From an uncultured Chlorobiaceae bacterium (GTDB lineage Bacteria; Bacteroidota; Chlorobiia; Chlorobiales; Chlorobiaceae): 64,000 nt of DNA. Positions 1 to 64,000 of this stretch are shown piece by piece; position 1 is the first letter of the stretch, and the number at the start of each line of letters is the position of its first letter. The translations under genes and the position numbers were made by a program. The DNA lies in contig CAITSZ010000012.1 of NCBI GenBank assembly GCA_903895195.1, positions 1 through 64,000 on the forward strand, read 5' to 3'. The notes under the pieces are model-generated. The model was not told where the DNA came from. It was given only the letters and a program-made list of their open reading frames with translations, and made no database searches.

Positions 1-62
1 AAGTAATGCTTTTCAATGCCAAGCAAGTTGTCGGCCTCTTGCTGAGTTAAAATAAAACTCAT
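1..62 (-). CDS. 5' end of an unidentified gene, cut by the window edge
   Basis: An ATG at 62 opens a minus-strand frame that runs to the window edge without a stop. It encodes about 20 residues starting MSFILTQQEADNLLGIEKHY. A purine-rich stretch (AGGATAATCAGG) lies just upstream. The N-terminus resembles small uncharacterised proteins often found beside toxin-antitoxin genes, which fits the neighbourhood, but twenty residues are too few for a family call. Confidence 0.4.
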   Translation of the reverse strand, partial: MSFILTQQEADNLLGIEKHY

Positions 63-489
63 CCTGATTATCCTGATAATTTATCGAATACAAGGAAAGG
101 TAAACTCCAAAGCAACACAAATCAAAGGGCGCCTTATTGTAAAGGTTAAAGAAACTGTGAACAGTTTAAAATACGCCATATAAAAAACTTCTCACATACT
201 CATCTTGATGAATTTAAAACGTATTTTCCTCAAAACCAACAGAATGATTTTTTATTCGGTAGTAGTTGCTGAAAGGAAAACTTGCGTCGAAATTTCTTTA
301 CCATTATTCCTCCGACGACCAAATCAAACCATTAGCTGGAGGGAATAGGGCCAATAGGACTTATAAATGATTGGGTTGGTGGGGGGAGATCCCTCACAGG
401 AGTTCGGGATGAGTGGAGGCGGGATTCGGAATCAGAAGCTTACAGAAACGTCAGTCTGGAATTTGTTGATAGCTCCCAGGCGCCAAATG
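63..489. other. Intergenic region with one copy of a flanking repeat
   Basis: No convincing open frame or RNA gene is visible. The only structured part is the repeat at 353-408, described separately. The rest is AT-rich and unremarkable. Confidence 0.5.
353..408. repeat. Direct repeat, copy 1, left flank of toxin-antitoxin patch
   Basis: The stretch starts with AATAGGACTTATAAATGATT and ends with GAGTTCGGG. It recurs almost unchanged at 3040-3094 in the same orientation, with a few substitutions and a one-base indel. The two copies bracket the DprA-like pseudogene and both toxin-antitoxin pairs. The GGACTTATA core also belongs to the short intergenic repeat family seen elsewhere in the window. 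Confidence 0.75.
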
Positions 490-859
490 CTATTGGTCTT
501 CATTTAAAAATAAGTCCAGACTAACCGGTTTCTTTGCTGGAATCGGTGAGTAAGAATTATTAAATACTGCCTGAAACGCATCAGGAGATTGAGGTTCAGG
601 CCATGGTAATGCTCCTTTTGAACGCAAGGCATCGAGACCACTTGAAGAAACTCCCGTTGATCGCACATAGACAGGAACCAGCCTGAGCTTGTCAAGTTGT
701 TCGGTTGCACCGGCCCAAGTACCGCCCTTATTGATATCAGAACTTACAACCAACGAGGCATCGGCCAAGGCATAGATCAACTTATTTCGCTGCATGGCCT
801 GCAATCAAGGGCGCTGTCAGCAGGAGAATGGCTTTTGTATTCAAGGAGAGTTTCTGCAT
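490..859 (-). pseudogene. DprA/Smf-like protein with internal deletion and frameshift
   Basis: Two pieces of one gene are joined. The first, 859 down to 782, starts [21 protein letters not shown], which matches the N-terminus of DprA-like (Rossmann, DNA-processing family) proteins, and stops after 25 codons. The second, in another frame and ending at 490, carries the DprA-type segment [20 protein letters not shown] followed by GGTWAGA. The middle, expected to be roughly 200 residues or more, is missing, so the junction lies near 785-805. No functional product is likely. Family identity rests on recognised motifs; intact relatives are DprA paralogues often carried in accessory regions. Confidence 0.75.
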
Positions 860-1065
860 CGTTATTCAGCTGTATTAAGCCTAACCAAAGCAGGCCCAAA
901 ATGAACCGAAAAAACAAAGACTATCGGGAAAATGATTAAGGATAGTCCGGTACCTATTCGCTTTGTAAAACTCAAGAGGTTACTTGCCTGCATAATGTCC
1001 CCATCGGGCCGTTATGGCGCCTAAATAATTAGACAGAAGGCAGTACTCTAATGTTACCCAGCATA

Positions 1066-1596
1066 TTATTCTGTAATCAGGTAAAATTCCTCAGAGAAAT
1101 CTGGACTACCGGGGCAAACTCCCAGATCCGATTCGCAGTAAACAACAAAGCGGCGAGCGGTTTGGTAAAGGTTACGCGTCAGGGTATTCAAGGTATTAAA
1201 ATGCTCAGCAACATCGTCATAGTTGATTTCATAGTCATGAGCCGCAAGATTTCTTGCTGTTCGGGCGACTTGCCAGTCTTCGATCGAACTGATTACCTGG
1301 TTTTTTTCAAAGATAGCCAGCACTTTAAGGAAACCGTCCGCTTGCTCACCCGAAAGCAACAAACTGTGGCGCATGGCTGAACCCAAAGTGTCTTGGAGCT
1401 TGGCAAAACGTTCGTTGATTGCGGCCAAAGCTTCAAAGAGATCGGTATCTTTTTTTTGCGCCGTCAACACCAAGCCAGTCAGCGGCCATTCGATAGCAGC
1501 GTGAGATGCGTTGAGAAAATAAACGCATCGTTGGATCGCCTCAAGCAGATTGGCAAGATGCTGTTTTTCTCTCGATAACAAGTTGTGCGGCATCAT
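1066..1596 (-). CDS. HEPN-domain toxin of a HEPN/MNT pair
   Basis: This 176-residue all-helical protein lies six bases downstream of the nucleotidyltransferase gene at 1602-1904. Near residues 114-119 it has R-N-L-A-A-H, the RX4H motif used by HEPN ribonucleases, followed by D-Y-E. In characterised HEPN/MNT pairs the HEPN protein is an RNase toxin and the MNT partner neutralises it, in some cases by AMPylating a tyrosine near the motif; the Tyr in HDYE would be the candidate. Order (MNT first, HEPN second) and spacing are typical. Function is inferred from family and context. Confidence 0.8.
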   Translation of the reverse strand: MMPHNLLSREKQHLANLLEAIQRCVYFLNASHAAIEWPLTGLVLTAQKKDTDLFEALAAINERFAKLQDTLGSAMRHSLLLSGEQADGFLKVLAIFEKNQVISSIEDWQVARTARNLAAHDYEINYDDVAEHFNTLNTLTRNLYQTARRFVVYCESDLGVCPGSPDFSEEFYLITE

Positions 1597-1601
1597 TGGA
1601 T

Positions 1602-1904
1602 TTATGATGTGATTTCCAATAGTTTGGCTTGTGCAAGTACCATGGAAACAAATGGATTGTCTTGAGAAAACGGATTTTTGACCAGAATATCAACAGGAAG
1701 GTTTAGTTGCTGTTCCAAAAGAATTTTAATACGTGCACGGTCCAGCAAACTGACAGCCGGTGCTGGTTCGAGCAGCAGATCAATATCGCCGCCATGTCGC
1801 GTGTCGTCAAGCCGTGAACCATATAGCCAAACGAGCGTATCCTCTCCAGCAACACTACGACTGGTATTAACAATAGTGTTGATTTGTTCTGTTGTCAAAC
1901 GCAT
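1602..1904 (-). CDS. MNT-type minimal nucleotidyltransferase antitoxin
   Basis: A 100-residue protein with the polymerase-beta-like signature: G-S-R-L-D-D at about residues 30-35, then GGDIDLLLE, giving the GSX(8-10)DXD metal-binding pattern. The length is normal for MNT proteins that pair with HEPN toxins. It is cotranscribed with the downstream HEPN gene. It likely protects the cell by adding AMP to the HEPN partner or by binding it. Confidence 0.82.
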   Translation of the reverse strand: MRLTTEQINTIVNTSRSVAGEDTLVWLYGSRLDDTRHGGDIDLLLEPAPAVSLLDRARIKILLEQQLNLPVDILVKNPFSQDNPFVSMVLAQAKLLEITS

Positions 1905-2218
1905 TTTTTTCTTCCTCTATAGCGACTATACCCGTCCGATCAGGATCGATTGCCTAATGATATTTTATAAGTATAACCAAAAAATTGATTTTATCAGTCC
2001 AAACCCTTCGTCCTGGTGATGAGAAAAATTGAGTTCAGCGAGGGGTTGTTTGGAGAAAGTGTACGATATGAATGTCGTCCCCTACTTTCGGCGATGGCCG
2101 GCAGACTCAATATCGTCTACGAATTCGAGCAGGGGTCGAAGCCGGAAATGTTCTGGAAAATACGGAAGGATCGTGATGTCAAACATAAATTTTCATTCGT
2201 TGGCTGTCAGCGAAAGTC
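1905..2218. other. Intergenic region, no supported gene
   Basis: It separates the two toxin-antitoxin pairs. Overlapping plus-strand frames between 2016 and 2282 look like chance: no recognisable domain, competing frames, and overlap with the HigA-like gene. A short fragment, AATTGAGTTCAGCGAGGGGT near 2028-2047, recurs in altered form near 3007-3026. Confidence 0.45.
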
Positions 2219-2575
2219 TCAATACTCTCTGATCAGGACTTCTGCTGGGATGTTGAGCGTTTTTTGCAGTGTTCGGATTTGACGGATTGATAGAGGTCTT
2301 TTGCGGTTCATTATTTCACTTGCCCGGCTTTTGGAGCCGATTATTTTTGCCAAATCGCGTTGATTAAGATTCATCTGATCCATTCGAAACATAATTGCTT
2401 CTATCGGATCAGGGAGATCAAAGGGAAAATGGGCCTCTTCATACTGCTCGACCAAAATACCGAGGATTTCGAGTTCATCACCCTCCGTGGTACCAAGCTT
2501 GGCTGAAAAAATTGCCTCCATACGATGAAGAGCATCCTTGTAATCCAGTTCGGTCTTTATTGGTTTAATTTCCAT
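2219..2575 (-). CDS. higA: HigA-type helix-turn-helix antitoxin
   Basis: Starting at the second ATG (MEIKPIKTELDY) gives about 118 residues, the usual length for the HigA/YddM-like group; the longer frame would begin inside the upstream toxin gene. The C-terminal half holds an XRE-type helix-turn-helix (NLNQRDLAKIIGSKSRASEI, about residues 69-88). HigA binds and neutralises HigB and represses the shared promoter. Here it follows the toxin gene directly, the toxin-first order characteristic of hig loci. Confidence 0.82.
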   Translation of the reverse strand: MEIKPIKTELDYKDALHRMEAIFSAKLGTTEGDELEILGILVEQYEEAHFPFDLPDPIEAIMFRMDQMNLNQRDLAKIIGSKSRASEIMNRKRPLSIRQIRTLQKTLNIPAEVLIREY

Positions 2576-2588
2576 ATCACACTCAGTT

Positions 2589-2948
2589 CTAAATTGTCGT
2601 TGCATCTATGGTATCGTATTCAGCATGAGTACCGACAAAACGGATGAACACCTGCCCATAGTCAAAATTAATCATTGTTATCAGGCGATACTTGTTGCCT
2701 TTGATGTTAAACACTACCCGATTGTGGTTTAGAATACTCGCCGAAGGGTAACGGCGCTTAAGAATATCAGGCGACTGCCAGCATGCTTTTTCGGCTTCTT
2801 TAAACCAGGCTTTCAATGGCTGTTCAGCATCTTTATGCCTCATCCAGAAATCTACGAGTGTTTTCCGTGAAATGACTCTCAACTCTTCATGTGGATATCG
2901 TTTGCCTACAATATACAAAGTTCCCGAATCGGGAACAACGGCATTCAA
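2589..2948 (-). CDS. higB: HigB-type mRNA interferase toxin
   Basis: The protein matches the HigB_toxin family: RVISRKTLVDFW near the start, then the central segment around LKRRYPSA and the C-terminal FIRFVGTHAEYD. The family normally begins at MRVISRKTL, so the true start may be the TTG at 2882 (97 residues) rather than the ATG at 2948; AAGAG lies directly in front of that TTG, which leaves the start unresolved. Family members cut translated mRNA at the ribosome. The gene precedes the antitoxin gene with a 13-bp gap. Confidence 0.8.
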   Translation of the reverse strand: MNAVVPDSGTLYIVGKRYPHEELRVISRKTLVDFWMRHKDAEQPLKAWFKEAEKACWQSPDILKRRYPSASILNHNRVVFNIKGNKYRLITMINFDYGQVFIRFVGTHAEYDTIDATTI

Positions 2949-3268
2949 GGGAAATATTCAAATGCGGCAGGGAATTGTAAAGCTGAGGGTTGCAGTACAG
3001 AGAAATATTGAGTTCGGCGAAGGGTTGAGACTATAGGGAATGGGACTTATAAAAGATTGGGTTGGTGGGGGGAGATCCCTCACGGGAGTTCGGGTTGACG
3101 AAGGGGCAAATTTGAAGCAGTATGAGGATTATTCTCCTTTGTGTGAAGAATATTCTCCATAACTTACCCTCACAGAATTCGTTAGCTCAGCAATACCGGC
3201 ATGAACGGTGAATGGCACGCTTTATGTTACAATAGATGGTGATCGACAACTTATCGTTTTGAAGTCCT
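2949..3268. other. Intergenic region with second flanking repeat copy
   Basis: It contains the repeat at 3040-3094. Between 3121 and 3160 there is a small internal duplication (ATTATTCTCC / ATATTCTCC) ahead of the copper operon. No gene is supported; the promoter of the downstream efflux operon is presumably here but no clear boxes stand out. Confidence 0.45.
3040..3094. repeat. Direct repeat, copy 2, right flank of toxin-antitoxin patch
   Basis: Near-copy of 353-408 in the same orientation, sharing the run GATTGGGTTGGTGGGGGGAG and the following ATCCCTCAC and GAGTTCGGG. The pair spans 2.7 kb of accessory genes and could have served as homology for gain or loss of the patch. Confidence 0.75.
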
Positions 3269-4594
3269 ATGAAAAAGCGTCTGGCAGTTGCCTTACTTAT
3301 CCAGTTATCTTTTATACCTGCACTGGCATGGTCGGCAGAGGTGAACGGCCCGGTGGAAGAGATTGCGGCTCTTGTCAGCACGGCACTCTCCAGCAACCCT
3401 GAATTGAAGGCTTCGGAAGCACGGTGGAAGATGTTTGCCAGTAAGGCGAAGCAGGCTAAGGCGCTGGATGACCCGATGGTGATGTTCAGGCTGCAGAATA
3501 TGCTTACCCGTGAACCGGGGGTGTTTAACCTGGATCCCACGTCCGCTAAGGTTGTCGGCATTTCGCAGCAAATCCCCTTCTGGGGGAAACGCTCTTTGCG
3601 GGAGAAAGTTGCTCTGAGCGAAGCTGAGTCTTACAAGTGGGCATTTGAAGAGCGGAAGCTTGAGCTAAAAAAAATGGTGAAGGAGAGCTATTACCAGCTT
3701 TGGGCTGTGAAAAAGATGCTTGGGATTATTGACAAGAACCTGAAAATCCTCTCTAATTTTCTGACCATTAATGAGTTGAAGTACTCGGTCGGTCAGGGTG
3801 TGCAGCAGGATATCTACAAGGCGGGGCTTGAAAAGTCGAAGATGCTTGACTTGCAGATTTCGCTACAGCAGCAACGCAAAAGTCTGGAAGCCAACCTTAA
3901 TTATCTTCTCTATCGACAGGGCAATACACCGATCGGGACTTTTGCGGATTTCACACTCCCCCGCGTCTCCCTTTCGCGAGAACAGTTGATCGAGATTGCT
4001 CTCAATAATCGCCCTCAGTTGAAAAGTCTGGCGAGTCTCGTCAACAAGGCTGAAGCGTCGCGCAGTCTGGCAAAAAAAGAGTCCTACCCTGATTTCAATC
4101 TCTCGGCGGAGTATATGTTCCGCGAACCGATAACAACCGGCATGGCTACTGACCCGGGGTACAACATGTTCAGTGTCGGTCTCTCCTTCAATCTGCCCAT
4201 CCAGCTGCAAAAGCGGCGGGCAATGGTGGCGGAATCAACCTTTGAGAGAAGCATGGCCACTGAGGAGCTGAATGCCTTGAAGAACAGCATCAGCTATACC
4301 ATCAACGACATCCTTGCTCAGCTTGACCGTCGAGGTCAGCAGGTGGAACTCTACAAAGGGGGAATTATCCCACAATCAGAACAATCGCTGGAATCGGCTC
4401 TTATCAGTTACAGGGTCAACAAGGTGGATTTTCTGACGCTGCTCGACAGCAGAATGAACCTCTTCAACTATGAGCGGGAACTGAATGAGTCGAAGGCTGA
4501 ATATATGATGAAGCTGGCGCAGCTTGAGGCTGTGGTGGGCAGTGAGGTGACAATCATACCTGCAGCAGCGGCATCTGAACCTCCGAATAATTAA
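3269..4594 (+). CDS. CusC/TolC-type outer-membrane efflux protein
   Basis: A 441-residue outer-membrane factor with an N-terminal signal peptide (about residues 1-22) and two long alpha-helical/coiled-coil halves typical of the OEP family. It is first in a three-gene operon with a periplasmic adaptor and a CusA-type RND pump, so it likely forms the exit duct of a tripartite copper/silver efflux complex. The gap to the next gene is 19 bp. No lipobox is seen, unlike E. coli CusC. Metal identity is inferred from the adaptor and the neighbouring copper genes. Confidence 0.87.
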   Translation: MKKRLAVALLIQLSFIPALAWSAEVNGPVEEIAALVSTALSSNPELKASEARWKMFASKAKQAKALDDPMVMFRLQNMLTREPGVFNLDPTSAKVVGISQQIPFWGKRSLREKVALSEAESYKWAFEERKLELKKMVKESYYQLWAVKKMLGIIDKNLKILSNFLTINELKYSVGQGVQQDIYKAGLEKSKMLDLQISLQQQRKSLEANLNYLLYRQGNTPIGTFADFTLPRVSLSREQLIEIALNNRPQLKSLASLVNKAEASRSLAKKESYPDFNLSAEYMFREPITTGMATDPGYNMFSVGLSFNLPIQLQKRRAMVAESTFERSMATEELNALKNSISYTINDILAQLDRRGQQVELYKGGIIPQSEQSLESALISYRVNKVDFLTLLDSRMNLFNYERELNESKAEYMMKLAQLEAVVGSEVTIIPAAAASEPPNN

Positions 4595-4613
4595 CAATAC
4601 CAACCTGAGAGTC

Positions 4614-5870
4614 ATGGCACTGAACAAGAAATTCGCAATTCCTCTGCTGATTATTCTGCTTGCAATTGCTGCAGGCGGAGGCTGGTTTTTGTGGCAGAAT
4701 AAAGAGGGCGGCAAGGCGGCTGATACAAAACATATCCACCAGCTCTATACATGCTCCATGCATCCTTTTATCATAAAGGAGAAACCCGGTCTTTGCCCTG
4801 TATGCGGCATGGAGCTTATCAAGAAAATAGAGAGCGCTGTAAAAGGAGTCGTTCAGCCAGCTGGAGAGCCAAAGAGGGCTGACCTGCACGAGCAGGTTTC
4901 GCTCTCTGAGAAGCAGCGGGTCATGGCTAATGTCGCGACGACAGGGGTGAAAAATGAAACCCTGAACAAGGAGATCAACGCTGTCGGCATTGTGCAGTAT
5001 AATCAGTCGCGGCAGGCAAAAGTGACCGCATGGATTGCCGGCCGTCTGGAGAAACTTAATGTCAACAGTATCGGAGCCTTTGTCAGCAAAGAGAAAGCTG
5101 TGGCTGAGATATACTCCCCTGATCTTGTTGCTTCGCAGCAGGAGTACCTGCTTGCTCTTAAAAGCCGTGAACAGCTGAAGAATTCACCGATCGCTTCCAT
5201 TGCTCAGAATGGCGACGGTCTTGTTGCATCGGCCAGACAACGACTGCTGCTCTTCGGGGTCAAGGAGGGGCAGATTGCTGAACTTGAGAAGAGTGGGAAA
5301 CCAAATATCAGAATCCCGATTTATTCGCCTTTTTCGGGCGTGGTGATTGAAAAAATGGTTCAGCAGGGACAGTATATCGCCATGGGTGAGGCTCTCTTCA
5401 ATATTGCTGACCTTTCAAGCGTATGGGTTGAAATGGAGATTTATGAGAATGAAGTTTCTAACATTCACCTTGGTCAGCAGGTGGAAATACGGTCGCAGGC
5501 TTTCCCCGACAAGCCTTCAACCGGCAGGATAGCATTTGTCTATCCTTTTCTCGATCCAAAGACCAGAACGGTCAAGGCCAGGGTTGAACTGGCTAATCCC
5601 GGCATGAAACTGAAGCCTGAGATGTTCGTTAATGCGATCATCAGGGTGCCGCTCTCCCCTTCTCTTGTTGTTCCGGTTACGGCTCTCATGAATACCGGCA
5701 AGCGTCAGGTTGTCTGGGTGGAGAGCTCACCGGGGATGTTTGAATCGCGGACGGTTCAGGTCGGGCAGCAGTCGGGAGAAAAAGTTCAAATTTTATCGGG
5801 CCTGCAATCCGGCGACAAGGTGGCTGTATCGGGCGGATACCTTATTGACTCTGAATCACAACTGAAATGA
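4614..5870 (+). CDS. CusB-type periplasmic adaptor with heavy-metal-binding domain
   Basis: A 418-residue membrane-fusion protein. One N-terminal membrane anchor (about residues 9-26) is followed by a small metal-binding domain at 45-69 with YTCSMHP and CPVCGMEL, the signature found in CusB/CzcB-like adaptors and copper-handling proteins. The rest is the barrel-sandwich and beta-barrel adaptor fold (IYSPFSGVV, then VEMEIYENE). Family members accept Cu(I)/Ag(I) and pass it to the RND pump. Its stop overlaps the start of the pump gene by 4 bp (ATGA), indicating translational coupling. Confidence 0.88.
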   Translation: MALNKKFAIPLLIILLAIAAGGGWFLWQNKEGGKAADTKHIHQLYTCSMHPFIIKEKPGLCPVCGMELIKKIESAVKGVVQPAGEPKRADLHEQVSLSEKQRVMANVATTGVKNETLNKEINAVGIVQYNQSRQAKVTAWIAGRLEKLNVNSIGAFVSKEKAVAEIYSPDLVASQQEYLLALKSREQLKNSPIASIAQNGDGLVASARQRLLLFGVKEGQIAELEKSGKPNIRIPIYSPFSGVVIEKMVQQGQYIAMGEALFNIADLSSVWVEMEIYENEVSNIHLGQQVEIRSQAFPDKPSTGRIAFVYPFLDPKTRTVKARVELANPGMKLKPEMFVNAIIRVPLSPSLVVPVTALMNTGKRQVVWVESSPGMFESRTVQVGQQSGEKVQILSGLQSGDKVAVSGGYLIDSESQLK

Positions 5871-8800
5871 TAGAAAAGATCATAGAGTATTCCGCCAGGA
5901 ACCGGGTTGTTGTGCTGATGTTTTTTGCCCTTGTGATTGCCTGGGGCGGATGGTCGGTCTATAACACGCCGGTTGATGCAATTCCTGATTTGTCCGATAA
6001 TCAGGTGATTGTTTTTACCGATTACCCGGGCCGGTCACCGCAGGTGGTGGAAGACCAGGTGACCTACCCTCTTGCGGTAAACCTGCAGGGGCTGCCGCAG
6101 GTTCGTGCCGTTCGGGCATCGAGCGCCTTCGGCTTCTCGATGATTTATGTGATTTTCGAGGACAAGGCTGACATTTACTGGGCGAGAACAAGGGTGCTTG
6201 AGCGGCTGAACTACGCCGCGTCGCTTCTTCCTACGGGAGTGGTGCCAACGCTTGGGCCTGACGGTACGGGTGTCGGGCATGTGTTCTGGTACACCATTGA
6301 GGGGAAGGGGTATGACCTGGAGCAGCTCAGAACCCTGCAGGACTGGTTTGTGCGCTACCAGCTCAACACGGTGCAGGGAGTTGCGGAGGTGGCATCAATC
6401 GGCGGATTCGTGCGGGAGTATCAGATTGATCTTGATCCGCACAAGCTCTTTGCCTACGGCATCAAGGTGGGTAAAGTGATGGAGGCGGTTAAGGGTTCCA
6501 ACAAGGATGTGGGAGGACGGCTTATAGAACAGGCTGATGCCGAGTACCTGATACGGGGAAGCGGATACGTGAAATCGAAAGCTGATCTGGAGAACATTGT
6601 GGTCGGGGCTGACATGCGCGGGACACCTGTCTATCTGAAAAATCTTGGCACCGTCCAGATTGGCGGAGCGATACGGCGCGGTCTTTTGGAGATGAACGGT
6701 GAGGGGGAGAAGGTTGGCGGTATTGTAGTGATGCGGTATGGTGAAAATGCCAAAGAGGTTATTGACCGGGTGAAAACAAAAATAACGGAGCTGGAGAAGG
6801 GGCTGCCTCCGGGCGTCAGGATAAAGGTCGCCTATGACCGTTCCGACCTGATATCGAGGGCGGTGGATACCCTGAAGGAGAACCTGCTGGAGGAGTCAAT
6901 TGTTGTCTCCCTGGTCATTCTGGTTTTCCTGCTCCACTTTCCAAGTGCGCTGGTGATTGTGCTCACCCTGCCGATTTCGGTGCTGATTGCGTTTATCACG
7001 ATGAAGCTCATGGGGGTGACATCGAACATCATGTCGCTTGGCGGTATTGCCATCGCAATCGGCGTGCTGGTTGACGCCGGGGTTATTATGGTGGAGAACT
7101 GCTATCGCCACCTCTCGGAAATGCCGCCGGAGGTGAGAGCCATAAAGCGGCTGGAGGTGATCATTACGAGTGCCAAGCAGGTCGGGCGGGCGATATTTTT
7201 CTCTCTGGCGATTATTGTGCTCTCGTTTGTACCGGTCTTCATGCTGGAGGGACAGGAGGGCAAACTGTTCCATCCACTGGCTTTTACCAAGACATTTTCG
7301 ATGATGGGGTCGGCCATTATTGCCATAACGCTGGTACCGGTGCTGATGTTCTTCTTTATGCGGGGTAAGATGCCTCCGGAAAGTTCGAATCCCGTTTCAA
7401 CCTTTTTTATCAAACTCTATTCGCCGGTTATCCGCTGGGTGCTGAAATGGAAGAAAACCACCATTGGCCTTAATCTGCTGGCTCTCGCCATTGCAGTGCC
7501 CCTGTTCATGAATCTCGGTTCGGAGTTTATGCCGCCTCTTGATGAAGGTTCGCTGCTCTATATGCCGGTGACCCTGCCCAACGTTTCAATAACGGAGGCT
7601 AAGCGGATTATCCAGGTGCAGGATACCATCATTAAAAGCGTGCCGGAGGTTGAGCATGTGCTCGGTAAAGTTGGCAGAGCAGAGACTTCCACTGATCCGG
7701 CTCCGGTATCGATGTTTGAGAGCATCATCATCCTGAAGCCGAAAGCGGAGTGGCGCAAAGGAGTGACGAAGGCGGACATTGTTGCGGAACTGGACTCAAA
7801 GCTGCAGCAGACAGGGGTGCGCAACGGGTGGACGCAGCCGATCATCAACCGCATCAACATGCTCTCTACCGGTGTGCGTACTGACCTTGGGGTGAAGATA
7901 TTCGGCAATGACCTGAATGTGCTCAAGGATCTTGCAATTCAAGCTGAAACAATCTTGAAACCGATCAACGGGGCGGCTGACGTGGTGGCTGAACGGGTTA
8001 CCGGAGGCAACTATCTGGACATTGATATTGATCGTCAGGCAGCAGCCAGGTACGGGGTGAGTGTGGGTGATATTCAGGATGTCATAGAGACTGCTCTCGG
8101 CGGTGAGATGCTCTCCACCACGGTTGAGGGGCGCAACCGCTTTCCGATCCGCATCCGATACCTGCGGGACTACCGTGATAACATTGACTCAATCCGGCGC
8201 ATTCTGGTGGGCGGTATGGAGGGAAGCCAGATTCCCCTGTCGCTGGTGACGAAGCTGAAACTGTCGACCGGTGCACCTGAGATCAACAGTGAGGGGGGGC
8301 TGCTGCGTTCGCTGGTCTATCTTAACGTTCGTGGTCGCGATATGGGCGGCTTTGTAACAGAGGCGAAACAGGTTCTGGAACAAAAGCTTAAGCTTCCAGC
8401 GGGTTATTATGTGACATGGTCGGGACAGTGGGAGAACCAGATTCGTGCAAAGGCACGGCTGCAGGTACTGATTCCGCTGGGCATGGTGATTATCTTTATA
8501 CTGCTCTATTTTACCTTCCATTCGGCCATTGAAGCTTCCATGGTGATGCTTTCGGTGCCTTTTGCTCTTGTGGGCGGGGTTTACTTGGTATCGGCTCTGG
8601 GATATAACCTATCGGTTGCGGTCTGGGTCGGGTTTATCGCCCTTTATGGAATAGCTGTGGAGACCGGGGTTGTGATGGTGATTTACCTGCACGAGGCGCT
8701 GGACAAGAAACTTGTCAACGGGCCCTGCACTGAACAGGATATTTACGATGCTGCATTTGAGGGGGCGGTGCTTCGCCTGCGGCCGAAACTTATGACGGTG

Positions 8801-9004
8801 GCTGTGGCTCTTCTGGGACTGATTCCGATCATGTGGTCAGTTGGTACAGGTGCCGATGTGATGAAGCCTATTGCTGCGCCGATGATAGGAGGGATGATTT
8901 CATCTGCTGTGCATGTTCTGATTATGACACCGGTGATTTTTGTGCTGATGAAAATACGGGATCTGAAAAAGGGGCGGCTGCACCATTCGGGCATGAAACA
9001 CTGA
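5867..9004 (+). CDS. cusA: CusA/CzcA-type heavy-metal RND efflux pump
   Basis: A 1045-residue inner-membrane RND transporter, full length for the HME subfamily. Visible signatures are the N-terminal helix followed by NTPVDAIPDLSDNQVIV, VTYPLAVNLQGLP in the porter domain, and the central helix block with GGIAIAIGVLVDAGVIMVEN. The DAG-containing helix carries the acidic residue of the proton relay. The protein exchanges protons for metal ions taken from the periplasm. The DLSDNQV version of the N-terminal motif is typical of Cu/Ag (CusA) pumps, which agrees with the copper ATPase downstream. Confidence 0.92.
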   Translation: MIEKIIEYSARNRVVVLMFFALVIAWGGWSVYNTPVDAIPDLSDNQVIVFTDYPGRSPQVVEDQVTYPLAVNLQGLPQVRAVRASSAFGFSMIYVIFEDKADIYWARTRVLERLNYAASLLPTGVVPTLGPDGTGVGHVFWYTIEGKGYDLEQLRTLQDWFVRYQLNTVQGVAEVASIGGFVREYQIDLDPHKLFAYGIKVGKVMEAVKGSNKDVGGRLIEQADAEYLIRGSGYVKSKADLENIVVGADMRGTPVYLKNLGTVQIGGAIRRGLLEMNGEGEKVGGIVVMRYGENAKEVIDRVKTKITELEKGLPPGVRIKVAYDRSDLISRAVDTLKENLLEESIVVSLVILVFLLHFPSALVIVLTLPISVLIAFITMKLMGVTSNIMSLGGIAIAIGVLVDAGVIMVENCYRHLSEMPPEVRAIKRLEVIITSAKQVGRAIFFSLAIIVLSFVPVFMLEGQEGKLFHPLAFTKTFSMMGSAIIAITLVPVLMFFFMRGKMPPESSNPVSTFFIKLYSPVIRWVLKWKKTTIGLNLLALAIAVPLFMNLGSEFMPPLDEGSLLYMPVTLPNVSITEAKRIIQVQDTIIKSVPEVEHVLGKVGRAETSTDPAPVSMFESIIILKPKAEWRKGVTKADIVAELDSKLQQTGVRNGWTQPIINRINMLSTGVRTDLGVKIFGNDLNVLKDLAIQAETILKPINGAADVVAERVTGGNYLDIDIDRQAAARYGVSVGDIQDVIETALGGEMLSTTVEGRNRFPIRIRYLRDYRDNIDSIRRILVGGMEGSQIPLSLVTKLKLSTGAPEINSEGGLLRSLVYLNVRGRDMGGFVTEAKQVLEQKLKLPAGYYVTWSGQWENQIRAKARLQVLIPLGMVIIFILLYFTFHSAIEASMVMLSVPFALVGGVYLVSALGYNLSVAVWVGFIALYGIAVETGVVMVIYLHEALDKKLVNGPCTEQDIYDAAFEGAVLRLRPKLMTVAVALLGLIPIMWSVGTGADVMKPIAAPMIGGMISSAVHVLIMTPVIFVLMKIRDLKKGRLHHSGMKH

Positions 9005-9006
9005 AC

Positions 9007-9035
9007 AAAAAAAAAGCCCGGCGGTTACCGGGCTT
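9007..9035 (-). terminator. Rho-independent terminator of the Met-rich protein gene
   Basis: On the minus strand an AAGCCCGG stem pairs with CCGGGCTT around a 6-base loop and runs into a T tract of nine. It lies just past the stop of the minus-strand gene ending at 9060. On the plus strand no T run follows, so it does not clearly serve the RND operon. Confidence 0.85.
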
Positions 9036-9059
9036 GCTGGAGAGTCGCTGAAAAGGGAG

Positions 9060-9437
9060 TTACTTCACCGTCGGCTTATTTTCCTGAACGGATGGAGGAG
9101 GCTGTACACACGGCATATAAGCCATGCTCTCCATCTGAACAATCTTTTTATCGATCTCTTTCAGCAGTGCTTTTTTCTCTGAAGGGTTCACGCCCTTTAT
9201 GATCTTCTGCTGCATTTTTATAATATCAACCATGGGGAGCATCGTATCGAAAATGGGGTTTTTCATGGGCATCGGCTTATCACCATTCATCGGACAGATG
9301 TTAGCCATAGTACAGTTCGGATCCATCTTCATGGTTTTATCGAGGGGTTGAGACCGCTTCACAGCATCTACGGGCTCGGCATTTGCAGAAGCGCTGAACA
9401 GAATCACTACCGCCAAAACAGTTAAAAACCTTTTCAT
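9060..9437 (-). CDS. Small Met-rich periplasmic protein, probable copper binding
   Basis: The start at 9437 is preceded by AAAGGAGAGATAC, a strong ribosome-binding site, and gives 125 residues with a cleavable signal peptide (ends near SANA). The mature part has a Met/Cys-rich segment (KTMKMDPNCTMANICPMNGD, then PMPMKNP) and a charged helix near the C-terminus. Methionine clusters of this sort bind Cu(I) or Ag(I) in periplasmic carriers. It faces away from the RND operon and sits between that operon and the cupredoxin/ATPase genes. No named family is recognised; the copper role is inferred. Confidence 0.7.
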   Translation of the reverse strand: MKRFLTVLAVVILFSASANAEPVDAVKRSQPLDKTMKMDPNCTMANICPMNGDKPMPMKNPIFDTMLPMVDIIKMQQKIIKGVNPSEKKALLKEIDKKIVQMESMAYMPCVQPPPSVQENKPTVK

Positions 9438-9716
9438 GTATCTCTCCTTTAAAACATTTGTATTGATTTTTTCGAACTCATAAAAAAAACAATTGAAATA
9501 AAACTTTTCCAACAGTTTTACATAAAGCAAATATCGCCTAATTAGTTTTGTAAACTTTCATTTATAGAATATGCTTCAGCAGTGTTGAATATTCGACATA
9601 TCGCAGCAATCAGCAGGCATAAAAGGAACGCCATGACAGGCTGTGGTGTTCTGGCACGGAAAATGATATTGATTGTTGAGTGTTAACATAATGAAAATCA
9701 ATAACGACGCAGTACC

Positions 9717-10112
9717 ATGAAAACAAGCAGAGTGATAACTATAGCACTTCTTACCTGCTCAGCATCGACCGTATCTCTTGCGGCTGACCAGAAGGCAACG
9801 GCAAATGCTGCAACAAGCGCAGCGGTTCAAAACAGCGGTGTGAAGACATTTACCATACTCTATTCAAATGCCAAAAATATGGCGCCAAATACCTTTACGG
9901 TAAAAACGGGCGAGAGAGTGAGGCTTGAAGTCAATCCACTGGATACTGCCAGCGGGTGCATGAATACCATTATGGTGCCGGGATTGTGGGACAAACCTGA
10001 GCCGATTATCAAGGGGAAAAAAATTGTTATGGAATTTACGCCTAAACGGTCGGGTTCTTATAAGATAACCTGTGCCATGGGGGTGAATCGCGGGGTGATT
10101 TTGGTGAAGTGA
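9717..10112 (+). CDS. Exported cupredoxin-like domain protein
   Basis: A 131-residue protein with a signal peptide (about residues 1-22) and one beta-sandwich domain of the Cupredoxin_1 type. Possible ligands are in the segments SGCMNTIMVPG and ITCAMGVNRG; the second resembles the C-x-M-G loop of quality-control cupredoxin domains that sit beside copper ATPases. It lies 231 bp upstream of the CopA-type gene, same strand. It probably carries copper in the periplasm or protects against it. The exact ligand set is unverified. Confidence 0.72.
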   Translation: MKTSRVITIALLTCSASTVSLAADQKATANAATSAAVQNSGVKTFTILYSNAKNMAPNTFTVKTGERVRLEVNPLDTASGCMNTIMVPGLWDKPEPIIKGKKIVMEFTPKRSGSYKITCAMGVNRGVILVK

Positions 10113-10118
10113 AAGATA

Positions 10119-10345
10119 GTGGGCAGTTGGCAAGGGGAGGGAGTGCTGAGTGCTGAGTGCTGGGTGCGGAGGGAAAACAGTTGGCAGTGGGCAGTGGGCT
10201 GTCGGCTGTGGGCAGTGGGCTGTGGGCAGTTGGCTGTTGGCTGTTGGCTGTTGGCTGTTGGCTGTTGGCTGTTTGAGAGAAGAATAGGTCATATAGGACT
10301 TATAGCAGCTTTGGGACTTAAAGGGTAAGACTTATAATTGCATAT
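10119..10345. repeat. Simple-sequence repeats: heptamer array and GGACTTATA units
   Basis: 10140-10229 is a degenerate mix of GAGTGCTG and GGGCAGT units. 10230-10271 is a perfect tandem array of six TTGGCTG heptamers. 10289-10345 holds several units of the type ATAGGACTTATAG. The same unit types recur at 32911-33188, 33572-33622, 44730-44830 and elsewhere. The array separates the cupredoxin and copper-ATPase genes and leaves no room for a conventional leader before the ATPase start. Confidence 0.85.
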
Positions 10346-12599
10346 GACGACGAGGACTTATAGCGTTAAGGGGATGCATTGTGCGAGTTGTGCGGCAATT
10401 ATTACCAAGAAGCTTTTGAAGGTTGAGGGGATCGCGGAGGTTAGTGTCAATCTTGCCAGTGAGAGGGCTAAGCTTGAGTTTGAGGGCGGTGCACTTTCGG
10501 CGGAGGAGGTTAATGAGCTGATCGGCAAGTATGGCTATACCTTTAGTGCTGAACAGATGGAAGAGAGGGGTAATGCTCTCCTTTTAAAAGAGGAGAAACA
10601 GAAAGAGCTTCAGGCTCAACTGGGCCGGGTGAGGTTTGCTTTGCCGGTGGCTTTGCTGGTGTTTATCCTTATGATGTGGGATACCGGCTCGATGTTTTTC
10701 TCTTTTATTCCGCACATGCCGATTTCGATGGAGTTGTTCAATCTTGTCTCCATGGTTGTTGCCACGTATATGGTATTCCGGATCGGGGCTCCATTCCTGC
10801 ATGGAATATCGATGTACGTTAAAACCGGAGCGGCGAGCATGGATACGCTGATCGGCATCGGGACACTTGCAGCTTATATGTACAGTGCTGTTGTGACGCT
10901 GATTCCTTCTGTAAGAGAGCTGCTGCATATACCCGACCACACCTACTTCGATGTTACCATTGTGGTTATCGGCTTTGTGGTGCTGGGAAAATATCTTGAG
11001 GCGCGGTCGAAGATGAAGACCGGCGAAGCTATAGAAAAGCTGATTGGCCTGCAGGCTAAATCGGCCCTTGTCATCAGAGAGGGGAAGGAGATTGAAATTG
11101 CGGTGGAAGAGGTGAAGAGAGGCGATGCTGTTATTGTCAAACCGGGGGGGAAAGTGCCTGTTGACGGCATTATTACCCAGGGGTATTCGTCTCTGGATGA
11201 ATCAATGGTGACGGGAGAGTCTCTACCGGTGGATAAAGCGATTGGGGATCAGGTTATCGGAGGCACAATCAACAAACAGGGATCGTTTACCTTCACCGCT
11301 TCGAAGGTCGGTGCTGACACGCTGCTTGCACGCATTATCAGGATGGTTGAAGATGCACAGGGGTCGAAAGCACCTATACAGAACATCGCTGATAAAATTG
11401 CAGGGATTTTTGTTCCGGTTGTGCTGATGCTGGCTTTCGCAACGTTTATCATCTGGCTGAGTGTGGGCTCGTATATTCTCGGATTTTCTGCTGCACTCCC
11501 CTTTGCCATCTCCGGCCTTATCGGCATTCTGGTGATTGCCTGTCCCTGCGCGCTTGGTCTGGCAACACCGACGGCGATCATTGTCGGGATTGGTAAAGGG
11601 GCTGAGTACGGCATCCTTATCAGAAATGCTGAAAGCCTTGAAAAGCTCAGTTCGGTTGATACCGTGGTGTTTGATAAAACAGGTACGCTTACGACAGGCA
11701 AGCCGAAGGTTTCCGATATCATCCCGCTTGACAGTGTCAGCAGCCCTGCTTCCCTTTTGCAGCTGGCAGCGAGTGTTGAAAGACGGTCGGAACACCCTCT
11801 GGGTCAGGCAATTGTTGAGGAGGCTGAACTACAGCAGATCACCTTAAGCGATATCGAAGCATTTGAAGCGTTTGAGGGCGTCGGCGTTTCGGCTGTGATC
11901 GGGGGCATTGCCGTCAGAGTTCGCAAGCCGGTGGAGGGTGAAAAAACCTTATCTGAATTAAAGAGAGTGCAGGATGAGGGAAAGAGTGTGGTCATCATTG
12001 AAAAAGATGGAATATGCGCGGGGTTGATTGCGTTGAGCGACATCGTCAAAGAGGATGCAAAGAGTGCTGTTGACGCGCTGCACAGGAAAGGGGTCAGGGT
12101 TATCATGCTGACGGGCGACAACCGTTCAGCGGCAGAGTTCATTGCGGGACAAGTAGGCATTGACGAGGTGATTTCTGAGGTTCTGCCGCAGGAAAAGGCG
12201 TTAAAAGTGAAAGAACTGCAGGCAAAAGGAAAAAGGGTTGCTATGGTTGGAGATGGCATCAACGATGCACCTGCTCTGGCTCAGGCTGATGTGGGGATTG
12301 CCATGGCTACAGGAACTGATGTTGCCATAGAGTCAGCCGGAATTACCCTGCTGAAGGGGGATATCAGGAAGATTGCAGGGGCAATCACCCTTTCGCGCGC
12401 GACAATGAGAGTGATACGCCAGAACCTTTTCTGGGCGTTTATCTATAATATTATTGGGATTCCTCTTGCTGCCGGGGCTTTTTATCCATTGTGGGGCATT
12501 TTTCTTAATCCGGTCTTTTCGGGGCTTGCCATGGCGGGAAGCAGCGTTTCGGTGGTGAGCAATTCGCTTAGACTGAAGAGGATGAGGCTGGAAGAATAG
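10344..12599 (+). CDS. copA: CopA-type copper-exporting P1B-type ATPase
   Basis: A 751-residue P-type ATPase. In order: one N-terminal HMA domain with G-M-H-C-A-S-C (Cys13 and Cys16), about eight membrane helices, the TGESLPVDK actuator motif, the CPCALGLATP ion-binding helix that marks Cu(I)/Ag(I) pumps, the DKTGTLT phosphorylation site, a SEHPLG motif and the GDGINDAPAL hinge. It moves Cu(I) from cytoplasm to periplasm, where the cupredoxin and Cus-type system could take over. The ATG at 10344 is preferred over the in-frame TTG at 10338. Codons 3-7 lie inside a GAGGACTTATAGCG repeat unit, so the intergenic repeat has become coding. Confidence 0.93.
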   Translation: MTTRTYSVKGMHCASCAAIITKKLLKVEGIAEVSVNLASERAKLEFEGGALSAEEVNELIGKYGYTFSAEQMEERGNALLLKEEKQKELQAQLGRVRFALPVALLVFILMMWDTGSMFFSFIPHMPISMELFNLVSMVVATYMVFRIGAPFLHGISMYVKTGAASMDTLIGIGTLAAYMYSAVVTLIPSVRELLHIPDHTYFDVTIVVIGFVVLGKYLEARSKMKTGEAIEKLIGLQAKSALVIREGKEIEIAVEEVKRGDAVIVKPGGKVPVDGIITQGYSSLDESMVTGESLPVDKAIGDQVIGGTINKQGSFTFTASKVGADTLLARIIRMVEDAQGSKAPIQNIADKIAGIFVPVVLMLAFATFIIWLSVGSYILGFSAALPFAISGLIGILVIACPCALGLATPTAIIVGIGKGAEYGILIRNAESLEKLSSVDTVVFDKTGTLTTGKPKVSDIIPLDSVSSPASLLQLAASVERRSEHPLGQAIVEEAELQQITLSDIEAFEAFEGVGVSAVIGGIAVRVRKPVEGEKTLSELKRVQDEGKSVVIIEKDGICAGLIALSDIVKEDAKSAVDALHRKGVRVIMLTGDNRSAAEFIAGQVGIDEVISEVLPQEKALKVKELQAKGKRVAMVGDGINDAPALAQADVGIAMATGTDVAIESAGITLLKGDIRKIAGAITLSRATMRVIRQNLFWAFIYNIIGIPLAAGAFYPLWGIFLNPVFSGLAMAGSSVSVVSNSLRLKRMRLEE

Positions 12600-12812
12600 G
12601 AGCTATGGGACCTATAGCAGTTACTGGAGAGGAAATGAAGTTCAATGAGATTGGATTTGATGTTTATGGTACAATTTATATTTCAGGAATTATTAAAATA
12701 TATTTAAACTGCTTTTTAAACGCCACGACATCAATCCTTTTTTGAAATTGATGAACATAGATGGCTTGCCGGGTAACGACCTATAGTAACCGTTAGATAA
12801 TCCACGGAATCC

Positions 12813-13604
12813 ATGATCACAAAAATTTCCGCCATGATGCTTGCCGTGGTGTGGTCAGTTCCCGCTTTTGCCACTCACCCGTTGATGACTGATGATACAT
12901 GCGTTCAGGGAAAAGGTAAATTTCAGTTTGAGCTTAATAGCGAATACACGACAGATCATGAAGTTGAAGGCTCTATTTTTGAAAAGGAGACAGGAGGAAA
13001 TGTTGCGGCGGCTCTGACCTATGGAATAGCTGACAACCTCGATCTTTCTGTGGAATCCTATTTTCAATGGAGTTCTCTCATGCAGAACGGTATTATTTTT
13101 TCGGATGAAAAAGGAATTGGCGATACAACAGTTAAAATCAAATGGAAGTTTTTTGAATCTACCCGAGATCAGTTCAGCCTTGCCCTCAAACCGAAACTCT
13201 CATTTCCCACAGGTGATGCGCTTAAAGGATTAGGCTATGGCAATATATCTGGAGGTGTGATGCTGATTGCAACCAAGGAGTGGGAGCACAGGGCAGTGCA
13301 CTGTAATTTCGGATACGCCCGCAATTCATACTCATTAGCTCAGGATCGTGCCCTCTATAAAGAAGATATCTGGAATGCTTCAGTTGCTGCAGAGGTTCAT
13401 ATGACTAATAAACTCCGCTCTGTAGCTGACATCAGCATTGACAGCAATAGTGAGAATGTAGAGTTTCCCAATCGTGTTTTTGTTGTCGGTGGATTGATTT
13501 ACAGCGTAACTGATGCCGTTGACCTTGATCTGGGTGTGAAAGCCGGATTGAACCATGCAGAGACAGACACAAGTATTCTTGCCGGTTTTACTGCGAAATT
13601 TTGA
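12813..13604 (+). CDS. Outer-membrane beta-barrel protein, transporter/MetA-like
   Basis: A 263-residue protein with a signal peptide (cleavage near AFA-THPLMTDD) and alternating beta-strand segments ending in a C-terminal aromatic residue (GFTAKF), as in outer-membrane barrels. The N-terminal HPLMTDDTCVQGKGKFQFEL resembles the MetA-pathway-of-phenol-degradation/transporter family often found beside metal-resistance genes. The substrate is unknown. The 213-bp gap before it holds no gene, apart from one GGGACCTATAG unit near 12608. Confidence 0.7.
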   Translation: MITKISAMMLAVVWSVPAFATHPLMTDDTCVQGKGKFQFELNSEYTTDHEVEGSIFEKETGGNVAAALTYGIADNLDLSVESYFQWSSLMQNGIIFSDEKGIGDTTVKIKWKFFESTRDQFSLALKPKLSFPTGDALKGLGYGNISGGVMLIATKEWEHRAVHCNFGYARNSYSLAQDRALYKEDIWNASVAAEVHMTNKLRSVADISIDSNSENVEFPNRVFVVGGLIYSVTDAVDLDLGVKAGLNHAETDTSILAGFTAKF

Positions 13605-13623
13605 AAGAGTGATCGCCTGACTA

Positions 13624-13676
13624 TTTAATATTCCCCCCCCCTGGATAAAGAAGAGTCCAGGGGGGGGAATATTAAA
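13624..13676. terminator. Very GC-rich perfect hairpin between convergent genes
   Basis: An inverted repeat of about 21 bp: TTTAATATT plus nine C, then TGGA, pairing with TCCA plus eight G, then AATATTAAA, around a loop of about ten bases. It lies between the 3' ends of the plus-strand barrel gene (13604) and the minus-strand TPR gene (13708). The symmetric position suggests a bidirectional terminator, although no long T run follows on either strand. Confidence 0.65.
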
Positions 13677-13707
13677 GCCCGGTTACCTTACGCGGTTATA
13701 AGCTAAC

Positions 13708-14340
13708 TTATTTGAGCGGTAACGCCCTGGCTTTGAGCCATGCTTTAGCATCGGGATCATTGAGTTTTGCTGATTTTTTATAATCAGCTATAGCTCCCTC
13801 TTTATCTCCGAGCAGACCTTTTGCAGTTGCCCGATTATTGATGGCTAACGTTGATTTGGGGTTCAGCTCAAGAGCCTTCGTGTAATCTTCTATTGCGCCC
13901 TTAAAATCCCAAGCCTTCGTTTTTGCATTTCCTCGATTAATGTATGCTAACGCATATTTAGGGTTCAGCTCAATAGCCTTTGTGTAATCTACTAATGCGT
14001 CCTTAAAATTCCCGTTTTGTTCCTTTTGAACTCCACGATTAGAATATCCCTGAGCATTTTTCGGATCAATCTCAATAACTTTTGTAAAGTCAGTCATGGC
14101 TCCAAGAGTGTCGCCAATAGTCCCCTTTATAATTCCTCTTCGAAGATATGCATATGTATCAGTAGGGTCCAGTTCGATTGCCTTTGTGTAATCGGCTATA
14201 GCTCCTTTTGTGTCCTGCGATTTCAGTTTAGCGGCAGCACTTGAGTAAAGAGGTTTTGCGTTTGGAGCTGCATCAGCAGAAGGAGATGCAAGCATTATAG
14301 CCATAAACGCAACAACAAATCCTTGTCCAATAGTTTTCAT
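13708..14340 (-). CDS. Exported tetratricopeptide-repeat protein
   Basis: A 210-residue protein with a signal peptide (about 1-24) and about five TPR units of 34 residues, each with the pattern ADYTKAIELDP followed by a GxxK-type helix. TPR arrays mediate protein-protein contacts, here presumably in the periplasm. No partner is evident from the neighbours; genes on both sides face other ways. Confidence 0.78.
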   Translation of the reverse strand: MKTIGQGFVVAFMAIMLASPSADAAPNAKPLYSSAAAKLKSQDTKGAIADYTKAIELDPTDTYAYLRRGIIKGTIGDTLGAMTDFTKVIEIDPKNAQGYSNRGVQKEQNGNFKDALVDYTKAIELNPKYALAYINRGNAKTKAWDFKGAIEDYTKALELNPKSTLAINNRATAKGLLGDKEGAIADYKKSAKLNDPDAKAWLKARALPLK

Positions 14341-14664
14341 ATATACTTCCTTATTAAAAAACTGTTAACCCTTTCTATTAGTTTTAAGAGTATATAATAT
14401 ATAACTGCAACTAATAAGCCAAGACGCAAAAAAGGAAGAACGAAAAGTCAGCTATTAAGGTAAGTGATTAATATATTGAGATTTAGCCACTACCATCATT
14501 ATTTCAGAAGTAGATCTGAATGTCTTGCAAATATACGCTATCGTCTCATCATGAGACAGTATAACAACTCACTCTGCTCCCTTTACCAGTAGAATTAACT
14601 TATACATTCCTTATATATATATCAAGATAAAGCAGCTTTTCAGAGTACAGATAAAGGTTACCTG
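14341..14664. other. Intergenic region, nothing recognised
   Basis: AT-rich sequence upstream of the TPR gene and downstream of the pyrophosphatase terminator. It has short TA runs (TATATATATATC near 14615) but no gene, RNA or clear promoter that I can support. Confidence 0.4.
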
Positions 14665-14704
14665 AAAAAAAAAGGAACCGCATCTCTGCGGCTCCTTTTT
14701 TTTT
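14665..14704 (-). terminator. Rho-independent terminator of the pyrophosphatase gene
   Basis: A stem of GGAGCCGCA/TGCGGTTCC with a small internal mismatch is flanked by A9 and T9, so it could act on either strand. It follows the stop of the minus-strand pyrophosphatase at 14725. Confidence 0.88.
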
Positions 14705-14724
14705 AATCATTTACCTTGTACCAG

Positions 14725-17226
14725 TTAGTGTTCGTCGACCTTGATTCTCATAGAGAAGAAGGAGCGATGAACGAAAACAAGCGAAAGGGCAAAGAAGATT
14801 GCTGCCAGAGAGAGGGCAAGCTGAGGTGGAAGTTCAATTGCGAGCTCGATAGCAAGAAGACCAAACAATGTAGTGAACTTGATGATCGGGTTCAGAGCAA
14901 CCGAAGAGGTATCCTTGAAAGGATCGCCGACCGTATCACCGACAATTGAGGCATCATGAAGCGGTGTGCCCTTGGCATTGAGTTCGGTTTCAACAATCTT
15001 TTTGGCGTTATCCCATGCACCACCGGCATTGGCCATAAAGATGGCCTGATAGAGACCGAAAAGCGCAATAGAGATCAAATAACCAATAAAGAAGAATGAA
15101 TCGAGACAGGCAAATGCAAGCGTGGTAAAGAATACGGTAAGAAAGAGGTTGATCATACCTTTCTGTGCGAACTTGGTACAGATTTCAACAACCTTCTTGC
15201 TGTCTTCGATGGAGGCTTTTTCAACGGAACTGTCAAGGTTGATGTTGTTCTTGATGAATTCAACCGCGTAGTATGCTCCCGTTGTGACCGCGTTCATAGA
15301 GGCGCCTGTGAACCAGTAGATGATTGCACCGCCCATCATGAGACCGAGGAGGAAAGGAGGCGAAAGGATTGAGAGCTTTGCAATGGCTGCTGTGTCGGCA
15401 AGTCCATTGGTCAGGATCATGATAATCGAGAAGATCATCGTGGTGGACCCGACCACAGCAGTACCGATCAGCACCGGTTTTGCTGTTGCCTTGAAGGTGT
15501 TGCCTGCGCCGTCGTTGGCTTCCAGGTACCTCTTTGCATTTGTAAAGTCAGGCTGGAAACCAAACTCGCTCTGAATCTCACTCTTGATATTCGGAATTGT
15601 TTCGATGAGCGAGAGCTCGTAAACAGACTGAGCGTTGTCGGTTACCGGGCCATACGAGTCAACTGCAATGGTAACCGGACCCATGCTGAGGAAGCCGAAA
15701 GCAACAAGACCAAAAGCAAAGACAGAAGGTGCAAGCATGATGACCTTGGTAAGACCGACAGTAAGGATCCCTTGCGAAGCGATCAGCTCAGGAGTAAGCC
15801 CGAGAGTGGCGATACCAAGAGTACTGAGACCGTAGGCAGCTCCCATCAAACTGACAATAGCAAGACCCATCCAGTAGGCACTGAAATTACCGGCAACAAG
15901 ACCTGCAAGAATGTTCAGGGCTGCGCCTCCCTCTTTGGAGCACTGTACAACGTTGCGAACATGGGCGCACTCTGTGGAGGTAAAGCGGTTGACCAGTTCG
16001 GGAATAAGCGCACCGGCAATCGTTCCGCAGGTAATGATAGAAGCAAGCTTCCACCACATGGTGCCGTCGCCAAGTGTGCTGATAAGGTAGTAGGATGCGA
16101 TGTAGGTAAGAATGATTGAAACTATCGATGTAAGCCAGACAAGAGAGATCAGAGGCTTCTCGAAGTTCATCTCATCGGCATTGCTGTACTTCATCCTGGC
16201 AAAGGCTGCATTGGCCCAGTAGGAACCCGCACTGGCGAAGATCATGACAAGTCGCATGGCAAAGATCCAGACAAGCAGCATAATCTGCACTTCAGGGGCC
16301 TTGATGGCAAGAAGGATAAAGGAGATCAGGGCTACGCCTGTAACGCCGTAGGTTTCAAAACCGTCAGCCGTTGGACCTACTGAGTCACCGGCATTGTCGC
16401 CGGCACAGTCGGCAATAACGCCTGGGTTACGGGCGTCGTCTTCCTTGATTTTGAACACGATCTTCATAAGATCGGAACCAATGTCGGCTATCTTTGTAAA
16501 GATACCGCCGGCAATACGGAGTACTGAAGCACCGAGAGATTCACCGATGGCAAAGCCGATAAAGCATGGGCCGGCAAAGTCGCGAGGTACGAAGAGAAGG
16601 ATGCAGAGCATAACGAAGAGCTCTATGCTGATGAGGAGCATTCCGATACTCATACCTGCTCTGAGAGGAATTTCGTAGGTCGGGAACGGCTTTCCGCCGA
16701 GGCTTGCGAATGCTGTCCTTGAGTTTGCGAAGGTGTTGATCCTCATGCCGAACCAGGCAACGATATAACTTCCGAGAATACCGATAAGACTGGCGATAAG
16801 AATGGAAATAACCTTAATCGCTTCAAGGTGTCGAAGCCAACCGAAATAGGCGACAATAATGGCTCCGATAAGAACCCAGAGAACAAGAATAAACTTGCCC
16901 TGAGTTATCAGGTAGGTTTTGCAGGTTGCATAGATCAGTTCGCTGATCTCGCGCATGGCGCTGTGAACAGGAAGCTTGCGGATTCCGATGTACTGAATGA
17001 TACCGAAAACCATACCGAACAGACAGACTGCAAGACCCCACATCAGGAGAGTGCTTCCGGGTATTCCGCCGAGGAATGACACGGAATGTAAATCAGGCAA
17101 CAACAAATCAGCCTCGCTTGCCAACGCATTTTGCGCATGGAGCATAATGCCAAGGCCTCCCAGAATCGAAACGGTTCTGGCCAACCATGTTACTTTTAAC
17201 GATTTTTTCATTGCTTTTTTTTTCAC
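14725..17226 (-). CDS. hppA: Membrane-bound ion-pumping pyrophosphatase
   Basis: An 833-residue polytopic protein of the H+/Na+-PPase family. The catalytic signature ADCAGDNAGDSVGPTADGFE is clear, as are GDTVGDPFKDTSS near the C-terminus and GNTFKAT in the middle. A Lys at the fifth position of GNTxK is typical of K+-independent enzymes. It hydrolyses PPi and stores the energy as an ion gradient across the inner membrane. The protein is longer and more divergent than standard forms, in line with the Na+-regulated group described from Chlorobi; the ion cannot be told from sequence by eye. Start is GTG at 17226 or ATG at 17211. The 291 bp upstream hold no gene. Confidence 0.93.
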   Translation of the reverse strand: MKKKAMKKSLKVTWLARTVSILGGLGIMLHAQNALASEADLLLPDLHSVSFLGGIPGSTLLMWGLAVCLFGMVFGIIQYIGIRKLPVHSAMREISELIYATCKTYLITQGKFILVLWVLIGAIIVAYFGWLRHLEAIKVISILIASLIGILGSYIVAWFGMRINTFANSRTAFASLGGKPFPTYEIPLRAGMSIGMLLISIELFVMLCILLFVPRDFAGPCFIGFAIGESLGASVLRIAGGIFTKIADIGSDLMKIVFKIKEDDARNPGVIADCAGDNAGDSVGPTADGFETYGVTGVALISFILLAIKAPEVQIMLLVWIFAMRLVMIFASAGSYWANAAFARMKYSNADEMNFEKPLISLVWLTSIVSIILTYIASYYLISTLGDGTMWWKLASIITCGTIAGALIPELVNRFTSTECAHVRNVVQCSKEGGAALNILAGLVAGNFSAYWMGLAIVSLMGAAYGLSTLGIATLGLTPELIASQGILTVGLTKVIMLAPSVFAFGLVAFGFLSMGPVTIAVDSYGPVTDNAQSVYELSLIETIPNIKSEIQSEFGFQPDFTNAKRYLEANDGAGNTFKATAKPVLIGTAVVGSTTMIFSIIMILTNGLADTAAIAKLSILSPPFLLGLMMGGAIIYWFTGASMNAVTTGAYYAVEFIKNNINLDSSVEKASIEDSKKVVEICTKFAQKGMINLFLTVFFTTLAFACLDSFFFIGYLISIALFGLYQAIFMANAGGAWDNAKKIVETELNAKGTPLHDASIVGDTVGDPFKDTSSVALNPIIKFTTLFGLLAIELAIELPPQLALSLAAIFFALSLVFVHRSFFSMRIKVDEH

Positions 17227-17517
17227 TGTTTTTCTTTACTCAAGAAAAAAATGTTGTCAGCTAAATCATAAGAAGGAACAACCCTGTTAAAAACAGGAAG
17301 ATGTAATTTGCAACTTTTTTCAGGATTCTCAATACCTTTTTGTAGAACTTCTTGCAAGGAGCACTTGGGTTCATTGTCAAGCGCTGCAATATATTTTTGT
17401 GGATCTTGCTGTTTGTTTTTTTACTGATTTTGCTTTGCTCCTACTATATTCTTGGCGACTGTTGTTCTCTCTTGTGAATATAAACCGGTAGAATTCCCCG
17501 GATTCAGTGCTTGTGTT

Positions 17518-18090
17518 ATGAAACTTATTATAGGTCTTGGAAATCCAGAGTCCCAGTACAACGGTACACGGCACAATATCGGTTTTGATGTTGTTGACTC
17601 AATTGCGGCCTCTTTCGGGGCAGCATTCAGCCGTGGGAAAGGAAAATACCTCAGTGCGAAACTGATTCATAGACGGCAGTCGGTCATCCTTGTAAAACCT
17701 ATGACCTATATGAACCTGTCAGGTCATGCGGTGGTGGCTGCCATGAATTTCTATAAAATAGAGCGCATGGATATTCTTGTCATCTGTGATGATCTCAACC
17801 TGCCTTCGGGCTCAATACGCATTCGCGCTAAAGGATCAGCGGGTGGACAAAACGGCCTGAAACACATTATTGAGTCTCTTGGAAGCGAAGAGTTTGCGAG
17901 AATGAGGATAGGCATAAGGCTTGAAGAACAGCCTTTGAGCTCTTTTTCATCGTTTGTACTTGGAAAGTTCAGCGAGGATGAAAGGACGGTGATGAGTAAG
18001 GTAGTGCCTGTTTCGAAAGATGCCGCGCTTGATTTTGCAATCAATGGGATCGAGCATGCCATGAACAACTACAACAAGCCGACACTTTAG
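17518..18090 (+). CDS. pth: Peptidyl-tRNA hydrolase
   Basis: 190 residues, normal for bacterial Pth. The N-terminus is MKLIIGLGNPESQYNGTRHN with the catalytic His at residue 19 and the conserved Asn at 10; VKPMTYMNLSG and the Asp in ICDDLNLP also match. It releases peptides from prematurely dropped peptidyl-tRNAs in the cytoplasm. The ATG at 17518 is chosen over a longer frame because the family begins at MKLIIGLGN. The 3' end overlaps the convergent hydrolase gene by 4 bp. Confidence 0.95.
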   Translation: MKLIIGLGNPESQYNGTRHNIGFDVVDSIAASFGAAFSRGKGKYLSAKLIHRRQSVILVKPMTYMNLSGHAVVAAMNFYKIERMDILVICDDLNLPSGSIRIRAKGSAGGQNGLKHIIESLGSEEFARMRIGIRLEEQPLSSFSSFVLGKFSEDERTVMSKVVPVSKDAALDFAINGIEHAMNNYNKPTL

Positions 18091-18917
18091 ATGGCTGCAA
18101 GCTTGAGAGGTAATTTGGCTTGCAAATCGGCAGCGGACATCTTTTTCAAAAAAGAGATGGCGCGGGCATTGAATTCCCTGGGTTGATCGACATTGCAGAC
18201 ATGGCCGGAATTTGTAATAACCTCGAGCCATGAGTTGGTGTGGCGCGTAATAATATAGCGGACTGCGGGAAGAAACATATGGTCTTCTTCACCCATAAGG
18301 TAGAGCGTAGGAATGGCCGTATCTTTTTCTTCGAAGTATTTTAAAAGCGGGGTTATCTCATAGGTGAGACGGAACCAGCGCATGAACTCTTTCTGTGCGA
18401 CTTTTTTGGCTTCGTTGACAAAGAGAAGTCTTGATTTTTTATGTCGTTCACTTGGCATGATAATCCAGGCAAAGAAGCTGTAAAGCCACATGTAGGGAAC
18501 AAACCTCTTGAACATGTTGCCAAGGGTAACAAGTACCTTAGCCCTGATGTTGAGCCTGATGATGGCTCCACCCATAACCATTGAGCTGACCCTTTCCGGA
18601 GCAATTTCGCTCAGGTTGCGGATAAGAATGGTTCCAAGTGAGATGCCGATAAAATGTGCTTTCTGAATATTGAGGGTGTCAAGCACTTCGATGATATCAC
18701 GGGTGATATCCTCAAACTCATAATGTCGGTCGTCCTTGAGTGCCGCCAGACCTTTTGACTTTCCATGGCCTCTCAAATCAACAAGCAGGACATTGAAATG
18801 CCTGATGAACTCCTTTATCTGTAAAAACCAGATTGAGGAACTACCGCCGGCGCCGTGAACAAAAACGACCCAAGGGGCAGCGGAGTCATCCAACTCGTAT
18901 GTCTTGTAATGAAGCAT
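18087..18917 (-). CDS. Alpha/beta-fold hydrolase
   Basis: A 276-residue alpha/beta hydrolase with an oxyanion HGAGG motif near residue 20, LRGHGKS, the nucleophile elbow G-I-S-L-G, an Asp candidate in MGEEDHMF and the catalytic His in NSGHVCNVDQP. Substrate unknown; similar proteins are annotated as esterases, lactonases or pigment-linked hydrolases. Its stop overlaps the pth stop tail to tail. Confidence 0.85.
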   Translation of the reverse strand: MLHYKTYELDDSAAPWVVFVHGAGGSSSIWFLQIKEFIRHFNVLLVDLRGHGKSKGLAALKDDRHYEFEDITRDIIEVLDTLNIQKAHFIGISLGTILIRNLSEIAPERVSSMVMGGAIIRLNIRAKVLVTLGNMFKRFVPYMWLYSFFAWIIMPSERHKKSRLLFVNEAKKVAQKEFMRWFRLTYEITPLLKYFEEKDTAIPTLYLMGEEDHMFLPAVRYIITRHTNSWLEVITNSGHVCNVDQPREFNARAISFLKKMSAADLQAKLPLKLAAI

Positions 18918-18981
18918 GAAAAACCGCAGTTATAAACATTAAGTTACTTAAGTAAACAAAACCCCATTAATAAACAAAAAG

Positions 18982-19524
18982 TTACACCCCTTTATGCAAA
19001 ACTCTGATCATCTCAAAGAGGGCGATTCCTGCTGCGACAGCAACATTGAGTGAATGTTTGGTGCCGAACTGCGGGATTTCGAGCACCTCATCACAGAGTG
19101 CGAGCACTTCCGGCTCAAGACCGTCTACTTCGTTACCTACGACAAGACAGAGAGGGAAAGCGCCGGAATCCAAGGTTGTATAAGGGCGACTGCCTTCAGT
19201 GATTTCAAGTCCGAATATCCGGATGCCTGCTTTTTTCATTTCTGAAAGTGCTTCAAGGGGGTCGGCGTGATACTCCCACACAACGGTTTCCTGGGCTCCA
19301 AGTGCGGTTTTATCTATTTCTTTTCTCGGAGGAGTAGCGGTATATCCTGAAAGAATAATTTTTTGAATTCCTGCAGCATCCGCCGTGCGGAACATTGATC
19401 CGACATTCCACATGCTCCGGATATTATGCAGCATGAGAACCACCGGGTGCTTCGGTATTTCTCCATATTGCTCTGCAGTCAGCCGGCTCATTTCTGACCC
19501 GTGCAGCTTTCTGAACTCCGGCAT
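18982..19524 (-). CDS. TrmH/SpoU-family RNA 2'-O-methyltransferase
   Basis: A SPOUT methyltransferase of about 180 residues with all three motifs: NIRSMWNVGSMFRTADAAG (motif 1), LVVGNEVDGLEPEVL (motif 2) and IPQFGTKHSLNVAVA (motif 3, forming the knotted SAM site). The start MPEFRKLHGSEM at 19524 is one base after the hisC stop, which favours it over the longer frame overlapping hisC by 56 bp. It methylates a ribose in tRNA or rRNA; the target nucleotide is not predictable here. Cotranscribed with hisC. Confidence 0.88.
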   Translation of the reverse strand: MPEFRKLHGSEMSRLTAEQYGEIPKHPVVLMLHNIRSMWNVGSMFRTADAAGIQKIILSGYTATPPRKEIDKTALGAQETVVWEYHADPLEALSEMKKAGIRIFGLEITEGSRPYTTLDSGAFPLCLVVGNEVDGLEPEVLALCDEVLEIPQFGTKHSLNVAVAAGIALFEMIRVLHKGV

Positions 19525-19525
19525 A

Positions 19526-20593
19526 CTAAAGAGTCCGGAGTTTTTCAATGAGGCGGCGGTTTTCATCCACGAGACCGACATTGAAGCGGAGACAGTTGTC
19601 CATAAGATTGTAGCCGGAAACGTTTCTCACCAGAATACCCTCTCTCTGAAGGCTTTGGAATACGGCGGCGGCATTATTTACCCTGATAATCAGAAAATTG
19701 GTATCACTCTGGAAGGGCTCGATACCTTCAATTGAAAGCAGTTCACGATAAAGTAGATCACGCTCATGCAGGATAAATGAGACCGCATCGGTTACAAGGG
19801 AGTAATTAGCCAGAACTCTGGTCAGTGTTATTTCGGCCAGCCTGCTGGAAGCAAAGGGAATTTTTGGTTTGGCGAGCTCGGCCATGAGTCGTGGATTGGC
19901 AATTGCGAACCCGATACGGATACCGGCAAGGGCAAGAGCTTTGGACATGGTGCGAAGCACGACAAGATTCGGGAGTCCATCGATAAGCTCAAGAACAGAG
20001 CGCTGGCGTGAAAACTCAATGTAGGCTTCGTCAACAAGCACGAGAGCATCGCTGGACCCGGCAATCAGACGAATTTCATCAAACGAGAGTGATTTGCCGG
20101 TGGGATTGTTCGGTGTAGACAGCACAATAAAATCAACCTGCTCGTCACGGGCGGCTTTAAGAATTGCATCCGTATCGAAATCAAGACCGGGAAGCATGGG
20201 AACAGTGACAATACGGGACTGCAGCAGAAGGGCTATTTTTTCGTAGAGCGAAAAGGATGGATCGGGAATCAGAATTTTGCGGCCGGGACCAAGGCAGGCA
20301 AGAAATATGGTATAGAGCATCTCATTTGATCCGTTGCTCATCATCACGGAATCAGCGGATATTCCAAGAAAATCGGCGTAGGCCTTCATGCCTCTGTATG
20401 GCAGAATATCGGGATAGCGGTTCCAGGACTCTTTGATAAACTCAGTCGTGATTTCTTCCTTGAGCCACATCGGAACATCAAAGGGGCTTTCGTTCTGATT
20501 GAGTTTTATTTCGGCCTGCTGTCCGCCTTCGACCTTGTAGGTCGCAATATTCTGCAGTGCCGGGTTAAGAAGACTCTTGATATCTCGTTGCAT
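19526..20593 (-). CDS. hisC: Histidinol-phosphate aminotransferase
   Basis: About 355 residues, a class II PLP aminotransferase. The PLP lysine is in MSKALALAGIRIGFA; NPNNPTG-like STPNNPTGKS and LVDEAYIEF are the other conserved blocks. It converts imidazole-acetol phosphate plus glutamate to histidinol phosphate in histidine synthesis. The ATG at 20593 (MQRDIKSLLNPALQN) fits the family start better than the upstream ATG at 20656. No other his genes are adjacent. Confidence 0.92.
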   Translation of the reverse strand: MQRDIKSLLNPALQNIATYKVEGGQQAEIKLNQNESPFDVPMWLKEEITTEFIKESWNRYPDILPYRGMKAYADFLGISADSVMMSNGSNEMLYTIFLACLGPGRKILIPDPSFSLYEKIALLLQSRIVTVPMLPGLDFDTDAILKAARDEQVDFIVLSTPNNPTGKSLSFDEIRLIAGSSDALVLVDEAYIEFSRQRSVLELIDGLPNLVVLRTMSKALALAGIRIGFAIANPRLMAELAKPKIPFASSRLAEITLTRVLANYSLVTDAVSFILHERDLLYRELLSIEGIEPFQSDTNFLIIRVNNAAAVFQSLQREGILVRNVSGYNLMDNCLRFNVGLVDENRRLIEKLRTL

Positions 20594-20771
20594 GATAAAG
20601 CTCTGATGGGTTAGCTGAAAATCGTTTATCCCGGTAAGAGACGCCGGCAATGGCACTGAACATGTTTAAAAAAACATCTTTTTCATACAATCCATGAAAA
20701 AAAACTGGACAATCTGCTTTTTTTTTATAAATTAAATCAAGACAAAATTAATCCCATATAAAGGAGTCGTT

Positions 20772-21194
20772 ATGGCACATATTAAGAAAACACCTGTTGA
20801 TCTTCTGGACGATATATACAGCCTTGCGTACTGGATGACCGGCAATGAGAGTGTATCACATGAACTGGTCAGTAAAACCTATCTCTATGCAAACACCAAG
20901 ACGCAGGAGAGTGAGCTGCTTAAAACATTCAGGAAGTGCTATGTTGACCAGTTTGGTCAGTACACTGACTTCTGTACAGGCGGCAAGCCGTGTAAAAATC
21001 ACTTTCAGCTGATTGATTCATTGAGGCAGTGGGCTGCAGATATTAAGCTGTCAGTTCTTTTAAGTGAAATATCGGGACTTAAACATCGCCAGATATCCGC
21101 CATTGTAGGCAAACCGGTTGAGACTGTAAGGTTGTGGCTCTATTGGGGAAGAAAGCTTCTGGCCAACGACGGGCTGCTTCAAGCCTCTGCATGA
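20772..21194 (+). CDS. Small sigma-factor-like protein
   Basis: A 140-residue protein laid out like a short ECF sigma factor: an N-terminal segment resembling region 2 (DDIYSLAYWMTGNESVSHEL) and a C-terminal helix-turn-helix resembling region 4 (EISGLKHRQISAIVGKPVET, then VRLWLYWGRKLL). AAGGAG lies at a good distance before the ATG. Region 2 looks weak and the linker has a Cys pair, so it may be a regulator rather than a true sigma factor. No anti-sigma gene is nearby. Confidence 0.65.
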   Translation: MAHIKKTPVDLLDDIYSLAYWMTGNESVSHELVSKTYLYANTKTQESELLKTFRKCYVDQFGQYTDFCTGGKPCKNHFQLIDSLRQWAADIKLSVLLSEISGLKHRQISAIVGKPVETVRLWLYWGRKLLANDGLLQASA

Positions 21195-21206
21195 CCACTA
21201 TATTTG

Positions 21207-21237
21207 AAAGGCCGCTTTATTTACAAGCGGCCTTTTG
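21207..21237 (+). terminator. Rho-independent terminator after the sigma-like gene
   Basis: AAAGGCCGCTT pairs with AAGCGGCCTTT around a loop of about seven bases, followed by TGTTTTTAT. It follows the stop at 21194. Confidence 0.85.
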
Positions 21238-21297
21238 TTTTTATACCTGCCTCTGTATATTCGATGTACCTGCATTAAACTATACTTTTTTCCATAC

Positions 21298-22299
21298 ATG
21301 ATCATTATCACCGGCGGCGCGGGATTTATCGGCAGTGCCATGCTTCTGGAACTCAACGGTAAGGGTGAAGAGAATATTATTATTGTCGACGATCTCGGGT
21401 CGACTACGACTGAAAAATGGCGGAATCTTTCGGGACTTGATTTTACTGACTTTATTCCGAAGGATCTTTTTCCTGATCTGCTCGAGAGGAATGCTTTGAA
21501 GGGTATTTCCGCCATCATCCACATGGGTGCAAACAGTTCGACAACGGAAACTGATGCTGATCATCTGCTCACCAATAATTTCGGCTATTCGCAGAAAATC
21601 GCAGCGTTCTCTTTGGCTCATGATGTAAGACTTATTTATGCATCGAGCGCTGCAACCTATGGTGACGGGTCCAACGGGTACAGCGATGATATTAAAGGTC
21701 TGAATGCGCTCCGTCCCCTTAACATGTATGGGTACTCCAAGCAGCTTTTTGACCGCTGGGCACTGAAGAATCATATTCTGGACAACGCGGCCGGGCTGAA
21801 ATTCTTTAATGTCTACGGCCCAAACGAGTATCACAAGGGGGATATGAGCAGTGTGGTCTATAAGGCGTACCATCAGATACTTGAAAAAGGATCGCTGAGC
21901 CTCTTTAAGTCGCACAGAGCGGACTACCTTGACGGTGAGCAGTTGAGGGATTTTATCTACGTCAAAGACTGTACAAGGATAATGGCTTGGCTGCTTGAAA
22001 ATCCTTCCGTAGCAGGAATTTTCAATGTCGGGACAGGCACAGCTCGAAGCTTTAAAGACCTTGCTATGGCAACATTTTCGGCGTTAGGCCGAGAACCTGC
22101 TCTCAACTATATCCCCATGCCGGAAACCTTGCGTGACAAATATCAGTATTACACCTGCGCTGATATGAAAAAGCTTCGTTCGGCAGGTTTCAGCGATGCG
22201 TTCACCTCGATTGAAGCCGGCGTGAAAGAGTATGTGCAGCACTACCTTTCAGACTCCAACCCGTATCTTGATACTCTGCGGGCTTCCCATAATGCCTAA
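21298..22299 (+). CDS. hldD: ADP-L-glycero-D-manno-heptose 6-epimerase
   Basis: A 333-residue short-chain NAD-dependent epimerase. The Rossmann motif GGAGFIGSA is at residues 6-14, the catalytic Y-x-x-x-K is YGYSK, and FFNVYGPNEYHKGDMSS is the heptose-epimerase signature. It makes ADP-L-glycero-D-manno-heptose for the LPS inner core. The ATG at 21298 puts the Rossmann strand at the N-terminus as expected. Confidence 0.92.
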   Translation: MIIITGGAGFIGSAMLLELNGKGEENIIIVDDLGSTTTEKWRNLSGLDFTDFIPKDLFPDLLERNALKGISAIIHMGANSSTTETDADHLLTNNFGYSQKIAAFSLAHDVRLIYASSAATYGDGSNGYSDDIKGLNALRPLNMYGYSKQLFDRWALKNHILDNAAGLKFFNVYGPNEYHKGDMSSVVYKAYHQILEKGSLSLFKSHRADYLDGEQLRDFIYVKDCTRIMAWLLENPSVAGIFNVGTGTARSFKDLAMATFSALGREPALNYIPMPETLRDKYQYYTCADMKKLRSAGFSDAFTSIEAGVKEYVQHYLSDSNPYLDTLRASHNA

Positions 22300-22310
22300 C
22301 GACCTCTATT

Positions 22311-23270
22311 TTGACCATAGAAAAAATAATTGATATCCAGGGCATTGAGCCAGTCATTCTTTTTGGACCTTACGACTCGCTCCTTAAAAAAATTAAAAAT
22401 GAGTTCTCCGAAATCCAGATAACTGCACGGGGAACCCAGGTCACATTGCGGGGAAGTCGTGATGGGGTCACACTGCTGGAGCAGATTTTCAGTGAGTTGA
22501 TCATGCTTGCCAACAAACATGGGGAAGTGCTTGACAATGATCTGAATACGCTTATCAACCTTGCCCTCTCCCCTTCCCCGAGGCCGTTAGCGACACCTAT
22601 GGGTGACGAGGACATTATTGTCACCTCACCGGATTATACTGTCAGAGCCAAAACAAACGGTCAGCGGAGAATGGTGGCTGAAGCGAAAACAAACGACATT
22701 GTCTTTGCCATCGGGCCGGCCGGAACAGGAAAGACGTATACAGCTGTTGCAATAGCGGTCGCTGCCTGGAAAGCAAAAAGAGTCAAGCGGATTGTTCTTG
22801 CAAGACCGGCAGTGGAAGCTGGTGAAAACCTTGGGTTTCTGCCGGGAGATCTGGCTCAGAAAATTGACCCTTATCTTCGTCCATTGTATGACGCATTGCA
22901 GGATATGCTGACTTCTGAAAAGCTGAAGCTCCTTACGGAGCAGCGCGTTATCGAGATTGTGCCTCTTGCCTATATGCGGGGAAGAACGATGAACAATGCT
23001 TTTATTATTCTCGATGAAGCCCAGAACGCCTCTAACAAGCAGATGAAAATGTGCCTGACAAGATTGGGGGTTAATTCAAAAGCGATCATTACCGGGGATG
23101 TCACGCAGATTGATCTTCCAAAGGATCTTGATTCAGGTCTGACTAATTCTCCGAAAATACTGAAAGATATTAAGGGAATCAGCTTTGTCTATCTTGATAA
23201 AACCGATGTTGTCCGCCACAAGCTTGTCCGTGATATCATCAACGCCTATGAAATTCACGAACAGGAATAA
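22311..23270 (+). CDS. phoH: PhoH-family ATPase
   Basis: A 319-residue protein with an N-terminal RNA-binding-like (KH-type) segment, Walker A GPAGTGKT, Walker B-type FIILDEAQNAS and the PhoH-specific GDVTQIDLP. The only suitable start is TTG at 22311, 12 bp after hldD. PhoH/PhoL proteins are cytoplasmic ATPases linked to RNA metabolism and ribosome maturation, often beside ybeY, which is not seen here. Confidence 0.9.
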   Translation: MTIEKIIDIQGIEPVILFGPYDSLLKKIKNEFSEIQITARGTQVTLRGSRDGVTLLEQIFSELIMLANKHGEVLDNDLNTLINLALSPSPRPLATPMGDEDIIVTSPDYTVRAKTNGQRRMVAEAKTNDIVFAIGPAGTGKTYTAVAIAVAAWKAKRVKRIVLARPAVEAGENLGFLPGDLAQKIDPYLRPLYDALQDMLTSEKLKLLTEQRVIEIVPLAYMRGRTMNNAFIILDEAQNASNKQMKMCLTRLGVNSKAIITGDVTQIDLPKDLDSGLTNSPKILKDIKGISFVYLDKTDVVRHKLVRDIINAYEIHEQE

Positions 23271-23396
23271 AAATACCGGGACATTCATTACATTTCTTCT
23301 GCTGGAAAAGCTGTAAGATAATTTGAGGTATGGAGCGATAATAGAGGGGTACAACGATCATCCATTATTATCTTAATTGAAGGAAAAGGAGAATTT

Positions 23397-23585
23397 ATGG
23401 CACATCGAATTCTTGATACCTGTACGTATTGCGGGGCTTGCGAACCTGAATGTCCGGTTAGCGCAATTACACCCGGCGAAGATTATTATGTTATAGACGA
23501 AACGATCTGTGTTGACTGCAAGGGGTTTCATGATGAAGCTGCTTGCGTTGCGGTCTGCCCGGTTGACTGCATCATCAAAATCTGA
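23397..23585 (+). CDS. 2[4Fe-4S] ferredoxin, chlorobial type
   Basis: 62 residues with two cluster motifs: CTYCGACEPECP, and C-V-D-C followed by a longer gap to CVAVCPVDC. The extended spacing in the second motif is typical of green sulfur bacterial ferredoxins, which take electrons from the type I reaction centre and feed the reverse TCA cycle. AAGGAG precedes the ATG. It forms a pair with the gene at 23798. Confidence 0.93.
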   Translation: MAHRILDTCTYCGACEPECPVSAITPGEDYYVIDETICVDCKGFHDEAACVAVCPVDCIIKI

Positions 23586-23797
23586 TAATTCCGGCAGGGG
23601 TTTTGCGCTAAGGCCCAGGCACCATTTTGCAGACTGATTATATTACCTGCCGCTTTTTAAACATGCTATTTGGCTTAAAATAAAGCTTAAGAGCATACGA
23701 CGTTTTTTTTTGAGCTAAAAAAAAATCTTATATTAGTCGAAATTCACCCGAATCGTTCTTTCCTTTTTTTTTACAACTATTAAGCGAGGAAGTTAAT

Positions 23798-23986
23798 ATG
23801 GCACTCTACATTACTGAAGAATGTACTTACTGCGGAGCCTGCGAACCAGATTGTCCAGTCAATGCGATTTCTGCCGGAGATGATGTTTATGTCATCGATG
23901 CTGCAACCTGCACCGAGTGCGTAGGATACTCTGACGCGCCAGCCTGCTCAGCAGTCTGCCCTGCAGAGTGCATTGTTCAGGGATAA
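23798..23986 (+). CDS. 2[4Fe-4S] ferredoxin, chlorobial type, second copy
   Basis: 62 residues, MALYITEECTYCGACEPDCP with a second CTEC...CSAVCPAEC motif. This is very close to the well-known Chlorobium ferredoxins. It is separated from the first copy by 212 bp, with AGCGAGGAAG upstream of its ATG, so separate transcription is likely. Role as for the neighbour: low-potential electron carrier in photosynthesis and CO2 fixation. Confidence 0.95.
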   Translation: MALYITEECTYCGACEPDCPVNAISAGDDVYVIDAATCTECVGYSDAPACSAVCPAECIVQG

Positions 23987-24011
23987 GCAAAAACCTGAAT
24001 AAAACGATAAT

Positions 24012-24047
24012 AAAAAAGCGGATGGCTGATAACCATCCGCTTTTTTA
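24012..24047. terminator. Bidirectional terminator between ferredoxin and Dabb genes
   Basis: AAAAAAGCGGATGG pairs perfectly with CCATCCGCTTTTTT around CTGATAA. A and T runs on both sides let it serve both convergent genes. Confidence 0.92.
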
Positions 24048-24073
24048 TTTCTATGTAGATCCAGCCATCCAGT

Positions 24074-24376
24074 TCAAGCATCGTAATCAACAACCCTGCG
24101 TTCTCTGGTCGCTTCACCGATAAACGGAATAAGTGCCTGGTGGTCAGGATGTGCCTGATAGGAGTTAAGAGCTTCCCTGTCAACAAATTCACTGTACAAC
24201 ACCAGATTTGCGGAACTAAGGGTATTGCTGAAATCAATTCCCACCTCGATAGCTATCAGTCCGGGCATTCTACCCCGAAGAGCTTCAAGCTTATCCTTGA
24301 TAAGATATGCATTGGTTTGCAGGTCGTTTCCATGTGCATTGTCTTTAAGATGCCACATTACAATATGCTTGACCAT
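24074..24376 (-). CDS. Dabb (stress-responsive A/B barrel) domain protein
   Basis: A 100-residue ferredoxin-like fold protein: MVKHIVMWHLKD at the start, a central IEVGIDFS and C-terminal YQAHPDHQ, which match the Dabb family. These small dimeric proteins are found in many bacteria and plants, mostly without a known role. Convergent with the ferredoxin gene. Confidence 0.85.
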   Translation of the reverse strand: MVKHIVMWHLKDNAHGNDLQTNAYLIKDKLEALRGRMPGLIAIEVGIDFSNTLSSANLVLYSEFVDREALNSYQAHPDHQALIPFIGEATRERRVVDYDA

Positions 24377-24430
24377 TACCCTTGAATTTGATTTATAAAA
24401 AGTAAAAACAGGATAGGAACAGAATGTCCG

Positions 24431-25714
24431 CTAAGCAGCAAGAGAGATTGTGCTGGCTGCAGGGATAGCAAATGGCTTATATGAAAGATTTACCTTTTTT
24501 TTGTTTTTTCTGACTTGCCTCGAAGCAATAAGGTCATGCTTCCGGGACTTCCTGCCTGATTTGGCAATAGCTGGTGCGCCTCTTTTTGCTTTATGACTCT
24601 GCTTTGCCAGAGCAACTGCATTGTGCTTCGGCTTCCTGCCTGACTTTGACAGCGCTATGGAATTTTTCTTTGACCTCAGAGCTGCCTTCGACAAATGATA
24701 GACTTTTTTGCCTGACCTTACCCGCTCTTTGACAACAGAAATTCCTGCGCGACCTGAATCGCCCCTGGATGGCGGAAATATTGATGCGACATCAGGATTG
24801 GCGCCTACAAAAGCCATATCAAACATGCTTGCAGCCGCATGCCACCGGTCTGTTCTTGCGTTAAGCATCACAAGAAGAACATCCTTGTTATTTTTGATGG
24901 CCCTGGCGATAAGACATCCACCTGCTTTAGTGGTAAACCCGGTTTTAATGCCGACAGCATAAGGGTATTTATCCAGAAGTTTGTTGTGAGTTTTAAGAGA
25001 GTATACTTTCTGGGTTGTCTGCTCTGTAAAAACAGCTTTTTCAAGACGGGCTATATCGTTGAAGACAGGGTTTTTCACAGCGTATTCGGTAAGGCGCAAG
25101 AGGTCTCCGGCTGTGGAAAGATTACCGGCATAGATACCTTTATCATAACCCGCAGGATTGGTAAACCTGGAGTTTTTCATTCCTATCATTTTCGCCTTGG
25201 CGTTCATGGCTGTAACGAAGGCATCAACGTTGCCTGAGAGATATATGGCGATGGCAAATGCGGCATCGTTGCTTGAATTGACCATGGCTGCCTTGACCAG
25301 ATCAATAAGCTTGATTTTTTCACCCTGTTTGAATCCGGCTATTGAGGGCTCCACCATCGTTGCTTCTTTGGTAATCAGCACATCATGGTCAAGCCGGCCA
25401 CTTTCTATAGCCATGGTGCAAGTCAGTATTTTGGTCAGGCTTGCAGGGGAAACCGGCCGGTCGATATCCTTTTCCATCAGAACTGTCGACGAATGTATGT
25501 CCTTGAGAATATAGGAGTTGATCGGAACCTGGGCTTGCAATGAATCTTCTGCGCTCAGGGCATTCATCGGCAGAAGCAGCAAAAGGGCCGACGCAAAGAG
25601 AAGAGCTGTAATACTTTGAAAAATCGACGGAGAACCTGGAATGAGTTTCCTGTGGTTCCGGGCAGCCTGTTTCCCTGATCGGGAGATCGCAAATGTCAGG
25701 ATTTTGTTTGGCAT
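24431..25714 (-). CDS. dacA: D-alanyl-D-alanine carboxypeptidase with a basic repetitive tail
   Basis: A 427-residue S11-family penicillin-binding protein: S-L-T-K (nucleophile Ser and Lys, SPASLTK), S-S-N and K-T-G (GIKTGFTTKAGG). An N-terminal hydrophobic segment ending near NALSA directs export. It trims the terminal D-Ala from peptidoglycan stem peptides. In place of the usual C-terminal domain and amphipathic anchor there is an extension of about 90 residues rich in Lys/Arg/Ser, with an imperfect repeat such as ALSKSGRKPKHNA, ALAKQSHKAKRGA, AIAKSGRKSRKHD. This tail may bind anionic wall or membrane polymers; that is inference. Confidence 0.88.
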   Translation of the reverse strand: MPNKILTFAISRSGKQAARNHRKLIPGSPSIFQSITALLFASALLLLLPMNALSAEDSLQAQVPINSYILKDIHSSTVLMEKDIDRPVSPASLTKILTCTMAIESGRLDHDVLITKEATMVEPSIAGFKQGEKIKLIDLVKAAMVNSSNDAAFAIAIYLSGNVDAFVTAMNAKAKMIGMKNSRFTNPAGYDKGIYAGNLSTAGDLLRLTEYAVKNPVFNDIARLEKAVFTEQTTQKVYSLKTHNKLLDKYPYAVGIKTGFTTKAGGCLIARAIKNNKDVLLVMLNARTDRWHAAASMFDMAFVGANPDVASIFPPSRGDSGRAGISVVKERVRSGKKVYHLSKAALRSKKNSIALSKSGRKPKHNAVALAKQSHKAKRGAPAIAKSGRKSRKHDLIASRQVRKNKKKVNLSYKPFAIPAASTISLAA

Positions 25715-25837
25715 TGGTCGTGGCGGCTATTCTTTATGTTCATTTGAGAAGAAAACTAAACTTTTCTGACACTCATCAAAGTAACCTGAAGGTAAAAGTG
25801 ATTAATTCATCTTTTTTTTATACAAAAACATTGCCGT

Positions 25838-26080
25838 TTACTTTTTGAGTGCAGAAGCCGGCCTGCTTTTAAGTTGAGAGGCGGCCAGAGTTGTAAACGA
25901 CTCGATATTAGAGACCATCGACTGATAATGACTTACATCAAGCAATACCACTGTGCTTTTTCCGTGCTGTGTGAGCACGAGAGGTCGTCCGGTTTTTTTG
26001 ACATGCTTGACTAACGAGGCTGTATTGGCCCGAAATTCAGACAACGGCCTTATATCTTCTTCCAGATTGATACTGTCCAT
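25838..26080 (-). CDS. Phd/YefM-type antitoxin without visible partner
   Basis: About 80 residues (ATG at 26080, MDSINLEEDIRPLSEF; an in-frame ATG lies at 26089). The segment RANTASLVKHVKKTGRPLVLTQHGKSTVVLLD matches the Phd/YefM fold that binds operator DNA and neutralises RelE- or Doc-type toxins. No toxin-sized gene lies on either side, so it is either a solitary regulator or the remnant of a pair. Confidence 0.8.
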   Translation of the reverse strand: MDSINLEEDIRPLSEFRANTASLVKHVKKTGRPLVLTQHGKSTVVLLDVSHYQSMVSNIESFTTLAASQLKSRPASALKK

Positions 26081-26183
26081 AAAATACAAAAATATTGTAC
26101 TGTTTTACGTACAGTTTATTGTACTGATTTTTGTGATTATAAACAAGCCTGAAACATGGCGGGGGGAGATACTTTAACTCACC

Positions 26184-27296
26184 CTATTCGGAAAGACTTT
26201 CAGCCTCAGTTATTTCAGGTTTCGGGGCTTGAAGTTGAGAAGCATCCATTTGCTTTATTTGCTGGACCAGCTTGACCGTATTGGTGACCAGATCAACGAC
26301 TGAACGCTTAACATAGCGGCTCTTAAAAAATCGGGGATAATTGTTTTCCATATCTTCAGCAAGCCAGCCTCTGCTCCAGCCGAGATAGTTGAAGGGTGGA
26401 AACGTGAAACCAAGATCAGCAAAAAATGAGTTGAGCTGTCCTGCGACACCCTGAACATTGTCCTGACCACCGGTTATAATAAACGATACCGCTTTGTGTT
26501 TTATAAGCACCTTATCGTGAATGGTGATCTGATTCTGGATGGTATTGAGACGTTCTGCCATCTTGTAATAAAGCGACGATGCATTTCCCCATCTGATGGG
26601 GGTTGCAAGGATAACTGCGTCTGCCCACAACACCATGGAACGGTATATTTCATTCATACCATCATTTGCATCCATATCCGAAATGGAACACGGCCATGTG
26701 CAAGCTTCCTCATGACGGCTGTAGTAGCCTTCACAATGACGAAAGTTCAACTCACGGAGCTTGATCATTTTCGTTTGAGCGCCAAATTGTGAAGCCGCTA
26801 TATCAAGAGCGCTTTGCAATGCACTCTCTGAGGTTGAAGGTCTCGGAAGATCGCGATTCATATTTGTAGTGGAAATTCCAAGGACATTGAGTGAGGTGGC
26901 TGTGGTTTGATACTCGAGATTCCTTAAGTCCGCCATTGGATCAGATTCGTGTTCAGCCCTGAACGCATCTGAAAGAGGTTTATCAGACACGCAAATCATG
27001 CCATCCTGCACCATGACATCATAGAGTGCCTGTCGATCCTTGAAGTCATGAGGAGCCTGTCCGGTTTTCAGGTTGTACTGCCATCCATGCCAGGGACAGG
27101 CAACATAACGCTCCCCTGCATCAAGTATCTGAATGAAGCCCTCCCCGAGATCTCCCCCTTTATGGATACAGGCATGGTCAAGCGCAGATATAATGCCTTC
27201 GTAATGAAAGAGCGCAATCTTTCTGGTGCCGTGTTTTACTGATTTATGGGTGTTTTCCGGAAGGTCCGAAAGGGGAATAAGAGGAGTGTATTGCAT
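26184..27296 (-). CDS. Rieske [2Fe-2S] and NADPH-dependent FMN reductase fusion
   Basis: About 370 residues. The N-terminal 110 hold a Rieske domain with ligands in C-I-H-K-G and CPWHGWQY. The C-terminal part from about residue 145 is a flavodoxin-like FMN reductase (LNVLGIST at the first strand, ATPIRWGNASSLYYKMAERL for the flavin site). A hinge with a small Cys/His cluster (RHCEGYYSRHEEACTWPC) links them. Such an architecture suggests a soluble flavoprotein fed through its own iron-sulfur centre; substrate unknown. The ATG at 27296 avoids overlap with the next gene. Confidence 0.82.
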   Translation of the reverse strand: MQYTPLIPLSDLPENTHKSVKHGTRKIALFHYEGIISALDHACIHKGGDLGEGFIQILDAGERYVACPWHGWQYNLKTGQAPHDFKDRQALYDVMVQDGMICVSDKPLSDAFRAEHESDPMADLRNLEYQTTATSLNVLGISTTNMNRDLPRPSTSESALQSALDIAASQFGAQTKMIKLRELNFRHCEGYYSRHEEACTWPCSISDMDANDGMNEIYRSMVLWADAVILATPIRWGNASSLYYKMAERLNTIQNQITIHDKVLIKHKAVSFIITGGQDNVQGVAGQLNSFFADLGFTFPPFNYLGWSRGWLAEDMENNYPRFFKSRYVKRSVVDLVTNTVKLVQQIKQMDASQLQAPKPEITEAESLSE

Positions 27297-27312
27297 TGAT
27301 TTATACCTTTTT

Positions 27313-27939
27313 TTAGCGTTCTGATAGTGCAAGTTTCACAGCAAGGCCTATAAACACCGCAGAAGCTGTTCTGTTAACGATTTTCTGAGCCAAAGGAGAG
27401 TTGCTGAACTTCTCCCCCACTCCTCCGGCAATGAAGCTTATGACACTGAAAACAAGAATGGTCGCCATGATGAAAACGGCTCCCAGCTGAAAAAACTGAA
27501 GCATCATGGAACCATGACGCGGATCGGCAAACTGCGGAAGGAAAGCCATAAAAAAAAGAGAGACCTTGGGGTTGGTGAGATTCATGATAATGCCCCGCCG
27601 GTAGAGACTCCCTCTGGAAAAAACCTCAACATCTCCTTTATTCGCGGTTGCAGCACCTGCCCTGAATGCCTGCCAGGCAAGATAAAGAAGATAGGCTGCA
27701 CCGATAAATTTCAGGATGGTGAATGCAAGTGACGAAGCACGAAGGATGGCGGCAAGACCGAATGCGACAGCAACCGTATGACCGATGAGTCCTGTAGCAA
27801 GGCCGAGTGTTACAAACAGACCTGACTTGCGGCCTGTGCGGGCCGACTGAGCCATGACGAAAAGGTTATCGGGACCGGGAGAGAGCGCAAGAATGAGTGA
27901 TGTCGTAAAAAATGCCAGAAGCACGTTGTTGTCGATCAT
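27313..27939 (-). CDS. LysE/RhtB-family amino-acid exporter
   Basis: 208 residues with about six membrane helices and the RhtB signature near the N-terminus (ALSPGPDNLFVMAQSARTGRKSG). These inner-membrane proteins export amino acids such as homoserine, threonine or lysine. It may be cotranscribed with the downstream Rieske fusion (16-bp gap). Confidence 0.88.
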   Translation of the reverse strand: MIDNNVLLAFFTTSLILALSPGPDNLFVMAQSARTGRKSGLFVTLGLATGLIGHTVAVAFGLAAILRASSLAFTILKFIGAAYLLYLAWQAFRAGAATANKGDVEVFSRGSLYRRGIIMNLTNPKVSLFFMAFLPQFADPRHGSMMLQFFQLGAVFIMATILVFSVISFIAGGVGEKFSNSPLAQKIVNRTASAVFIGLAVKLALSER

Positions 27940-28035
27940 GGAAGCATGTTGTTTCTGTTAAGATGACAACCGGAAAGTACAAAGAGTTTGCAGCTTCAAA
28001 TAGTTAAAATGAGAGTAAACTATCTCTTTTTGGAC

Positions 28036-28098
28036 AAAAAAAAAGAGGCGGACCATCATGCAGGGAAACAGAATCTCCCTGCATTGAAAGCACGCCTC
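28036..28098 (-). terminator. Branched terminator of the outer-membrane cytochrome gene
   Basis: On the minus strand AGAGGCG pairs with CGCCTCT, enclosing an inner hairpin (ATGCAGGGA / TCCCTGCAT), and runs into a long T tract. It lies 38 bp beyond the stop of the minus-strand gene at 28136. Confidence 0.85.
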
Positions 28099-28135
28099 TC
28101 CACACAACACACAAAGAACAGAAAAACAAAAAACG

Positions 28136-29485
28136 TTAAAAGCCCAACTGCGCAAAGAACGTTATGGAGTTTGTAGCAGAGGTCATTGGTACGCCAGTTG
28201 CATCAAAACCATCTGCTATGTCATTCGTTTTAGCTGAGACATATTCAAGACCGATCTTTGCATTTGGCCTGAGCAATGCGCCGATCGCAGGAATAATCTT
28301 GCTGACTTTACCGTTTAAATTATCCTGTATACGCTCGTAACGAAGGACACCATAGAGCCAGGGATATACCCAGTAAGTCCCTTCAACTGACAAAGCATCT
28401 CTTTGGCCATAATCTACGCCGCCCTCAAGGACCTCATTGAATTTAGCATACTGGGCGACCGCACGGAAATGACCGTAGTTAGCTGTGATATCACCAGAGT
28501 ATGCACTCTTGGCACGACCGACGACTACATTTTCTCTAAAATCAGACGATGCTGCTTCGCCGCCTTTTTCAGAATTAAAATAATTGACACCTAACGTGAC
28601 AGAATTATCCAATCCTATTTCATTAATGCCAAGTGTTCCTCCAACACCGCTCAGCAAGCCATTACCGCCGATTTTCAGGGTTCCTCTTGCATATTTGGTA
28701 TCTGTCAAAGTACCGGTACGTTCAACTCCTGCAGCGTCTTTACCTGGAGGGGACTGCCTTCCGACTCCGGCAAGAAGCGAGTATCCCCCGCTTGTACCAG
28801 TATTTCCTACATAACGGAGTTCAACACCCCGATTAGGGTTTGGCAACGATGTACTGTAACTATCTCTCCCTCCGCTCGGTCTTGAGGAAACTGTAGTAAA
28901 GATTTCAGGGAAACCAACATCACCGAGAGCAAAATTCAAGCCAGGTTGAAATGCCCACAACATGATAAGCCTTCCCAATGAAGCTGCATCACTATTTAAG
29001 GCAAAGTCTCCAAAGTAGCTGATCTGGTGAGTTATGGTTCCAGCGAAGAAAACGCCGATTTCCTCATCAATAACCACATCCTGGAATTTACCGGTTCTTC
29101 TGTCTTTTGCCTGTGAAATAGTGGTCGAACCAAGAAAACCTAATGAGGGCATATTCGGGAGATCGGACGGCCATATTGCATTAGGAAATATTTCTTTATA
29201 GGCATCCTGACCAAGCTTGATAGGCTCTTCCTTTACCATTTCATCATCGGTCTCATTTGGGAAACGATAACCGTTATTACGGAATGCTTCACCGAATCCG
29301 TTTCGGGCAGGAAATGCGATGTGGCAGGTTGAGCACGCCGTATGATATTTTCTGGCAAATGCAGGAACTGCATAACTTTCCTGACTCATTAATACAACAA
29401 GCGAGAAAATGCTAAAAACGAGAAATATAAACCTCCCCCGGTTCTTCCTGCTGAGGACCGAACACGGTCCGGCTTTCTTTGTCAT
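28136..29485 (-). CDS. Outer-membrane beta-barrel protein with one c-type haem motif
   Basis: About 449 residues from the ATG at 29485 (MTKKAGPCSVLSR). After a signal peptide comes a single C-S-T-C-H haem-binding motif in a short N-terminal segment (FARKYHTACSTCHIAFPARN), then a long run of amphipathic beta-strands ending in FFAQLGF. This plan, one haem followed by a porin-like barrel, suggests an outer-membrane electron-transfer conduit or haem porin. In green sulfur bacteria such proteins could link to iron or sulfide oxidation, but the sequence alone does not show the donor. Confidence 0.8.
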   Translation of the reverse strand: MTKKAGPCSVLSRKNRGRFIFLVFSIFSLVVLMSQESYAVPAFARKYHTACSTCHIAFPARNGFGEAFRNNGYRFPNETDDEMVKEEPIKLGQDAYKEIFPNAIWPSDLPNMPSLGFLGSTTISQAKDRRTGKFQDVVIDEEIGVFFAGTITHQISYFGDFALNSDAASLGRLIMLWAFQPGLNFALGDVGFPEIFTTVSSRPSGGRDSYSTSLPNPNRGVELRYVGNTGTSGGYSLLAGVGRQSPPGKDAAGVERTGTLTDTKYARGTLKIGGNGLLSGVGGTLGINEIGLDNSVTLGVNYFNSEKGGEAASSDFRENVVVGRAKSAYSGDITANYGHFRAVAQYAKFNEVLEGGVDYGQRDALSVEGTYWVYPWLYGVLRYERIQDNLNGKVSKIIPAIGALLRPNAKIGLEYVSAKTNDIADGFDATGVPMTSATNSITFFAQLGF

Positions 29486-30027
29486 ACTCTCTCCGTTTAT
29501 GTAATTGAACAATAATTGCATACTTCAAAGCTATGCACCGCAAAAAAAAATAATGCAGGGTATGGGCTAAAAAACAGGCAACGATGGGAAACCCGCTTAA
29601 AAAAGCCGAAACAGACTATTACAACCCGATAATCGCCCTCTGAATATTGATATCAGGAATAAAAAATAAACAAGAAAATAAGCTTATGCCTTATGACTGC
29701 GTATCACAACAAGGAAGCAGTTCATAGATAGAACGAATCGCCCTTTGAGGCGAACCGCTCGACAATTACGCACCGAAAACTGATAGACGTAATGAATGAA
29801 TGAAAGGAATTATGGAAAAATCCAAATCGCTGTATGCGTGCAAAAAGAACAGTACTCGTAATAGAGGGGCAGAGATTTACGTATAACTCTCTTCTATTAA
29901 GAAGAATTTAACAATTGTAATGATATGCAGCAAATTATTTTTAACTTTTTTTTAAGAATACCGAAAGAGAATAGGTACTATATGTCTCATAGGACTTATA
30001 GGGCCTATTACAATAACACAGCCTTCC
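29486..30027. other. Long intergenic region with short repeats
   Basis: No gene is supported over 540 bp. There are two related fragments (AATCGCCCTCTGA near 29632, AATCGCCCTTTGAGG near 29739), a small GCCCTTTGAGGC hairpin, and at about 29970-30007 units of the GGACTTATAG intergenic family. The promoter of the haem-barrel gene should lie near 29490-29560. Confidence 0.45.
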
Positions 30028-30501
30028 TTAAGGTTTTTGTTGGGGCTTTTGCTGGGGTTTCGGCAGGGAGGAAAGTTTGCCGCCATAATGGCCCAGGAGT
30101 GTGACAACAGGAAGCATAGAAAAAAGAATCGCGATATAAAGCCAATGCTCGAGACCAACACGATTCATCACATCGGGAATGCTCAGCCTGATGCCGACAG
30201 CAGAAATACATAACACAAAGAGGATACCTGAAAGTCTCAGTTTATTAATAAATATAGGGGCTTTTGCTCCTCGATATTTTGTTTTCCAGTCGTAGACACC
30301 TGAAAAAAATGAGACTGGAATGGCCATCAGGACAATGACAATAAGATGCTCGACCGTATGTTCGAAATAGGCGCTGCCTGTTGAAAGGGTCAAGAGAAGG
30401 TAGAGCACTGCGACAGGAATCAGACCGTTACTGAAATGAGCAGCAATAGCGTGAAACAGAAAGGTCTTTTTCATATCCTTGAACAACCCTGGACCGGCCA
30501 T
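30028..30501 (-). CDS. Hypothetical membrane protein, four predicted helices
   Basis: A 157-residue protein with four hydrophobic segments (about residues 18-38, 47-66, 89-107, 121-141) and a Gln/Pro/Lys-rich tail. His residues near helices 1 and 2 (FHAIAAHFSNG, FEHTVEHLIV) could bind haem or metal. I do not recognise the family. A good AAGGAG-type site precedes the ATG. Confidence 0.65.
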   Translation of the reverse strand: MAGPGLFKDMKKTFLFHAIAAHFSNGLIPVAVLYLLLTLSTGSAYFEHTVEHLIVIVLMAIPVSFFSGVYDWKTKYRGAKAPIFINKLRLSGILFVLCISAVGIRLSIPDVMNRVGLEHWLYIAILFSMLPVVTLLGHYGGKLSSLPKPQQKPQQKP

Positions 30502-30722
30502 AAAACATATCTCCTTATTTATGATTGTCTGAAAGAAAATAGACAGTGAAGAACAGCATTACTCGAGCCAATTCGAGTTCTTTTTTCAGTTTAAAAAAAA
30601 TCCTCAGGATATTTCAGGATATTAAACATAAACTTGTCTGTTTTACGATACTCCGGTTCATTTCTGTAGTTTAACATGTTATTTTCGTACCGGCAATATT
30701 TCTCCAACATAAGTCAGTAAGG

Positions 30723-31727
30723 GTGAGTGATTTCCATTCCATTAAAGATTCTGAGCACCTGAAAGAGCGGGATAACGGGGAGTTCAAAACGCCATTAAGT
30801 GTCAGGAAGCTGGTGGATGCCAGGGAGATGCCGGCCGAGAACATTTCCAAGCTTGCTCTCATTATAAGGTTTCTAAAGCCGGTTACCTGGATTCCAGTCA
30901 TGTGGAGTTTTCTTTGTGGTGCGGTTGCAAGCGGCGGGTTTGGATGGGACAAGATTATCGGCATAAAATTCATACTCGGAATGCTGCTGACCGGACCTCT
31001 GGCAAGCGGTACCTGCCAGATGCTCAACGATTATTTTGACCGTGATCTCGATGAGATAAACGAGCCTAACCGCCCGATACCCGGCGGAGCAATGTCTTTG
31101 AAAAATGCCACCATACTTATTTCCATCTGGTCTGTGCTTTCAGTTATCACGGGATATCTGATTCATCCTCTGATCGGGTTATATGTCGTCATAGGCATTA
31201 TTAATGCACACCTTTACAGCGCGAACCCTATAAAGCTGAAAAAAAGGCTCTGGGCCGGCAATATCATTGTTGCAATTTCATACCTGATCATACCCTGGAT
31301 AGCCGGAGAAATAGCTTACAGCCAAACCTTTACGCTGTCATCGCTGCTGCCGTCACTTATCGTTGCGGCTCTTTTTACCCTTTCGAGTACAGGCACCATG
31401 ACCATCAATGATTTTAAATCAATTGAAGGCGACCGGCAAAACGGTATAAGAACACTCCCTGTGGTTTTCGGGGATACGAGGGCGGCAGTTATTGCAGCGG
31501 TACTGATCAATAGCGGGCAACTTCTGGCATCTCTCTATATGTTATTCATCGGTCAGACCATCTATGGTGTCATTGTGGGCTTGCTGATCATTCCCCAGTT
31601 TATTCTGCAGTTCTCACTTGTCCGCTCTCCAGGCACAATGGATGTACGCTATAACGCCATAGCTCAGAACTTTCTGGTAGCCGGTATGCTGCTATGTGCT
31701 TTTGCCATTAAAGCTGCAAGGCCATGA
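30723..31727 (+). CDS. bchG: (Bacterio)chlorophyll synthase, UbiA family
   Basis: A 334-residue polytopic prenyltransferase. The first Asp-rich motif is NDYFDRDLDEINEPNRPIPG and the second is NDFKSIEGDRQNGIRTLP, both characteristic of the BchG/ChlG branch; VTWIPVMWSFLCGA near residue 54 also fits that branch. It attaches the phytyl or geranylgeranyl tail to (bacterio)chlorophyllide at the inner membrane. Green sulfur bacteria have several paralogues (BchG, ChlG, BchK); I cannot separate them by eye. Start is GTG at 30723. Its TGA overlaps the ATG of the following glycosyltransferase. Confidence 0.87.
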   Translation: MSDFHSIKDSEHLKERDNGEFKTPLSVRKLVDAREMPAENISKLALIIRFLKPVTWIPVMWSFLCGAVASGGFGWDKIIGIKFILGMLLTGPLASGTCQMLNDYFDRDLDEINEPNRPIPGGAMSLKNATILISIWSVLSVITGYLIHPLIGLYVVIGIINAHLYSANPIKLKKRLWAGNIIVAISYLIIPWIAGEIAYSQTFTLSSLLPSLIVAALFTLSSTGTMTINDFKSIEGDRQNGIRTLPVVFGDTRAAVIAAVLINSGQLLASLYMLFIGQTIYGVIVGLLIIPQFILQFSLVRSPGTMDVRYNAIAQNFLVAGMLLCAFAIKAARP

Positions 31728-32353
31728 GGTTCAGTTACAGTCCGGAAATTTCGGTGATTATGCCCACTTTTAACCGGGGCAGATATCTTGAAAATGCAGT
31801 GGAAAGCGTTATTGCGCAATCAGTTGAGAGCTGGGAGCTTATTATTGTCGATGACGGCAGCACAGACCATACCTTTGAAATACTTAGCCCTTATATCGAG
31901 CGATTTGCAAATATCCGCTACCTGAAACATCAGAACCGCAAACCGGCACTCTCGCGCAATGCGGGTATTCAGGCCTCTTTGGGCCGATATATCACTTTTC
32001 TTGACAGTGATGACCATTATCTGGGAAATCATCTGGAAAGCAGAGTGGCAATTCTGAATGAATACAGTGAGGTTGCACTGCTTTCGGGGGGATTCATCTG
32101 CGATGAAGAGATCCGGGTCAAAGACTGCTATAATACTGACAAGCTCATTCACATCAGAGAGTGTATCCTGTGTGGGACTCTTTTTGGAAAACGTGAGCTC
32201 TTTTTTGCTCTTGACGGGTTTCGTGATATGGATTACGCCGAGGATACTGACTTGTGGGAAAGAGCTGCGGCGCTCTTTGCAGTGAAAAAGATTGAAGATC
32301 CGAAAACATACGTCTACCAGCGGGCCGAGGACAGCATCACCCTTAATTATTAG
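31724..32353 (+). CDS. Family 2 glycosyltransferase
   Basis: A 209-residue GT-A fold glycosyltransferase: ISVIMPTFNRGRYL at the N-terminus, IIVDDGSTD, and the metal-binding FLDSDDHY. It transfers a sugar from a nucleotide donor, probably to an envelope glycan or lipid. It overlaps the chlorophyll synthase gene by 4 bp, so the two are translationally coupled; a link to pigment glycosides is conceivable but unproven. Confidence 0.87.
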   Translation: MRFSYSPEISVIMPTFNRGRYLENAVESVIAQSVESWELIIVDDGSTDHTFEILSPYIERFANIRYLKHQNRKPALSRNAGIQASLGRYITFLDSDDHYLGNHLESRVAILNEYSEVALLSGGFICDEEIRVKDCYNTDKLIHIRECILCGTLFGKRELFFALDGFRDMDYAEDTDLWERAAALFAVKKIEDPKTYVYQRAEDSITLNY

Positions 32354-32359
32354 CTTTCG

Positions 32360-32911
32360 ATGATTTCATCTGTAACCGTTTACTGCAGTTCAAGCGATCT
32401 GGCGCCCCGTGAGTATTTTACCGCTGCTGAAGATCTTGGACGTGCATTGGCAAAACGAAACATAGGTCTGGTATTCGGTGGTGGCAGTGTTGGCCTGATG
32501 GGGTGCATTGCCGATGCAGTTATGAAAGAGGGTGGAACAGTTAAAGGCATCATACCGAGGTTTCTTGAAGAACGGGAGGTTGCCCATTACGGACTGAGTG
32601 AACTGCATGTGGTTGAAACGATGCATGAGCGAAAGATGAAACTGGCGGAGTGGGGAGATGCCTATCTTGTTCTGCCTGGAGGGTTCGGGACACTTGATGA
32701 ACTGATTGAAGTTATAACATGGAAACATCTTGGCCACCATCATAAACCGATCATCCTGTTGAATCTGAAAGGATTCTGGAATCCCCTGCTTCTGTTTTTC
32801 AACCGTATTGCCGGGGAACATATGGTAACAGAACAATACGGCAGCTACTACTCGATCTGCAATAGCGTTGAGGAAGTGCTTGAAATATTAGAGAACAGTT
32901 CTGATTTCTGA
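32360..32911 (+). CDS. LOG-family nucleoside 5'-monophosphate phosphoribohydrolase
   Basis: 183 residues with [10 protein letters not shown] near residue 40 and the LOG signature [10 protein letters not shown] near residue 107. Related proteins release cytokinin bases or cleave the N-glycosidic bond of AMP. Six bp after the glycosyltransferase gene, so probably the third gene of the operon. Confidence 0.88.
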
Positions 32912-33222
32912 GTGCTGAGTGCTGAGTGCTGAGCGAAATCGAAGAAGGAGTGGGCAGTGGGCAGTTGGCAGTTGGCAGTGGGCAGTTGGCGGTTGGCAGT
33001 TGGCAGTGGGCAGTTGGCAGTTGGCGCTTGGGAGTTGGCAGTGGGCAGTTTCTGAGGGTTGAGAAAATCGGTGCGGAGGGCTGCGTCATGCAGACTTTAC
33101 TATTCTCTCGGGACAACTTTTGTTTTGTTGGGGTTCAGGAATCACCCCAACCTACAGTGCTGAGCGAAGATGAAGGAGTGGGCAGCGGGAAAGATTAATG
33201 GGTTAAAACTCTGGGATCTTTT
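32911..33222. repeat. Degenerate heptamer and octamer repeats
   Basis: The gap starts with GAGTGCTGAGTGCTGAGTGC and continues at 32944-33055 with a 7-bp-period array alternating GGGCAGT, TGGCAGT and TGGCGGT. A single unit recurs near 33178. The rest (33060-33170) carries no recognisable gene. Same repeat family as 10119-10345 and 44730-44830. Confidence 0.82.
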
Positions 33223-33567
33223 ATGAAACTTATTTTTGTTTACAACGCTGACAGCGGCCTTATCAGCGGGCTTTTTGATATCGGCCATAAAATCATCAGC
33301 CCGGGCACCTATTCATGCGGGCTGTGCCAGCTAACTTTCGATACATTTGCTGAAAAGCAGGCATGGAGAGCTTTCAGGGAGAGTGCCGGGACGGAAATGG
33401 AGTTTCTGCACCGTGATGAGTTTGAGAAAAAATACGGCTTGAAATTCGAGTATCCTGTGATTCTTCGCCAGGAAGCGGAAATAGAGATTCTTCTTTCAAA
33501 AAAGGAGATTGACGGATTTGCACAGCTTGATGATCTTATTGAGAAAATCAGGGAGTGTTTGAAATAG
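33223..33567 (+). CDS. Conserved-looking hypothetical protein, 114 residues
   Basis: A small soluble protein starting MKLIFVYNADSGLISGLFDI, with a C-G-L-C pair near residue 32 and a Glu/Lys-rich second half. Codon use and composition match neighbouring genes. I do not recognise the family; the CGLC pair could be redox-active or bind metal. Confidence 0.65.
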   Translation: MKLIFVYNADSGLISGLFDIGHKIISPGTYSCGLCQLTFDTFAEKQAWRAFRESAGTEMEFLHRDEFEKKYGLKFEYPVILRQEAEIEILLSKKEIDGFAQLDDLIEKIRECLK

Positions 33568-33571
33568 AAAC

Positions 33572-33622
33572 AGAAGAATAGGTCCTATAGGACTTATGGT
33601 ACCTATAGGACTTATAACGCTT
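33572..33622. repeat. GGACTTATAG intergenic repeat cluster
   Basis: Four short units in a row: AATAGGTCCTATAGGACTTA, then TGGTACCTATAGGACTTATA. The units are partly palindromic (CCTATAGG). It lies between the hypothetical gene and the convergent msr gene. Confidence 0.8.
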
Positions 33623-33633
33623 GATCCGGATAG

Positions 33634-34650
33634 TCAGAATCGCTTTTGATAGATGTGGCAGTAGGGCTGGTGGCCGTTTTTCTGGTAGTAGTCCTGATGG
33701 TAATCTTCAGCCGGCCAGAAAGTTCCGGCTTTTTCGACGCTGGTGACGACATTGAACCCTCTGGTTTTTAAGAGAGCAATGAGTTTTTCGGCGACCGTCT
33801 TCTGCTCTTCAGTGGTATAAAACAAAGCTGAACGGTACTGGGTTCCGATATCGGGGCCTTGCCGATTCAACTGGGTGGGATCGTGAATTTCAAAAAAGAG
33901 CTTAGCAAGAGTTTCATAGCTGACCTGAGCAGGATCAAACTCCACCTCTATCGCTTCTGCATGTCCGGTGTTGCCGGTACAGACCTGGCGGTAGGTGGGG
34001 TTATCAGTCAAACCGCCGGTATACCCTGATTTGGCTGAGAGCACGCCTTTTATTTTACCGAAATGATACTCCACTCCCCAGAAGCATCCACCGGCAAATA
34101 TTGCCTTTTCCGTTTTTGCAGCCGGAACTGCTTCGGGCAGAAAAGCGAGGGATAGAGAGTTGACACAATGACGAACGTTTTTTTCTGTGAATCCCTCACT
34201 GAAAAAAACGTGCCCGAGATGTGCTCCGCAATGTGCACAGAGTATTTCAGTACGCCGACCATCAGCATCAGAAATCTGCTTTACAGCGCCTTCGATTGCA
34301 TCGTCAAAGCTTGGCCAACCTGTGCCTGAGTCGAACTTGGCGGATGAGCGAAAAAGAGGAGCATCACAACGTCTGCAGAGGTAGCTTCCCTTCTCCTTAT
34401 TCAAATAATATTTACCACTGAAGGGTGGCTCAGTTCCTTTATTGACAATTACGCGTTCTTCGTCAGCTGACAACTTGTTGTAACTCATGCTGGTATTCTC
34501 CTGTTGAACAGTCAAGCGAGGCGAACCAGAAATATAGGGTATCTGATTACGCGTACATGCGCAAAGAATAACAAGGTGAGTAAGCAGTATGCCTACTTTG
34601 ATTAAACCCTCAATCTTTACGAAGCTCTTGTTTACCCCTGAACGCATCAC
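33634..34650 (-). CDS. msrBA: Fused methionine sulfoxide reductase B-A lipoprotein
   Basis: 338 residues. After a signal with a lipobox (LVILCACTR) comes an MsrB domain with two zinc CxxC pairs (CRRC, CAHC), GTGWPSF and the catalytic Cys in RHCVNS. An MsrA domain follows with the catalytic Cys in GGCFWG near residue 189. MsrB reduces Met-R-sulfoxide and MsrA Met-S-sulfoxide, so one protein repairs both. Export fits repair of periplasmic proteins, of use beside copper and oxygen stress. Domain order B-A is the reverse of PilB-type fusions. Confidence 0.92.
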   Translation of the reverse strand: MMRSGVNKSFVKIEGLIKVGILLTHLVILCACTRNQIPYISGSPRLTVQQENTSMSYNKLSADEERVIVNKGTEPPFSGKYYLNKEKGSYLCRRCDAPLFRSSAKFDSGTGWPSFDDAIEGAVKQISDADGRRTEILCAHCGAHLGHVFFSEGFTEKNVRHCVNSLSLAFLPEAVPAAKTEKAIFAGGCFWGVEYHFGKIKGVLSAKSGYTGGLTDNPTYRQVCTGNTGHAEAIEVEFDPAQVSYETLAKLFFEIHDPTQLNRQGPDIGTQYRSALFYTTEEQKTVAEKLIALLKTRGFNVVTSVEKAGTFWPAEDYHQDYYQKNGHQPYCHIYQKRF

Positions 34651-34725
34651 TTGCCGCTGTTAATTATTATGGTTGTTGTTCAACCAGTATAACCAGAAGT
34701 GAATGCAGAAGGTTGCAGCTTACGT

Positions 34726-35271
34726 CTACCAATTTCGAGTAATACCGATACCATAGTAATCGTTACTTACTACAGGTCGGGCGTTCCACGAGTTGTTATG
34801 TGTGGTAAACAGCCAGCTGCTTCCGATTCCAATGAGTGCGCCAGCTATGACATCGCGCGTGTAGTGCGCTTTTGATTCTACCCGGCTGTACCCGACGAAC
34901 GATGCTGCGATATAAGCGGGAATGCCATAGTTCAATCCGTAACGTTCGCGGATAAACTCTGATGAAGCGAAAGAAATAGAGCTGTGACCTGAAGGAAAGG
35001 AGTGGTCTGCACCATTAGGCCTGGTCGCGGATACTGAATATTTCAATCCGTAAGTGACTGCAAGCGTCAGTGCACCAGATTCCGCAAGTTGGATGAAGCC
35101 TTCCTGATCATGATGGGAAAGAGTAAGTCCGCCGGCGACGGCAGGCAAAACAAGCTGAATGATATCTCCCGCAGTTTCAACGCCATCAGAGGCTCTTGCT
35201 GGAACAGCAAAAATAAGGCAAAGCAGGAGTGTCATGAACGATATATTCGTTCGATAGATAAAATTACGCAT
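34726..35271 (-). CDS. PAP2-family phosphatase, exported
   Basis: 181 residues with a signal peptide (ends VPARA). The three PAP2 motifs are present: K-Y-S-V-S-A-T-R-P, SFPSGHSS and SRVESKAHYTRD. Family members remove phosphate from lipids such as undecaprenyl pyrophosphate or phosphatidic acid, or from periplasmic substrates. No operon partner is evident. Confidence 0.85.
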   Translation of the reverse strand: MRNFIYRTNISFMTLLLCLIFAVPARASDGVETAGDIIQLVLPAVAGGLTLSHHDQEGFIQLAESGALTLAVTYGLKYSVSATRPNGADHSFPSGHSSISFASSEFIRERYGLNYGIPAYIAASFVGYSRVESKAHYTRDVIAGALIGIGSSWLFTTHNNSWNARPVVSNDYYGIGITRNW

Positions 35272-35398
35272 AAATGGCTATGATTTTGATGGTTCGGGCT
35301 TGCAGTAAACGTCTGAAAAGACAAGAATTATAAACGAGAGTAACATAGCTCTCAGAAATGAGGACTTACTCTGATAGAAAAGTTTTGTAATGCAGCTG

Positions 35399-35599
35399 TC
35401 AGCTTAATGGTGAATCGTCAACACTTTTTCTTGGTACCGGGCTGCCTGTAAATGCTCTTACCGTTTTGGTAACAATGGAGCCTGCAGCAAAAATACCGAG
35501 CCCTATAACCGCTATTCCTGCAAGACCATGAAGAACCGGCACAGCAACAGGAGCAAGAAGAGTTGCGGGAACAGCTACTTTGACTGGAGTTGGAATCAT
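35399..35599 (-). CDS. Small hydrophobic protein, 66 residues
   Basis: A short protein of mostly Val, Ala, Pro and Ile with one or two membrane segments (about residues 8-46) and a polar tail. There is no recognised family. A plausible RBS is weak, but the reading frame is clean and the space is otherwise empty. Confidence 0.5.
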   Translation of the reverse strand: MIPTPVKVAVPATLLAPVAVPVLHGLAGIAVIGLGIFAAGSIVTKTVRAFTGSPVPRKSVDDSPLS

Positions 35600-35826
35600 A
35601 TTTTCCGTATTTTTGTGGAATGACTAACTTAACGTTAATTTGAAAATAGGTATATTTTTAGGAAAATACCATAGTCGGATGAGTGCAGACAGATCAATTA
35701 TGAGCTTTCTTTTCAACATGATTGGAGGCGTGCATCACACATGGATAAGACGTAACTATTGAAAATGTCAAATAGACTATTCCTGTGTATACCGAACACT
35801 CCATCAACCAATCCTCTATCCCCGTA

Positions 35827-36492
35827 ATGCAGAAAACTAAACGCCACATTTGTTCATGGCTTCTTATCGTTATTGCCTTTATCAGCAGCTTTGCATTTTC
35901 ACCTCTTTCATGTTATGCAGCAGAGGAAGAACGAAAAGCTTTTTTTGGGACAGAAGAGGCCTCTGATGATGTTCGAATAGTTGCCGACTGGTCACTCAGT
36001 TCAGGGAATAACCTGAAAATGCCTTTTATCATCCTTGATAAAAAAGAGGCAAAATTATTTCTCTTCAATGCTGGCGGAGAGCTTCTTGGCGCAGCTCCGG
36101 CGCTTCTTGGGGCTGCTGTCGGCGATAAAGACTTCGAGGGTGTCGGAAATAAAACCCTATCAAATATTCCACCGGAACAACGAATAACCCCTGCAGGACG
36201 ATATGTAGGCTGGGGTGGCAAATATTTAGGGAAAGGGAAATATTTCTGGATTAATTACAAGGCAGGCCTCGCCATTCATGCCGTCGTTAATCCCCCGGGA
36301 CAACGACGTCTGGAGAGAATAGTGTCGCCGGATCCACGTGAGCACAGGATTTCATGGGGTTGCATCAATGTGCCGACGAAATTTTTCAACGCAAAGATGC
36401 GGCGGATATTTGCGGCTTCAAATGGTATCGTTTATATCCTTCCAGAGAACATGCCAGCATCAGAATTTTTCGGCATTACTGCAGTCAACTGA
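35827..36492 (+). CDS. L,D-transpeptidase-like (YkuD-fold) exported protein
   Basis: About 221 residues from the ATG at 35827, with a signal peptide (ends CYAAEE). The C-terminal half has AIHAVVNPPG and the catalytic-type motif SWGCINVP, which fits the H...S-x-G-C of YkuD domains. These enzymes make 3-3 peptidoglycan cross-links or attach lipoproteins. The usual final Arg of the motif is Asn here, and the domain is short, so activity is not certain. Confidence 0.72.
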   Translation: MQKTKRHICSWLLIVIAFISSFAFSPLSCYAAEEERKAFFGTEEASDDVRIVADWSLSSGNNLKMPFIILDKKEAKLFLFNAGGELLGAAPALLGAAVGDKDFEGVGNKTLSNIPPEQRITPAGRYVGWGGKYLGKGKYFWINYKAGLAIHAVVNPPGQRRLERIVSPDPREHRISWGCINVPTKFFNAKMRRIFAASNGIVYILPENMPASEFFGITAVN

Positions 36493-36684
36493 ATCCCCTC
36501 CAGTATTGGCAAGCTTAGTAAATTAAAACAGATCCGCTCCCTGAGCGCCTGAAACTCAAGGAATTCCATTCTGCTGCTGTGCACCTCTCTGGATTGAGGT
36601 TAGTTCACTTTTGAACGAAAAACTCTGAATAAGCATTGTCATTTATTTTAGACTTCATGATAATGACTGGACGGAGAGTTAACG

Positions 36685-37020
36685 ATGACTACGCTGAAAG
36701 AGATGATAATGCGTGTGGAATCCAATAGTGACCTTTCAGGTTTATGCTGGTCGGACTGGAACGATGCGCTGGACATAATTGCCGCTTATGCTCCCAATGG
36801 AATTGAGTATGAAAATGAGTCGCTGACTGAGATGTTTGTAACCTCAATCCTTAACAGAGGGATCAAATCCAACGGAAGAACCTTGCCGGGTGATTGCGGT
36901 TTATACGAGCACTTGATATGGGGACCTATGGTGTCGTTCACCGGTGGGGGCTTCTGGATTGAGTCACTTGATGAAAAGTATGGTGCCCGTGATAAAGACA
37001 CCTTTTCGGATGACTATTGA
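36685..37020 (+). CDS. Hypothetical protein, 111 residues
   Basis: A small acidic soluble protein (MTTLKEMIMRVESNSDLSGL) with no motif I recognise. GGAGAGTTAACG precedes the ATG, a good ribosome-binding site, and a strong terminator follows, so the gene is probably real. Confidence 0.6.
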   Translation: MTTLKEMIMRVESNSDLSGLCWSDWNDALDIIAAYAPNGIEYENESLTEMFVTSILNRGIKSNGRTLPGDCGLYEHLIWGPMVSFTGGGFWIESLDEKYGARDKDTFSDDY

Positions 37021-37030
37021 GCGGTAGCGA

Positions 37031-37073
37031 AGAGAGGGGATTGCAGGGATTTTCCCTGGTATCCCCTCTCTTT
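37031..37073. terminator. Bidirectional terminator with nested hairpin
   Basis: AGAGAGGGGAT pairs with ATCCCCTCTCT; inside it CAGGGA pairs with TCCCTG. It lies between the convergent genes ending at 37020 and 37080. Confidence 0.85.
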
Positions 37074-37079
37074 GCTGGA

Positions 37080-37880
37080 TCAGAACTCCTCGACATACAT
37101 TTCACCAGGATCGTCTGGATGGTGCCTGCTGTAGCCGAAATCATGCAGCCAGTCAGATACATGGCCAACCATTTCAGGCTTTCCACTCACAAAAAAGCGT
37201 GTCCGTTCCGGGTCAGGCGTTATGTTAAACTGGTTCTGCAGAATATCCTTTTTCAGCAAAGCCTCAATTGGTAATTGATACCCGTCCCAGTGGTGATCAG
37301 GTTCGGTAAGTGTCGGCACGTAAAAAAAATTCGCATAGCTCTCAGCCAGAAATGTCAGCTCACTATAGTAACCAAGATCCCAACGGTGGGCAGCGCCCTG
37401 TATAACAATCATTTTGCTTTCTGGACGCTGGACGATACTGGAACGCAAAAAACTGATATAGGGCGCGATTCCGGTTCCGGTAGCAACCATAATGATATCG
37501 GTTCCGTCAGGCGTTTCATCAAGGCGGAAATGTCCGGTAATCTTTGTGCCGACATATATCCTGTCGCCGATATTGAGATTGAACAACCTCGGGGTCAGCT
37601 GACCTGATTTAACCTGTGAAATGTAAAACTCAAGATGCTGCGTTTCACTCGTTGAAGACGCAATGGAGTATGGCCTCTTGATCAGCTGGTCAGGCTGAGC
37701 CGGATCAGATTCAATTGCTGAATTGGAAGAGCGCTTTTCAAATCCATAGAGACCAAGCAAGGTATTCTGACCGGCTTCAAACTCATTTTTTGGCTCATCG
37801 GTTTTAATCTGAACAATCATGATATCCGGATTGACCATGATTTTACTTATTACCTCTGCGTTATAGATTGACGAATCCAT
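37080..37880 (-). CDS. fpr: Ferredoxin/flavodoxin-NADP+ reductase
   Basis: A 266-residue FNR-fold flavoenzyme: RPYSIASS (FAD), GHFRLDE, ATGTGIAPYISFLR (NADP pyrophosphate) and a C-terminal VEEF. It moves electrons between NADP(H) and ferredoxin or flavodoxin. Green sulfur bacteria mainly use a thioredoxin-reductase-like FNR in photosynthesis, so this Fpr-type enzyme is more likely a stress or auxiliary reductase. Confidence 0.88.
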   Translation of the reverse strand: MDSSIYNAEVISKIMVNPDIMIVQIKTDEPKNEFEAGQNTLLGLYGFEKRSSNSAIESDPAQPDQLIKRPYSIASSTSETQHLEFYISQVKSGQLTPRLFNLNIGDRIYVGTKITGHFRLDETPDGTDIIMVATGTGIAPYISFLRSSIVQRPESKMIVIQGAAHRWDLGYYSELTFLAESYANFFYVPTLTEPDHHWDGYQLPIEALLKKDILQNQFNITPDPERTRFFVSGKPEMVGHVSDWLHDFGYSRHHPDDPGEMYVEEF

Positions 37881-37987
37881 AAGCCCTGACTCCTTTATCC
37901 TGATAATTTATTTAATGCATTAAAGCGTTATATAGATGAACATACAGGTCGTGATAACCGTTCAGCAATGGTAAACCTTTGAACACA

Positions 37988-38554
37988 ATGCTTACTGAAA
38001 ACAAGGTTTTCGAGAAAGTTTCCTTTAGTGAACATATCCTTTTAAAAGGCGTCTACGAAGAGTGTACGTTCAAAAACTGCAACTTTAACGGTGTTGATCT
38101 TTCGGGAATTACATTCAGAACATGCTCATTCAATAGCTGTGATTTCAGTCTGACTATACTTAACAACACCATTCTGCAGGATGTACGGTTTCTGAACAGC
38201 AAACTTCTCGGCGTACAGTTTCATCAGTGCAATAAATTTCTGCTTCGGCTGAATTTTGAAAACTGCGTGTTAAAACTCTCGGTATTTTACAAGCTGAAGC
38301 TCAAAAACACAGTGTTTAAAAACTGCAATCTGCAAGAAGCTGATTTTTCGGAAGCCGACCTTACCGGAGCTGTTTTTGATAATTGCGATCTGCTTCTTGC
38401 GACATTTATGCATACCAATCTCGAAAAAGCGGATTTCCGTTCGGCATCAAATTACTCAATCAATCCGGAAATAAACCGTATCAGAAAAGCCCGGTTCTCA
38501 ATACCGGGGGTTACCGGGTTATTGACGACCTACGATATCGAGATCGAATGGTGA
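37988..38554 (+). CDS. Pentapeptide-repeat protein
   Basis: About 188 residues of pentapeptide repeats with the A/C-x-L/F-x-x periodicity, for example CNLQEADFSEADLTGAVFDN. It should form a right-handed quadrilateral beta-helix. Some such proteins mimic DNA and protect gyrase; most have no known role. The ATG at 37988 is preferred to the TTG at 37979. Confidence 0.85.
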   Translation: MLTENKVFEKVSFSEHILLKGVYEECTFKNCNFNGVDLSGITFRTCSFNSCDFSLTILNNTILQDVRFLNSKLLGVQFHQCNKFLLRLNFENCVLKLSVFYKLKLKNTVFKNCNLQEADFSEADLTGAVFDNCDLLLATFMHTNLEKADFRSASNYSINPEINRIRKARFSIPGVTGLLTTYDIEIEW

Positions 38555-38563
38555 ATCCTTTTT

Positions 38564-39970
38564 TTACCTCCACCCCCCGCCTAATGAGCGGTAAAGCTCG
38601 GCCTTTACGGAATGATGCTGCCGACGGATATCGGCAAGGCTGAGTTCTGCCTGCAAAGCATTGGTCTGGGCGACAATGACTTCAAGATAGTTGGCCATGC
38701 CACTCTGGAAGAGCATTGATGAATTGGCCACAGCATGATGAAGGGTTGCAACCCGTTCTTCGGCAATAACTTCCTGTGCTTTTATCTTTTCGAGCTGCAC
38801 AAGGGCATTGGAGACCTCTTCTACCGCTTTCAGCAGCGACTGCTTGAACTCAAGTTCAGACTGCTCACGTTTTATTTTGGACTGTTCAAACTTGGCCTTC
38901 AACTGTCCTCGCTGAAAAACCGGTTGAAGCACCCCGCCCTGCAGATAACTGAAGAGTGAACCCGGGGTCGAAAACCAGTCAGTGGATTTAAGCGCGTCAA
39001 GCCCCCCTGTAGCCATAACGGTAAAGGCAGGATAGAGATTTGCTTTGGCTTCTCCCATATCGGCATGAGCGACTCTGACAGCAAGCTCCGCCGCCCGAAC
39101 GTCTGGACGGTTCTGAAGCAGAGTGGAAGGAATGCCAAGAGGAAGATCATCAGTAACTTTAGCACTGAAAAAAGATTTATCACGATTGACGGTGCCGGGC
39201 ATTCTACCGCATAGAGTACTGAGTGCATTTTCCTGCACTGCCATTTTTTGCTCAATCAGCGGTATCGATAAGGCTATGGACTGGCGGGAAGCCTCCTGCT
39301 GCTGAACGGCAAGTGAAGTAACCTGACCGGCCGTGTACTGAAATCCGATCATCTTCAGCGTGGTATCGGCGAGCGCCAGATTTTTTCTTGAAATATCAAG
39401 CTGCGAGTCGAGCATCAGAAGATTGTAATATCCGGAAGCAACATCGGCAACAAGTCTGGTTCGAACTGCTTTTGCGGCTTCTCCGGTCTTGAGGTATGAG
39501 GCTAAGGCTGATTTTTTCCGACTTCTGATTTTCCCCCAGATATCGGCTTCCCATGAAGCGGATGCAGATGCGACATAGTCTTGACGGGTTGTCTGAACAC
39601 CGTTATCAGACGGAGTGGTACGTGTGTTCTGAACTCCAATGCTGAGCGCGGGAAGAAGTCCTAACTGTGCGGAATTAAGAGTCTGTCGAGCAATATCAAT
39701 ATTTTTCAGCCCAACCTGAAGGTCAATATTGTTCGCCACAGCAGTGTCGATAAGCGCCCGCAGTGTGGCGTCAGCAAAAAAACTCCGATATGGCAATAGC
39801 GCTATGACCGAATCTGCAGAAACCGCTGCATCAGGAAAAGTGCCACGATAAGAGCCTGGCAATGCAACATCAGGTTTCTTGTACTCATGGGTGACTCCAC
39901 ATGCACCGAGAGAGATGAACATTAAAAGCCGGAAACAGGCAAATATATAACCGTTCGGGTTTTTTCTCAT
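38564..39970 (-). CDS. NodT/TolC-type outer-membrane efflux lipoprotein
   Basis: About 468 residues from the ATG at 39970 (AAAGG seven bases upstream). A signal with lipobox (SLGACGV) precedes two OEP repeats of long helices, as in NodT/OprM-type factors. It is the last gene of an adaptor-pump-duct operon, 31 bp after the RND pump, and forms the outer-membrane channel of that system. Confidence 0.9.
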   Translation of the reverse strand: MRKNPNGYIFACFRLLMFISLGACGVTHEYKKPDVALPGSYRGTFPDAAVSADSVIALLPYRSFFADATLRALIDTAVANNIDLQVGLKNIDIARQTLNSAQLGLLPALSIGVQNTRTTPSDNGVQTTRQDYVASASASWEADIWGKIRSRKKSALASYLKTGEAAKAVRTRLVADVASGYYNLLMLDSQLDISRKNLALADTTLKMIGFQYTAGQVTSLAVQQQEASRQSIALSIPLIEQKMAVQENALSTLCGRMPGTVNRDKSFFSAKVTDDLPLGIPSTLLQNRPDVRAAELAVRVAHADMGEAKANLYPAFTVMATGGLDALKSTDWFSTPGSLFSYLQGGVLQPVFQRGQLKAKFEQSKIKREQSELEFKQSLLKAVEEVSNALVQLEKIKAQEVIAEERVATLHHAVANSSMLFQSGMANYLEVIVAQTNALQAELSLADIRRQHHSVKAELYRSLGGGWR

Positions 39971-40001
39971 AGAAAGACCTTTAATAGAATATTTCACTTC
40001 A

Positions 40002-43000
40002 TCATGCCTTTACGGAGTGATCTTTTTCATGTTGTAAAACTTCTTCAAGAAGATCTCCTGCTTCCACTATGGGAGCTGCCATACCAGTAAGGCGCTCTTG
40101 GAGATGCTGGAATGCAATAAAGAGAACCGGCACAATAAAAAGACCAAGCACCATACCCATAAACATTCCGCCAATAGCTGCGGCTCCGATAGAGTGGTTG
40201 CCCTGAGCGCTCGGCCCCGAAACAAAGAGAAGCGGAATAAGCCCTGCGATAAAGGCAAGCGAGGTCATGATAATAGGCCTTAGCCTCGCCTTTGCACCGG
40301 AAATTGCTGATGCTGAGAGGGAAAAACCTTCAATTCTACGTTGAAGGGCAAACTCAACGATAAGGATCGCGTTTTTGGCCAGTAACCCGATAAGCATGAT
40401 AACGGCTACCTGAACATAGATGTTGTTGGCGATGCCGGCAAACTTTAGGCCGCAATAGACTCCCAGCAGACCTGTCGGGATGGAAAGCATGACAGCGAGA
40501 GGAAGCAGATAGCTTTCAAACAGAGCAGAGAGCAGAAAATAGACAAAGATCACCGAGAGCGCGAAGATAAAAATCAGCCCGCCGCTTCCATCAAGTTCTT
40601 CTCGGCTCTGACCTTTCCAGTCGAAGCTGTAGCCTGTGGGAAGGTTCGTTTTGGCCACCGCTTCAAAGGCCTTGATGGCCTGGCCGGTACTGAAACCAGG
40701 TTTAACGACAGCATTAACAGAAACAGCATTGAAGATGTTGAAATGGTCAACCGATTCTGTACCGAAGACCCTTTTCAGGCTGATGACTGAGCTGACGGGC
40801 ACCATATCACCTTGAGAGTTTTTAACAAAAATCCCCTTCAAGGATGAGGCGTCAGTGCGGTCAAGGGGTTCCGACTGCATGACAACGCGATAGTATTTTC
40901 CGAATCGATTAAAATCCGATGCCTGCTGGCTTCCGTTGAATGCTTGAAGAACCATTAATACATCGCTGACGCTAAGGCCGAGCTGCGCGGCTTTGATATT
41001 GTCGACCTCAAGTTCGTATTGGGGAAATGTCGGTTTGAAGGTCGTAAAGGCAAACCCTATTTCGGGACGCTTGGTCACTTCGCTGATAAAGCTTTCTGAA
41101 ATGCTGCCTAATTTAGCAAGAGAGCCTCCGGTTCTGTCCTGCAGGACAAATTCAAGCCCTCCCACTGCGCTGAAGCCCGGAACTGTAGGCTGTGCAAGAG
41201 CAAAAAAGGCGCCTTCCCTATTGCTCAGTTTTTTGGTTATGGTCGCAAGAACCGTCTTGATATTACCGTCAGGGCCTCGTTTATCTTTATCTTTAAGCTG
41301 AATCAACAGAACGCCTGAAGATGGCGAGTAGCTTCGTGAGAGAATATTAACACCGGAAACTGCCATTACCTTTTCAAGAGCCGGCATGGTGCTGCGCAGA
41401 GTTACTGCTGCATTGTCCATGGCTGTCTGGGTACGAGCAAAGGATGCACCGGGTGGAAGAGTGACTGAGACAATCACAAAGCCGTTGTCTTCGTCGGGAA
41501 TAAATCCTGTCGGCAACGTTTTAAATAACCAGAATGAAAGCCCGATTATCAGGGCAAGGAGAGTATAGGAAAATCGTTTGTTGCGAATCAAAAAGACCAG
41601 GCTTCCGATATATTTTTTTTTCAACGCTTCAAATCCTGTATTGAACGCCACAAAAAAACGATGCCCTAATGCTCCGAATTTTTTCAGCTTCTCGTGTTTA
41701 CCTGCACTGCTTTCCTGATGAAGATCTTTGAGAAACAGGGCACAAAGAGCAGGGCTGAGCGTCAAAGCGTTCAGTGCTGAAATTAGAATGGCGATAGCGA
41801 GAGTGAAGGCAAACTGCCTATAAAAGACACCGGTTGAGCCTTGAAGAAAGCCAACAGGTAAAAAAACCGATGACATTACAAGAGTAATGGTAATAATGGC
41901 TTTGGTAATCTCCCTCATAGCTGCAACTGTCGCAACTTTGGCCGGGTATTGCTTTTGCTCCATTTTTGCATGCACGGCCTCGACAACAACAATGGCATCA
42001 TCAACGACAATACCGATAGCCAGCACCAACCCGAAAAGCGTGAGAACGTTAATGGAAAATCCGAACAGGTTCATGAAATAGAAGGTTCCGATAATGGCGA
42101 CCGGAACAGCAATTGCAGGAATAAGGGTTGAACGAAAATCCTGCAGAAAGAGGAATACCACAAGAAATACGAGCAGAAATGCTTCGAGAAGGGTGTGCTG
42201 AACCTGTTCAATCGATTGGTCAACAACCTTTTTGGCGCTGTACGGAATGGAGTATTTGATCCCTGTAGGGAATGATACCGATGCTTTTTCCATAACCTTG
42301 CGCAGGCCGGTTTCAACCTCGTTGGCATTAGATCCCGGAGATTGAAAAATTGAAAGCACGACGGCATTCTGAGCGTTTGCCTTGGTATCGATCGCGTAGC
42401 GGTAGGCTCCGAACTCAACTCTGGCGATATCGCCAAGCTTGAGGATGGAACCGTCAGGATTGGAGCGGATGACCATCTGCTCATAATCACCGGGGTAGGG
42501 ATTCTTTCCTTTATATTTGACGACATACTGCATCGCTTCAGAGCTGTTTTCGCCGAACGATCCGGGAGCAGCCTCAAGGTTCTGGCTCCGAATGGCAGAC
42601 AGTACCTCCTGAGGTGTAACCTTAGAGGCTGCCATCTGCTGTGGCCTGAGCCAGATACGCATGGAGTAATCAAGATTGCCATAGACGACAACCTGACCTA
42701 CTCCAGGAACCCTTGACAAGTCGTCAACAATATTGATTTTGGCATAGTTTTGCAGAAAAATCTGATCGAGGTTTTTATCATCGCTCGCTATACTGATGAG
42801 CATGATCTGACTGTTCTGACGCTTGACTGTCGTAATACCTATCTGGTTCACCTCGGCCGGGAGATGGCTTGTGGCTTGCGCAACGCGGTTCTGAACATTG
42901 ACAGCTGCCTGATCGGCGTTTGTTCCCTGTTTGAAATAGACTGTTAGAGACAGAGAGCCATCATTGGAGGAGGTTGAGGTCATGTAGGTCATGTTTTCAA

Positions 43001-43214
43001 CTCCGTTGATCGCTTCTTCGATCGGAGGGGCTACTGATCGACCAACAGTTTCAGCACTGGCACCGGGATAACTTGCTGATACGACTACACTGGGAGGGGC
43101 AATATCCGGAAATCGTGTAATCGGCAACTGGTATATGCCTACCATACCAAGAATGACAAGAATAACCGATATGACTGTTGCGAGAACAGGTCTTGATATA
43201 AATTTTTCAAACAT
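40002..43214 (-). CDS. AcrB-type hydrophobe/amphiphile RND efflux pump
   Basis: About 1070 residues starting at MFEKFISRPVLATV (ATG 43214), the standard family start; the longer frame would run into the adaptor gene. Motifs: FPDIAPPSVVVSASYPGASA, the helix-4 proton-relay segment GLVLAIGIVVDDAIVVVEA with the Asp-Asp pair, and a second block near GLLAKNAILIVEFA. It exports drugs, bile-like compounds or metabolites by proton antiport. Substrates cannot be told from sequence. Confidence 0.92.
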   Translation of the reverse strand: MFEKFISRPVLATVISVILVILGMVGIYQLPITRFPDIAPPSVVVSASYPGASAETVGRSVAPPIEEAINGVENMTYMTSTSSNDGSLSLTVYFKQGTNADQAAVNVQNRVAQATSHLPAEVNQIGITTVKRQNSQIMLISIASDDKNLDQIFLQNYAKINIVDDLSRVPGVGQVVVYGNLDYSMRIWLRPQQMAASKVTPQEVLSAIRSQNLEAAPGSFGENSSEAMQYVVKYKGKNPYPGDYEQMVIRSNPDGSILKLGDIARVEFGAYRYAIDTKANAQNAVVLSIFQSPGSNANEVETGLRKVMEKASVSFPTGIKYSIPYSAKKVVDQSIEQVQHTLLEAFLLVFLVVFLFLQDFRSTLIPAIAVPVAIIGTFYFMNLFGFSINVLTLFGLVLAIGIVVDDAIVVVEAVHAKMEQKQYPAKVATVAAMREITKAIITITLVMSSVFLPVGFLQGSTGVFYRQFAFTLAIAILISALNALTLSPALCALFLKDLHQESSAGKHEKLKKFGALGHRFFVAFNTGFEALKKKYIGSLVFLIRNKRFSYTLLALIIGLSFWLFKTLPTGFIPDEDNGFVIVSVTLPPGASFARTQTAMDNAAVTLRSTMPALEKVMAVSGVNILSRSYSPSSGVLLIQLKDKDKRGPDGNIKTVLATITKKLSNREGAFFALAQPTVPGFSAVGGLEFVLQDRTGGSLAKLGSISESFISEVTKRPEIGFAFTTFKPTFPQYELEVDNIKAAQLGLSVSDVLMVLQAFNGSQQASDFNRFGKYYRVVMQSEPLDRTDASSLKGIFVKNSQGDMVPVSSVISLKRVFGTESVDHFNIFNAVSVNAVVKPGFSTGQAIKAFEAVAKTNLPTGYSFDWKGQSREELDGSGGLIFIFALSVIFVYFLLSALFESYLLPLAVMLSIPTGLLGVYCGLKFAGIANNIYVQVAVIMLIGLLAKNAILIVEFALQRRIEGFSLSASAISGAKARLRPIIMTSLAFIAGLIPLLFVSGPSAQGNHSIGAAAIGGMFMGMVLGLFIVPVLFIAFQHLQERLTGMAAPIVEAGDLLEEVLQHEKDHSVKA

Positions 43215-43263
43215 AGATTGGGGGGTTGGACTCAGCAAAATCGTTATACAAAAAAAGCTTATT

Positions 43264-44439
43264 TCACATAACCTTAACCGCCTTGGAATCTGCCTGTTCC
43301 GGACCACTTTTCAGCGGGTTGATAACCATGCCGTCTTTCAATTTTTCTATGCCCGCTGTTACAATAATGTCGCCTTGTTTCAGGCCGGAACTGACGATGT
43401 AATTATTACCGCTCTTTCCTGAAACCTTTACGACCCGTTCCCTCACCTTATTGTCTTTTTCGAGAAAGAATACAAAGATTTTATCCTGCAACTCAACCGT
43501 CGCAGCCTGAGGAACAAGAAGTGCATTATGAACCGGCAATTCAAAAACCACCTTCCCTGTATTGCCTGAACGGAGAATACCCTGAGGATTGGAGAAGACC
43601 GCCCTTATGCGAAGCGAAGCTGTTGTTTGATCAAACTGCCCGCTAATGGAACCTATAACTCCTTTTTCGGGATATCGGGCGCCATCCGACATAACTAGTG
43701 AGACAGGGTGAATCTGCTGCAGCTTTTCCTGTATGGTTCTACCGGGATACTGCTGGCGAAAAATCGTAAAGTCGTTTTCACTCATGCTGAAATAGGCGTA
43801 GACTTGACTTACATCGCAGAGAAGTGTGAGCCATTGGCTCTGGTTTTTACTGACCAGACTTCCAAGCCGGAAGGGTATTTTTCCTATATAACCATTTACT
43901 GTCGCTTTGACGACGGTATATTCGAGATCAATCTGTGCGGAACGGCTGGCGGCTTTTGCCTGTTCGACTGCAGATTGAGCGGCATGGGTGTTGGCTGTGG
44001 CGGTTTTTAGCTGAATATCAGAGATAACCTTGTTCTGCACCAGCGGAACAAGTTTTTCCTCGTCAAGTTTTGCAACAACAAGTCTGGCTTCGGCGGCATG
44101 TTGAGAGGCAAGTGAACTGTTGTAATGCTCCCGGTATACCCGATCGTCTATTTTAAACAGGGGTTGGCCTGCCTTGACATATGAGCCTTCGTCGACATAG
44201 ATAGTCTCCAACATGCCGTCAACCTGGGGACGGACTTCAACATTGACTTTTCCTTCGAGAAGTGCGGAATAAACGGTGGTAACAATTGCATCTGAAAAAT
44301 TAACCGTCATAACCGGCAAAGAGGGTTTTGGCTTAATTGCTGCATCATTGCCAGGACCGCAGCCAGAAAAGAGGATCGGCAAGGACATTCCGAGAACTGA
44401 CGAGAACCTCACAAACCAGTTTTTCAGTTTATTCTTCAT
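43264..44439 (-). CDS. RND adaptor (membrane-fusion) lipoprotein
   Basis: 391 residues with a lipobox (PILFSGCGP), then the biotinyl-lipoyl-like hairpin and beta-barrel of the AcrA/MexA family (VRPQVDGMLETIYVDEGSYV, QIDLEYTVVKATVNGYIGKI). It couples the pump to the outer-membrane factor. First gene of the operon, 49 bp before the pump. An inverted repeat lies about 75 bp upstream of its start. Confidence 0.9.
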   Translation of the reverse strand: MKNKLKNWFVRFSSVLGMSLPILFSGCGPGNDAAIKPKPSLPVMTVNFSDAIVTTVYSALLEGKVNVEVRPQVDGMLETIYVDEGSYVKAGQPLFKIDDRVYREHYNSSLASQHAAEARLVVAKLDEEKLVPLVQNKVISDIQLKTATANTHAAQSAVEQAKAASRSAQIDLEYTVVKATVNGYIGKIPFRLGSLVSKNQSQWLTLLCDVSQVYAYFSMSENDFTIFRQQYPGRTIQEKLQQIHPVSLVMSDGARYPEKGVIGSISGQFDQTTASLRIRAVFSNPQGILRSGNTGKVVFELPVHNALLVPQAATVELQDKIFVFFLEKDNKVRERVVKVSGKSGNNYIVSSGLKQGDIIVTAGIEKLKDGMVINPLKSGPEQADSKAVKVM

Positions 44440-44513
44440 TTATCATTTTTTTTTATCCGCTGAAAACATGTTCAACGCGTCTTTTGATGATACCTGAAAG
44501 ACTCGAATGTCCA

Positions 44514-44568
44514 AGTTCATAAAGAGGCCGATCTTTTAACATCAAGAATCGGCTTTTTTTTGAACTTG
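44514..44568. promoter_or_regulatory. Long inverted repeat upstream of the RND operon
   Basis: AAGTTCATAAAGAGGCCGAT pairs with ATCGGCTTTTTTTTGAACTT over most of its length around a loop of about 15 bases. The inner part (GCCGAT/ATCGGC followed by T8 on the plus strand, 44527-44561) looks like a terminator, but no plus-strand gene precedes it. It sits in the leader of the minus-strand efflux operon and could be an operator or an mRNA structure. Role inferred. Confidence 0.55.
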
Positions 44569-45038
44569 CCAGAAACAATCAATTACTCTTTCAGCACAAT
44601 AACTTTGTTGTCGAAACTAACCTATAACTGGCAATAACACAGGAATTTCATAAATATTTTGACATCATAACGGTTATTCACCTATAAATATTACCTGTCA
44701 CTAAATGTAACAATAAACTGCATAAAGAAAGTGCTGAGGGCTGGGTTAAGAAAGAAAGTTGGCAGTGGGCAGTTGGCGGAACTGGGGAATGGGACTGATA
44801 GTAACTATATGGCGGATATAGGAGTTACAGATCACGGAGATTTGTAACAGGACGTTCGAAATGACAGTTGGAAAAAGTCAACTGAGAGATCCGTCATCGC
44901 ATTCGGGATGACTGAAATGAAAGTGTCGTAGAGCAGGTATGGCACAGTTAGCATCCCTATTAACATGTAGAGCCAGCATAACGTACGCCAGGCAAAAACG
45001 TGCACTAAGAAGGGGGTTAACCGACGGGGTGTCCTCTT
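44569..45038. other. Intergenic region, repeats at the border of the Nif11 island
   Basis: 44730-44780 carries GTGCTGAGGGCTG and TTGGCAGTGGGCAGTTGGCG, members of the heptamer family; 44785-44830 has degenerate GGGACTGATAG units. From about 44985 the sequence GGCAAAAACGTGCACTAAG, then GGGGGTTAACCGACGGGG, resembles the 3' element found after other Nif11 genes. No gene is supported. Confidence 0.5.
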
Positions 45039-45278
45039 TCAACAGTTTCTTTTAAAAATAGAATGATTTAAAAAAAACAAACCCCCTGCGGCCTCATCAA
45101 GCTCCTCGTCGCTTAGCTCTCCTACGACCTCTTTAATCTCCTCCTCGCTACAATCAAACCCTTCGCTTTTGATGAGATTAAAGCGCTCCGCAACATCCTC
45201 GATAGCCAAAACACGCTCTTTAAAAGCAACGTCCGACTTCATCTTCACGATGAACGCTCTTGCCTGATCTAATGACAT
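45039..45278 (-). CDS. Nif11-type RiPP precursor peptide N1
   Basis: 79 residues. The leader begins MSLDQARAFIVKMKSDVAF and ends ELSDEELDEAAGG, the Nif11-type (TIGR03798-like) leader with its Gly-Gly-type cleavage site. The predicted core is 13 residues, LFFLNHSIFKRNC, ending in Cys. AAAGGAGGATCTC precedes the ATG and the shared promoter lies at 45319-45347. Leaders of this class guide maturation enzymes and are removed during export by C39-peptidase ABC transporters. Divergent from the subtilase autotransporter. The leader belongs to subfamily A (SEGFDCSEEEIKEV). Confidence 0.9.
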   Translation of the reverse strand: MSLDQARAFIVKMKSDVAFKERVLAIEDVAERFNLIKSEGFDCSEEEIKEVVGELSDEELDEAAGGLFFLNHSIFKRNC

Positions 45279-45318
45279 GAGATCCTCCTTTGGGGTTAAG
45301 TAATGACCTTATCACTTG

Positions 45319-45347
45319 AAGCTACGCGTTACCGACAGCAATTGCAA
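45319..45347 (-). promoter_or_regulatory. Shared Nif11 promoter, N1 copy
   Basis: Minus strand: TTGCAA, 17 bp, TAGCTT. The element is preceded by GACATTACTGCTT and lies about 40 bp upstream of the start codon. TANNTT with an upstream TTTG also fits the promoter form of the Bacteroidota/Chlorobiota sigma factor. Confidence 0.72.
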
Positions 45348-45391
45348 AAGCAGTAATGTCCCCGCCGCACACCGGTGCCTCGCTGCCTGCA

Positions 45392-45506
45392 AAGCGCTGC
45401 ACTGCGCATTGAACGGGCTCCGTTTGCGCAGCACAGCTTTTGCTCAGGCGCTTGCTGCGGCTCGATGCCCCCAGGTTGTTCAGCCTCCCTCCGCTGCATT
45501 CCGCTG
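45392..45506. repeat. GC-rich dispersed segment related to 51527-51707
   Basis: It contains GCGCTGCACTGCGCATTGAA, GGGCTCCGTTTGCGCAGCA and TCGATGCCCCCAGGTTGTTC, all with close counterparts upstream of N4. In the N4 version the 80-bp block 51573-51652 replaces a short stretch. It lies between the N1 promoter and the subtilase gene. Confidence 0.6.
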
Positions 45507-45627
45507 AAGCGGCATTGACGCTATGGGTGGCAGCACAACTCACCACGTTGTGAAACTTGTAAAAAGTTGGGAATTTAAGTATTGTTTTTTGTACGAGACA
45601 TTGTTTTAACCCCCACCCTCCCCGCCA

Positions 45628-47685
45628 ATGAAATGCCATTGCATGGCTTTTTTGAAGCCTTTGGTTACAGGATTTGCATTCTCAATAATTGCTTGCAATT
45701 CATTTGCTACCGATTCATCTAATTATTTGCGAACAGATCCACCATCCGGCGATCAACTTTGGGGTCTGCGCATGATTGGTCTTAATAGCGCAGTTAAGGC
45801 AGGTTTTACGGGTAAAGGTATAATCGTTGGAGTCCCTGATGATATCATTTTTGTGAATCATCCAGAATTTGCCGGTAAAGTAGTTGGCACCTACAATATC
45901 TACCCTGATTCTCCGTATGAACCTAACACAGGAGAATCCCACGGTACTCATATTGCCGGAACTATTCTGGGAACCAACGTCGGAATAGCAACAGGGAGCA
46001 AACTGGTGGGTATCAATTTCACAAGTGGAGGATGGACTATTCCGGATTTCAATGAACATATTATTGCCGGTTATGATTTTGGCATCCGTAATGGTGTTAA
46101 GGTATACAACAACTCTTGGGGAGTAGGTAATTTTGCCGACTATACCTTTGCAAAGATCGAAAGTGAGTTGCCGAATGTGGTGCAGGCTTTTCGTAATACT
46201 ACGGCAGCTGGTTCTATACAGGTATTTGCAGCAGCTAATGAAGGTCGGCCCACTCCTGCCATACAAGCGGCCCTTCCTTATTATTATCCTGAATTTAAGC
46301 CTTACTGGATTGCAGTTGTTGCTGTAGGGCCTGACGGCAATCTTTCATCGTATTCCAATGCTGCCAATATCGCGGCCGAATGGACTATTGCCGCGCCTGG
46401 TGGCGCTAGAATCCCCAATTCGCCAGATCAAGATATCTGGTCAACTTGGCTGAGTGATTCTTATGCCGCTGGATCCGGCACATCCATGGCTGCCCCTCAT
46501 GTTACCGGTACCGTGGCAGTGGCAATGGAAATCTTCCCCCATGCCACCGGCCCGGAGCTGGTGCAAATGGTACTGCAAACAGCAACCGATATCGGCGCAC
46601 CCGGGGTTGACGCGACCTATGGCTGGGGGCTGCTGAACCTTGGCAATATCGTCCAAACCATTGAACCGCGCACAGCCGGACTATTTGCCAATGCGGCATG
46701 GTCGCGTTTCGTTACCATGGATCATATGGGCACGGCCCTGCGCCAGCGTATATTCACTTCTTCGCTCGGCTCCGGCGTTGGGTCGCAGCAAGAGGTACTC
46801 TCATTTTCAACTGGTGACGGGAAAGGCAGTGCAACCCTGAAGACGCATAGCTTATGGGTGCTCCCAATCTATGGCATTGCGAACCTTGATTCGGGCGCTG
46901 ATTCGCAGTCGCTACACACCACCACTACGGGTACCTGGATTGGCACTGACCTGATCGATTTGGAGACGACCCGCCTAGGCGTTGCCGCAGGTGTATCGAG
47001 AACGGATATGGAAACAATCACTTCGCTTGACAAGGGACGCACTGATGCGTTGCATTTTGGCCTCTTTGCTTCCAAAAACTTGGTCGATTGGGTGCTTGAA
47101 GGCAGCGGCCAATTTGCCTTGATGAACCAGTCCCTCACGCGATATGATATTTCTGGTGCTGCTGGTACGGCTCGCCCTCCAGTCGGGAAAAGCAGTTTCC
47201 GTTCCGATGCTCTTGAGGCTGCAGTGAGCCTTGCCCGCAAGTTCCAGCACAATAGCGGATGGAGCCTCGCCCCCTATGCTTCACTGAACTGGCGCTGGCA
47301 GCAATCAGATGCCTTCAGTGAAACTGATGCCAGAATCTTTAACCTCAAGGCTCCGCAAAACACCTTGTACCAGCTTGAACCCGGCGCTGGTCTGCGCTGG
47401 TCATCGGCTCCGACCATGAGTCGAGCAGGAAGCTTGCGCTTTTCTGCTGATGTGGGCTATTCACAACTGACCGGTGATCTTGACAATAAAATTCAGGTCA
47501 CCCTGCTCGGCCGGCCGATAGGGGCGCATACTGCGACCCTTGGAATGGATATCCTCAACTTCGGAGCACAGTTGAACTTTGCCACCCTCAGCCGTAACGC
47601 TTCAGGTATCCTCGGCTACCGAGGACGGCTCCAGCAGAATGCCAATGAACATACCTTCATGGCAGGGGTGAATGTGAAGTTTTAA
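45628..47685 (+). CDS. Subtilisin-like (S8) serine protease autotransporter
   Basis: 685 residues. A signal peptide (about 1-27) precedes an S8 domain with Asp71 (VGVPDDI), His105 (SHGTHIAG), oxyanion Asn204 (AAANEG) and Ser286 (GTSMAAPHVTG). From about residue 400 the sequence turns into an autotransporter beta-barrel ending in AGVNVKF. The passenger would be displayed on or released from the cell surface, as in the SphB1/AspA group. The gene starts 281 bp from the N1 promoter in divergent orientation. It could cleave an exported peptide or its own passenger; target unknown. An in-frame ATG at 45643 is an alternative start. Confidence 0.88.
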   Translation: MKCHCMAFLKPLVTGFAFSIIACNSFATDSSNYLRTDPPSGDQLWGLRMIGLNSAVKAGFTGKGIIVGVPDDIIFVNHPEFAGKVVGTYNIYPDSPYEPNTGESHGTHIAGTILGTNVGIATGSKLVGINFTSGGWTIPDFNEHIIAGYDFGIRNGVKVYNNSWGVGNFADYTFAKIESELPNVVQAFRNTTAAGSIQVFAAANEGRPTPAIQAALPYYYPEFKPYWIAVVAVGPDGNLSSYSNAANIAAEWTIAAPGGARIPNSPDQDIWSTWLSDSYAAGSGTSMAAPHVTGTVAVAMEIFPHATGPELVQMVLQTATDIGAPGVDATYGWGLLNLGNIVQTIEPRTAGLFANAAWSRFVTMDHMGTALRQRIFTSSLGSGVGSQQEVLSFSTGDGKGSATLKTHSLWVLPIYGIANLDSGADSQSLHTTTTGTWIGTDLIDLETTRLGVAAGVSRTDMETITSLDKGRTDALHFGLFASKNLVDWVLEGSGQFALMNQSLTRYDISGAAGTARPPVGKSSFRSDALEAAVSLARKFQHNSGWSLAPYASLNWRWQQSDAFSETDARIFNLKAPQNTLYQLEPGAGLRWSSAPTMSRAGSLRFSADVGYSQLTGDLDNKIQVTLLGRPIGAHTATLGMDILNFGAQLNFATLSRNASGILGYRGRLQQNANEHTFMAGVNVKF

Positions 47686-47814
47686 GCTGATTAAAATAAG
47701 CTTGCGAGGCCTTCGCGAGTGTGGGCGCGCAAAGACTGTCATTGGCAAATACCGCCTCAAGCTTAGATGGGCGGCATTGCCCTGCAAGGGGAGTACTTCA
47801 AACTGCGTCCGCAT

Positions 47815-47912
47815 TGCTCCGCTGGCTCCATGTCGGTTTATGACCACTCCGGCAGGGCAAAGGTAACCTGGCAAAAAACTATCCCCACGAACGGGGTTGA
47901 CCGAAGGTGTGA
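47815..47912. repeat. 3' element of a Nif11 gene, N2 copy, with terminator
   Basis: It contains the conserved motif CGGTTTATGACCACTCC (47834-47850), GTAACCTGGCAAAAA and a CCCCACGAACGGGG hairpin (47883-47896). On the minus strand the hairpin is followed by a T run, so it terminates N2. The same order of parts recurs after N3 and N5. The 47686-47942 gap otherwise holds no gene. Confidence 0.72.
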
Positions 47913-47942
47913 ACTCTATCTACACGTATTAAATAAAACAAA

Positions 47943-48173
47943 TCAACAGTAGCGTATATGCCAATGCAAAACAGTACCACCCGCGGCGGAATCCAATTCT
48001 GCATCACTCAACTCTCCTGCCACCTCTTTAATTTCTGCCTCGCTGCAATCAAACCCTTCGCTCTGGATGCAGGCCAGCCGACCGGCAACATCCTCTATGG
48101 CCATAACACGCTTGGCAAACGCTTCGTCTGACTTCATCCTCTCGATGAACAATCTTGCCTGGTCTAATGACAT
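47943..48173 (-). CDS. Nif11-type RiPP precursor peptide N2
   Basis: 76 residues. Subfamily A leader (MSLDQARLFIERMKSDEAF ... SEGFDCSEAEIKEVAGEL, then LDSAAGG) and a 10-residue core TVLHWHIRYC with a terminal Cys. AAAGGAGGATCTC precedes the ATG, identical to N1. The leader is closest to N7, but the cores differ at nearly every position. Divergent from the PLP decarboxylase gene. Confidence 0.9.
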   Translation of the reverse strand: MSLDQARLFIERMKSDEAFAKRVMAIEDVAGRLACIQSEGFDCSEAEIKEVAGELSDAELDSAAGGTVLHWHIRYC

Positions 48174-48213
48174 GAGATCCTCCTTTGGGGTTAAGTAATG
48201 ATCTTATCACTTG

Positions 48214-48242
48214 AAGCTACGCGTTACCGGCAGCAATTGCAA
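48214..48242 (-). promoter_or_regulatory. Shared Nif11 promoter, N2 copy
   Basis: TTGCAA, 17 bp, TAGCTT on the minus strand. The whole upstream stretch to the ATG is nearly identical to that of N1. Confidence 0.72.
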
Positions 48243-48496
48243 AAGCAGTAATGTCCCCATGCGCCGAAGAGCCTTCAAAGCACCCGATTATGCTGCTGTG
48301 GCGGCTTTTACGTTAAACCTTATGCTTTGGCCGGAAATATCTATATTTAATTCTGTTTTCAATGGAGTTCACAGCCCTGTTGATATGGTTATGATAGAGA
48401 CTGATCTTGATATTGTTGTATGACGATATTTGTAAAAGTGTTGCGGCAAAAAAACCGGTCTTGATTGAGAGGGAAAACATAACGGAGGATCAGAAC

Positions 48497-50179
48497 ATGC
48501 AGAACGAGACGACTAAAGCGGTGATTCAGGATGTAGTTGATTCTTCTCACAAGGGAGTCGAGAGCTTGACCCGCCGTTCTTTTATTGGCATCAGTTCATT
48601 AGCCATTGCGGGTGCTTATCTGTTCCGTCCTGCGCGTATGTGGGCTGCTGCGCGACATATGAAAGTTGACAGTAAAGCATTTCTGACTGATTTTAAGCCC
48701 TCTGTCGGATTTGTTGAGTTTCGCAATTCAGAAACCATTGTCGGAGGCTATCGGGTCGAATGGTGGGAGAAGAATTTCGGATTACCACTGACCATCAACT
48801 ATGCGCCAGCCATCCACAACTCCATCCGATCGTTTAAAAAAGTATTTGAGGAGCACTATCCGCAAGGGGAAATTCGGTATGCGGTTAAAGCGAATACACA
48901 TCCGGAGATACTGGCGATTGCCCGTTCCGAAGGAATTGGCGCAGATGTGGCATCTGAGAATGAAATGCGTTGTGCGTTGGAGGCAAAACTTCCGGCGGAA
49001 CATATTGATGTCAATGGAAACAGTAAAACTCCAGCACTGATTGAAAAGGCCCTGAAAGGCAACATGCTCCTTGTCGTGGATAGTATTGAGGAGTTTGAGG
49101 TTATTTCCGGAATGGCGAAAAAGATGGGAGTCCGGGCGCGGTGCCTTATGCGCCTTAGTGGATTTGATCTTGGAAAGGTTACCGACCTGGGTTCGTTCAC
49201 TGCCGGTTCATGGTGCAAGTTCGGTATGAATATTCAGAAAATGCCCGTTTTTCTTGATATCATTCTGCCTAAACATCCCCATATGGATTTCATGGGGTTT
49301 CATATACACATTGGTACACAGGTTTTTTCTGACGTTTCTTATCGTACAGTGCTTGGCAAGTTGATCGAGTTTTCACACCGGCTTAATGAAAAAGGGGGCC
49401 GATGCCGGATTCTCAACCTGGGTGGCGGGTTCCCGGTCAGCTACCTGACCCGGATTGAATGGGAAACTGAATTGAATCGCATTCGGGAAGGTTATCTTGC
49501 GGCTAAAAAAGGGGATTTTTCAAAAGTATGGGTGTGGGGCAACTCTCCCGCCATGTTCATGGATCCTGAAACTGGCGTCATCAATCTTGACGAGTGGTCT
49601 GGCGAGAAATCCTATTCCGCCTATCCAGAAGCGAAGATGCTGGAAACGATTCTTGTTGGTGATGTCACCGTTGACGGGAAAACGATGTCGGTGAAAGAGG
49701 CTCTGCATGGAATCGGCAATCCGACGTTAATCGTAGAGCCTGGGCGTGCAATAACCGAGACCAGTGGCGTAAGTCTTGCCAGAATAAAGGGGATTCGCAC
49801 CATAGACTACGATCATAATATGATTACTCTGGATGCCGGAGCTGTCAATTACGATTCGGCGGTAGAGCGGGATTATCTGATGCGCAATTGGTCTCTGGCA
49901 ACCCAGGGAAACAGGAAAAGCACCCAGCCGTTCACGGCATTCCTTGCCGGGCGCTTATGCTATAATGGCGATATCATCTACCGCCAGAAAATTATGCTTC
50001 CCACGCGGCCATCCATCGGTGATATTCTGATATGCCATGATACTGGCGCATATTCTTCGCACTTCTATCTGTCGTGCGTAAATTCTTTCGCACGGCCGGC
50101 AAGACTAATGGCTTTTGGTGATGGCTCTATCAAATATCTTAAATCCAAGGATACCTATGAGGAAATATTTTCCCTGTAG
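48497..50179 (+). CDS. Tat-exported PLP-dependent amino-acid decarboxylase
   Basis: 560 residues from the ATG at 48497 (GGAGG eight bases upstream). Residues 25-44, TRRSFIGISSLAIAGAYLFR, form a twin-arginine signal. The rest is a fold-type III (alanine-racemase-like) decarboxylase of the Orn/DAP/Arg group: PLP Lys131 in YAVKANTHPE, HIHIGTQ, the Gly loop NLGGGFPVSY, EPGRAI, and the C-terminal Cys-Asp-type motif LCYNGD with GAY. Such enzymes are normally cytoplasmic; export with cofactor bound is what the Tat route allows. Substrate unknown. Divergent from N2. Confidence 0.87.
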   Translation: MQNETTKAVIQDVVDSSHKGVESLTRRSFIGISSLAIAGAYLFRPARMWAAARHMKVDSKAFLTDFKPSVGFVEFRNSETIVGGYRVEWWEKNFGLPLTINYAPAIHNSIRSFKKVFEEHYPQGEIRYAVKANTHPEILAIARSEGIGADVASENEMRCALEAKLPAEHIDVNGNSKTPALIEKALKGNMLLVVDSIEEFEVISGMAKKMGVRARCLMRLSGFDLGKVTDLGSFTAGSWCKFGMNIQKMPVFLDIILPKHPHMDFMGFHIHIGTQVFSDVSYRTVLGKLIEFSHRLNEKGGRCRILNLGGGFPVSYLTRIEWETELNRIREGYLAAKKGDFSKVWVWGNSPAMFMDPETGVINLDEWSGEKSYSAYPEAKMLETILVGDVTVDGKTMSVKEALHGIGNPTLIVEPGRAITETSGVSLARIKGIRTIDYDHNMITLDAGAVNYDSAVERDYLMRNWSLATQGNRKSTQPFTAFLAGRLCYNGDIIYRQKIMLPTRPSIGDILICHDTGAYSSHFYLSCVNSFARPARLMAFGDGSIKYLKSKDTYEEIFSL

Positions 50180-50487
50180 CCATTTGAGGGGCACTCTTTG
50201 CAAAGCGGCATAGTCGCAATTCGATGTGCAAAAGCTGCATTGGAATCTCGTTGTACTTACGTTGAGATTTATAAAAGCGCTGCCCTCAGCCGCATTTCGC
50301 TCAGCCATGCAACAGCCCGCATTCTCAGCCGCTTGCATTTGGTGCAGCAAGCTGCATTTGGCGCTTTCAGCGGTTGGGCTGCATTCGCTGCTATTCGGTC
50401 TATGTCCGCTCCGGCATCGAAAAGGTAACCTGGCAAAAATCAGCCCCACTCATGGGGTTTACCGGAGGCGCGTGTCTTCTCCACACG
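50180..50487. repeat. Two duplicated segments between decarboxylase gene and N3
   Basis: 50296-50375 is an 80-bp block found unchanged at 51573-51652. 50376-50469 is a 94-bp block found unchanged at 57635-57728, which includes the N3 terminator. No gene is supported in this gap. Confidence 0.85.
50433..50458 (-). terminator. Terminator of Nif11 gene N3
   Basis: On the minus strand CCCCA-TGAG-TGGGG is followed by CTGATTTTTG. It lies 30 bp past the N3 stop. The identical hairpin after N5 is partly translated. Confidence 0.75.
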
Positions 50488-50730
50488 TTATGATAAGTAT
50501 AACCAATTCATTGAATAATTGCCAACGCGCCCCGCCCCTGCTGCTTGATCTAAATCATCATCCCTCAACTCGCCATGCACCTCTTTGACCTCCTCTTTGG
50601 TAAACGCAAATCCTGCTTCGCTTGCCGCAACAAGCCTTGCATCGACATCTTCAATTGCAACGATGCGATTGCGGAATGCCTCGTCTGACTTCATCTTCTC
50701 GATGAACGCTCTTGCTTGATCTAATGACAT
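50488..50730 (-). CDS. Nif11-type RiPP precursor peptide N3
   Basis: 80 residues from the ATG at 50730; the frame stays open upstream, but MSLDQ is the family start. Subfamily B leader (EAGFAFTKEEVKEVHGEL). The cleavage region reads LDQAAGAG rather than AAGG, giving a core near RVGNYSMNWLYLS, with no Cys. The leader is almost identical to that of N5, yet the cores are unrelated. Confidence 0.87.
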   Translation of the reverse strand: MSLDQARAFIEKMKSDEAFRNRIVAIEDVDARLVAASEAGFAFTKEEVKEVHGELRDDDLDQAAGAGRVGNYSMNWLYLS

Positions 50731-50782
50731 GATATTCTCCACGGGTTGGGGTTGGGGTTGGGGTAATGAATTAGTCCCTCTC

Positions 50783-50811
50783 AAGTTATGTAGCAGTTAC
50801 TGAAATTGCAA
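50783..50811 (-). promoter_or_regulatory. Shared Nif11 promoter, N3 copy
   Basis: TTGCAA, 17 bp, TAACTT on the minus strand. The sequence between promoter and ATG contains a G/T-rich run (plus strand GGGTTGGGGTTGGGGTTGGGG) shared with N4. Confidence 0.72.
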
Positions 50812-51155
50812 AAGCAAAGCGCTGCACTCCGCCCTGCCGGGCTCAATTTGCGCAGCCTGCTTGCGTTAGCCAGAGCATCATAACCGGCATCGGTAATTCA
50901 GTACTGCAATCTGGCGTCTGGGCAGGCGGCATGGCAAATGCAAAAGCAACTCAGCAGTAAGCCTGCATCGCATGTCGGAACATGCTCGCCAGCTTTATGA
51001 GCAAGGGGCCTCTCGTCAGAGACTCCGGCAGTACGTCATCCGATGGCACCGCTGGCTCCATGGCGGTTTGGAGGGTATGGTATCAACTAAAGGTTGCGTC
51101 ACTAAATACTGGGTCTATGTCCTGTAGTATATGCAAATCACCGGGGCCATGGTAC
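50812..51155. repeat. Intergenic mosaic with inverted-repeat copy C1
   Basis: 51060-51153 matches the reverse complement of 61853-61949 with scattered differences (CTAAATACTGGGTCTATGTC and ATCACCGGGGCCATGGTAC are conserved). 50812-50865 resembles the GC-rich segment beside N1 and N4. No gene is supported. Confidence 0.7.
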
Positions 51156-51446
51156 TCACCTAATGTCGGGTCGGTTTTTGACCAATTCCGCCCAGGTAAT
51201 AACAGAACCCTCAATACCCTTATGACCATAATGGCCTATATCTGGCCTTCCCCCCGCGGCCTCATCCAGCTCCTCGTCGCTTAGCACACCAGCTACCTCT
51301 TTAATCTCCGCCTCGCTGCAATCAAACCCAGCGCTTTTGATGAGATTAAAGCGCTCTGCAACATCCTCAATAGCCATAACACGCTCATTAAAGGCAACGT
51401 CCGATTTCATCTTGTCGATGAACGCTCTTGCTTGATCTACGGACAT
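51156..51446 (-). CDS. Nif11-type RiPP precursor peptide N4
   Basis: 96 residues from the ATG at 51446 (MSVDQARAFIDKMKSD). Subfamily A leader ending VLSDEELDEAAGG and a 30-residue core, the longest here, that begins RPDIGHYGHKGIEG and ends VKNRPDIR; RPDI occurs at both ends. There is no Cys. An X-Tyr-Gly (HYG) site is present, the type of motif cut by radical-SAM spliceases, but no such enzyme is in the window. The last codons run into the dispersed motif at 51172-51192, so the C-terminus is repeat-derived. Confidence 0.87.
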   Translation of the reverse strand: MSVDQARAFIDKMKSDVAFNERVMAIEDVAERFNLIKSAGFDCSEAEIKEVAGVLSDEELDEAAGGRPDIGHYGHKGIEGSVITWAELVKNRPDIR

Positions 51447-51492
51447 GAGGTACTCCTTGGGTTGGGGTTGGGGTAATGGATTTCTCCCTCTC

Positions 51493-51521
51493 AAGTTATG
51501 TAGCAGTTACTGAAATTGCAA
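51493..51521 (-). promoter_or_regulatory. Shared Nif11 promoter, N4 copy
   Basis: TTGCAA, 17 bp, TAACTT on the minus strand, in an upstream region nearly identical to that of N3, although the N4 leader belongs to the other subfamily. Confidence 0.72.
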
Positions 51522-51572
51522 AAGCACAGCGCTGCACTCCGCCTTGAAGGGCTCCGTTTGCGCAGCATTGCC

Positions 51573-51652
51573 TTCGCTCAGCCATGCAACAGCCCGCATT
51601 CTCAGCCGCTTGCATTTGGTGCAGCAAGCTGCATTTGGCGCTTTCAGCGGTT
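51573..51652. repeat. 80-bp perfect direct repeat, second copy
   Basis: By direct reading it matches 50296-50375 base for base (TTCGCTCAGCCATGCAACAG at the start, GGCGCTTTCAGCGGTT at the end). It lies between the N4 promoter and the beta-lactamase gene. Identity over 80 bp of non-coding DNA implies recent duplication or gene conversion. Confidence 0.88.
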
Positions 51653-51923
51653 CGATGCCCCCAGCTTGTACAGCCGCCCTCCGCTGCATTCCGCTGCAGT
51701 CCGACTCGGTCAGGCAACGCACAGCAAAGTGCAAGGCGTTCTGCGCGCTGTCGTTTGCCCAATGCCGAAAGAGAAGAAAGACCCGTAGCTCCCAAATGAA
51801 GAGCTGATTTAATTGTGGCATCGAAATTCATTCCGATTACAATGAGTCGTTTCATTTCCTTTCTTTTTTTTGGAACTTCCATGAATGAAACTGAAAATGT
51901 TAAAGGCTTGAGGAGGTGTGAAG

Positions 51924-52712
51924 ATGAGTTATCGGATATTTCTGATGTTGTTTTTCTTCGGTTATCCTGCGTTTACTGGTGCCGAACAGATTGATAAAAA
52001 GCTTTTTGGTGCATACGATATTTCCCTCGTGATCTTTAATCGCTCCTCCGGGGTCATGAGCAAGGTGAACCCTGTGCAGAGTGCCCGGCGGTTTCCCCCC
52101 TGTTCAACATTCAAAATCTATAATACCCTGATTGGCTTGCAGCTAGGTCTGATAAAAAACGCTGATGACCCATGGTATATCTGGGACGGCGTTCATCGCG
52201 ATATCGAAGCATGGAATCGCGACTTGACTCTCCGTGACGCGTTCAGGGCATCGGCAGTGCCTGCCTTTCAAAGGCTGGCAAGAGAGATTGGACCTGCAAG
52301 GATGAAAACTTATATCAATCGGATTGGCTATGGAAACGGGGATATCTCTGTAGGGATCGATAACTTCTGGCTTCCCGGGCAGGGAAACGAAGGAATTCTG
52401 ATCAGCGCAGATGAACAGGTTGCACTTTTGAATAAATTGCTGGACGGCAATCTGCCATTTTCCGGAAAGCAGTTGAAGATACTTCGTGATGTGATGCTAA
52501 ATCAAGAAACAGCAAAAGGTCGGCTTTATGGCAAGACAGGATCAGGCAGTAGTTCTGAAGGGCAAGAGGCGCTTGGATGGTTTGTCGGTTTTCTCGAAAG
52601 CAGTGGAGCCGTCTACGTGTTCGCCTGTAACATTAACGGAGGAGAGCATCCCTCTGGAAAAACCGCCCGAATTATCATGGAAAATGTTTTCAGGTCTCAG
52701 AATCTTTTGTAG
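51924..52712 (+). CDS. Class D (OXA-type) beta-lactamase
   Basis: 262 residues from the ATG at 51924 (AGGAGG seven bases upstream; the GTG at 51918 is too close to it). A signal peptide (ends FTGA) precedes a complete class D active site: S61-T-F-K64, S110-A-V112, Y136-G-N138, the FWLPG tryptophan at 149 and K204-T-G206. It hydrolyses beta-lactams in the periplasm through an acyl-Ser intermediate and carboxylated Lys. A chromosomal, non-resistance role such as wall-peptide sensing cannot be excluded. Divergent from N4. Confidence 0.9.
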   Translation: MSYRIFLMLFFFGYPAFTGAEQIDKKLFGAYDISLVIFNRSSGVMSKVNPVQSARRFPPCSTFKIYNTLIGLQLGLIKNADDPWYIWDGVHRDIEAWNRDLTLRDAFRASAVPAFQRLAREIGPARMKTYINRIGYGNGDISVGIDNFWLPGQGNEGILISADEQVALLNKLLDGNLPFSGKQLKILRDVMLNQETAKGRLYGKTGSGSSSEGQEALGWFVGFLESSGAVYVFACNINGGEHPSGKTARIIMENVFRSQNLL

Positions 52713-53059
52713 CTGCAGGAAAACCGTTTGTCATGCCGCTTGCCAAGCTTAAAAGCTCAAGCACCCCGCCAAACTGGATGAACATTGCAAAAGCTGCATC
52801 CGCATTCGCTGCCGGTTGCTCTTGTGCAGCAAGCCCGCATTCGCTGCCAGTTGCTTTCATGCAGCAAGCCTGCGTCCGCACAAACCGGTGCATTATTGAA
52901 CTTTCAGCTTCGCTTTGGAGTGGCTGAACTGGCGCTTGGGCTGGTAAGAGCTTTGGCGGGTGGCGGTGCATAGAAGTCGCGGCGGGGGGGGGAATGCAAA
53001 CATTGCGATGTTGGCAATGCCGATTTTGTAAAAATCCTTTTTGCCTTAATTCGATATCA
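52713..53059. repeat. Intergenic region with 35-bp tandem duplication
   Basis: 52800-52833 and 52835-52868 are near-identical units (CCGCATTCGCTGCC, then GTTGCT and GCAGCAAG). The same vocabulary appears in the 80-bp block. The remainder, including a run of nine G near 52985, has no supported gene. Confidence 0.7.
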
Positions 53060-53479
53060 TTATACCTGCCAGAACTCCAATGCACCTTTGGGCAGCTTTG
53101 ACAGTACCTGTTCGAAAGCTTCTTCGTCGATGCACTGCCGAAGAGCAAGAGAAACATCTCGAATGGCAGTCCTGGTTGAAAAGTTGTGTCTGGATCGAAG
53201 AGCCAAGACTTCCTGCGTCATGACGGCACGATCCTCAAACGGACGAATAGGTTCGTTGGTATCCCAATCGGCCACAAATACAGCTCGAACTACTGGTGGC
53301 AAAACAGCCGCAAATAAGATGGCATCCTTGAGCTCAAGACGACGTCGAAAAGTCTGCAAAACCCCTTGCATCATTGTATAAGCCTGATGAGTGCTCCCAA
53401 AACCGGAAAGGTCACGCACTTTTATCAGAAACTTGTAGAAGTCGTCTGTTGCCCGTTGATACTCAGAGGGTACCGGCAT
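53060..53479 (-). CDS. DUF2267 family protein
   Basis: 139 residues, MPVPSEYQRATDDFYKFLIK at the start and VADWDTNEPIRPFEDRAVMT in the middle, which match the DUF2267 family over its full length. CAGGAG precedes the ATG. The family is widespread and uncharacterised; members often occur near stress genes. Confidence 0.85.
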   Translation of the reverse strand: MPVPSEYQRATDDFYKFLIKVRDLSGFGSTHQAYTMMQGVLQTFRRRLELKDAILFAAVLPPVVRAVFVADWDTNEPIRPFEDRAVMTQEVLALRSRHNFSTRTAIRDVSLALRQCIDEEAFEQVLSKLPKGALEFWQV

Positions 53480-53904
53480 GGAGTGCTCCTGTTTGCGGTG
53501 CTGATGCTGTTTGAATACTTCAGATTAAAAATATAAAAAAAAGAACAGAGTACTGTTAATGTCCGAGAATGCAATCGCAAAAACGTCTGAACTGGCGCTT
53601 GGTGTTGCTTTTCCGGACTCTGGCGGGGGCACCTGCTTTATGGCGAATACACCTTCAACTCAGCGGTTAAGCCTGCGGCATGAAGAATGATGCTGGAGTG
53701 TCGGCGGGCATTGGCGGGCGTGTCAGCAGTGCTTGGCGGTGCCTAGGCGGCAGAGGTTTGGCTTGAGAGCTTGGCATTGGCGGCGGCAAGACGCGCAGCA
53801 AGAGGGCGCGGGGAGAGGGCAAAGCGTCAGGCCTGGCAGAGAGTGTGTGGCGTATATCTAGCCCTAACAGCAGGTCGGTTTATGACCACTCCTGCATCGT
53901 AAAG
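53480..53904. repeat. Intergenic region with dispersed repeats
   Basis: 53730-53815 is related to 56647-56727 (GCTTGGCGGTGCC, CTTGAGAGCTTGGCATTGGC, GAGGGCGCGGGGAGA). 53876-53896 is a copy of the CGGTTTATGACCACTCC motif. No gene is supported. Confidence 0.65.
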
Positions 53905-54951
53905 CTAGTTTGGCAACAAAGGGAGCCTTGATACAGTGGTACAAGTTATGAATTTCCAGTCCCTCGACGGTCGCCCATCCACTACAGGCACCTGAATTAT
54001 TACTTGAAACCATGTCGGGATGGTTCCCAGTTGCTCTTTAATTTTTGTTTTTAATCTTTCTATCTGTGTGTCTTCCGAGATAATTCTGGATGCCGCTTCC
54101 GTTCCCTGGGAATTGACTCCGGCACAAATAATGACAACTTTCGATAAGTCAAAGGGGCTTGGTGTTCTTGTTATGATTGCATAATCCTCCTTAATGTCGA
54201 ACGGTGTGCGCCCGGCCCCCCACTTAGGCTCGTATTTTTTTACTCCGTTTTTGTAAATAGCGCCATCATAGGAACGATACGGGATATTCCAACAGAGCAT
54301 ATAAGCTGCTATCTTATCAATAAATTTTTGAGAATAACAGTGAGATATCCATCCGCCCAAAAGGATAAGATTTTCGTCTGGATAACCGGAGTTTGACTGG
54401 GCTACTTTGATTGAGTTTATTCTGTGTTTAATAAAAAACTCTTTTATTGATAGAAGGCCTAATGCCTCTCCTATCCCTGTATACTCATCCAGCGATTCAA
54501 TAACGTGTCTGAAAGTGGTATCTCCCACATTTATTTCGTGGCCGATATCCAATAGGTGTAAGTCCATCAACGACTGTTGCGGTATATCGGAAATCGATTG
54601 CTTGTGAAAATGGGTTACTAAAGCATTCTGTTCTTCCTTATTGAGATATTTGTAAACGGGTGGGTTGCTGAGGATGATGGTGCCACCACTCTTGAAAAAT
54701 TCTGAGTACAGGAAACCATTGTCCGCAAAATTTTCTCTTTCTAACTTTATCTCTAATACTGAAGGGCTTGGCATCCAGTCATTCAGTTTTAAGCCGAGAC
54801 CAAATACAAGTAAAAGGACAGAGAAAACAATTCCACTAAGCTTATATAACTGAGAAACTGGTAGGCTTAAAATGTCTTTTATTGTCCATTGTTCTGGTGG
54901 CTTGGTTGCCTTAGCCTCTTCGTTCTTCTTAGAATTCACATTCATTTTCAT
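53905..54951 (-). CDS. Unknown membrane-anchored protein, 348 residues
   Basis: A charged N-terminal segment of about 35 residues, one membrane helix (about residues 38-60), then a soluble domain. The soluble part has glycine loops (FKSGGTIILSNPPV, LILLGGWISHCYS, VVIICAGVNSQGTEAA) that suggest an alpha/beta fold, but I do not recognise a family. It is more AT-rich than the GC-rich repeats around it, which suggests a separate origin. Confidence 0.7.
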   Translation of the reverse strand: MKMNVNSKKNEEAKATKPPEQWTIKDILSLPVSQLYKLSGIVFSVLLLVFGLGLKLNDWMPSPSVLEIKLERENFADNGFLYSEFFKSGGTIILSNPPVYKYLNKEEQNALVTHFHKQSISDIPQQSLMDLHLLDIGHEINVGDTTFRHVIESLDEYTGIGEALGLLSIKEFFIKHRINSIKVAQSNSGYPDENLILLGGWISHCYSQKFIDKIAAYMLCWNIPYRSYDGAIYKNGVKKYEPKWGAGRTPFDIKEDYAIITRTPSPFDLSKVVIICAGVNSQGTEAASRIISEDTQIERLKTKIKEQLGTIPTWFQVIIQVPVVDGRPSRDWKFITCTTVSRLPLLPN

Positions 54952-55173
54952 CGTTTCTTAAAGTCTAACGCCGCAAATAACCGGCCAACAATAATTAGAT
55001 GGATTCACCTATATCGCAGAATTTTAAATTCTAACTGATATAAGCCGTAAATTCAAAATCATATAAAACGCCGTTAACTTTCTTATTCTTTGCTACTTAT
55101 ATGGAAAGGCCTAAGACTGTTGCGTACAACCCGTAGTTCCATAAGTTGCTGAATGGTTAGAGCGTTGGAAAAT

Positions 55174-55287
55174 TTACGTCATATTCAGCAAACTTCCATC
55201 GATATCTTCAATGGCTATGATGCGCTCCCTGAATGCCTCGTCCGATTATATCTTTTCGATGAACGCTCTTGCATGATCTGCTGACAT
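55174..55287 (-). pseudogene. Nif11 leader gene remnant (psi1)
   Basis: The frame starts MSADHARAFIEKI, hits TAA where other copies have Met-Lys, and continues SDEAFRERIIAIEDIDGS before losing similarity and stopping again. The C-terminal half of the leader and the core are missing. The promoter and a ribosome-binding region are still present, so decay is recent. Confidence 0.85.
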
Positions 55288-55332
55288 AAAATTCTCCATG
55301 GGTTGGTGATAATCTAGCGAGCTTTTACTCTG

Positions 55333-55361
55333 AAGCTACGCGTTTGCGGCAGCAATTGCAA
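55333..55361 (-). promoter_or_regulatory. Shared Nif11 promoter, psi1 copy
   Basis: TTGCAA, 17 bp, TAGCTT on the minus strand, kept intact upstream of the broken gene. Confidence 0.68.
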
Positions 55362-55642
55362 AAGCAGCCTGCAGCCTGCTCCCCCCGCCCCCCGTCGCCC
55401 CCCGTCGCTTCACTTCGTTCCACTCCTCGCTGCCAGCATGCCGCGCACCTATGCTACTCTGCTGTTGAAGAGCTTTGCCGGAGTGTCACCTTACCTTTGA
55501 GGCTGTTATCCTGTTTCTTCATTAGACGTGGCAAAGGGCCCATAGCGCCATACTTGCCGCTCACTGATGTTCGCCGCAAGCACAGCACTCTAACCCTTGC
55601 CTTGCCCTTCATAGTTTACTTTAAGATCAAAAAAGCGGGATT
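55362..55642. repeat. Intergenic region with repeat D, copy 1
   Basis: 55450-55552 is related to 56523-56624: TTGAAGAGCTTT, GGAGTGTCACCTTACCTTTG and TGTTATCCTG are shared in the same order. A run of C-rich sequence (55380-55402) precedes it. No gene is supported. Confidence 0.65.
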
Positions 55643-55891
55643 TTATACAGTAAGCAGTGCAGATTGAACTGAATCTATCAGCGCGATTAGTTCTGTCGGG
55701 TTTAGAACAACTTGGGTACCAACATAACCCGCTCGAACTACTGGGTTTACTCCATTTTTTGAAATCACTCCATCAAGATGTTTCAGGTAGTTAGAAACAA
55801 TAACTGCTGTTGCCTGATTGACCCCGAGGGCTATCTGGTCAGCTTTACTCATTGTTGTTGAGACTGGCATAGCAAACGTGACTTGTTCCAT
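55643..55891 (-). CDS. Small unknown protein, 82 residues
   Basis: AACAGGAGAGATT before the ATG is one of the best ribosome-binding sites in the island. The peptide starts MEQVTFAMPVSTTMSKADQI and is rich in Val, Ala, Asn and Thr, with no signal peptide, no GG leader and no Cys. No family is recognised. Position among the RiPP precursors makes it a possible accessory or a second precursor type, which is speculation. Confidence 0.6.
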   Translation of the reverse strand: MEQVTFAMPVSTTMSKADQIALGVNQATAVIVSNYLKHLDGVISKNGVNPVVRAGYVGTQVVLNPTELIALIDSVQSALLTV

Positions 55892-56951
55892 AATCTCTCC
55901 TGTTAATTGTTGTTGAAGTGGACGAGTTACACCGTTGATAGAAATGTCCTGGAGCCCTACTAATCGATCGGGCTTGCAAAATGGGTACGCAAGAAAAAGT
56001 CACGACACGCAGACAGACTGAAACCGTAAAAAGCTACAGACCTGAATGTTTTTCTGAGCTTATTCAGTTGTATATTTTTGACGGATAATTAGAGTACCTC
56101 AGAAATAGAGCTGTAAATAGCTAAAAGCAACAAACTGCAGAGAGTATATCATCTTATGAAACAAAGTATTAGCTATGGTTCAATGTGTTAAGGTCAAGGA
56201 ATAGACAGTCTTGTAACTGATATATTTCAAATCAAGACAATTCGGAGGTATCGAAAGGACTACCATGTAATGCAGTCTTGTATGAGAACAACGCATTAAT
56301 GATAAATTAGTGAGGACTGAATTTAAGAATAATTTAATAAACCCGAATGGAAGATACAAGACGTGAAGTATAATATTCATGTTTCCGTAATCTGAAATCT
56401 ATTTGTCCTGCGGAGATTACAACATGCAAGAGAAATCATTTGCTCGCGATGTTGATTACTAAGCCCCGTTTCGCGTCAGTTGCATTGTAAACATTTTCGA
56501 ATGCCCTTCGCTTCGCTCAGCGCTATGCTGCTCTACAGTTGAAGAGCTTTGGCGGAGTGTCACCTTACCTTTGTATCTGTTATCCTGATGCTTCAATAGT
56601 CGTGGCGAGTGGCACAGAGCGCCGTTAGTGCATGTTTTGATTATGGCTTGGCGGTGCCGGGCAGAATAGATTTAGCGTGAGAGGTTGGCATTGGCAGCGA
56701 AGGCACGCAGCGAGAGGGCGCGGGGAGAAAAGAGGGCGCCTTTTAGAAACACCAGCAAGAATTTCTCTAATCTACCCTTGATGGGGACGTTACGGTCATT
56801 TGTTTCTTAAATTAAAAAACTTAATGCCGTATTTTATAGTGTTTTGATGTGTAAATTAAAATGCAATTTCAGACCATTCTGGAAAACGGGTATGGTGAAG
56901 ATAATTATGTTTTTTTTAGCAAGAAGTTGTTACGAAAAATGGAGATAATTA
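55892..56951. other. 1-kb region without a supported gene; two repeat copies
   Basis: 56523-56624 is copy 2 of repeat D and 56647-56727 is copy 2 of the 53730-53815 repeat. The part from 55960 to 56500 is AT-rich with many stops; the only longer frame (minus strand, 56180-56380) lacks a domain and a ribosome-binding site. The 3' part (56800-56951) leads into the next gene with GGAGATAATTA. Confidence 0.55.
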
Positions 56952-57575
56952 ATGACAATACCTCGATATGCAGTTGAAAAAGAATATGAAATTCTGCGCG
57001 CTGAGTTGGTTGATGGAAAGAAATATGTATTTGAAAGGCCATTTCTGATAATTACCGGTGCTCTCGCATCTATTCAACTAGTAGCAAACGAATATGCAAT
57101 TTTATTTGCACCCATAGTCGTTTGTCTCCTATCATTCAATTTCTGGTTTACTGTAAATAGGATGGGGAGCATGGCCAGAATAATAGCGTATATTGTACTG
57201 ATCCTTGATGACCAAGATTCGCCATGGTTTGGCTGGGAGACATCGCTCAGAAAGTATCGGAAATGGTTAAAGATAGATAAATTAGGTATTAGGAAAATAC
57301 CTGTATCTGAGGATGCTGCGTCTGATAGTTTACGTTTTTACCCGGTGATTTTTTACATACATGTGATCGCTAATTGGCTCATAGTAGCACTATCCGTTGC
57401 TTATACAGTCTTAATGCCTTGTTCGATAACTTTTCTAATTGTCATTATTACTTTAATTAGTGTATGCGTATTTACTTATTATGCTAACAATAATAGTCCA
57501 GGTATTCTTCGGCTGGAAATTGAACAAAATAGGATAGTGTGGAAAAAGGTGTTCAAAAATTGGAATACTCTATGA
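56952..57575 (+). CDS. Unknown membrane protein, 207 residues
   Basis: GGAG seven bases before the ATG supports the start. Four hydrophobic segments in two pairs (about residues 29-48, 50-70, 131-150, 154-175) flank a charged middle with DDQDSPWFGWETSLRKYRKW. No family is recognised. Marked AT richness and absence of neighbours in the same operon suggest transfer from elsewhere. Confidence 0.7.
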   Translation: MTIPRYAVEKEYEILRAELVDGKKYVFERPFLIITGALASIQLVANEYAILFAPIVVCLLSFNFWFTVNRMGSMARIIAYIVLILDDQDSPWFGWETSLRKYRKWLKIDKLGIRKIPVSEDAASDSLRFYPVIFYIHVIANWLIVALSVAYTVLMPCSITFLIVIITLISVCVFTYYANNNSPGILRLEIEQNRIVWKKVFKNWNTL

Positions 57576-57634
57576 CCTAGTAAGCTTTCCAAGCCTCTGC
57601 CGCTCATCGCTGCCAAAGCGCCGCACTCCCCTCC

Positions 57635-57728
57635 GGGCTGCATTCGCTGCTATTCGGTCTATGTCCGCTCCGGCATCGAAAAGGTAACCTGGCAAAAATC
57701 AGCCCCACTCATGGGGTTTACCGGAGGC
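57635..57728. repeat. 94-bp perfect direct repeat, second copy
   Basis: Matches 50376-50469 base for base by direct reading. It contains the CGGTCTATGTCCGCTCC form of the dispersed motif and the CCCCACTCATGGGG hairpin (57703-57716). The first 30 bases of the N5 3' coding end lie inside it. Confidence 0.9.
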
Positions 57729-58022
57729 CCATTGCTGCAATTCAAGTTCTTTATCCGTTAACCTCTTTATCATGATCCCTGTCGTAATGACCTCATCAAT
57801 ACGATGTCTCGGATCATTCGCTCCGCTACTATGTGCTTGATCTAAATCATCATCCCTCAACTCGCCATGCACCTCTTTGACCTCCTCTTTGGTAAACGCA
57901 AATCCTGCTTCGCTTGCCGCAACAAGCCTTGCATCGACATCTTCAATTGCAACGATGCCATTGCGGAATGCTTCGTCCGATTTCATCTTTTCGAGGAACG
58001 CTCTTGCCTGATCTAATGACAT
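57699..58022 (-). CDS. Nif11-type RiPP precursor N5 with aberrant C-terminus
   Basis: 107 residues from the ATG at 58022. The subfamily B leader is nearly identical to N3 up to ELRDDDLDQA, then diverges to HSSGANDPRHR with no Gly-Gly site and a 45-residue extension. The last residues, ASGKPHEWG, are encoded by the terminator hairpin of the 94-bp repeat, and the stop lies in its T tract. Either the core was replaced by unrelated DNA and the gene is inactive, or a new type of core has arisen. Confidence 0.78.
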   Translation of the reverse strand: MSLDQARAFLEKMKSDEAFRNGIVAIEDVDARLVAASEAGFAFTKEEVKEVHGELRDDDLDQAHSSGANDPRHRIDEVITTGIMIKRLTDKELELQQWASGKPHEWG

Positions 58023-58068
58023 GATATTCTCCACGGGTTGGGGGGTGAGCAAAGAATCTAACATTTGC

Positions 58069-58097
58069 ATATTACGCTTTTGCTAAGGCAATTGCTA
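58069..58097 (-). promoter_or_regulatory. Shared Nif11 promoter, N5 copy (variant)
   Basis: TAGCAA, 17 bp, TAATAT on the minus strand. This is the most divergent copy, with a changed -35 and a -10 closer to TATAAT, but the spacing is unchanged. Confidence 0.65.
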
Positions 58098-58196
58098 AAG
58101 TCGCCCCACAAATCCAAAACCCCCGCCACTCCGCTTCGCTCCACTCCACGCTGCTTGCTCGCCTTGCTGCCTGCTTGGAGTGGTAACTCACACTCA

Positions 58197-59363
58197 CTAC
58201 TTACTGATAAAACCCCATTTACCTGTCTTGTCATCTCCTATCATTACTGGTACCAGTCCTTCTTTTATTATCAATCCTACTGCTGAAAACTGTGGATTGA
58301 CAACCATTTTTCCTGTCTTATCAATGAACCCCCATTTCCCTGTTGCTTCATTTCCAATCCTTACTGGTGCCAGTCCTTCAGAAAAACCCAACATAGTACG
58401 ATCAAACCGGAGATTTATCACCATCTTACCTGACTTGTCAATAAACCCCCATTTCCCTGTTGCTTCATCCCCAATCCTGACGGCTGCCAGTCCGTCCGAA
58501 AATTCAAAACCAATAACAAACTGAGGTTTGATCACAACCCTGCCGATCTTGTCAATAAAACCGCTTTTTCCAGAGGGACAATTATAATCCGGATCAATAT
58601 GCTCTATTCTATCATCAACAGAAAAACCGACAAGTCCTTCAGAAAATGCGCTGAGCGCATCAAACTGAGGATTTATAACCATCTTACCAGTCTTGTCTAT
58701 GACACCCCATTTATCTCCAACTTCAACGGATGCAAGTCCTTCTGAAAAACAAAAAACACCACCGACTTGATTAAACTGAGGATTGATCACCATCTTACCT
58801 CTCTTGTCTATGAACCCGTATCTACCCTTTTCCAAATTTCCAATCCTGACTGATGCAAGTCCTTCTGAAAATTTATGAGCGTCATCAAACTGAACAGGTA
58901 TCACCATCTTGCCTCTCTTGTCTATAAACCCGTATTTTCCCTTTTCTATACTGCCAATCCTAACTGGTGCCAATCCCTCTGAAAATTCTCCAACCTCATC
59001 AAACTGAGGACTAATAACCATCTTCCCTTCCTTGTCTATAAATCCCCATTTACCTCCAACCCTAACATTGGTAAGTCCATCAGAAAATCGACTAGAACAG
59101 TCAAACTGAGGAGTGATGACCATCCGACCTGTCTTGTCTATGAAACCCCATTTGTCTCCAACTTCAACGGATGCAAGTCCTTCTGAAAAACCATTCAATT
59201 CAACATCATCAAACTGAGGTTTGATGACCATTTCACCAGTCTTATAAACTGTGCTCGACTCACCGATGCCTTTAATCTTGTCGCACCCTAACAGGAGGCA
59301 GAATAATGAAATGAGAACGATAGAATAAATGTGCCTATGATGATTATAAGAGTATGTGAGCAT
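58197..59363 (-). CDS. WG-repeat lipoprotein
   Basis: 388 residues. The signal peptide ends in a lipobox (FCLLLGCDK), then about eleven WG repeats of some 30-35 residues, each like KWGFIDKTGKMVINPQF followed by FSEGLA.VRIG. Such repeats form beta-rich binding surfaces on exported proteins; their ligands are mostly unknown. Repeat units are very alike, so unequal exchange within the gene is likely. It lies between N5 and N6 on the same strand. Confidence 0.88.
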   Translation of the reverse strand: MLTYSYNHHRHIYSIVLISLFCLLLGCDKIKGIGESSTVYKTGEMVIKPQFDDVELNGFSEGLASVEVGDKWGFIDKTGRMVITPQFDCSSRFSDGLTNVRVGGKWGFIDKEGKMVISPQFDEVGEFSEGLAPVRIGSIEKGKYGFIDKRGKMVIPVQFDDAHKFSEGLASVRIGNLEKGRYGFIDKRGKMVINPQFNQVGGVFCFSEGLASVEVGDKWGVIDKTGKMVINPQFDALSAFSEGLVGFSVDDRIEHIDPDYNCPSGKSGFIDKIGRVVIKPQFVIGFEFSDGLAAVRIGDEATGKWGFIDKSGKMVINLRFDRTMLGFSEGLAPVRIGNEATGKWGFIDKTGKMVVNPQFSAVGLIIKEGLVPVMIGDDKTGKWGFISK

Positions 59364-59656
59364 CTTTATAGGATTTGTGCTAACTGCTTAAAAATGAAAA
59401 CTTTACTATTACCACTTCATAGTTTAACGAAAATCCACCTGATATTTGCCGCAGCAGCACAAGCCAGCACCCAGGCACGAGCACTGCCTGCCGCCAGAGG
59501 TGAACGCTGGCTCCAAAACAGCAACGCCAAGCCAAGACGCCAAATGCAAGCTCTTCCGCAAAAGCTCAGCCAGCATACGCCAACGCCCGCCCTGCCGCCA
59601 GCAAGCGCAGCGCGCAGAAAGCTGTATAGAGACAAGTGACCACTGCACATTATCTC
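59364..59656. other. GC-rich intergenic region
   Basis: Overlapping open frames on both strands (59417-59730) reflect GC richness, not genes. On the minus strand it contains GCTTGGCG- and GGCGGCAGG-type words shared with the 53730-53815 repeat. Confidence 0.45.
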
Positions 59657-59872
59657 TCAGCAATATACCGGCGTCCCACCAGCTGCCTTATCCAGGTCAT
59701 CATCACTCAATTCGCTCTGAACCTCTTTGACCTCCTCATCGGTAAACACAAATCCTGCTTTGCTGGCCGCTGCATGCCTTGCATCAACATCTTCAATTGC
59801 AGTAATGACATCACTGAATGCTTTATCCGATTTCATCTTCTCAATGAACGCTCTTGCCTGATCTAATGACAT
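59657..59872 (-). CDS. Nif11-type RiPP precursor peptide N6
   Basis: 71 residues from the ATG at 59872 (AAGGAAATTTC upstream); the frame is open further upstream but into the promoter. Leader of the B type with differences (KAGFVFTDEEVKEVQSELSD), ending DKAAGG. The core is only five residues, TPVYC, again ending in Cys. It is the shortest core in the set; a product this small would need extension, cyclisation or serve another role. Confidence 0.85.
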   Translation of the reverse strand: MSLDQARAFIEKMKSDKAFSDVITAIEDVDARHAAASKAGFVFTDEEVKEVQSELSDDDLDKAAGGTPVYC

Positions 59873-59917
59873 GAAATTTCCTTGGGTTGGGGGTTGAGAA
59901 CTAATCTTATCATTGGA

Positions 59918-59946
59918 AAGGTATGTGAATGCGACAGCTATTGCAA
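59918..59946 (-). promoter_or_regulatory. Shared Nif11 promoter, N6 copy
   Basis: TTGCAA, 17 bp, TACCTT on the minus strand. Sequence around it differs from the other copies, so the boxes and spacing are conserved by themselves. Confidence 0.72.
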
Positions 59947-60039
59947 AATACCGGAAGCCAGAAGCTCCTGCCTGGCAGTCGCAACAGCACAGCGATGCAC
60001 TCCGCCCTGCCAGGCTCCGTTTGCGCAGCATTGCCGTCG

Positions 60040-60168
60040 CTATCTCTGCCTTCGCACCCGGATGCTCTCCTTATGTGTGCATTGAAATCCTTCGCTCTTG
60101 ATAAATGCCAAGCGCGCGGCAGCGGCTTCAATTGCCGTGAAACGTTCTTTGAACGCAGCGCATGCAAG
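60040..60168 (-). pseudogene. Nif11 leader gene fragment (psi2)
   Basis: In a frame that no start codon opens, the minus strand reads ACAAFKERFTAIEAAAARLA, then FIKSEGFQC, which aligns with the middle of subfamily A leaders, followed by unrelated residues and a stop. Both ends are lost. TAGCTTGCATGC directly before the fragment may be the -10 box of a former promoter fused to the leader by deletion. Confidence 0.72.
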
Positions 60169-60267
60169 CTACGCAAGGGCGGATTCAAGCCGTCTTTGAA
60201 CAAAGTTACATTATTACATTTATGCTCTTTGCCTCACGATAGGGGTTAACCGGGGGAACGGCTACTG

Positions 60268-60507
60268 TCAACAACTATAGGACATACCCCAAAATAAAGA
60301 TTTTGATTTACCCCCCGCCGCCGCATCAAGATCCTGATCACTCAACTCACCTGACACCTCTTTAATCTCTGCCTCGCTGCAATCAAACCCTTCGCTCTGG
60401 ATGCAGACCAGCCGCGCGGCAACATCCTCTATGGCCATAACACGCTTGGCAAACGCTTCGTCTGACTTCATCCTCGCGATGAACAATCTTGCCTGGTCTA
60501 ATGACAT
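60268..60507 (-). CDS. Nif11-type RiPP precursor peptide N7
   Basis: 79 residues. Subfamily A leader (MSLDQARLFIARMKSDEAF ... LSDQDLDAAAGG) and a 13-residue core KSKSLFWGMSYSC with terminal Cys, two other Ser-Lys pairs and aromatic residues. CAAGGAGGATGTC precedes the ATG. Divergent from the outer-membrane barrel gene. GGGGTTAACCGG just past the stop matches the 3' element after N1. Confidence 0.9.
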   Translation of the reverse strand: MSLDQARLFIARMKSDEAFAKRVMAIEDVAARLVCIQSEGFDCSEAEIKEVSGELSDQDLDAAAGGKSKSLFWGMSYSC

Positions 60508-60551
60508 GACATCCTCCTTGGGTTGGGGTTAAGTAATGATTTTAACACTTG

Positions 60552-60580
60552 AAGCTACGCTTTAAAGGCAGGAATTGCAA
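60552..60580 (-). promoter_or_regulatory. Shared Nif11 promoter, N7 copy
   Basis: TTGCAA, 17 bp, TAGCTT on the minus strand, preceded by GACATTACTGCTT as in N1 and N2, although the spacer sequence itself differs. Confidence 0.72.
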
Positions 60581-60899
60581 AAGCAGTAATGTCCGCTCCG
60601 TGCCTCGCAACGTTAAAAGGGCGAAAGCACCATCAGCTCAGCGGGCAAGCCTGCGGCTTGAAGAGCATTCTGCGCGGCTGCGCTTGGTTGGCGACAGGAC
60701 GGGCATTGGCGAAGCAAGCCAAGAGAGTGCTGTCATGGAAAAACGTTTTCAGACCTTTCTCATTTTTAACAGGATATACCTGGAAATAAAAAGTATTTAA
60801 TCAGAAAAAATGTTACTATTGATACGTCTGAGTTATCAGCAACACCCATCATTGTTTTGTGGAGTGTTTCATTCGTCTACCAATAAACCCCAAAAAGTC

Positions 60900-61538
60900 A
60901 TGAAAAAAATTCTTCTAGCAACGGTCGTTGCAATTTCATTTGCTATGCCAAATGCTTTTGCAGAGAATGCTAACAATTCAAGTGCATATGTCGGTGTGGA
61001 CACTGGTGCCGCATTTATTAAGGATGATAGTCAGGCATCAGCTCAGTCACTTGTAAATACTAATGGCGGTTCGGCAATAGTTGTACAAGATCTTCGTAGT
61101 TTGGTTGGTCGGATATATGCTGGCTACCATATTAACAAGACTTTTGCAGTTGAGTTAGGTTACTTGGCATCGGGAGATTATAAAGAAACTGCGACAGGTA
61201 TCTCTAGTGGTGTCGTGTACGGTCGTGATACTAAAATTTCCTTTAGTGGCCTAGATTACTCATTACTGATAAGACCAAGTGAATCGTTGAATGGCCTTTT
61301 TGTTAAAGTAGGTGGACATTCGATAGGAACATCTGTTGATTATACCTCGGTAAATATGATTTCTTCTTCAGGTAGTTCAAAAATTAATGGTACTGGATAT
61401 TTAGTAGGTGTTGGATATCAAGAACAACTCTCAAGCGCTATTGATGCTCGTGTTGCTTATACATATTATAATAAAGTTTCTGGAGTCAGTGAGAGTAATA
61501 TAAATGCGTTAACTATCGGAGTGTTAGTCAAATTCTAG
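60900..61538 (+). CDS. Outer-membrane beta-barrel protein, OmpA/opacity-like
   Basis: 212 residues from the ATG at 60900, with a signal peptide (cleavage near NAFA-ENAN) and eight likely transmembrane strands, ending in LTIGVLVKF with the C-terminal Phe of outer-membrane barrels. Segments such as GRIYAGYHINKTFAVELGYL match the OMP_b-brl family. Function could be surface adhesion or simple envelope structure. Confidence 0.82.
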   Translation: MKKILLATVVAISFAMPNAFAENANNSSAYVGVDTGAAFIKDDSQASAQSLVNTNGGSAIVVQDLRSLVGRIYAGYHINKTFAVELGYLASGDYKETATGISSGVVYGRDTKISFSGLDYSLLIRPSESLNGLFVKVGGHSIGTSVDYTSVNMISSSGSSKINGTGYLVGVGYQEQLSSAIDARVAYTYYNKVSGVSESNINALTIGVLVKF

Positions 61539-61568
61539 TTGACGGAACCATAAGCGACATCCTTCAAA

Positions 61569-61608
61569 TCAAAAAAAAGTCCTGAAATCAATCAGGACTT
61601 TTTTTTGA
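61569..61608. terminator. Bidirectional terminator after the barrel gene
   Basis: TCAAAAAAAAGTCCTGA pairs with TCAGGACTTTTTTTTGA around AATCAA. It follows the plus-strand barrel gene. Confidence 0.92.
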
Positions 61609-61968
61609 TCAATCTTAGTTCGCACATCGGTGTGGCTCTTCGTGCAGGCAAGCCTGCAGCCTTTGGCTGTTAAGCACAAGCGGCCAGGTTATCGATCAGC
61701 ATTGAGCGAGAATGAATGCATTTTGGTCGATTAGGCTAATCCCGACAGACTGCCAGGGGATAACTCGTTTACGCCTCTTTGCAGAGGTTATTTTTCCACG
61801 TAACGCCTGTAGGATGCCGGAGTGGTCATAAACCGCTCTGGCATCAGGTACGTACCATGGCCCCGGTGATGTGAAGATGTTTCAGGACATAGACCCAGTA
61901 TTTAGCGAAGCCGCATGCTGGTTGATACCATACCATCCAAACCGCCATGCTGTTCAATGAATTTTATA
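61609..61968. repeat. Intergenic region with inverted-repeat copy C2
   Basis: 61853-61949 is the reverse complement of 51060-51153 with some changes. 61815-61835 is the dispersed CGGTTTATGACCACTCC motif in reverse. No gene is supported. Confidence 0.7.
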
Positions 61969-64000
61969 CTAAGCAATTTGACGGCTGGCCAGCTCCTTGA
62001 AAAATCCATCCTGAGCCATTAATTCATCATAAGTGCCGGACTGCACAATACGCCCTTTGTCAAGGCAGTATATGCGGTCAGCATGACGGATGGTGCTTAG
62101 CCTGTGGGCAATCACAATGCGGGTTGCCTTAAGCTGCTCAAGACTCTTGCTGACTAACTCCTGCGTTCGGTTGTCAAGGGCACTGGTGGCTTCGTCAAAA
62201 AAGATGATGCCTGGTTTACGGACAAGGGAACCGGCAATAATCAACCGCTGCTTCTGCCCGCCGGAGAGTGTTCCGCCGCCCTCACTGATAACAGTATGCA
62301 TGCCCATTGGCATCTGACGAATATCTTCATCAAATCCAGCCATTTTCGCCGCTTCCCAGGCATCGTCCACGGTAAGGGTGGATGAGCCTATGATGTTCTG
62401 CAAAATAAATCCTGGTTGCAACTGGCCGTTCTGCATTACTACTCCAATCTGGCGGCGGACAGCCTGTACATTCAAGGATGCCAGATCCTCTCCATCATAA
62501 TAAACAGTACCGGAATCGGGTTGTTCAAACCCAAGAAAAAGCCTCAGGAGGGTTGACTTCCCCGAGCCGGACCCGCCAACAAGCGCAATAAACTCGCCCG
62601 GTGCTGCTGAAAAATTGATATCATAAAGTATCTGAGGGCTGTCACTGCTGTAGCTGAAGTTCAAGTTATGGAGCGTAAGAGCCCCTGAAAGCTTGCCGGG
62701 ATATTTTTTTGTTTCATCCGACTCCGGCATCATCTCAAGAACCGGTTTCAACCGTTCATAGAGCGGCACTACATTAAGACTCGCAATAACGGTCATCACC
62801 ATATGCAAAAGAGTGGTCTGAAAACCAGTATAGGCGGAGGTAAAGGCAATAAAATCGCCGGCATTGAGTCTCTCCTGCTGCATAAAGCTACCGGCAGAAA
62901 AAATAATAAGCGATAGTGCCGCCACAGGAAAAGAGGTCGTCACTACGGTAAGCGTGTTCTGAAGTTTTCCTGCCTCAAAGTGTAAGCTCCGTTCACGAAT
63001 AAAAAGATCAGCCCATCTTGAAAAAGCTGCCTTTTCAGTGCCGGTCACTCTGATCTTTGTAATACCGCCAAGCAGGTTACCAAGGAGGCCGAAAATCTTC
63101 CCCTGCACCCGAAGCGCTTCACGATTGAGCGAGAGCTGACGAAGAGAGATAAAAACCGTCACGATAATTATAATAACCGTCAGCACCAACGCAACAAGCG
63201 CCAGCTTCCAGCTATAGTAAAAAAGCAGTCCGAGCGTTAAGACGCTAAACATCATACCCAGGAGGACGCTAACAACTGAACTGCTCAAAATCTCGCGGAT
63301 CTGCGTCGCACCCATCACCCGTGCAGCCAGATCACCTGAAGAGTATGTGCGAAAAAAAGTGCTCGGGAGATTCAAAAGCCGGTCTATAAGACCGGGCTGT
63401 ATCAGCATATCAATACGGGTCTGCATCCTCATAGCGGCAATCTGCTTGGCCAGATCAAATCCCGTCACCGAAATAACGCTTGCCACCAAAATCAATGTCA
63501 GCTGCAAAAGCTGGCTGCGATCAGACTGCGGTATTATGGAACCAAAAAGCATACCGGTCAATACAGGAGTCAAAAGACCAAGGAGTGCTCCAGCGACCCC
63601 AAGCAAAAGCATCCGTATCAGATCACCCCGACACCCAAGCATGCCAAACGTAAGGAGCTCTTTGCCAAACATCGGTTTTTCCGGGAACGGACGATAAAAC
63701 ATCCACGCCTGTTCGGCAATACCCTCAGCAACAACTTGGGTAAGCTCAACTGCTTCATTGGTAAAAGTGTCAACAAGCCGGTACCCTTGAGGGGCACCAG
63801 GCAAAAGGGCAAGGGGTTTTTTATCATCGACGCTATAACAAAGCATGGGACCGTTATCAAGGGTCCACCACCGTTCAGCTTTTCGGAGCGTCACCCTGCG
63901 TGCCCGCACACCTGAAAAACGACAAAGCAACTGCAGAGGATCCTCATGGGACTCGCTCGACTCACCATATGGCTTGCGGAATGTTATAGCGGCCGCTTGC
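61969..64000 (-). CDS. NHLM-type peptide-exporting ABC transporter (5' end outside window)
   Basis: The frame is open to the window edge; the TTG at 63930 is not the start. About 677 residues are visible: an N-terminal domain of the NHLM_micro_ABC2 type (TIGR03797-like), then a six-helix transmembrane domain and an ATPase with Walker A GGSGSGKST, signature LSGGQKQR and Walker B IIFFDEATSAL. No C39 peptidase is seen, as in the ABC2 half of such systems; the ABC1 half with a peptidase that cuts after Gly-Gly would be expected next to it. It probably exports the Nif11 peptides. Confidence 0.9.
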   Translation of the reverse strand, partial: QAAAITFRKPYGESSESHEDPLQLLCRFSGVRARRVTLRKAERWWTLDNGPMLCYSVDDKKPLALLPGAPQGYRLVDTFTNEAVELTQVVAEGIAEQAWMFYRPFPEKPMFGKELLTFGMLGCRGDLIRMLLLGVAGALLGLLTPVLTGMLFGSIIPQSDRSQLLQLTLILVASVISVTGFDLAKQIAAMRMQTRIDMLIQPGLIDRLLNLPSTFFRTYSSGDLAARVMGATQIREILSSSVVSVLLGMMFSVLTLGLLFYYSWKLALVALVLTVIIIIVTVFISLRQLSLNREALRVQGKIFGLLGNLLGGITKIRVTGTEKAAFSRWADLFIRERSLHFEAGKLQNTLTVVTTSFPVAALSLIIFSAGSFMQQERLNAGDFIAFTSAYTGFQTTLLHMVMTVIASLNVVPLYERLKPVLEMMPESDETKKYPGKLSGALTLHNLNFSYSSDSPQILYDINFSAAPGEFIALVGGSGSGKSTLLRLFLGFEQPDSGTVYYDGEDLASLNVQAVRRQIGVVMQNGQLQPGFILQNIIGSSTLTVDDAWEAAKMAGFDEDIRQMPMGMHTVISEGGGTLSGGQKQRLIIAGSLVRKPGIIFFDEATSALDNRTQELVSKSLEQLKATRIVIAHRLSTIRHADRIYCLDKGRIVQSGTYDELMAQDGFFKELASRQIA

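What the first reader, a model, noticed from the sequence alone, without database searches (positions are those of the whole stretch)
50376..58022. Core swapping between a conserved leader and a conserved terminator (N3 versus N5)
N3 and N5 share a nearly identical leader on one side and a 94-bp perfect repeat with the terminator on the other. Only the DNA between, which encodes the core, is unrelated (RVGNYSMNWLYLS versus a long HSSGANDPRHR type). This looks like replacement of the core while both flanks were kept, a cassette mode of peptide diversification.
Basis: seen in the sequence. Interest (0 to 1): 0.75.

Follow-up and report, generated by a model that had tools for sequence, protein, structure and literature searches.

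The report
Swapped peptide tails beside dead reverse-transcriptase gene
In a green sulfur bacterium two small peptide genes share the same front part and the same stretch of DNA behind them but carry unrelated tails; relatives show many such tail swaps, and the shared rear stretch is the end of a reverse-transcriptase element that also borders swapped tails or neighbouring genes of surface proteins in other bacteria.

Summary
N3 (50730-50488, -) and N5 (58022-57699, -) are Nif11-leader RiPP precursors (TIGR03798). 125 nt of leader and 94 nt behind the core are identical; the 72 nt and 105 nt between are unrelated, with sharp edges. Three corrections. (1) The left edge lies 9 nt inside the leader. 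N5 has lost the AAGG cleavage motif, has no homologue in the collections searched, and stops only inside the terminator-like stem, so N5 is probably an atypical or broken precursor. (2) The pattern is family-wide: 14 gene pairs keep both flanks at >=80% identity with the segment between near shuffle level; identity falls from ~1.0 to ~0.25 at the GG motif and recovers at the stop. (3) The '94-bp terminator repeat' is the conserved ~100-bp interval between Nif11/NHLP precursors and a convergent UG4-class reverse transcriptase (intact in relatives, only fragments here). In enterobacterial plasmids UG4 RTs likewise abut swapped autotransporter tips or unrelated fimbrial adhesin genes. For N3/N5, block replacement by ordinary recombination is the best reading, because no intact RT was found in this assembly. 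That UG4 RTs drive such exchanges is untested but testable. Core cassette swapping itself is known (patE, prochlorosins).

The parts
50488..50730 (-). N3: Nif11-leader precursor, leader 50533-50730, core GRVGNYSMNWLYLS 50491-50532, stop 50488-50490
   Evidence: TIGR03798 E 2e-19; HMM boundaries
57699..58022 (-). N5: Nif11-leader precursor with leader cut 3 codons short (57834-58022) and a 44-residue tail HSSGANDPRHR...HEWG ending in the terminator-like stem
   Evidence: TIGR03798 E 2e-17
50542..50666 (-). N3 copy of the 125-nt identical leader segment
57834..57958 (-). N5 copy of the 125-nt identical leader segment
50470..50541 (-). N3 replaced segment (core)
57729..57833 (-). N5 replaced segment, unrelated to N3, no second copy found
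50376..50469 (-). 94-nt 3' block behind N3: relic of the spacer between precursor gene and convergent UG4 RT; weak hairpin 50444-50457
57635..57728 (-). 94-nt 3' block behind N5, identical to that of N3; weak hairpin 57703-57716
47833..47907 (-). Third copy of the 3' block (81%) behind N2 (47943-48173), whose core is again different (TVLHWHIRYC)
51156..51446 (-). N4: precursor whose core runs into the far end of the 3' block (block mostly deleted)
50948..51160 (+). UG4 reverse transcriptase remnant (C-terminal ~70 aa, 69% identical to intact relatives, one TAG), convergent with N4
61847..61949 (-). Second UG4 RT remnant (last ~22-38 aa)

Best explanation
N3 and N5 are copies of one RiPP precursor cassette: Nif11 leader, core, then the ~94-nt spacer that once separated the gene from a convergent UG4 reverse transcriptase. 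The DNA between the leader end and the spacer has been exchanged as a block while both flanks stayed the same. The exchange is most simply ordinary recombination: leader and spacer are repeated all over these clusters and offer homology on both sides of any core, and occasional inexact joins produce aberrant genes such as N5 (cleavage motif lost, reading frame running into the spacer) and N4. Shown: the two identical flanks, the sharp edges, the unrelated middles, the same pattern in 14 gene pairs, and the origin of the spacer. Inferred: that recombination is the agent, the direction of the exchange, and that N5 makes no normally processed peptide.
For: 125 nt + 94 nt identical on either side of unrelated 72/105 nt. 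In six cassettes of three related genomes mean identity is 0.94-1.0 until 18 nt before the leader end, about 0.2-0.3 in the core and 1.0 again from 36 nt before the GTTTTTGCC anchor. 14 pairs with both flanks >=0.80 have middles close to shuffled sequence (mean z 1.1); e.g. G085:C17 and G060:C67 share 96.7% over 241 nt downstream with unrelated cores. Several draft contigs of relatives end inside the leader repeats, as expected for many near-identical copies. Only RT fragments were found in this genome, which argues for RT-independent recombination here. Chimeric joins of leaders also occur elsewhere: N4, and a leader fused to another ORF in G069:C309.
Against: No donor for the N5 segment was found in 61 genomes of the family (own included) or in the plasmid and phage collections, so the exchange is inferred, not traced. 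The left edge lies inside the conserved leader, which homologous exchange between intact precursors would not give. The linkage of UG4 RTs to swapped segments in other phyla leaves a role of the RT open.
Confidence: 0.62

Rival explanations
1. N3 and N5 are older, different precursors whose flanks were made identical later by gene conversion; conversion tracts stop where homology stops, at the core.
For: All seven leader differences lie in the 5' 85 nt and none in the 125 nt next to the core or in the 94-nt block, as expected for a recent conversion tract; leaders are highly similar between paralogues.
Against: Needs two tracts ending exactly at both core edges, and N5 must already have lacked the AAGG end of its leader.
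Confidence: 0.2
2. The UG4 reverse transcriptase element replaces coding DNA at its own 3' end (RNA-templated or untemplated), and N3/N5 are products of that activity.
For: 20 of 29 RT copies that reach the C-terminus face a Nif11 3' end, mostly at 95-150 nt, and three more face NHLP precursors; UG4 RTs in enterobacterial plasmids border a swapped autotransporter tip or an unrelated adhesin-like gene right behind the RT stop.
Against: This genome holds only RT remnants while the N3/N5 flanks show no differences over 219 nt; no template copy of any variable segment was found in the loci searched; presence of the RT flank did not significantly predict core variability (p=0.09).
Confidence: 0.1
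3. Assembly artefact: short reads cross-wired between nearly identical leaders and blocks.
For: The exact repeats (125 and 94 nt) are shorter than or similar to common read lengths; contigs of several relatives break in these leaders.
Against: The variable segments are short enough to be spanned by one read with both edges; the same architecture recurs in several other assemblies, including a single-contig genome.
Confidence: 0.05
4. Gradual divergence under diversifying selection or point hypermutation of the core.
For: Nif11 cores are known to be hypervariable (PMC2887384, PMC10783134).
Against: Cores differ in length and are near shuffle level while non-coding flanks are 90-98% identical; no intermediates among the pairs examined.
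Confidence: 0.03

Closest known systems
Cyanobactin precursors patE/truE of Prochloron didemni (PMC3062557)
   Same: Short core cassettes replaced inside otherwise identical DNA (11-kb pathways identical except 24-bp cassettes that are 46% identical)
   Different: patE cassettes lie within a precursor of otherwise nearly identical gene clusters; here whole cores of different length are exchanged in many paralogues, next to an RT-derived flank, in a Nif11/radical-SAM system
Prochlorosins of marine picocyanobacteria (PMC10783134, citing Cubillos-Ruiz 2017)
   Same: Nif11-type leaders, many paralogues, hypervariable cores, insertion-deletion changes in cores
   Different: ProcM lanthionine synthetase there, radical SAM/SPASM maturase plus NHLM exporter here; no reverse transcriptase mentioned in the passages read here
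Nif11 and nitrile-hydratase leader peptide families (PMC2887384)
   Same: Leader ending in a Gly-Gly motif, then a hypervariable core; NHLM exporter genes; Chlorobium listed
   Different: The conserved 3' block and the RT behind both leader families were not mentioned in the passages read
UG4 reverse transcriptases (PMC8934634; PADLOC RT_UG4)
   Same: Chlorobiaceae RT matches RT_UG4 at E 9e-65; elsewhere UG4 sits by fimbrial genes
   Different: Known only as an RT of unknown function near fimbriae in the papers found; the link to RiPP precursors and to swapped neighbouring segments was not found in them
Diversity-generating retroelements
   Same: An RT beside a variable 3' coding end
   Different: Different RT class, no template repeat found, cores replaced with length change rather than point-mutated

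Membership tests
Nif11-leader RiPP precursors (TIGR03798) | Leader profile above cut-off | tested here: met
   N3 69.5 bits, N5 63.4 bits, cut-off 32.3
Nif11-leader RiPP precursors (TIGR03798) | Gly-Gly type cleavage motif at leader end (N5) | tested here: not met
   Met in most relatives (AAGG); N3 has AAGAG; N5 has lost it (LDQAHSSG)
Nif11-leader RiPP precursors (TIGR03798) | Nearby maturase and NHLM exporter | tested here: met
   Radical SAM/SPASM, TIGR03794, TIGR03796, TIGR03797 on the same contig
UG4 reverse transcriptase | RT_UG4 profile is the best match by a wide margin | tested here: met
   For the longest relatives in G022 and G021: 216.8 and 195.3 bits, next profile 108.5 and 106.5; the remnant in the window was not scored on its own
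UG4 reverse transcriptase | Intact gene in this genome | tested here: not met
   Only ~70 aa with a TAG and a ~22-aa piece
Diversity-generating retroelement | Template repeat matching the variable region with A-biased changes | tested here: not met
   No second copy of variable segments except orthologous cores in other genomes; own-genome search for the N5 segment finds only itself
Diversity-generating retroelement | DGR-class RT | tested here: not met
   Best match is RT_UG4
Group II intron | Maturase domain and intron RNA | tested here: inconclusive
   RT only 91-97 bits against group_II_RT_mat (cut-off 300), RVT_1 the only Pfam domain found in a composite RT query, no Rfam intron match in the window; RNA at the intact RT loci not searched
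Cyanobactin-type cassette system | PatE recognition sequences and PatA/PatG proteases | not tested
   Compared only for the mode of core exchange
Prochlorosins | ProcM-type lanthionine synthetase | not tested
   The maturase found next to the exporter is a radical SAM/SPASM protein; the rest of the genome was not searched for LanM

The most novel reading that the evidence does not exclude
UG4 reverse transcriptases are a distinct class of diversification retroelement: the RT sits with its 3' end against the segment of a neighbouring gene that meets the outside world (RiPP core, autotransporter tip, fimbrial adhesin) and promotes wholesale replacement of that segment while its own gene and the rest of the target stay conserved.
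Probability: 0.2. Interest if true: 0.92.

Novelty: new variant of a known kind. Interest (0 to 1): 0.66.

Why it matters
It turns an impression from two genes into a measured, family-wide rule (leader and 3' flank kept, core replaced as a block) and identifies the 3' flank as belonging to an RT of unknown function. The same RT class borders replaced segments or unrelated adhesin genes in Gammaproteobacteria. If the link is causal it would give UG4 RTs a function and add a new way to make peptide and adhesin diversity; if not, the repeated flanks are still a natural handle for RiPP core exchange.

Tried and rejected
Frameshifted copy of the N3 core: rejected. Structured RNA in the 3' block: no covariation support in either orientation and no credible Rfam match in the window. 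DGR-type template: none found in the loci searched. Does the RT flank predict variable cores? Suggestive only (1 of 34 versus 5 of 29 genes with a conserved core, p=0.09). The first RT queries used sequences translated or pieced together by hand from fragments of relatives; one search repeated the genome search with a real ORF.

Full report
Check of the observation. The window lies in a genome of the green sulfur bacteria family (G000 contig 12; related loci fetched by sequence are labelled Chlorobiaceae). N3 and N5 are both Nif11-type leader peptides. Pairwise alignment gives one shared leader (210 nt, 97%), then two unrelated middles of 72 and 105 nt, then 94 identical nt. The seven leader differences are all in its first 85 nt; from there to the core 125 nt are identical. 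The left border lies 9 nt before the end of the leader, so N5 has no AAGG motif (LDQA-HSSG). Its frame stays open through the insert and stops at a TGA inside the terminator-like stem of the 94-nt block. The N5 segment is found nowhere else: not in its own genome, in 60 other family genomes, plasmids or phages. N5 is therefore probably an aberrant join rather than a well-formed new precursor; this is an inference, no expression data exist.

Is it general? I collected contigs with related leaders and built a set of 66 genes with a near-complete leader end. Cores are hypervariable, as known for this family. What had to be tested is whether the DNA behind the core is conserved while the core is not. 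It is: many gene pairs from different genomes share 85-95% of the leader and 85-97% of 80-240 nt downstream with cores at shuffle-level identity. A positional profile shows a step at both edges. In the close clade identity is 0.94-1.0 up to 18 nt before the leader end (one 6-nt bin 0.68, two 0.89-0.94), 0.74-0.83 in the last 18 nt, 0.18-0.33 inside, and back to 1.0 about 36 nt before the GTTTTTGCC anchor of the block, i.e. around the stop codon. The N5 edge at -9 falls in this breakpoint zone. Of 105 comparable pairs, 14 keep both flanks at 80% or more, and their middles score near shuffled sequence (mean z 1.1). A few cores are conserved between genomes (FWGMSYxC in four genomes; one 42-residue core in two), so exchange is not universal.

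What is the 94-nt block? It recurs behind precursors in many Chlorobiaceae, and in relatives the similarity continues past the block into an open frame on the opposite strand. That frame is the C-terminus of a small reverse transcriptase. The longest copies (292-297 aa, G022 and G021) match the RT_UG4 profile with 217 and 195 bits, about twice the next profile. RT copies are mostly 5'-truncated. Of 29 RT copies that reach the C-terminus, 20 have a convergent Nif11 3' end within 700 nt, usually 95-150 nt away. Three more face nitrile-hydratase-type (NHLP) precursors, and two face the 3' end of a hydrolase. So the 'terminator repeat' is the spacer between precursor gene and convergent RT, shared by two leader families. 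It has only a weak 5-bp terminator hairpin and no covarying structure. In this genome the RT survives only as remnants, 50948-51160 behind N4 and 61847-61949.

Other UG4 loci. The literature found says UG4 RTs lie near fimbrial genes and have no known function (PMC8934634). In Salmonella plasmids (food, animal and environmental isolates) the RT is convergent with an inverse autotransporter. Between plasmids the RT side is 95-98% identical up to about 20-100 nt before the autotransporter stop (on the RT side), the autotransporter body is 95-97% identical, and the last 590-970 nt of coding sequence between them does not align (clearest in L186/L187, L181/L187, L181/L186). In Escherichia fimbrial operons the RT is 86-98% identical up to its stop (within about 110 nt), and in most pairs the adjacent adhesin-like gene is unrelated (L210/L211 is an exception that aligns throughout). 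In other E. coli genomes matches to such a locus also end at the RT stop. Burkholderia, Aeromonas, Serratia and Photobacterium have the same neighbourhood. In most of these loci the variable gene or segment touches the 3' end of the RT, whichever strand the gene is on. No matched control set without RT was examined, so ordinary adhesin turnover remains possible.

Mechanism. For N3 and N5 I favour block replacement by ordinary recombination: repeated leaders and blocks give homology on both sides of any core, aberrant joins (N5, N4) are the expected by-products, and only RT fragments were found in the genome while the flanks show no differences. Flank homogenisation by gene conversion between older, different genes is the main rival. 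An active role of UG4 RT in creating new segments is not shown by anything here; the evidence is consistent linkage across phyla, against the lack of any template copy, the dead RT in this genome and the non-significant test of core variability with and without the flank. I give it 0.2 as a general mechanism.

Comparison with known systems. Exchange of short core cassettes inside otherwise identical RiPP genes is established for patE/truE of Prochloron (PMC3062557), and prochlorosin cores are said to change by insertion-deletion (PMC10783134). The present case works like those. It is a Nif11/NHLM system with a radical SAM/SPASM maturase, and what is new is the UG4-derived 3' flank and its recurrence beside replaced segments elsewhere. 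It is not a DGR by the features tested (RT class, no template repeat).

Caveats. The related genomes are partly draft assemblies that break in these repeats; phase between the 5' part of a leader and its core can be wrong in short-read assemblies. Counts of pairs are not independent. The UG4 loci outside Chlorobiaceae were chosen by similarity, not sampled at random.

Noticed in passing
53905-54951 (-) with 53875-53962: The 3' end of a 348-aa membrane-type protein, not a precursor, is fused to a degraded copy of the RT-side block, so the flank has also joined to an unrelated gene.
   Followed up: partly
51156-51446 (-): N4: AAGG is intact but the core reads through the remains of the 3' block and ends antisense to the RT remnant, a second aberrant fusion.
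   Followed up: partly
55193-55306, 60159, L012:6786-7038, L012:8645: Fragments of further Nif11 leaders, i.e. precursor pseudogenes on the same contig.
   Followed up: no
60268-60507 (-): N7 core KSKSLFWGMSYSC is conserved in three other genomes (FWGMSYxC) with differing leaders, a rare conserved core worth testing for function.
   Followed up: partly
45610-47682 (+): Subtilase-type autotransporter beside N1; a similar protein lies in the Nif11 clusters of G022 (L138:640-2715) and G081, a candidate associated protease.
   Followed up: no
51912-52709 (+): Class D beta-lactamase-like gene (206.8 bits, just below the curated cut-off of 250) between precursor genes.
   Followed up: no
48407-50179 (+): PLP-dependent decarboxylase (lysA/ornithine decarboxylase-like) with an N-terminal extension, between N2 and N3.
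   Followed up: no
L012:7296-8531 (-): Protein with weak similarity to pentameric ligand-gated ion channels close to the radical SAM maturase.
   Followed up: no
L172:9251-10087 (+) / 10190-11920 (-): Chlorobiaceae genome G025 has a UG4-like RT convergent, ~100 nt away, with an outer-membrane or autotransporter-like protein, no Nif11 nearby.
   Followed up: partly
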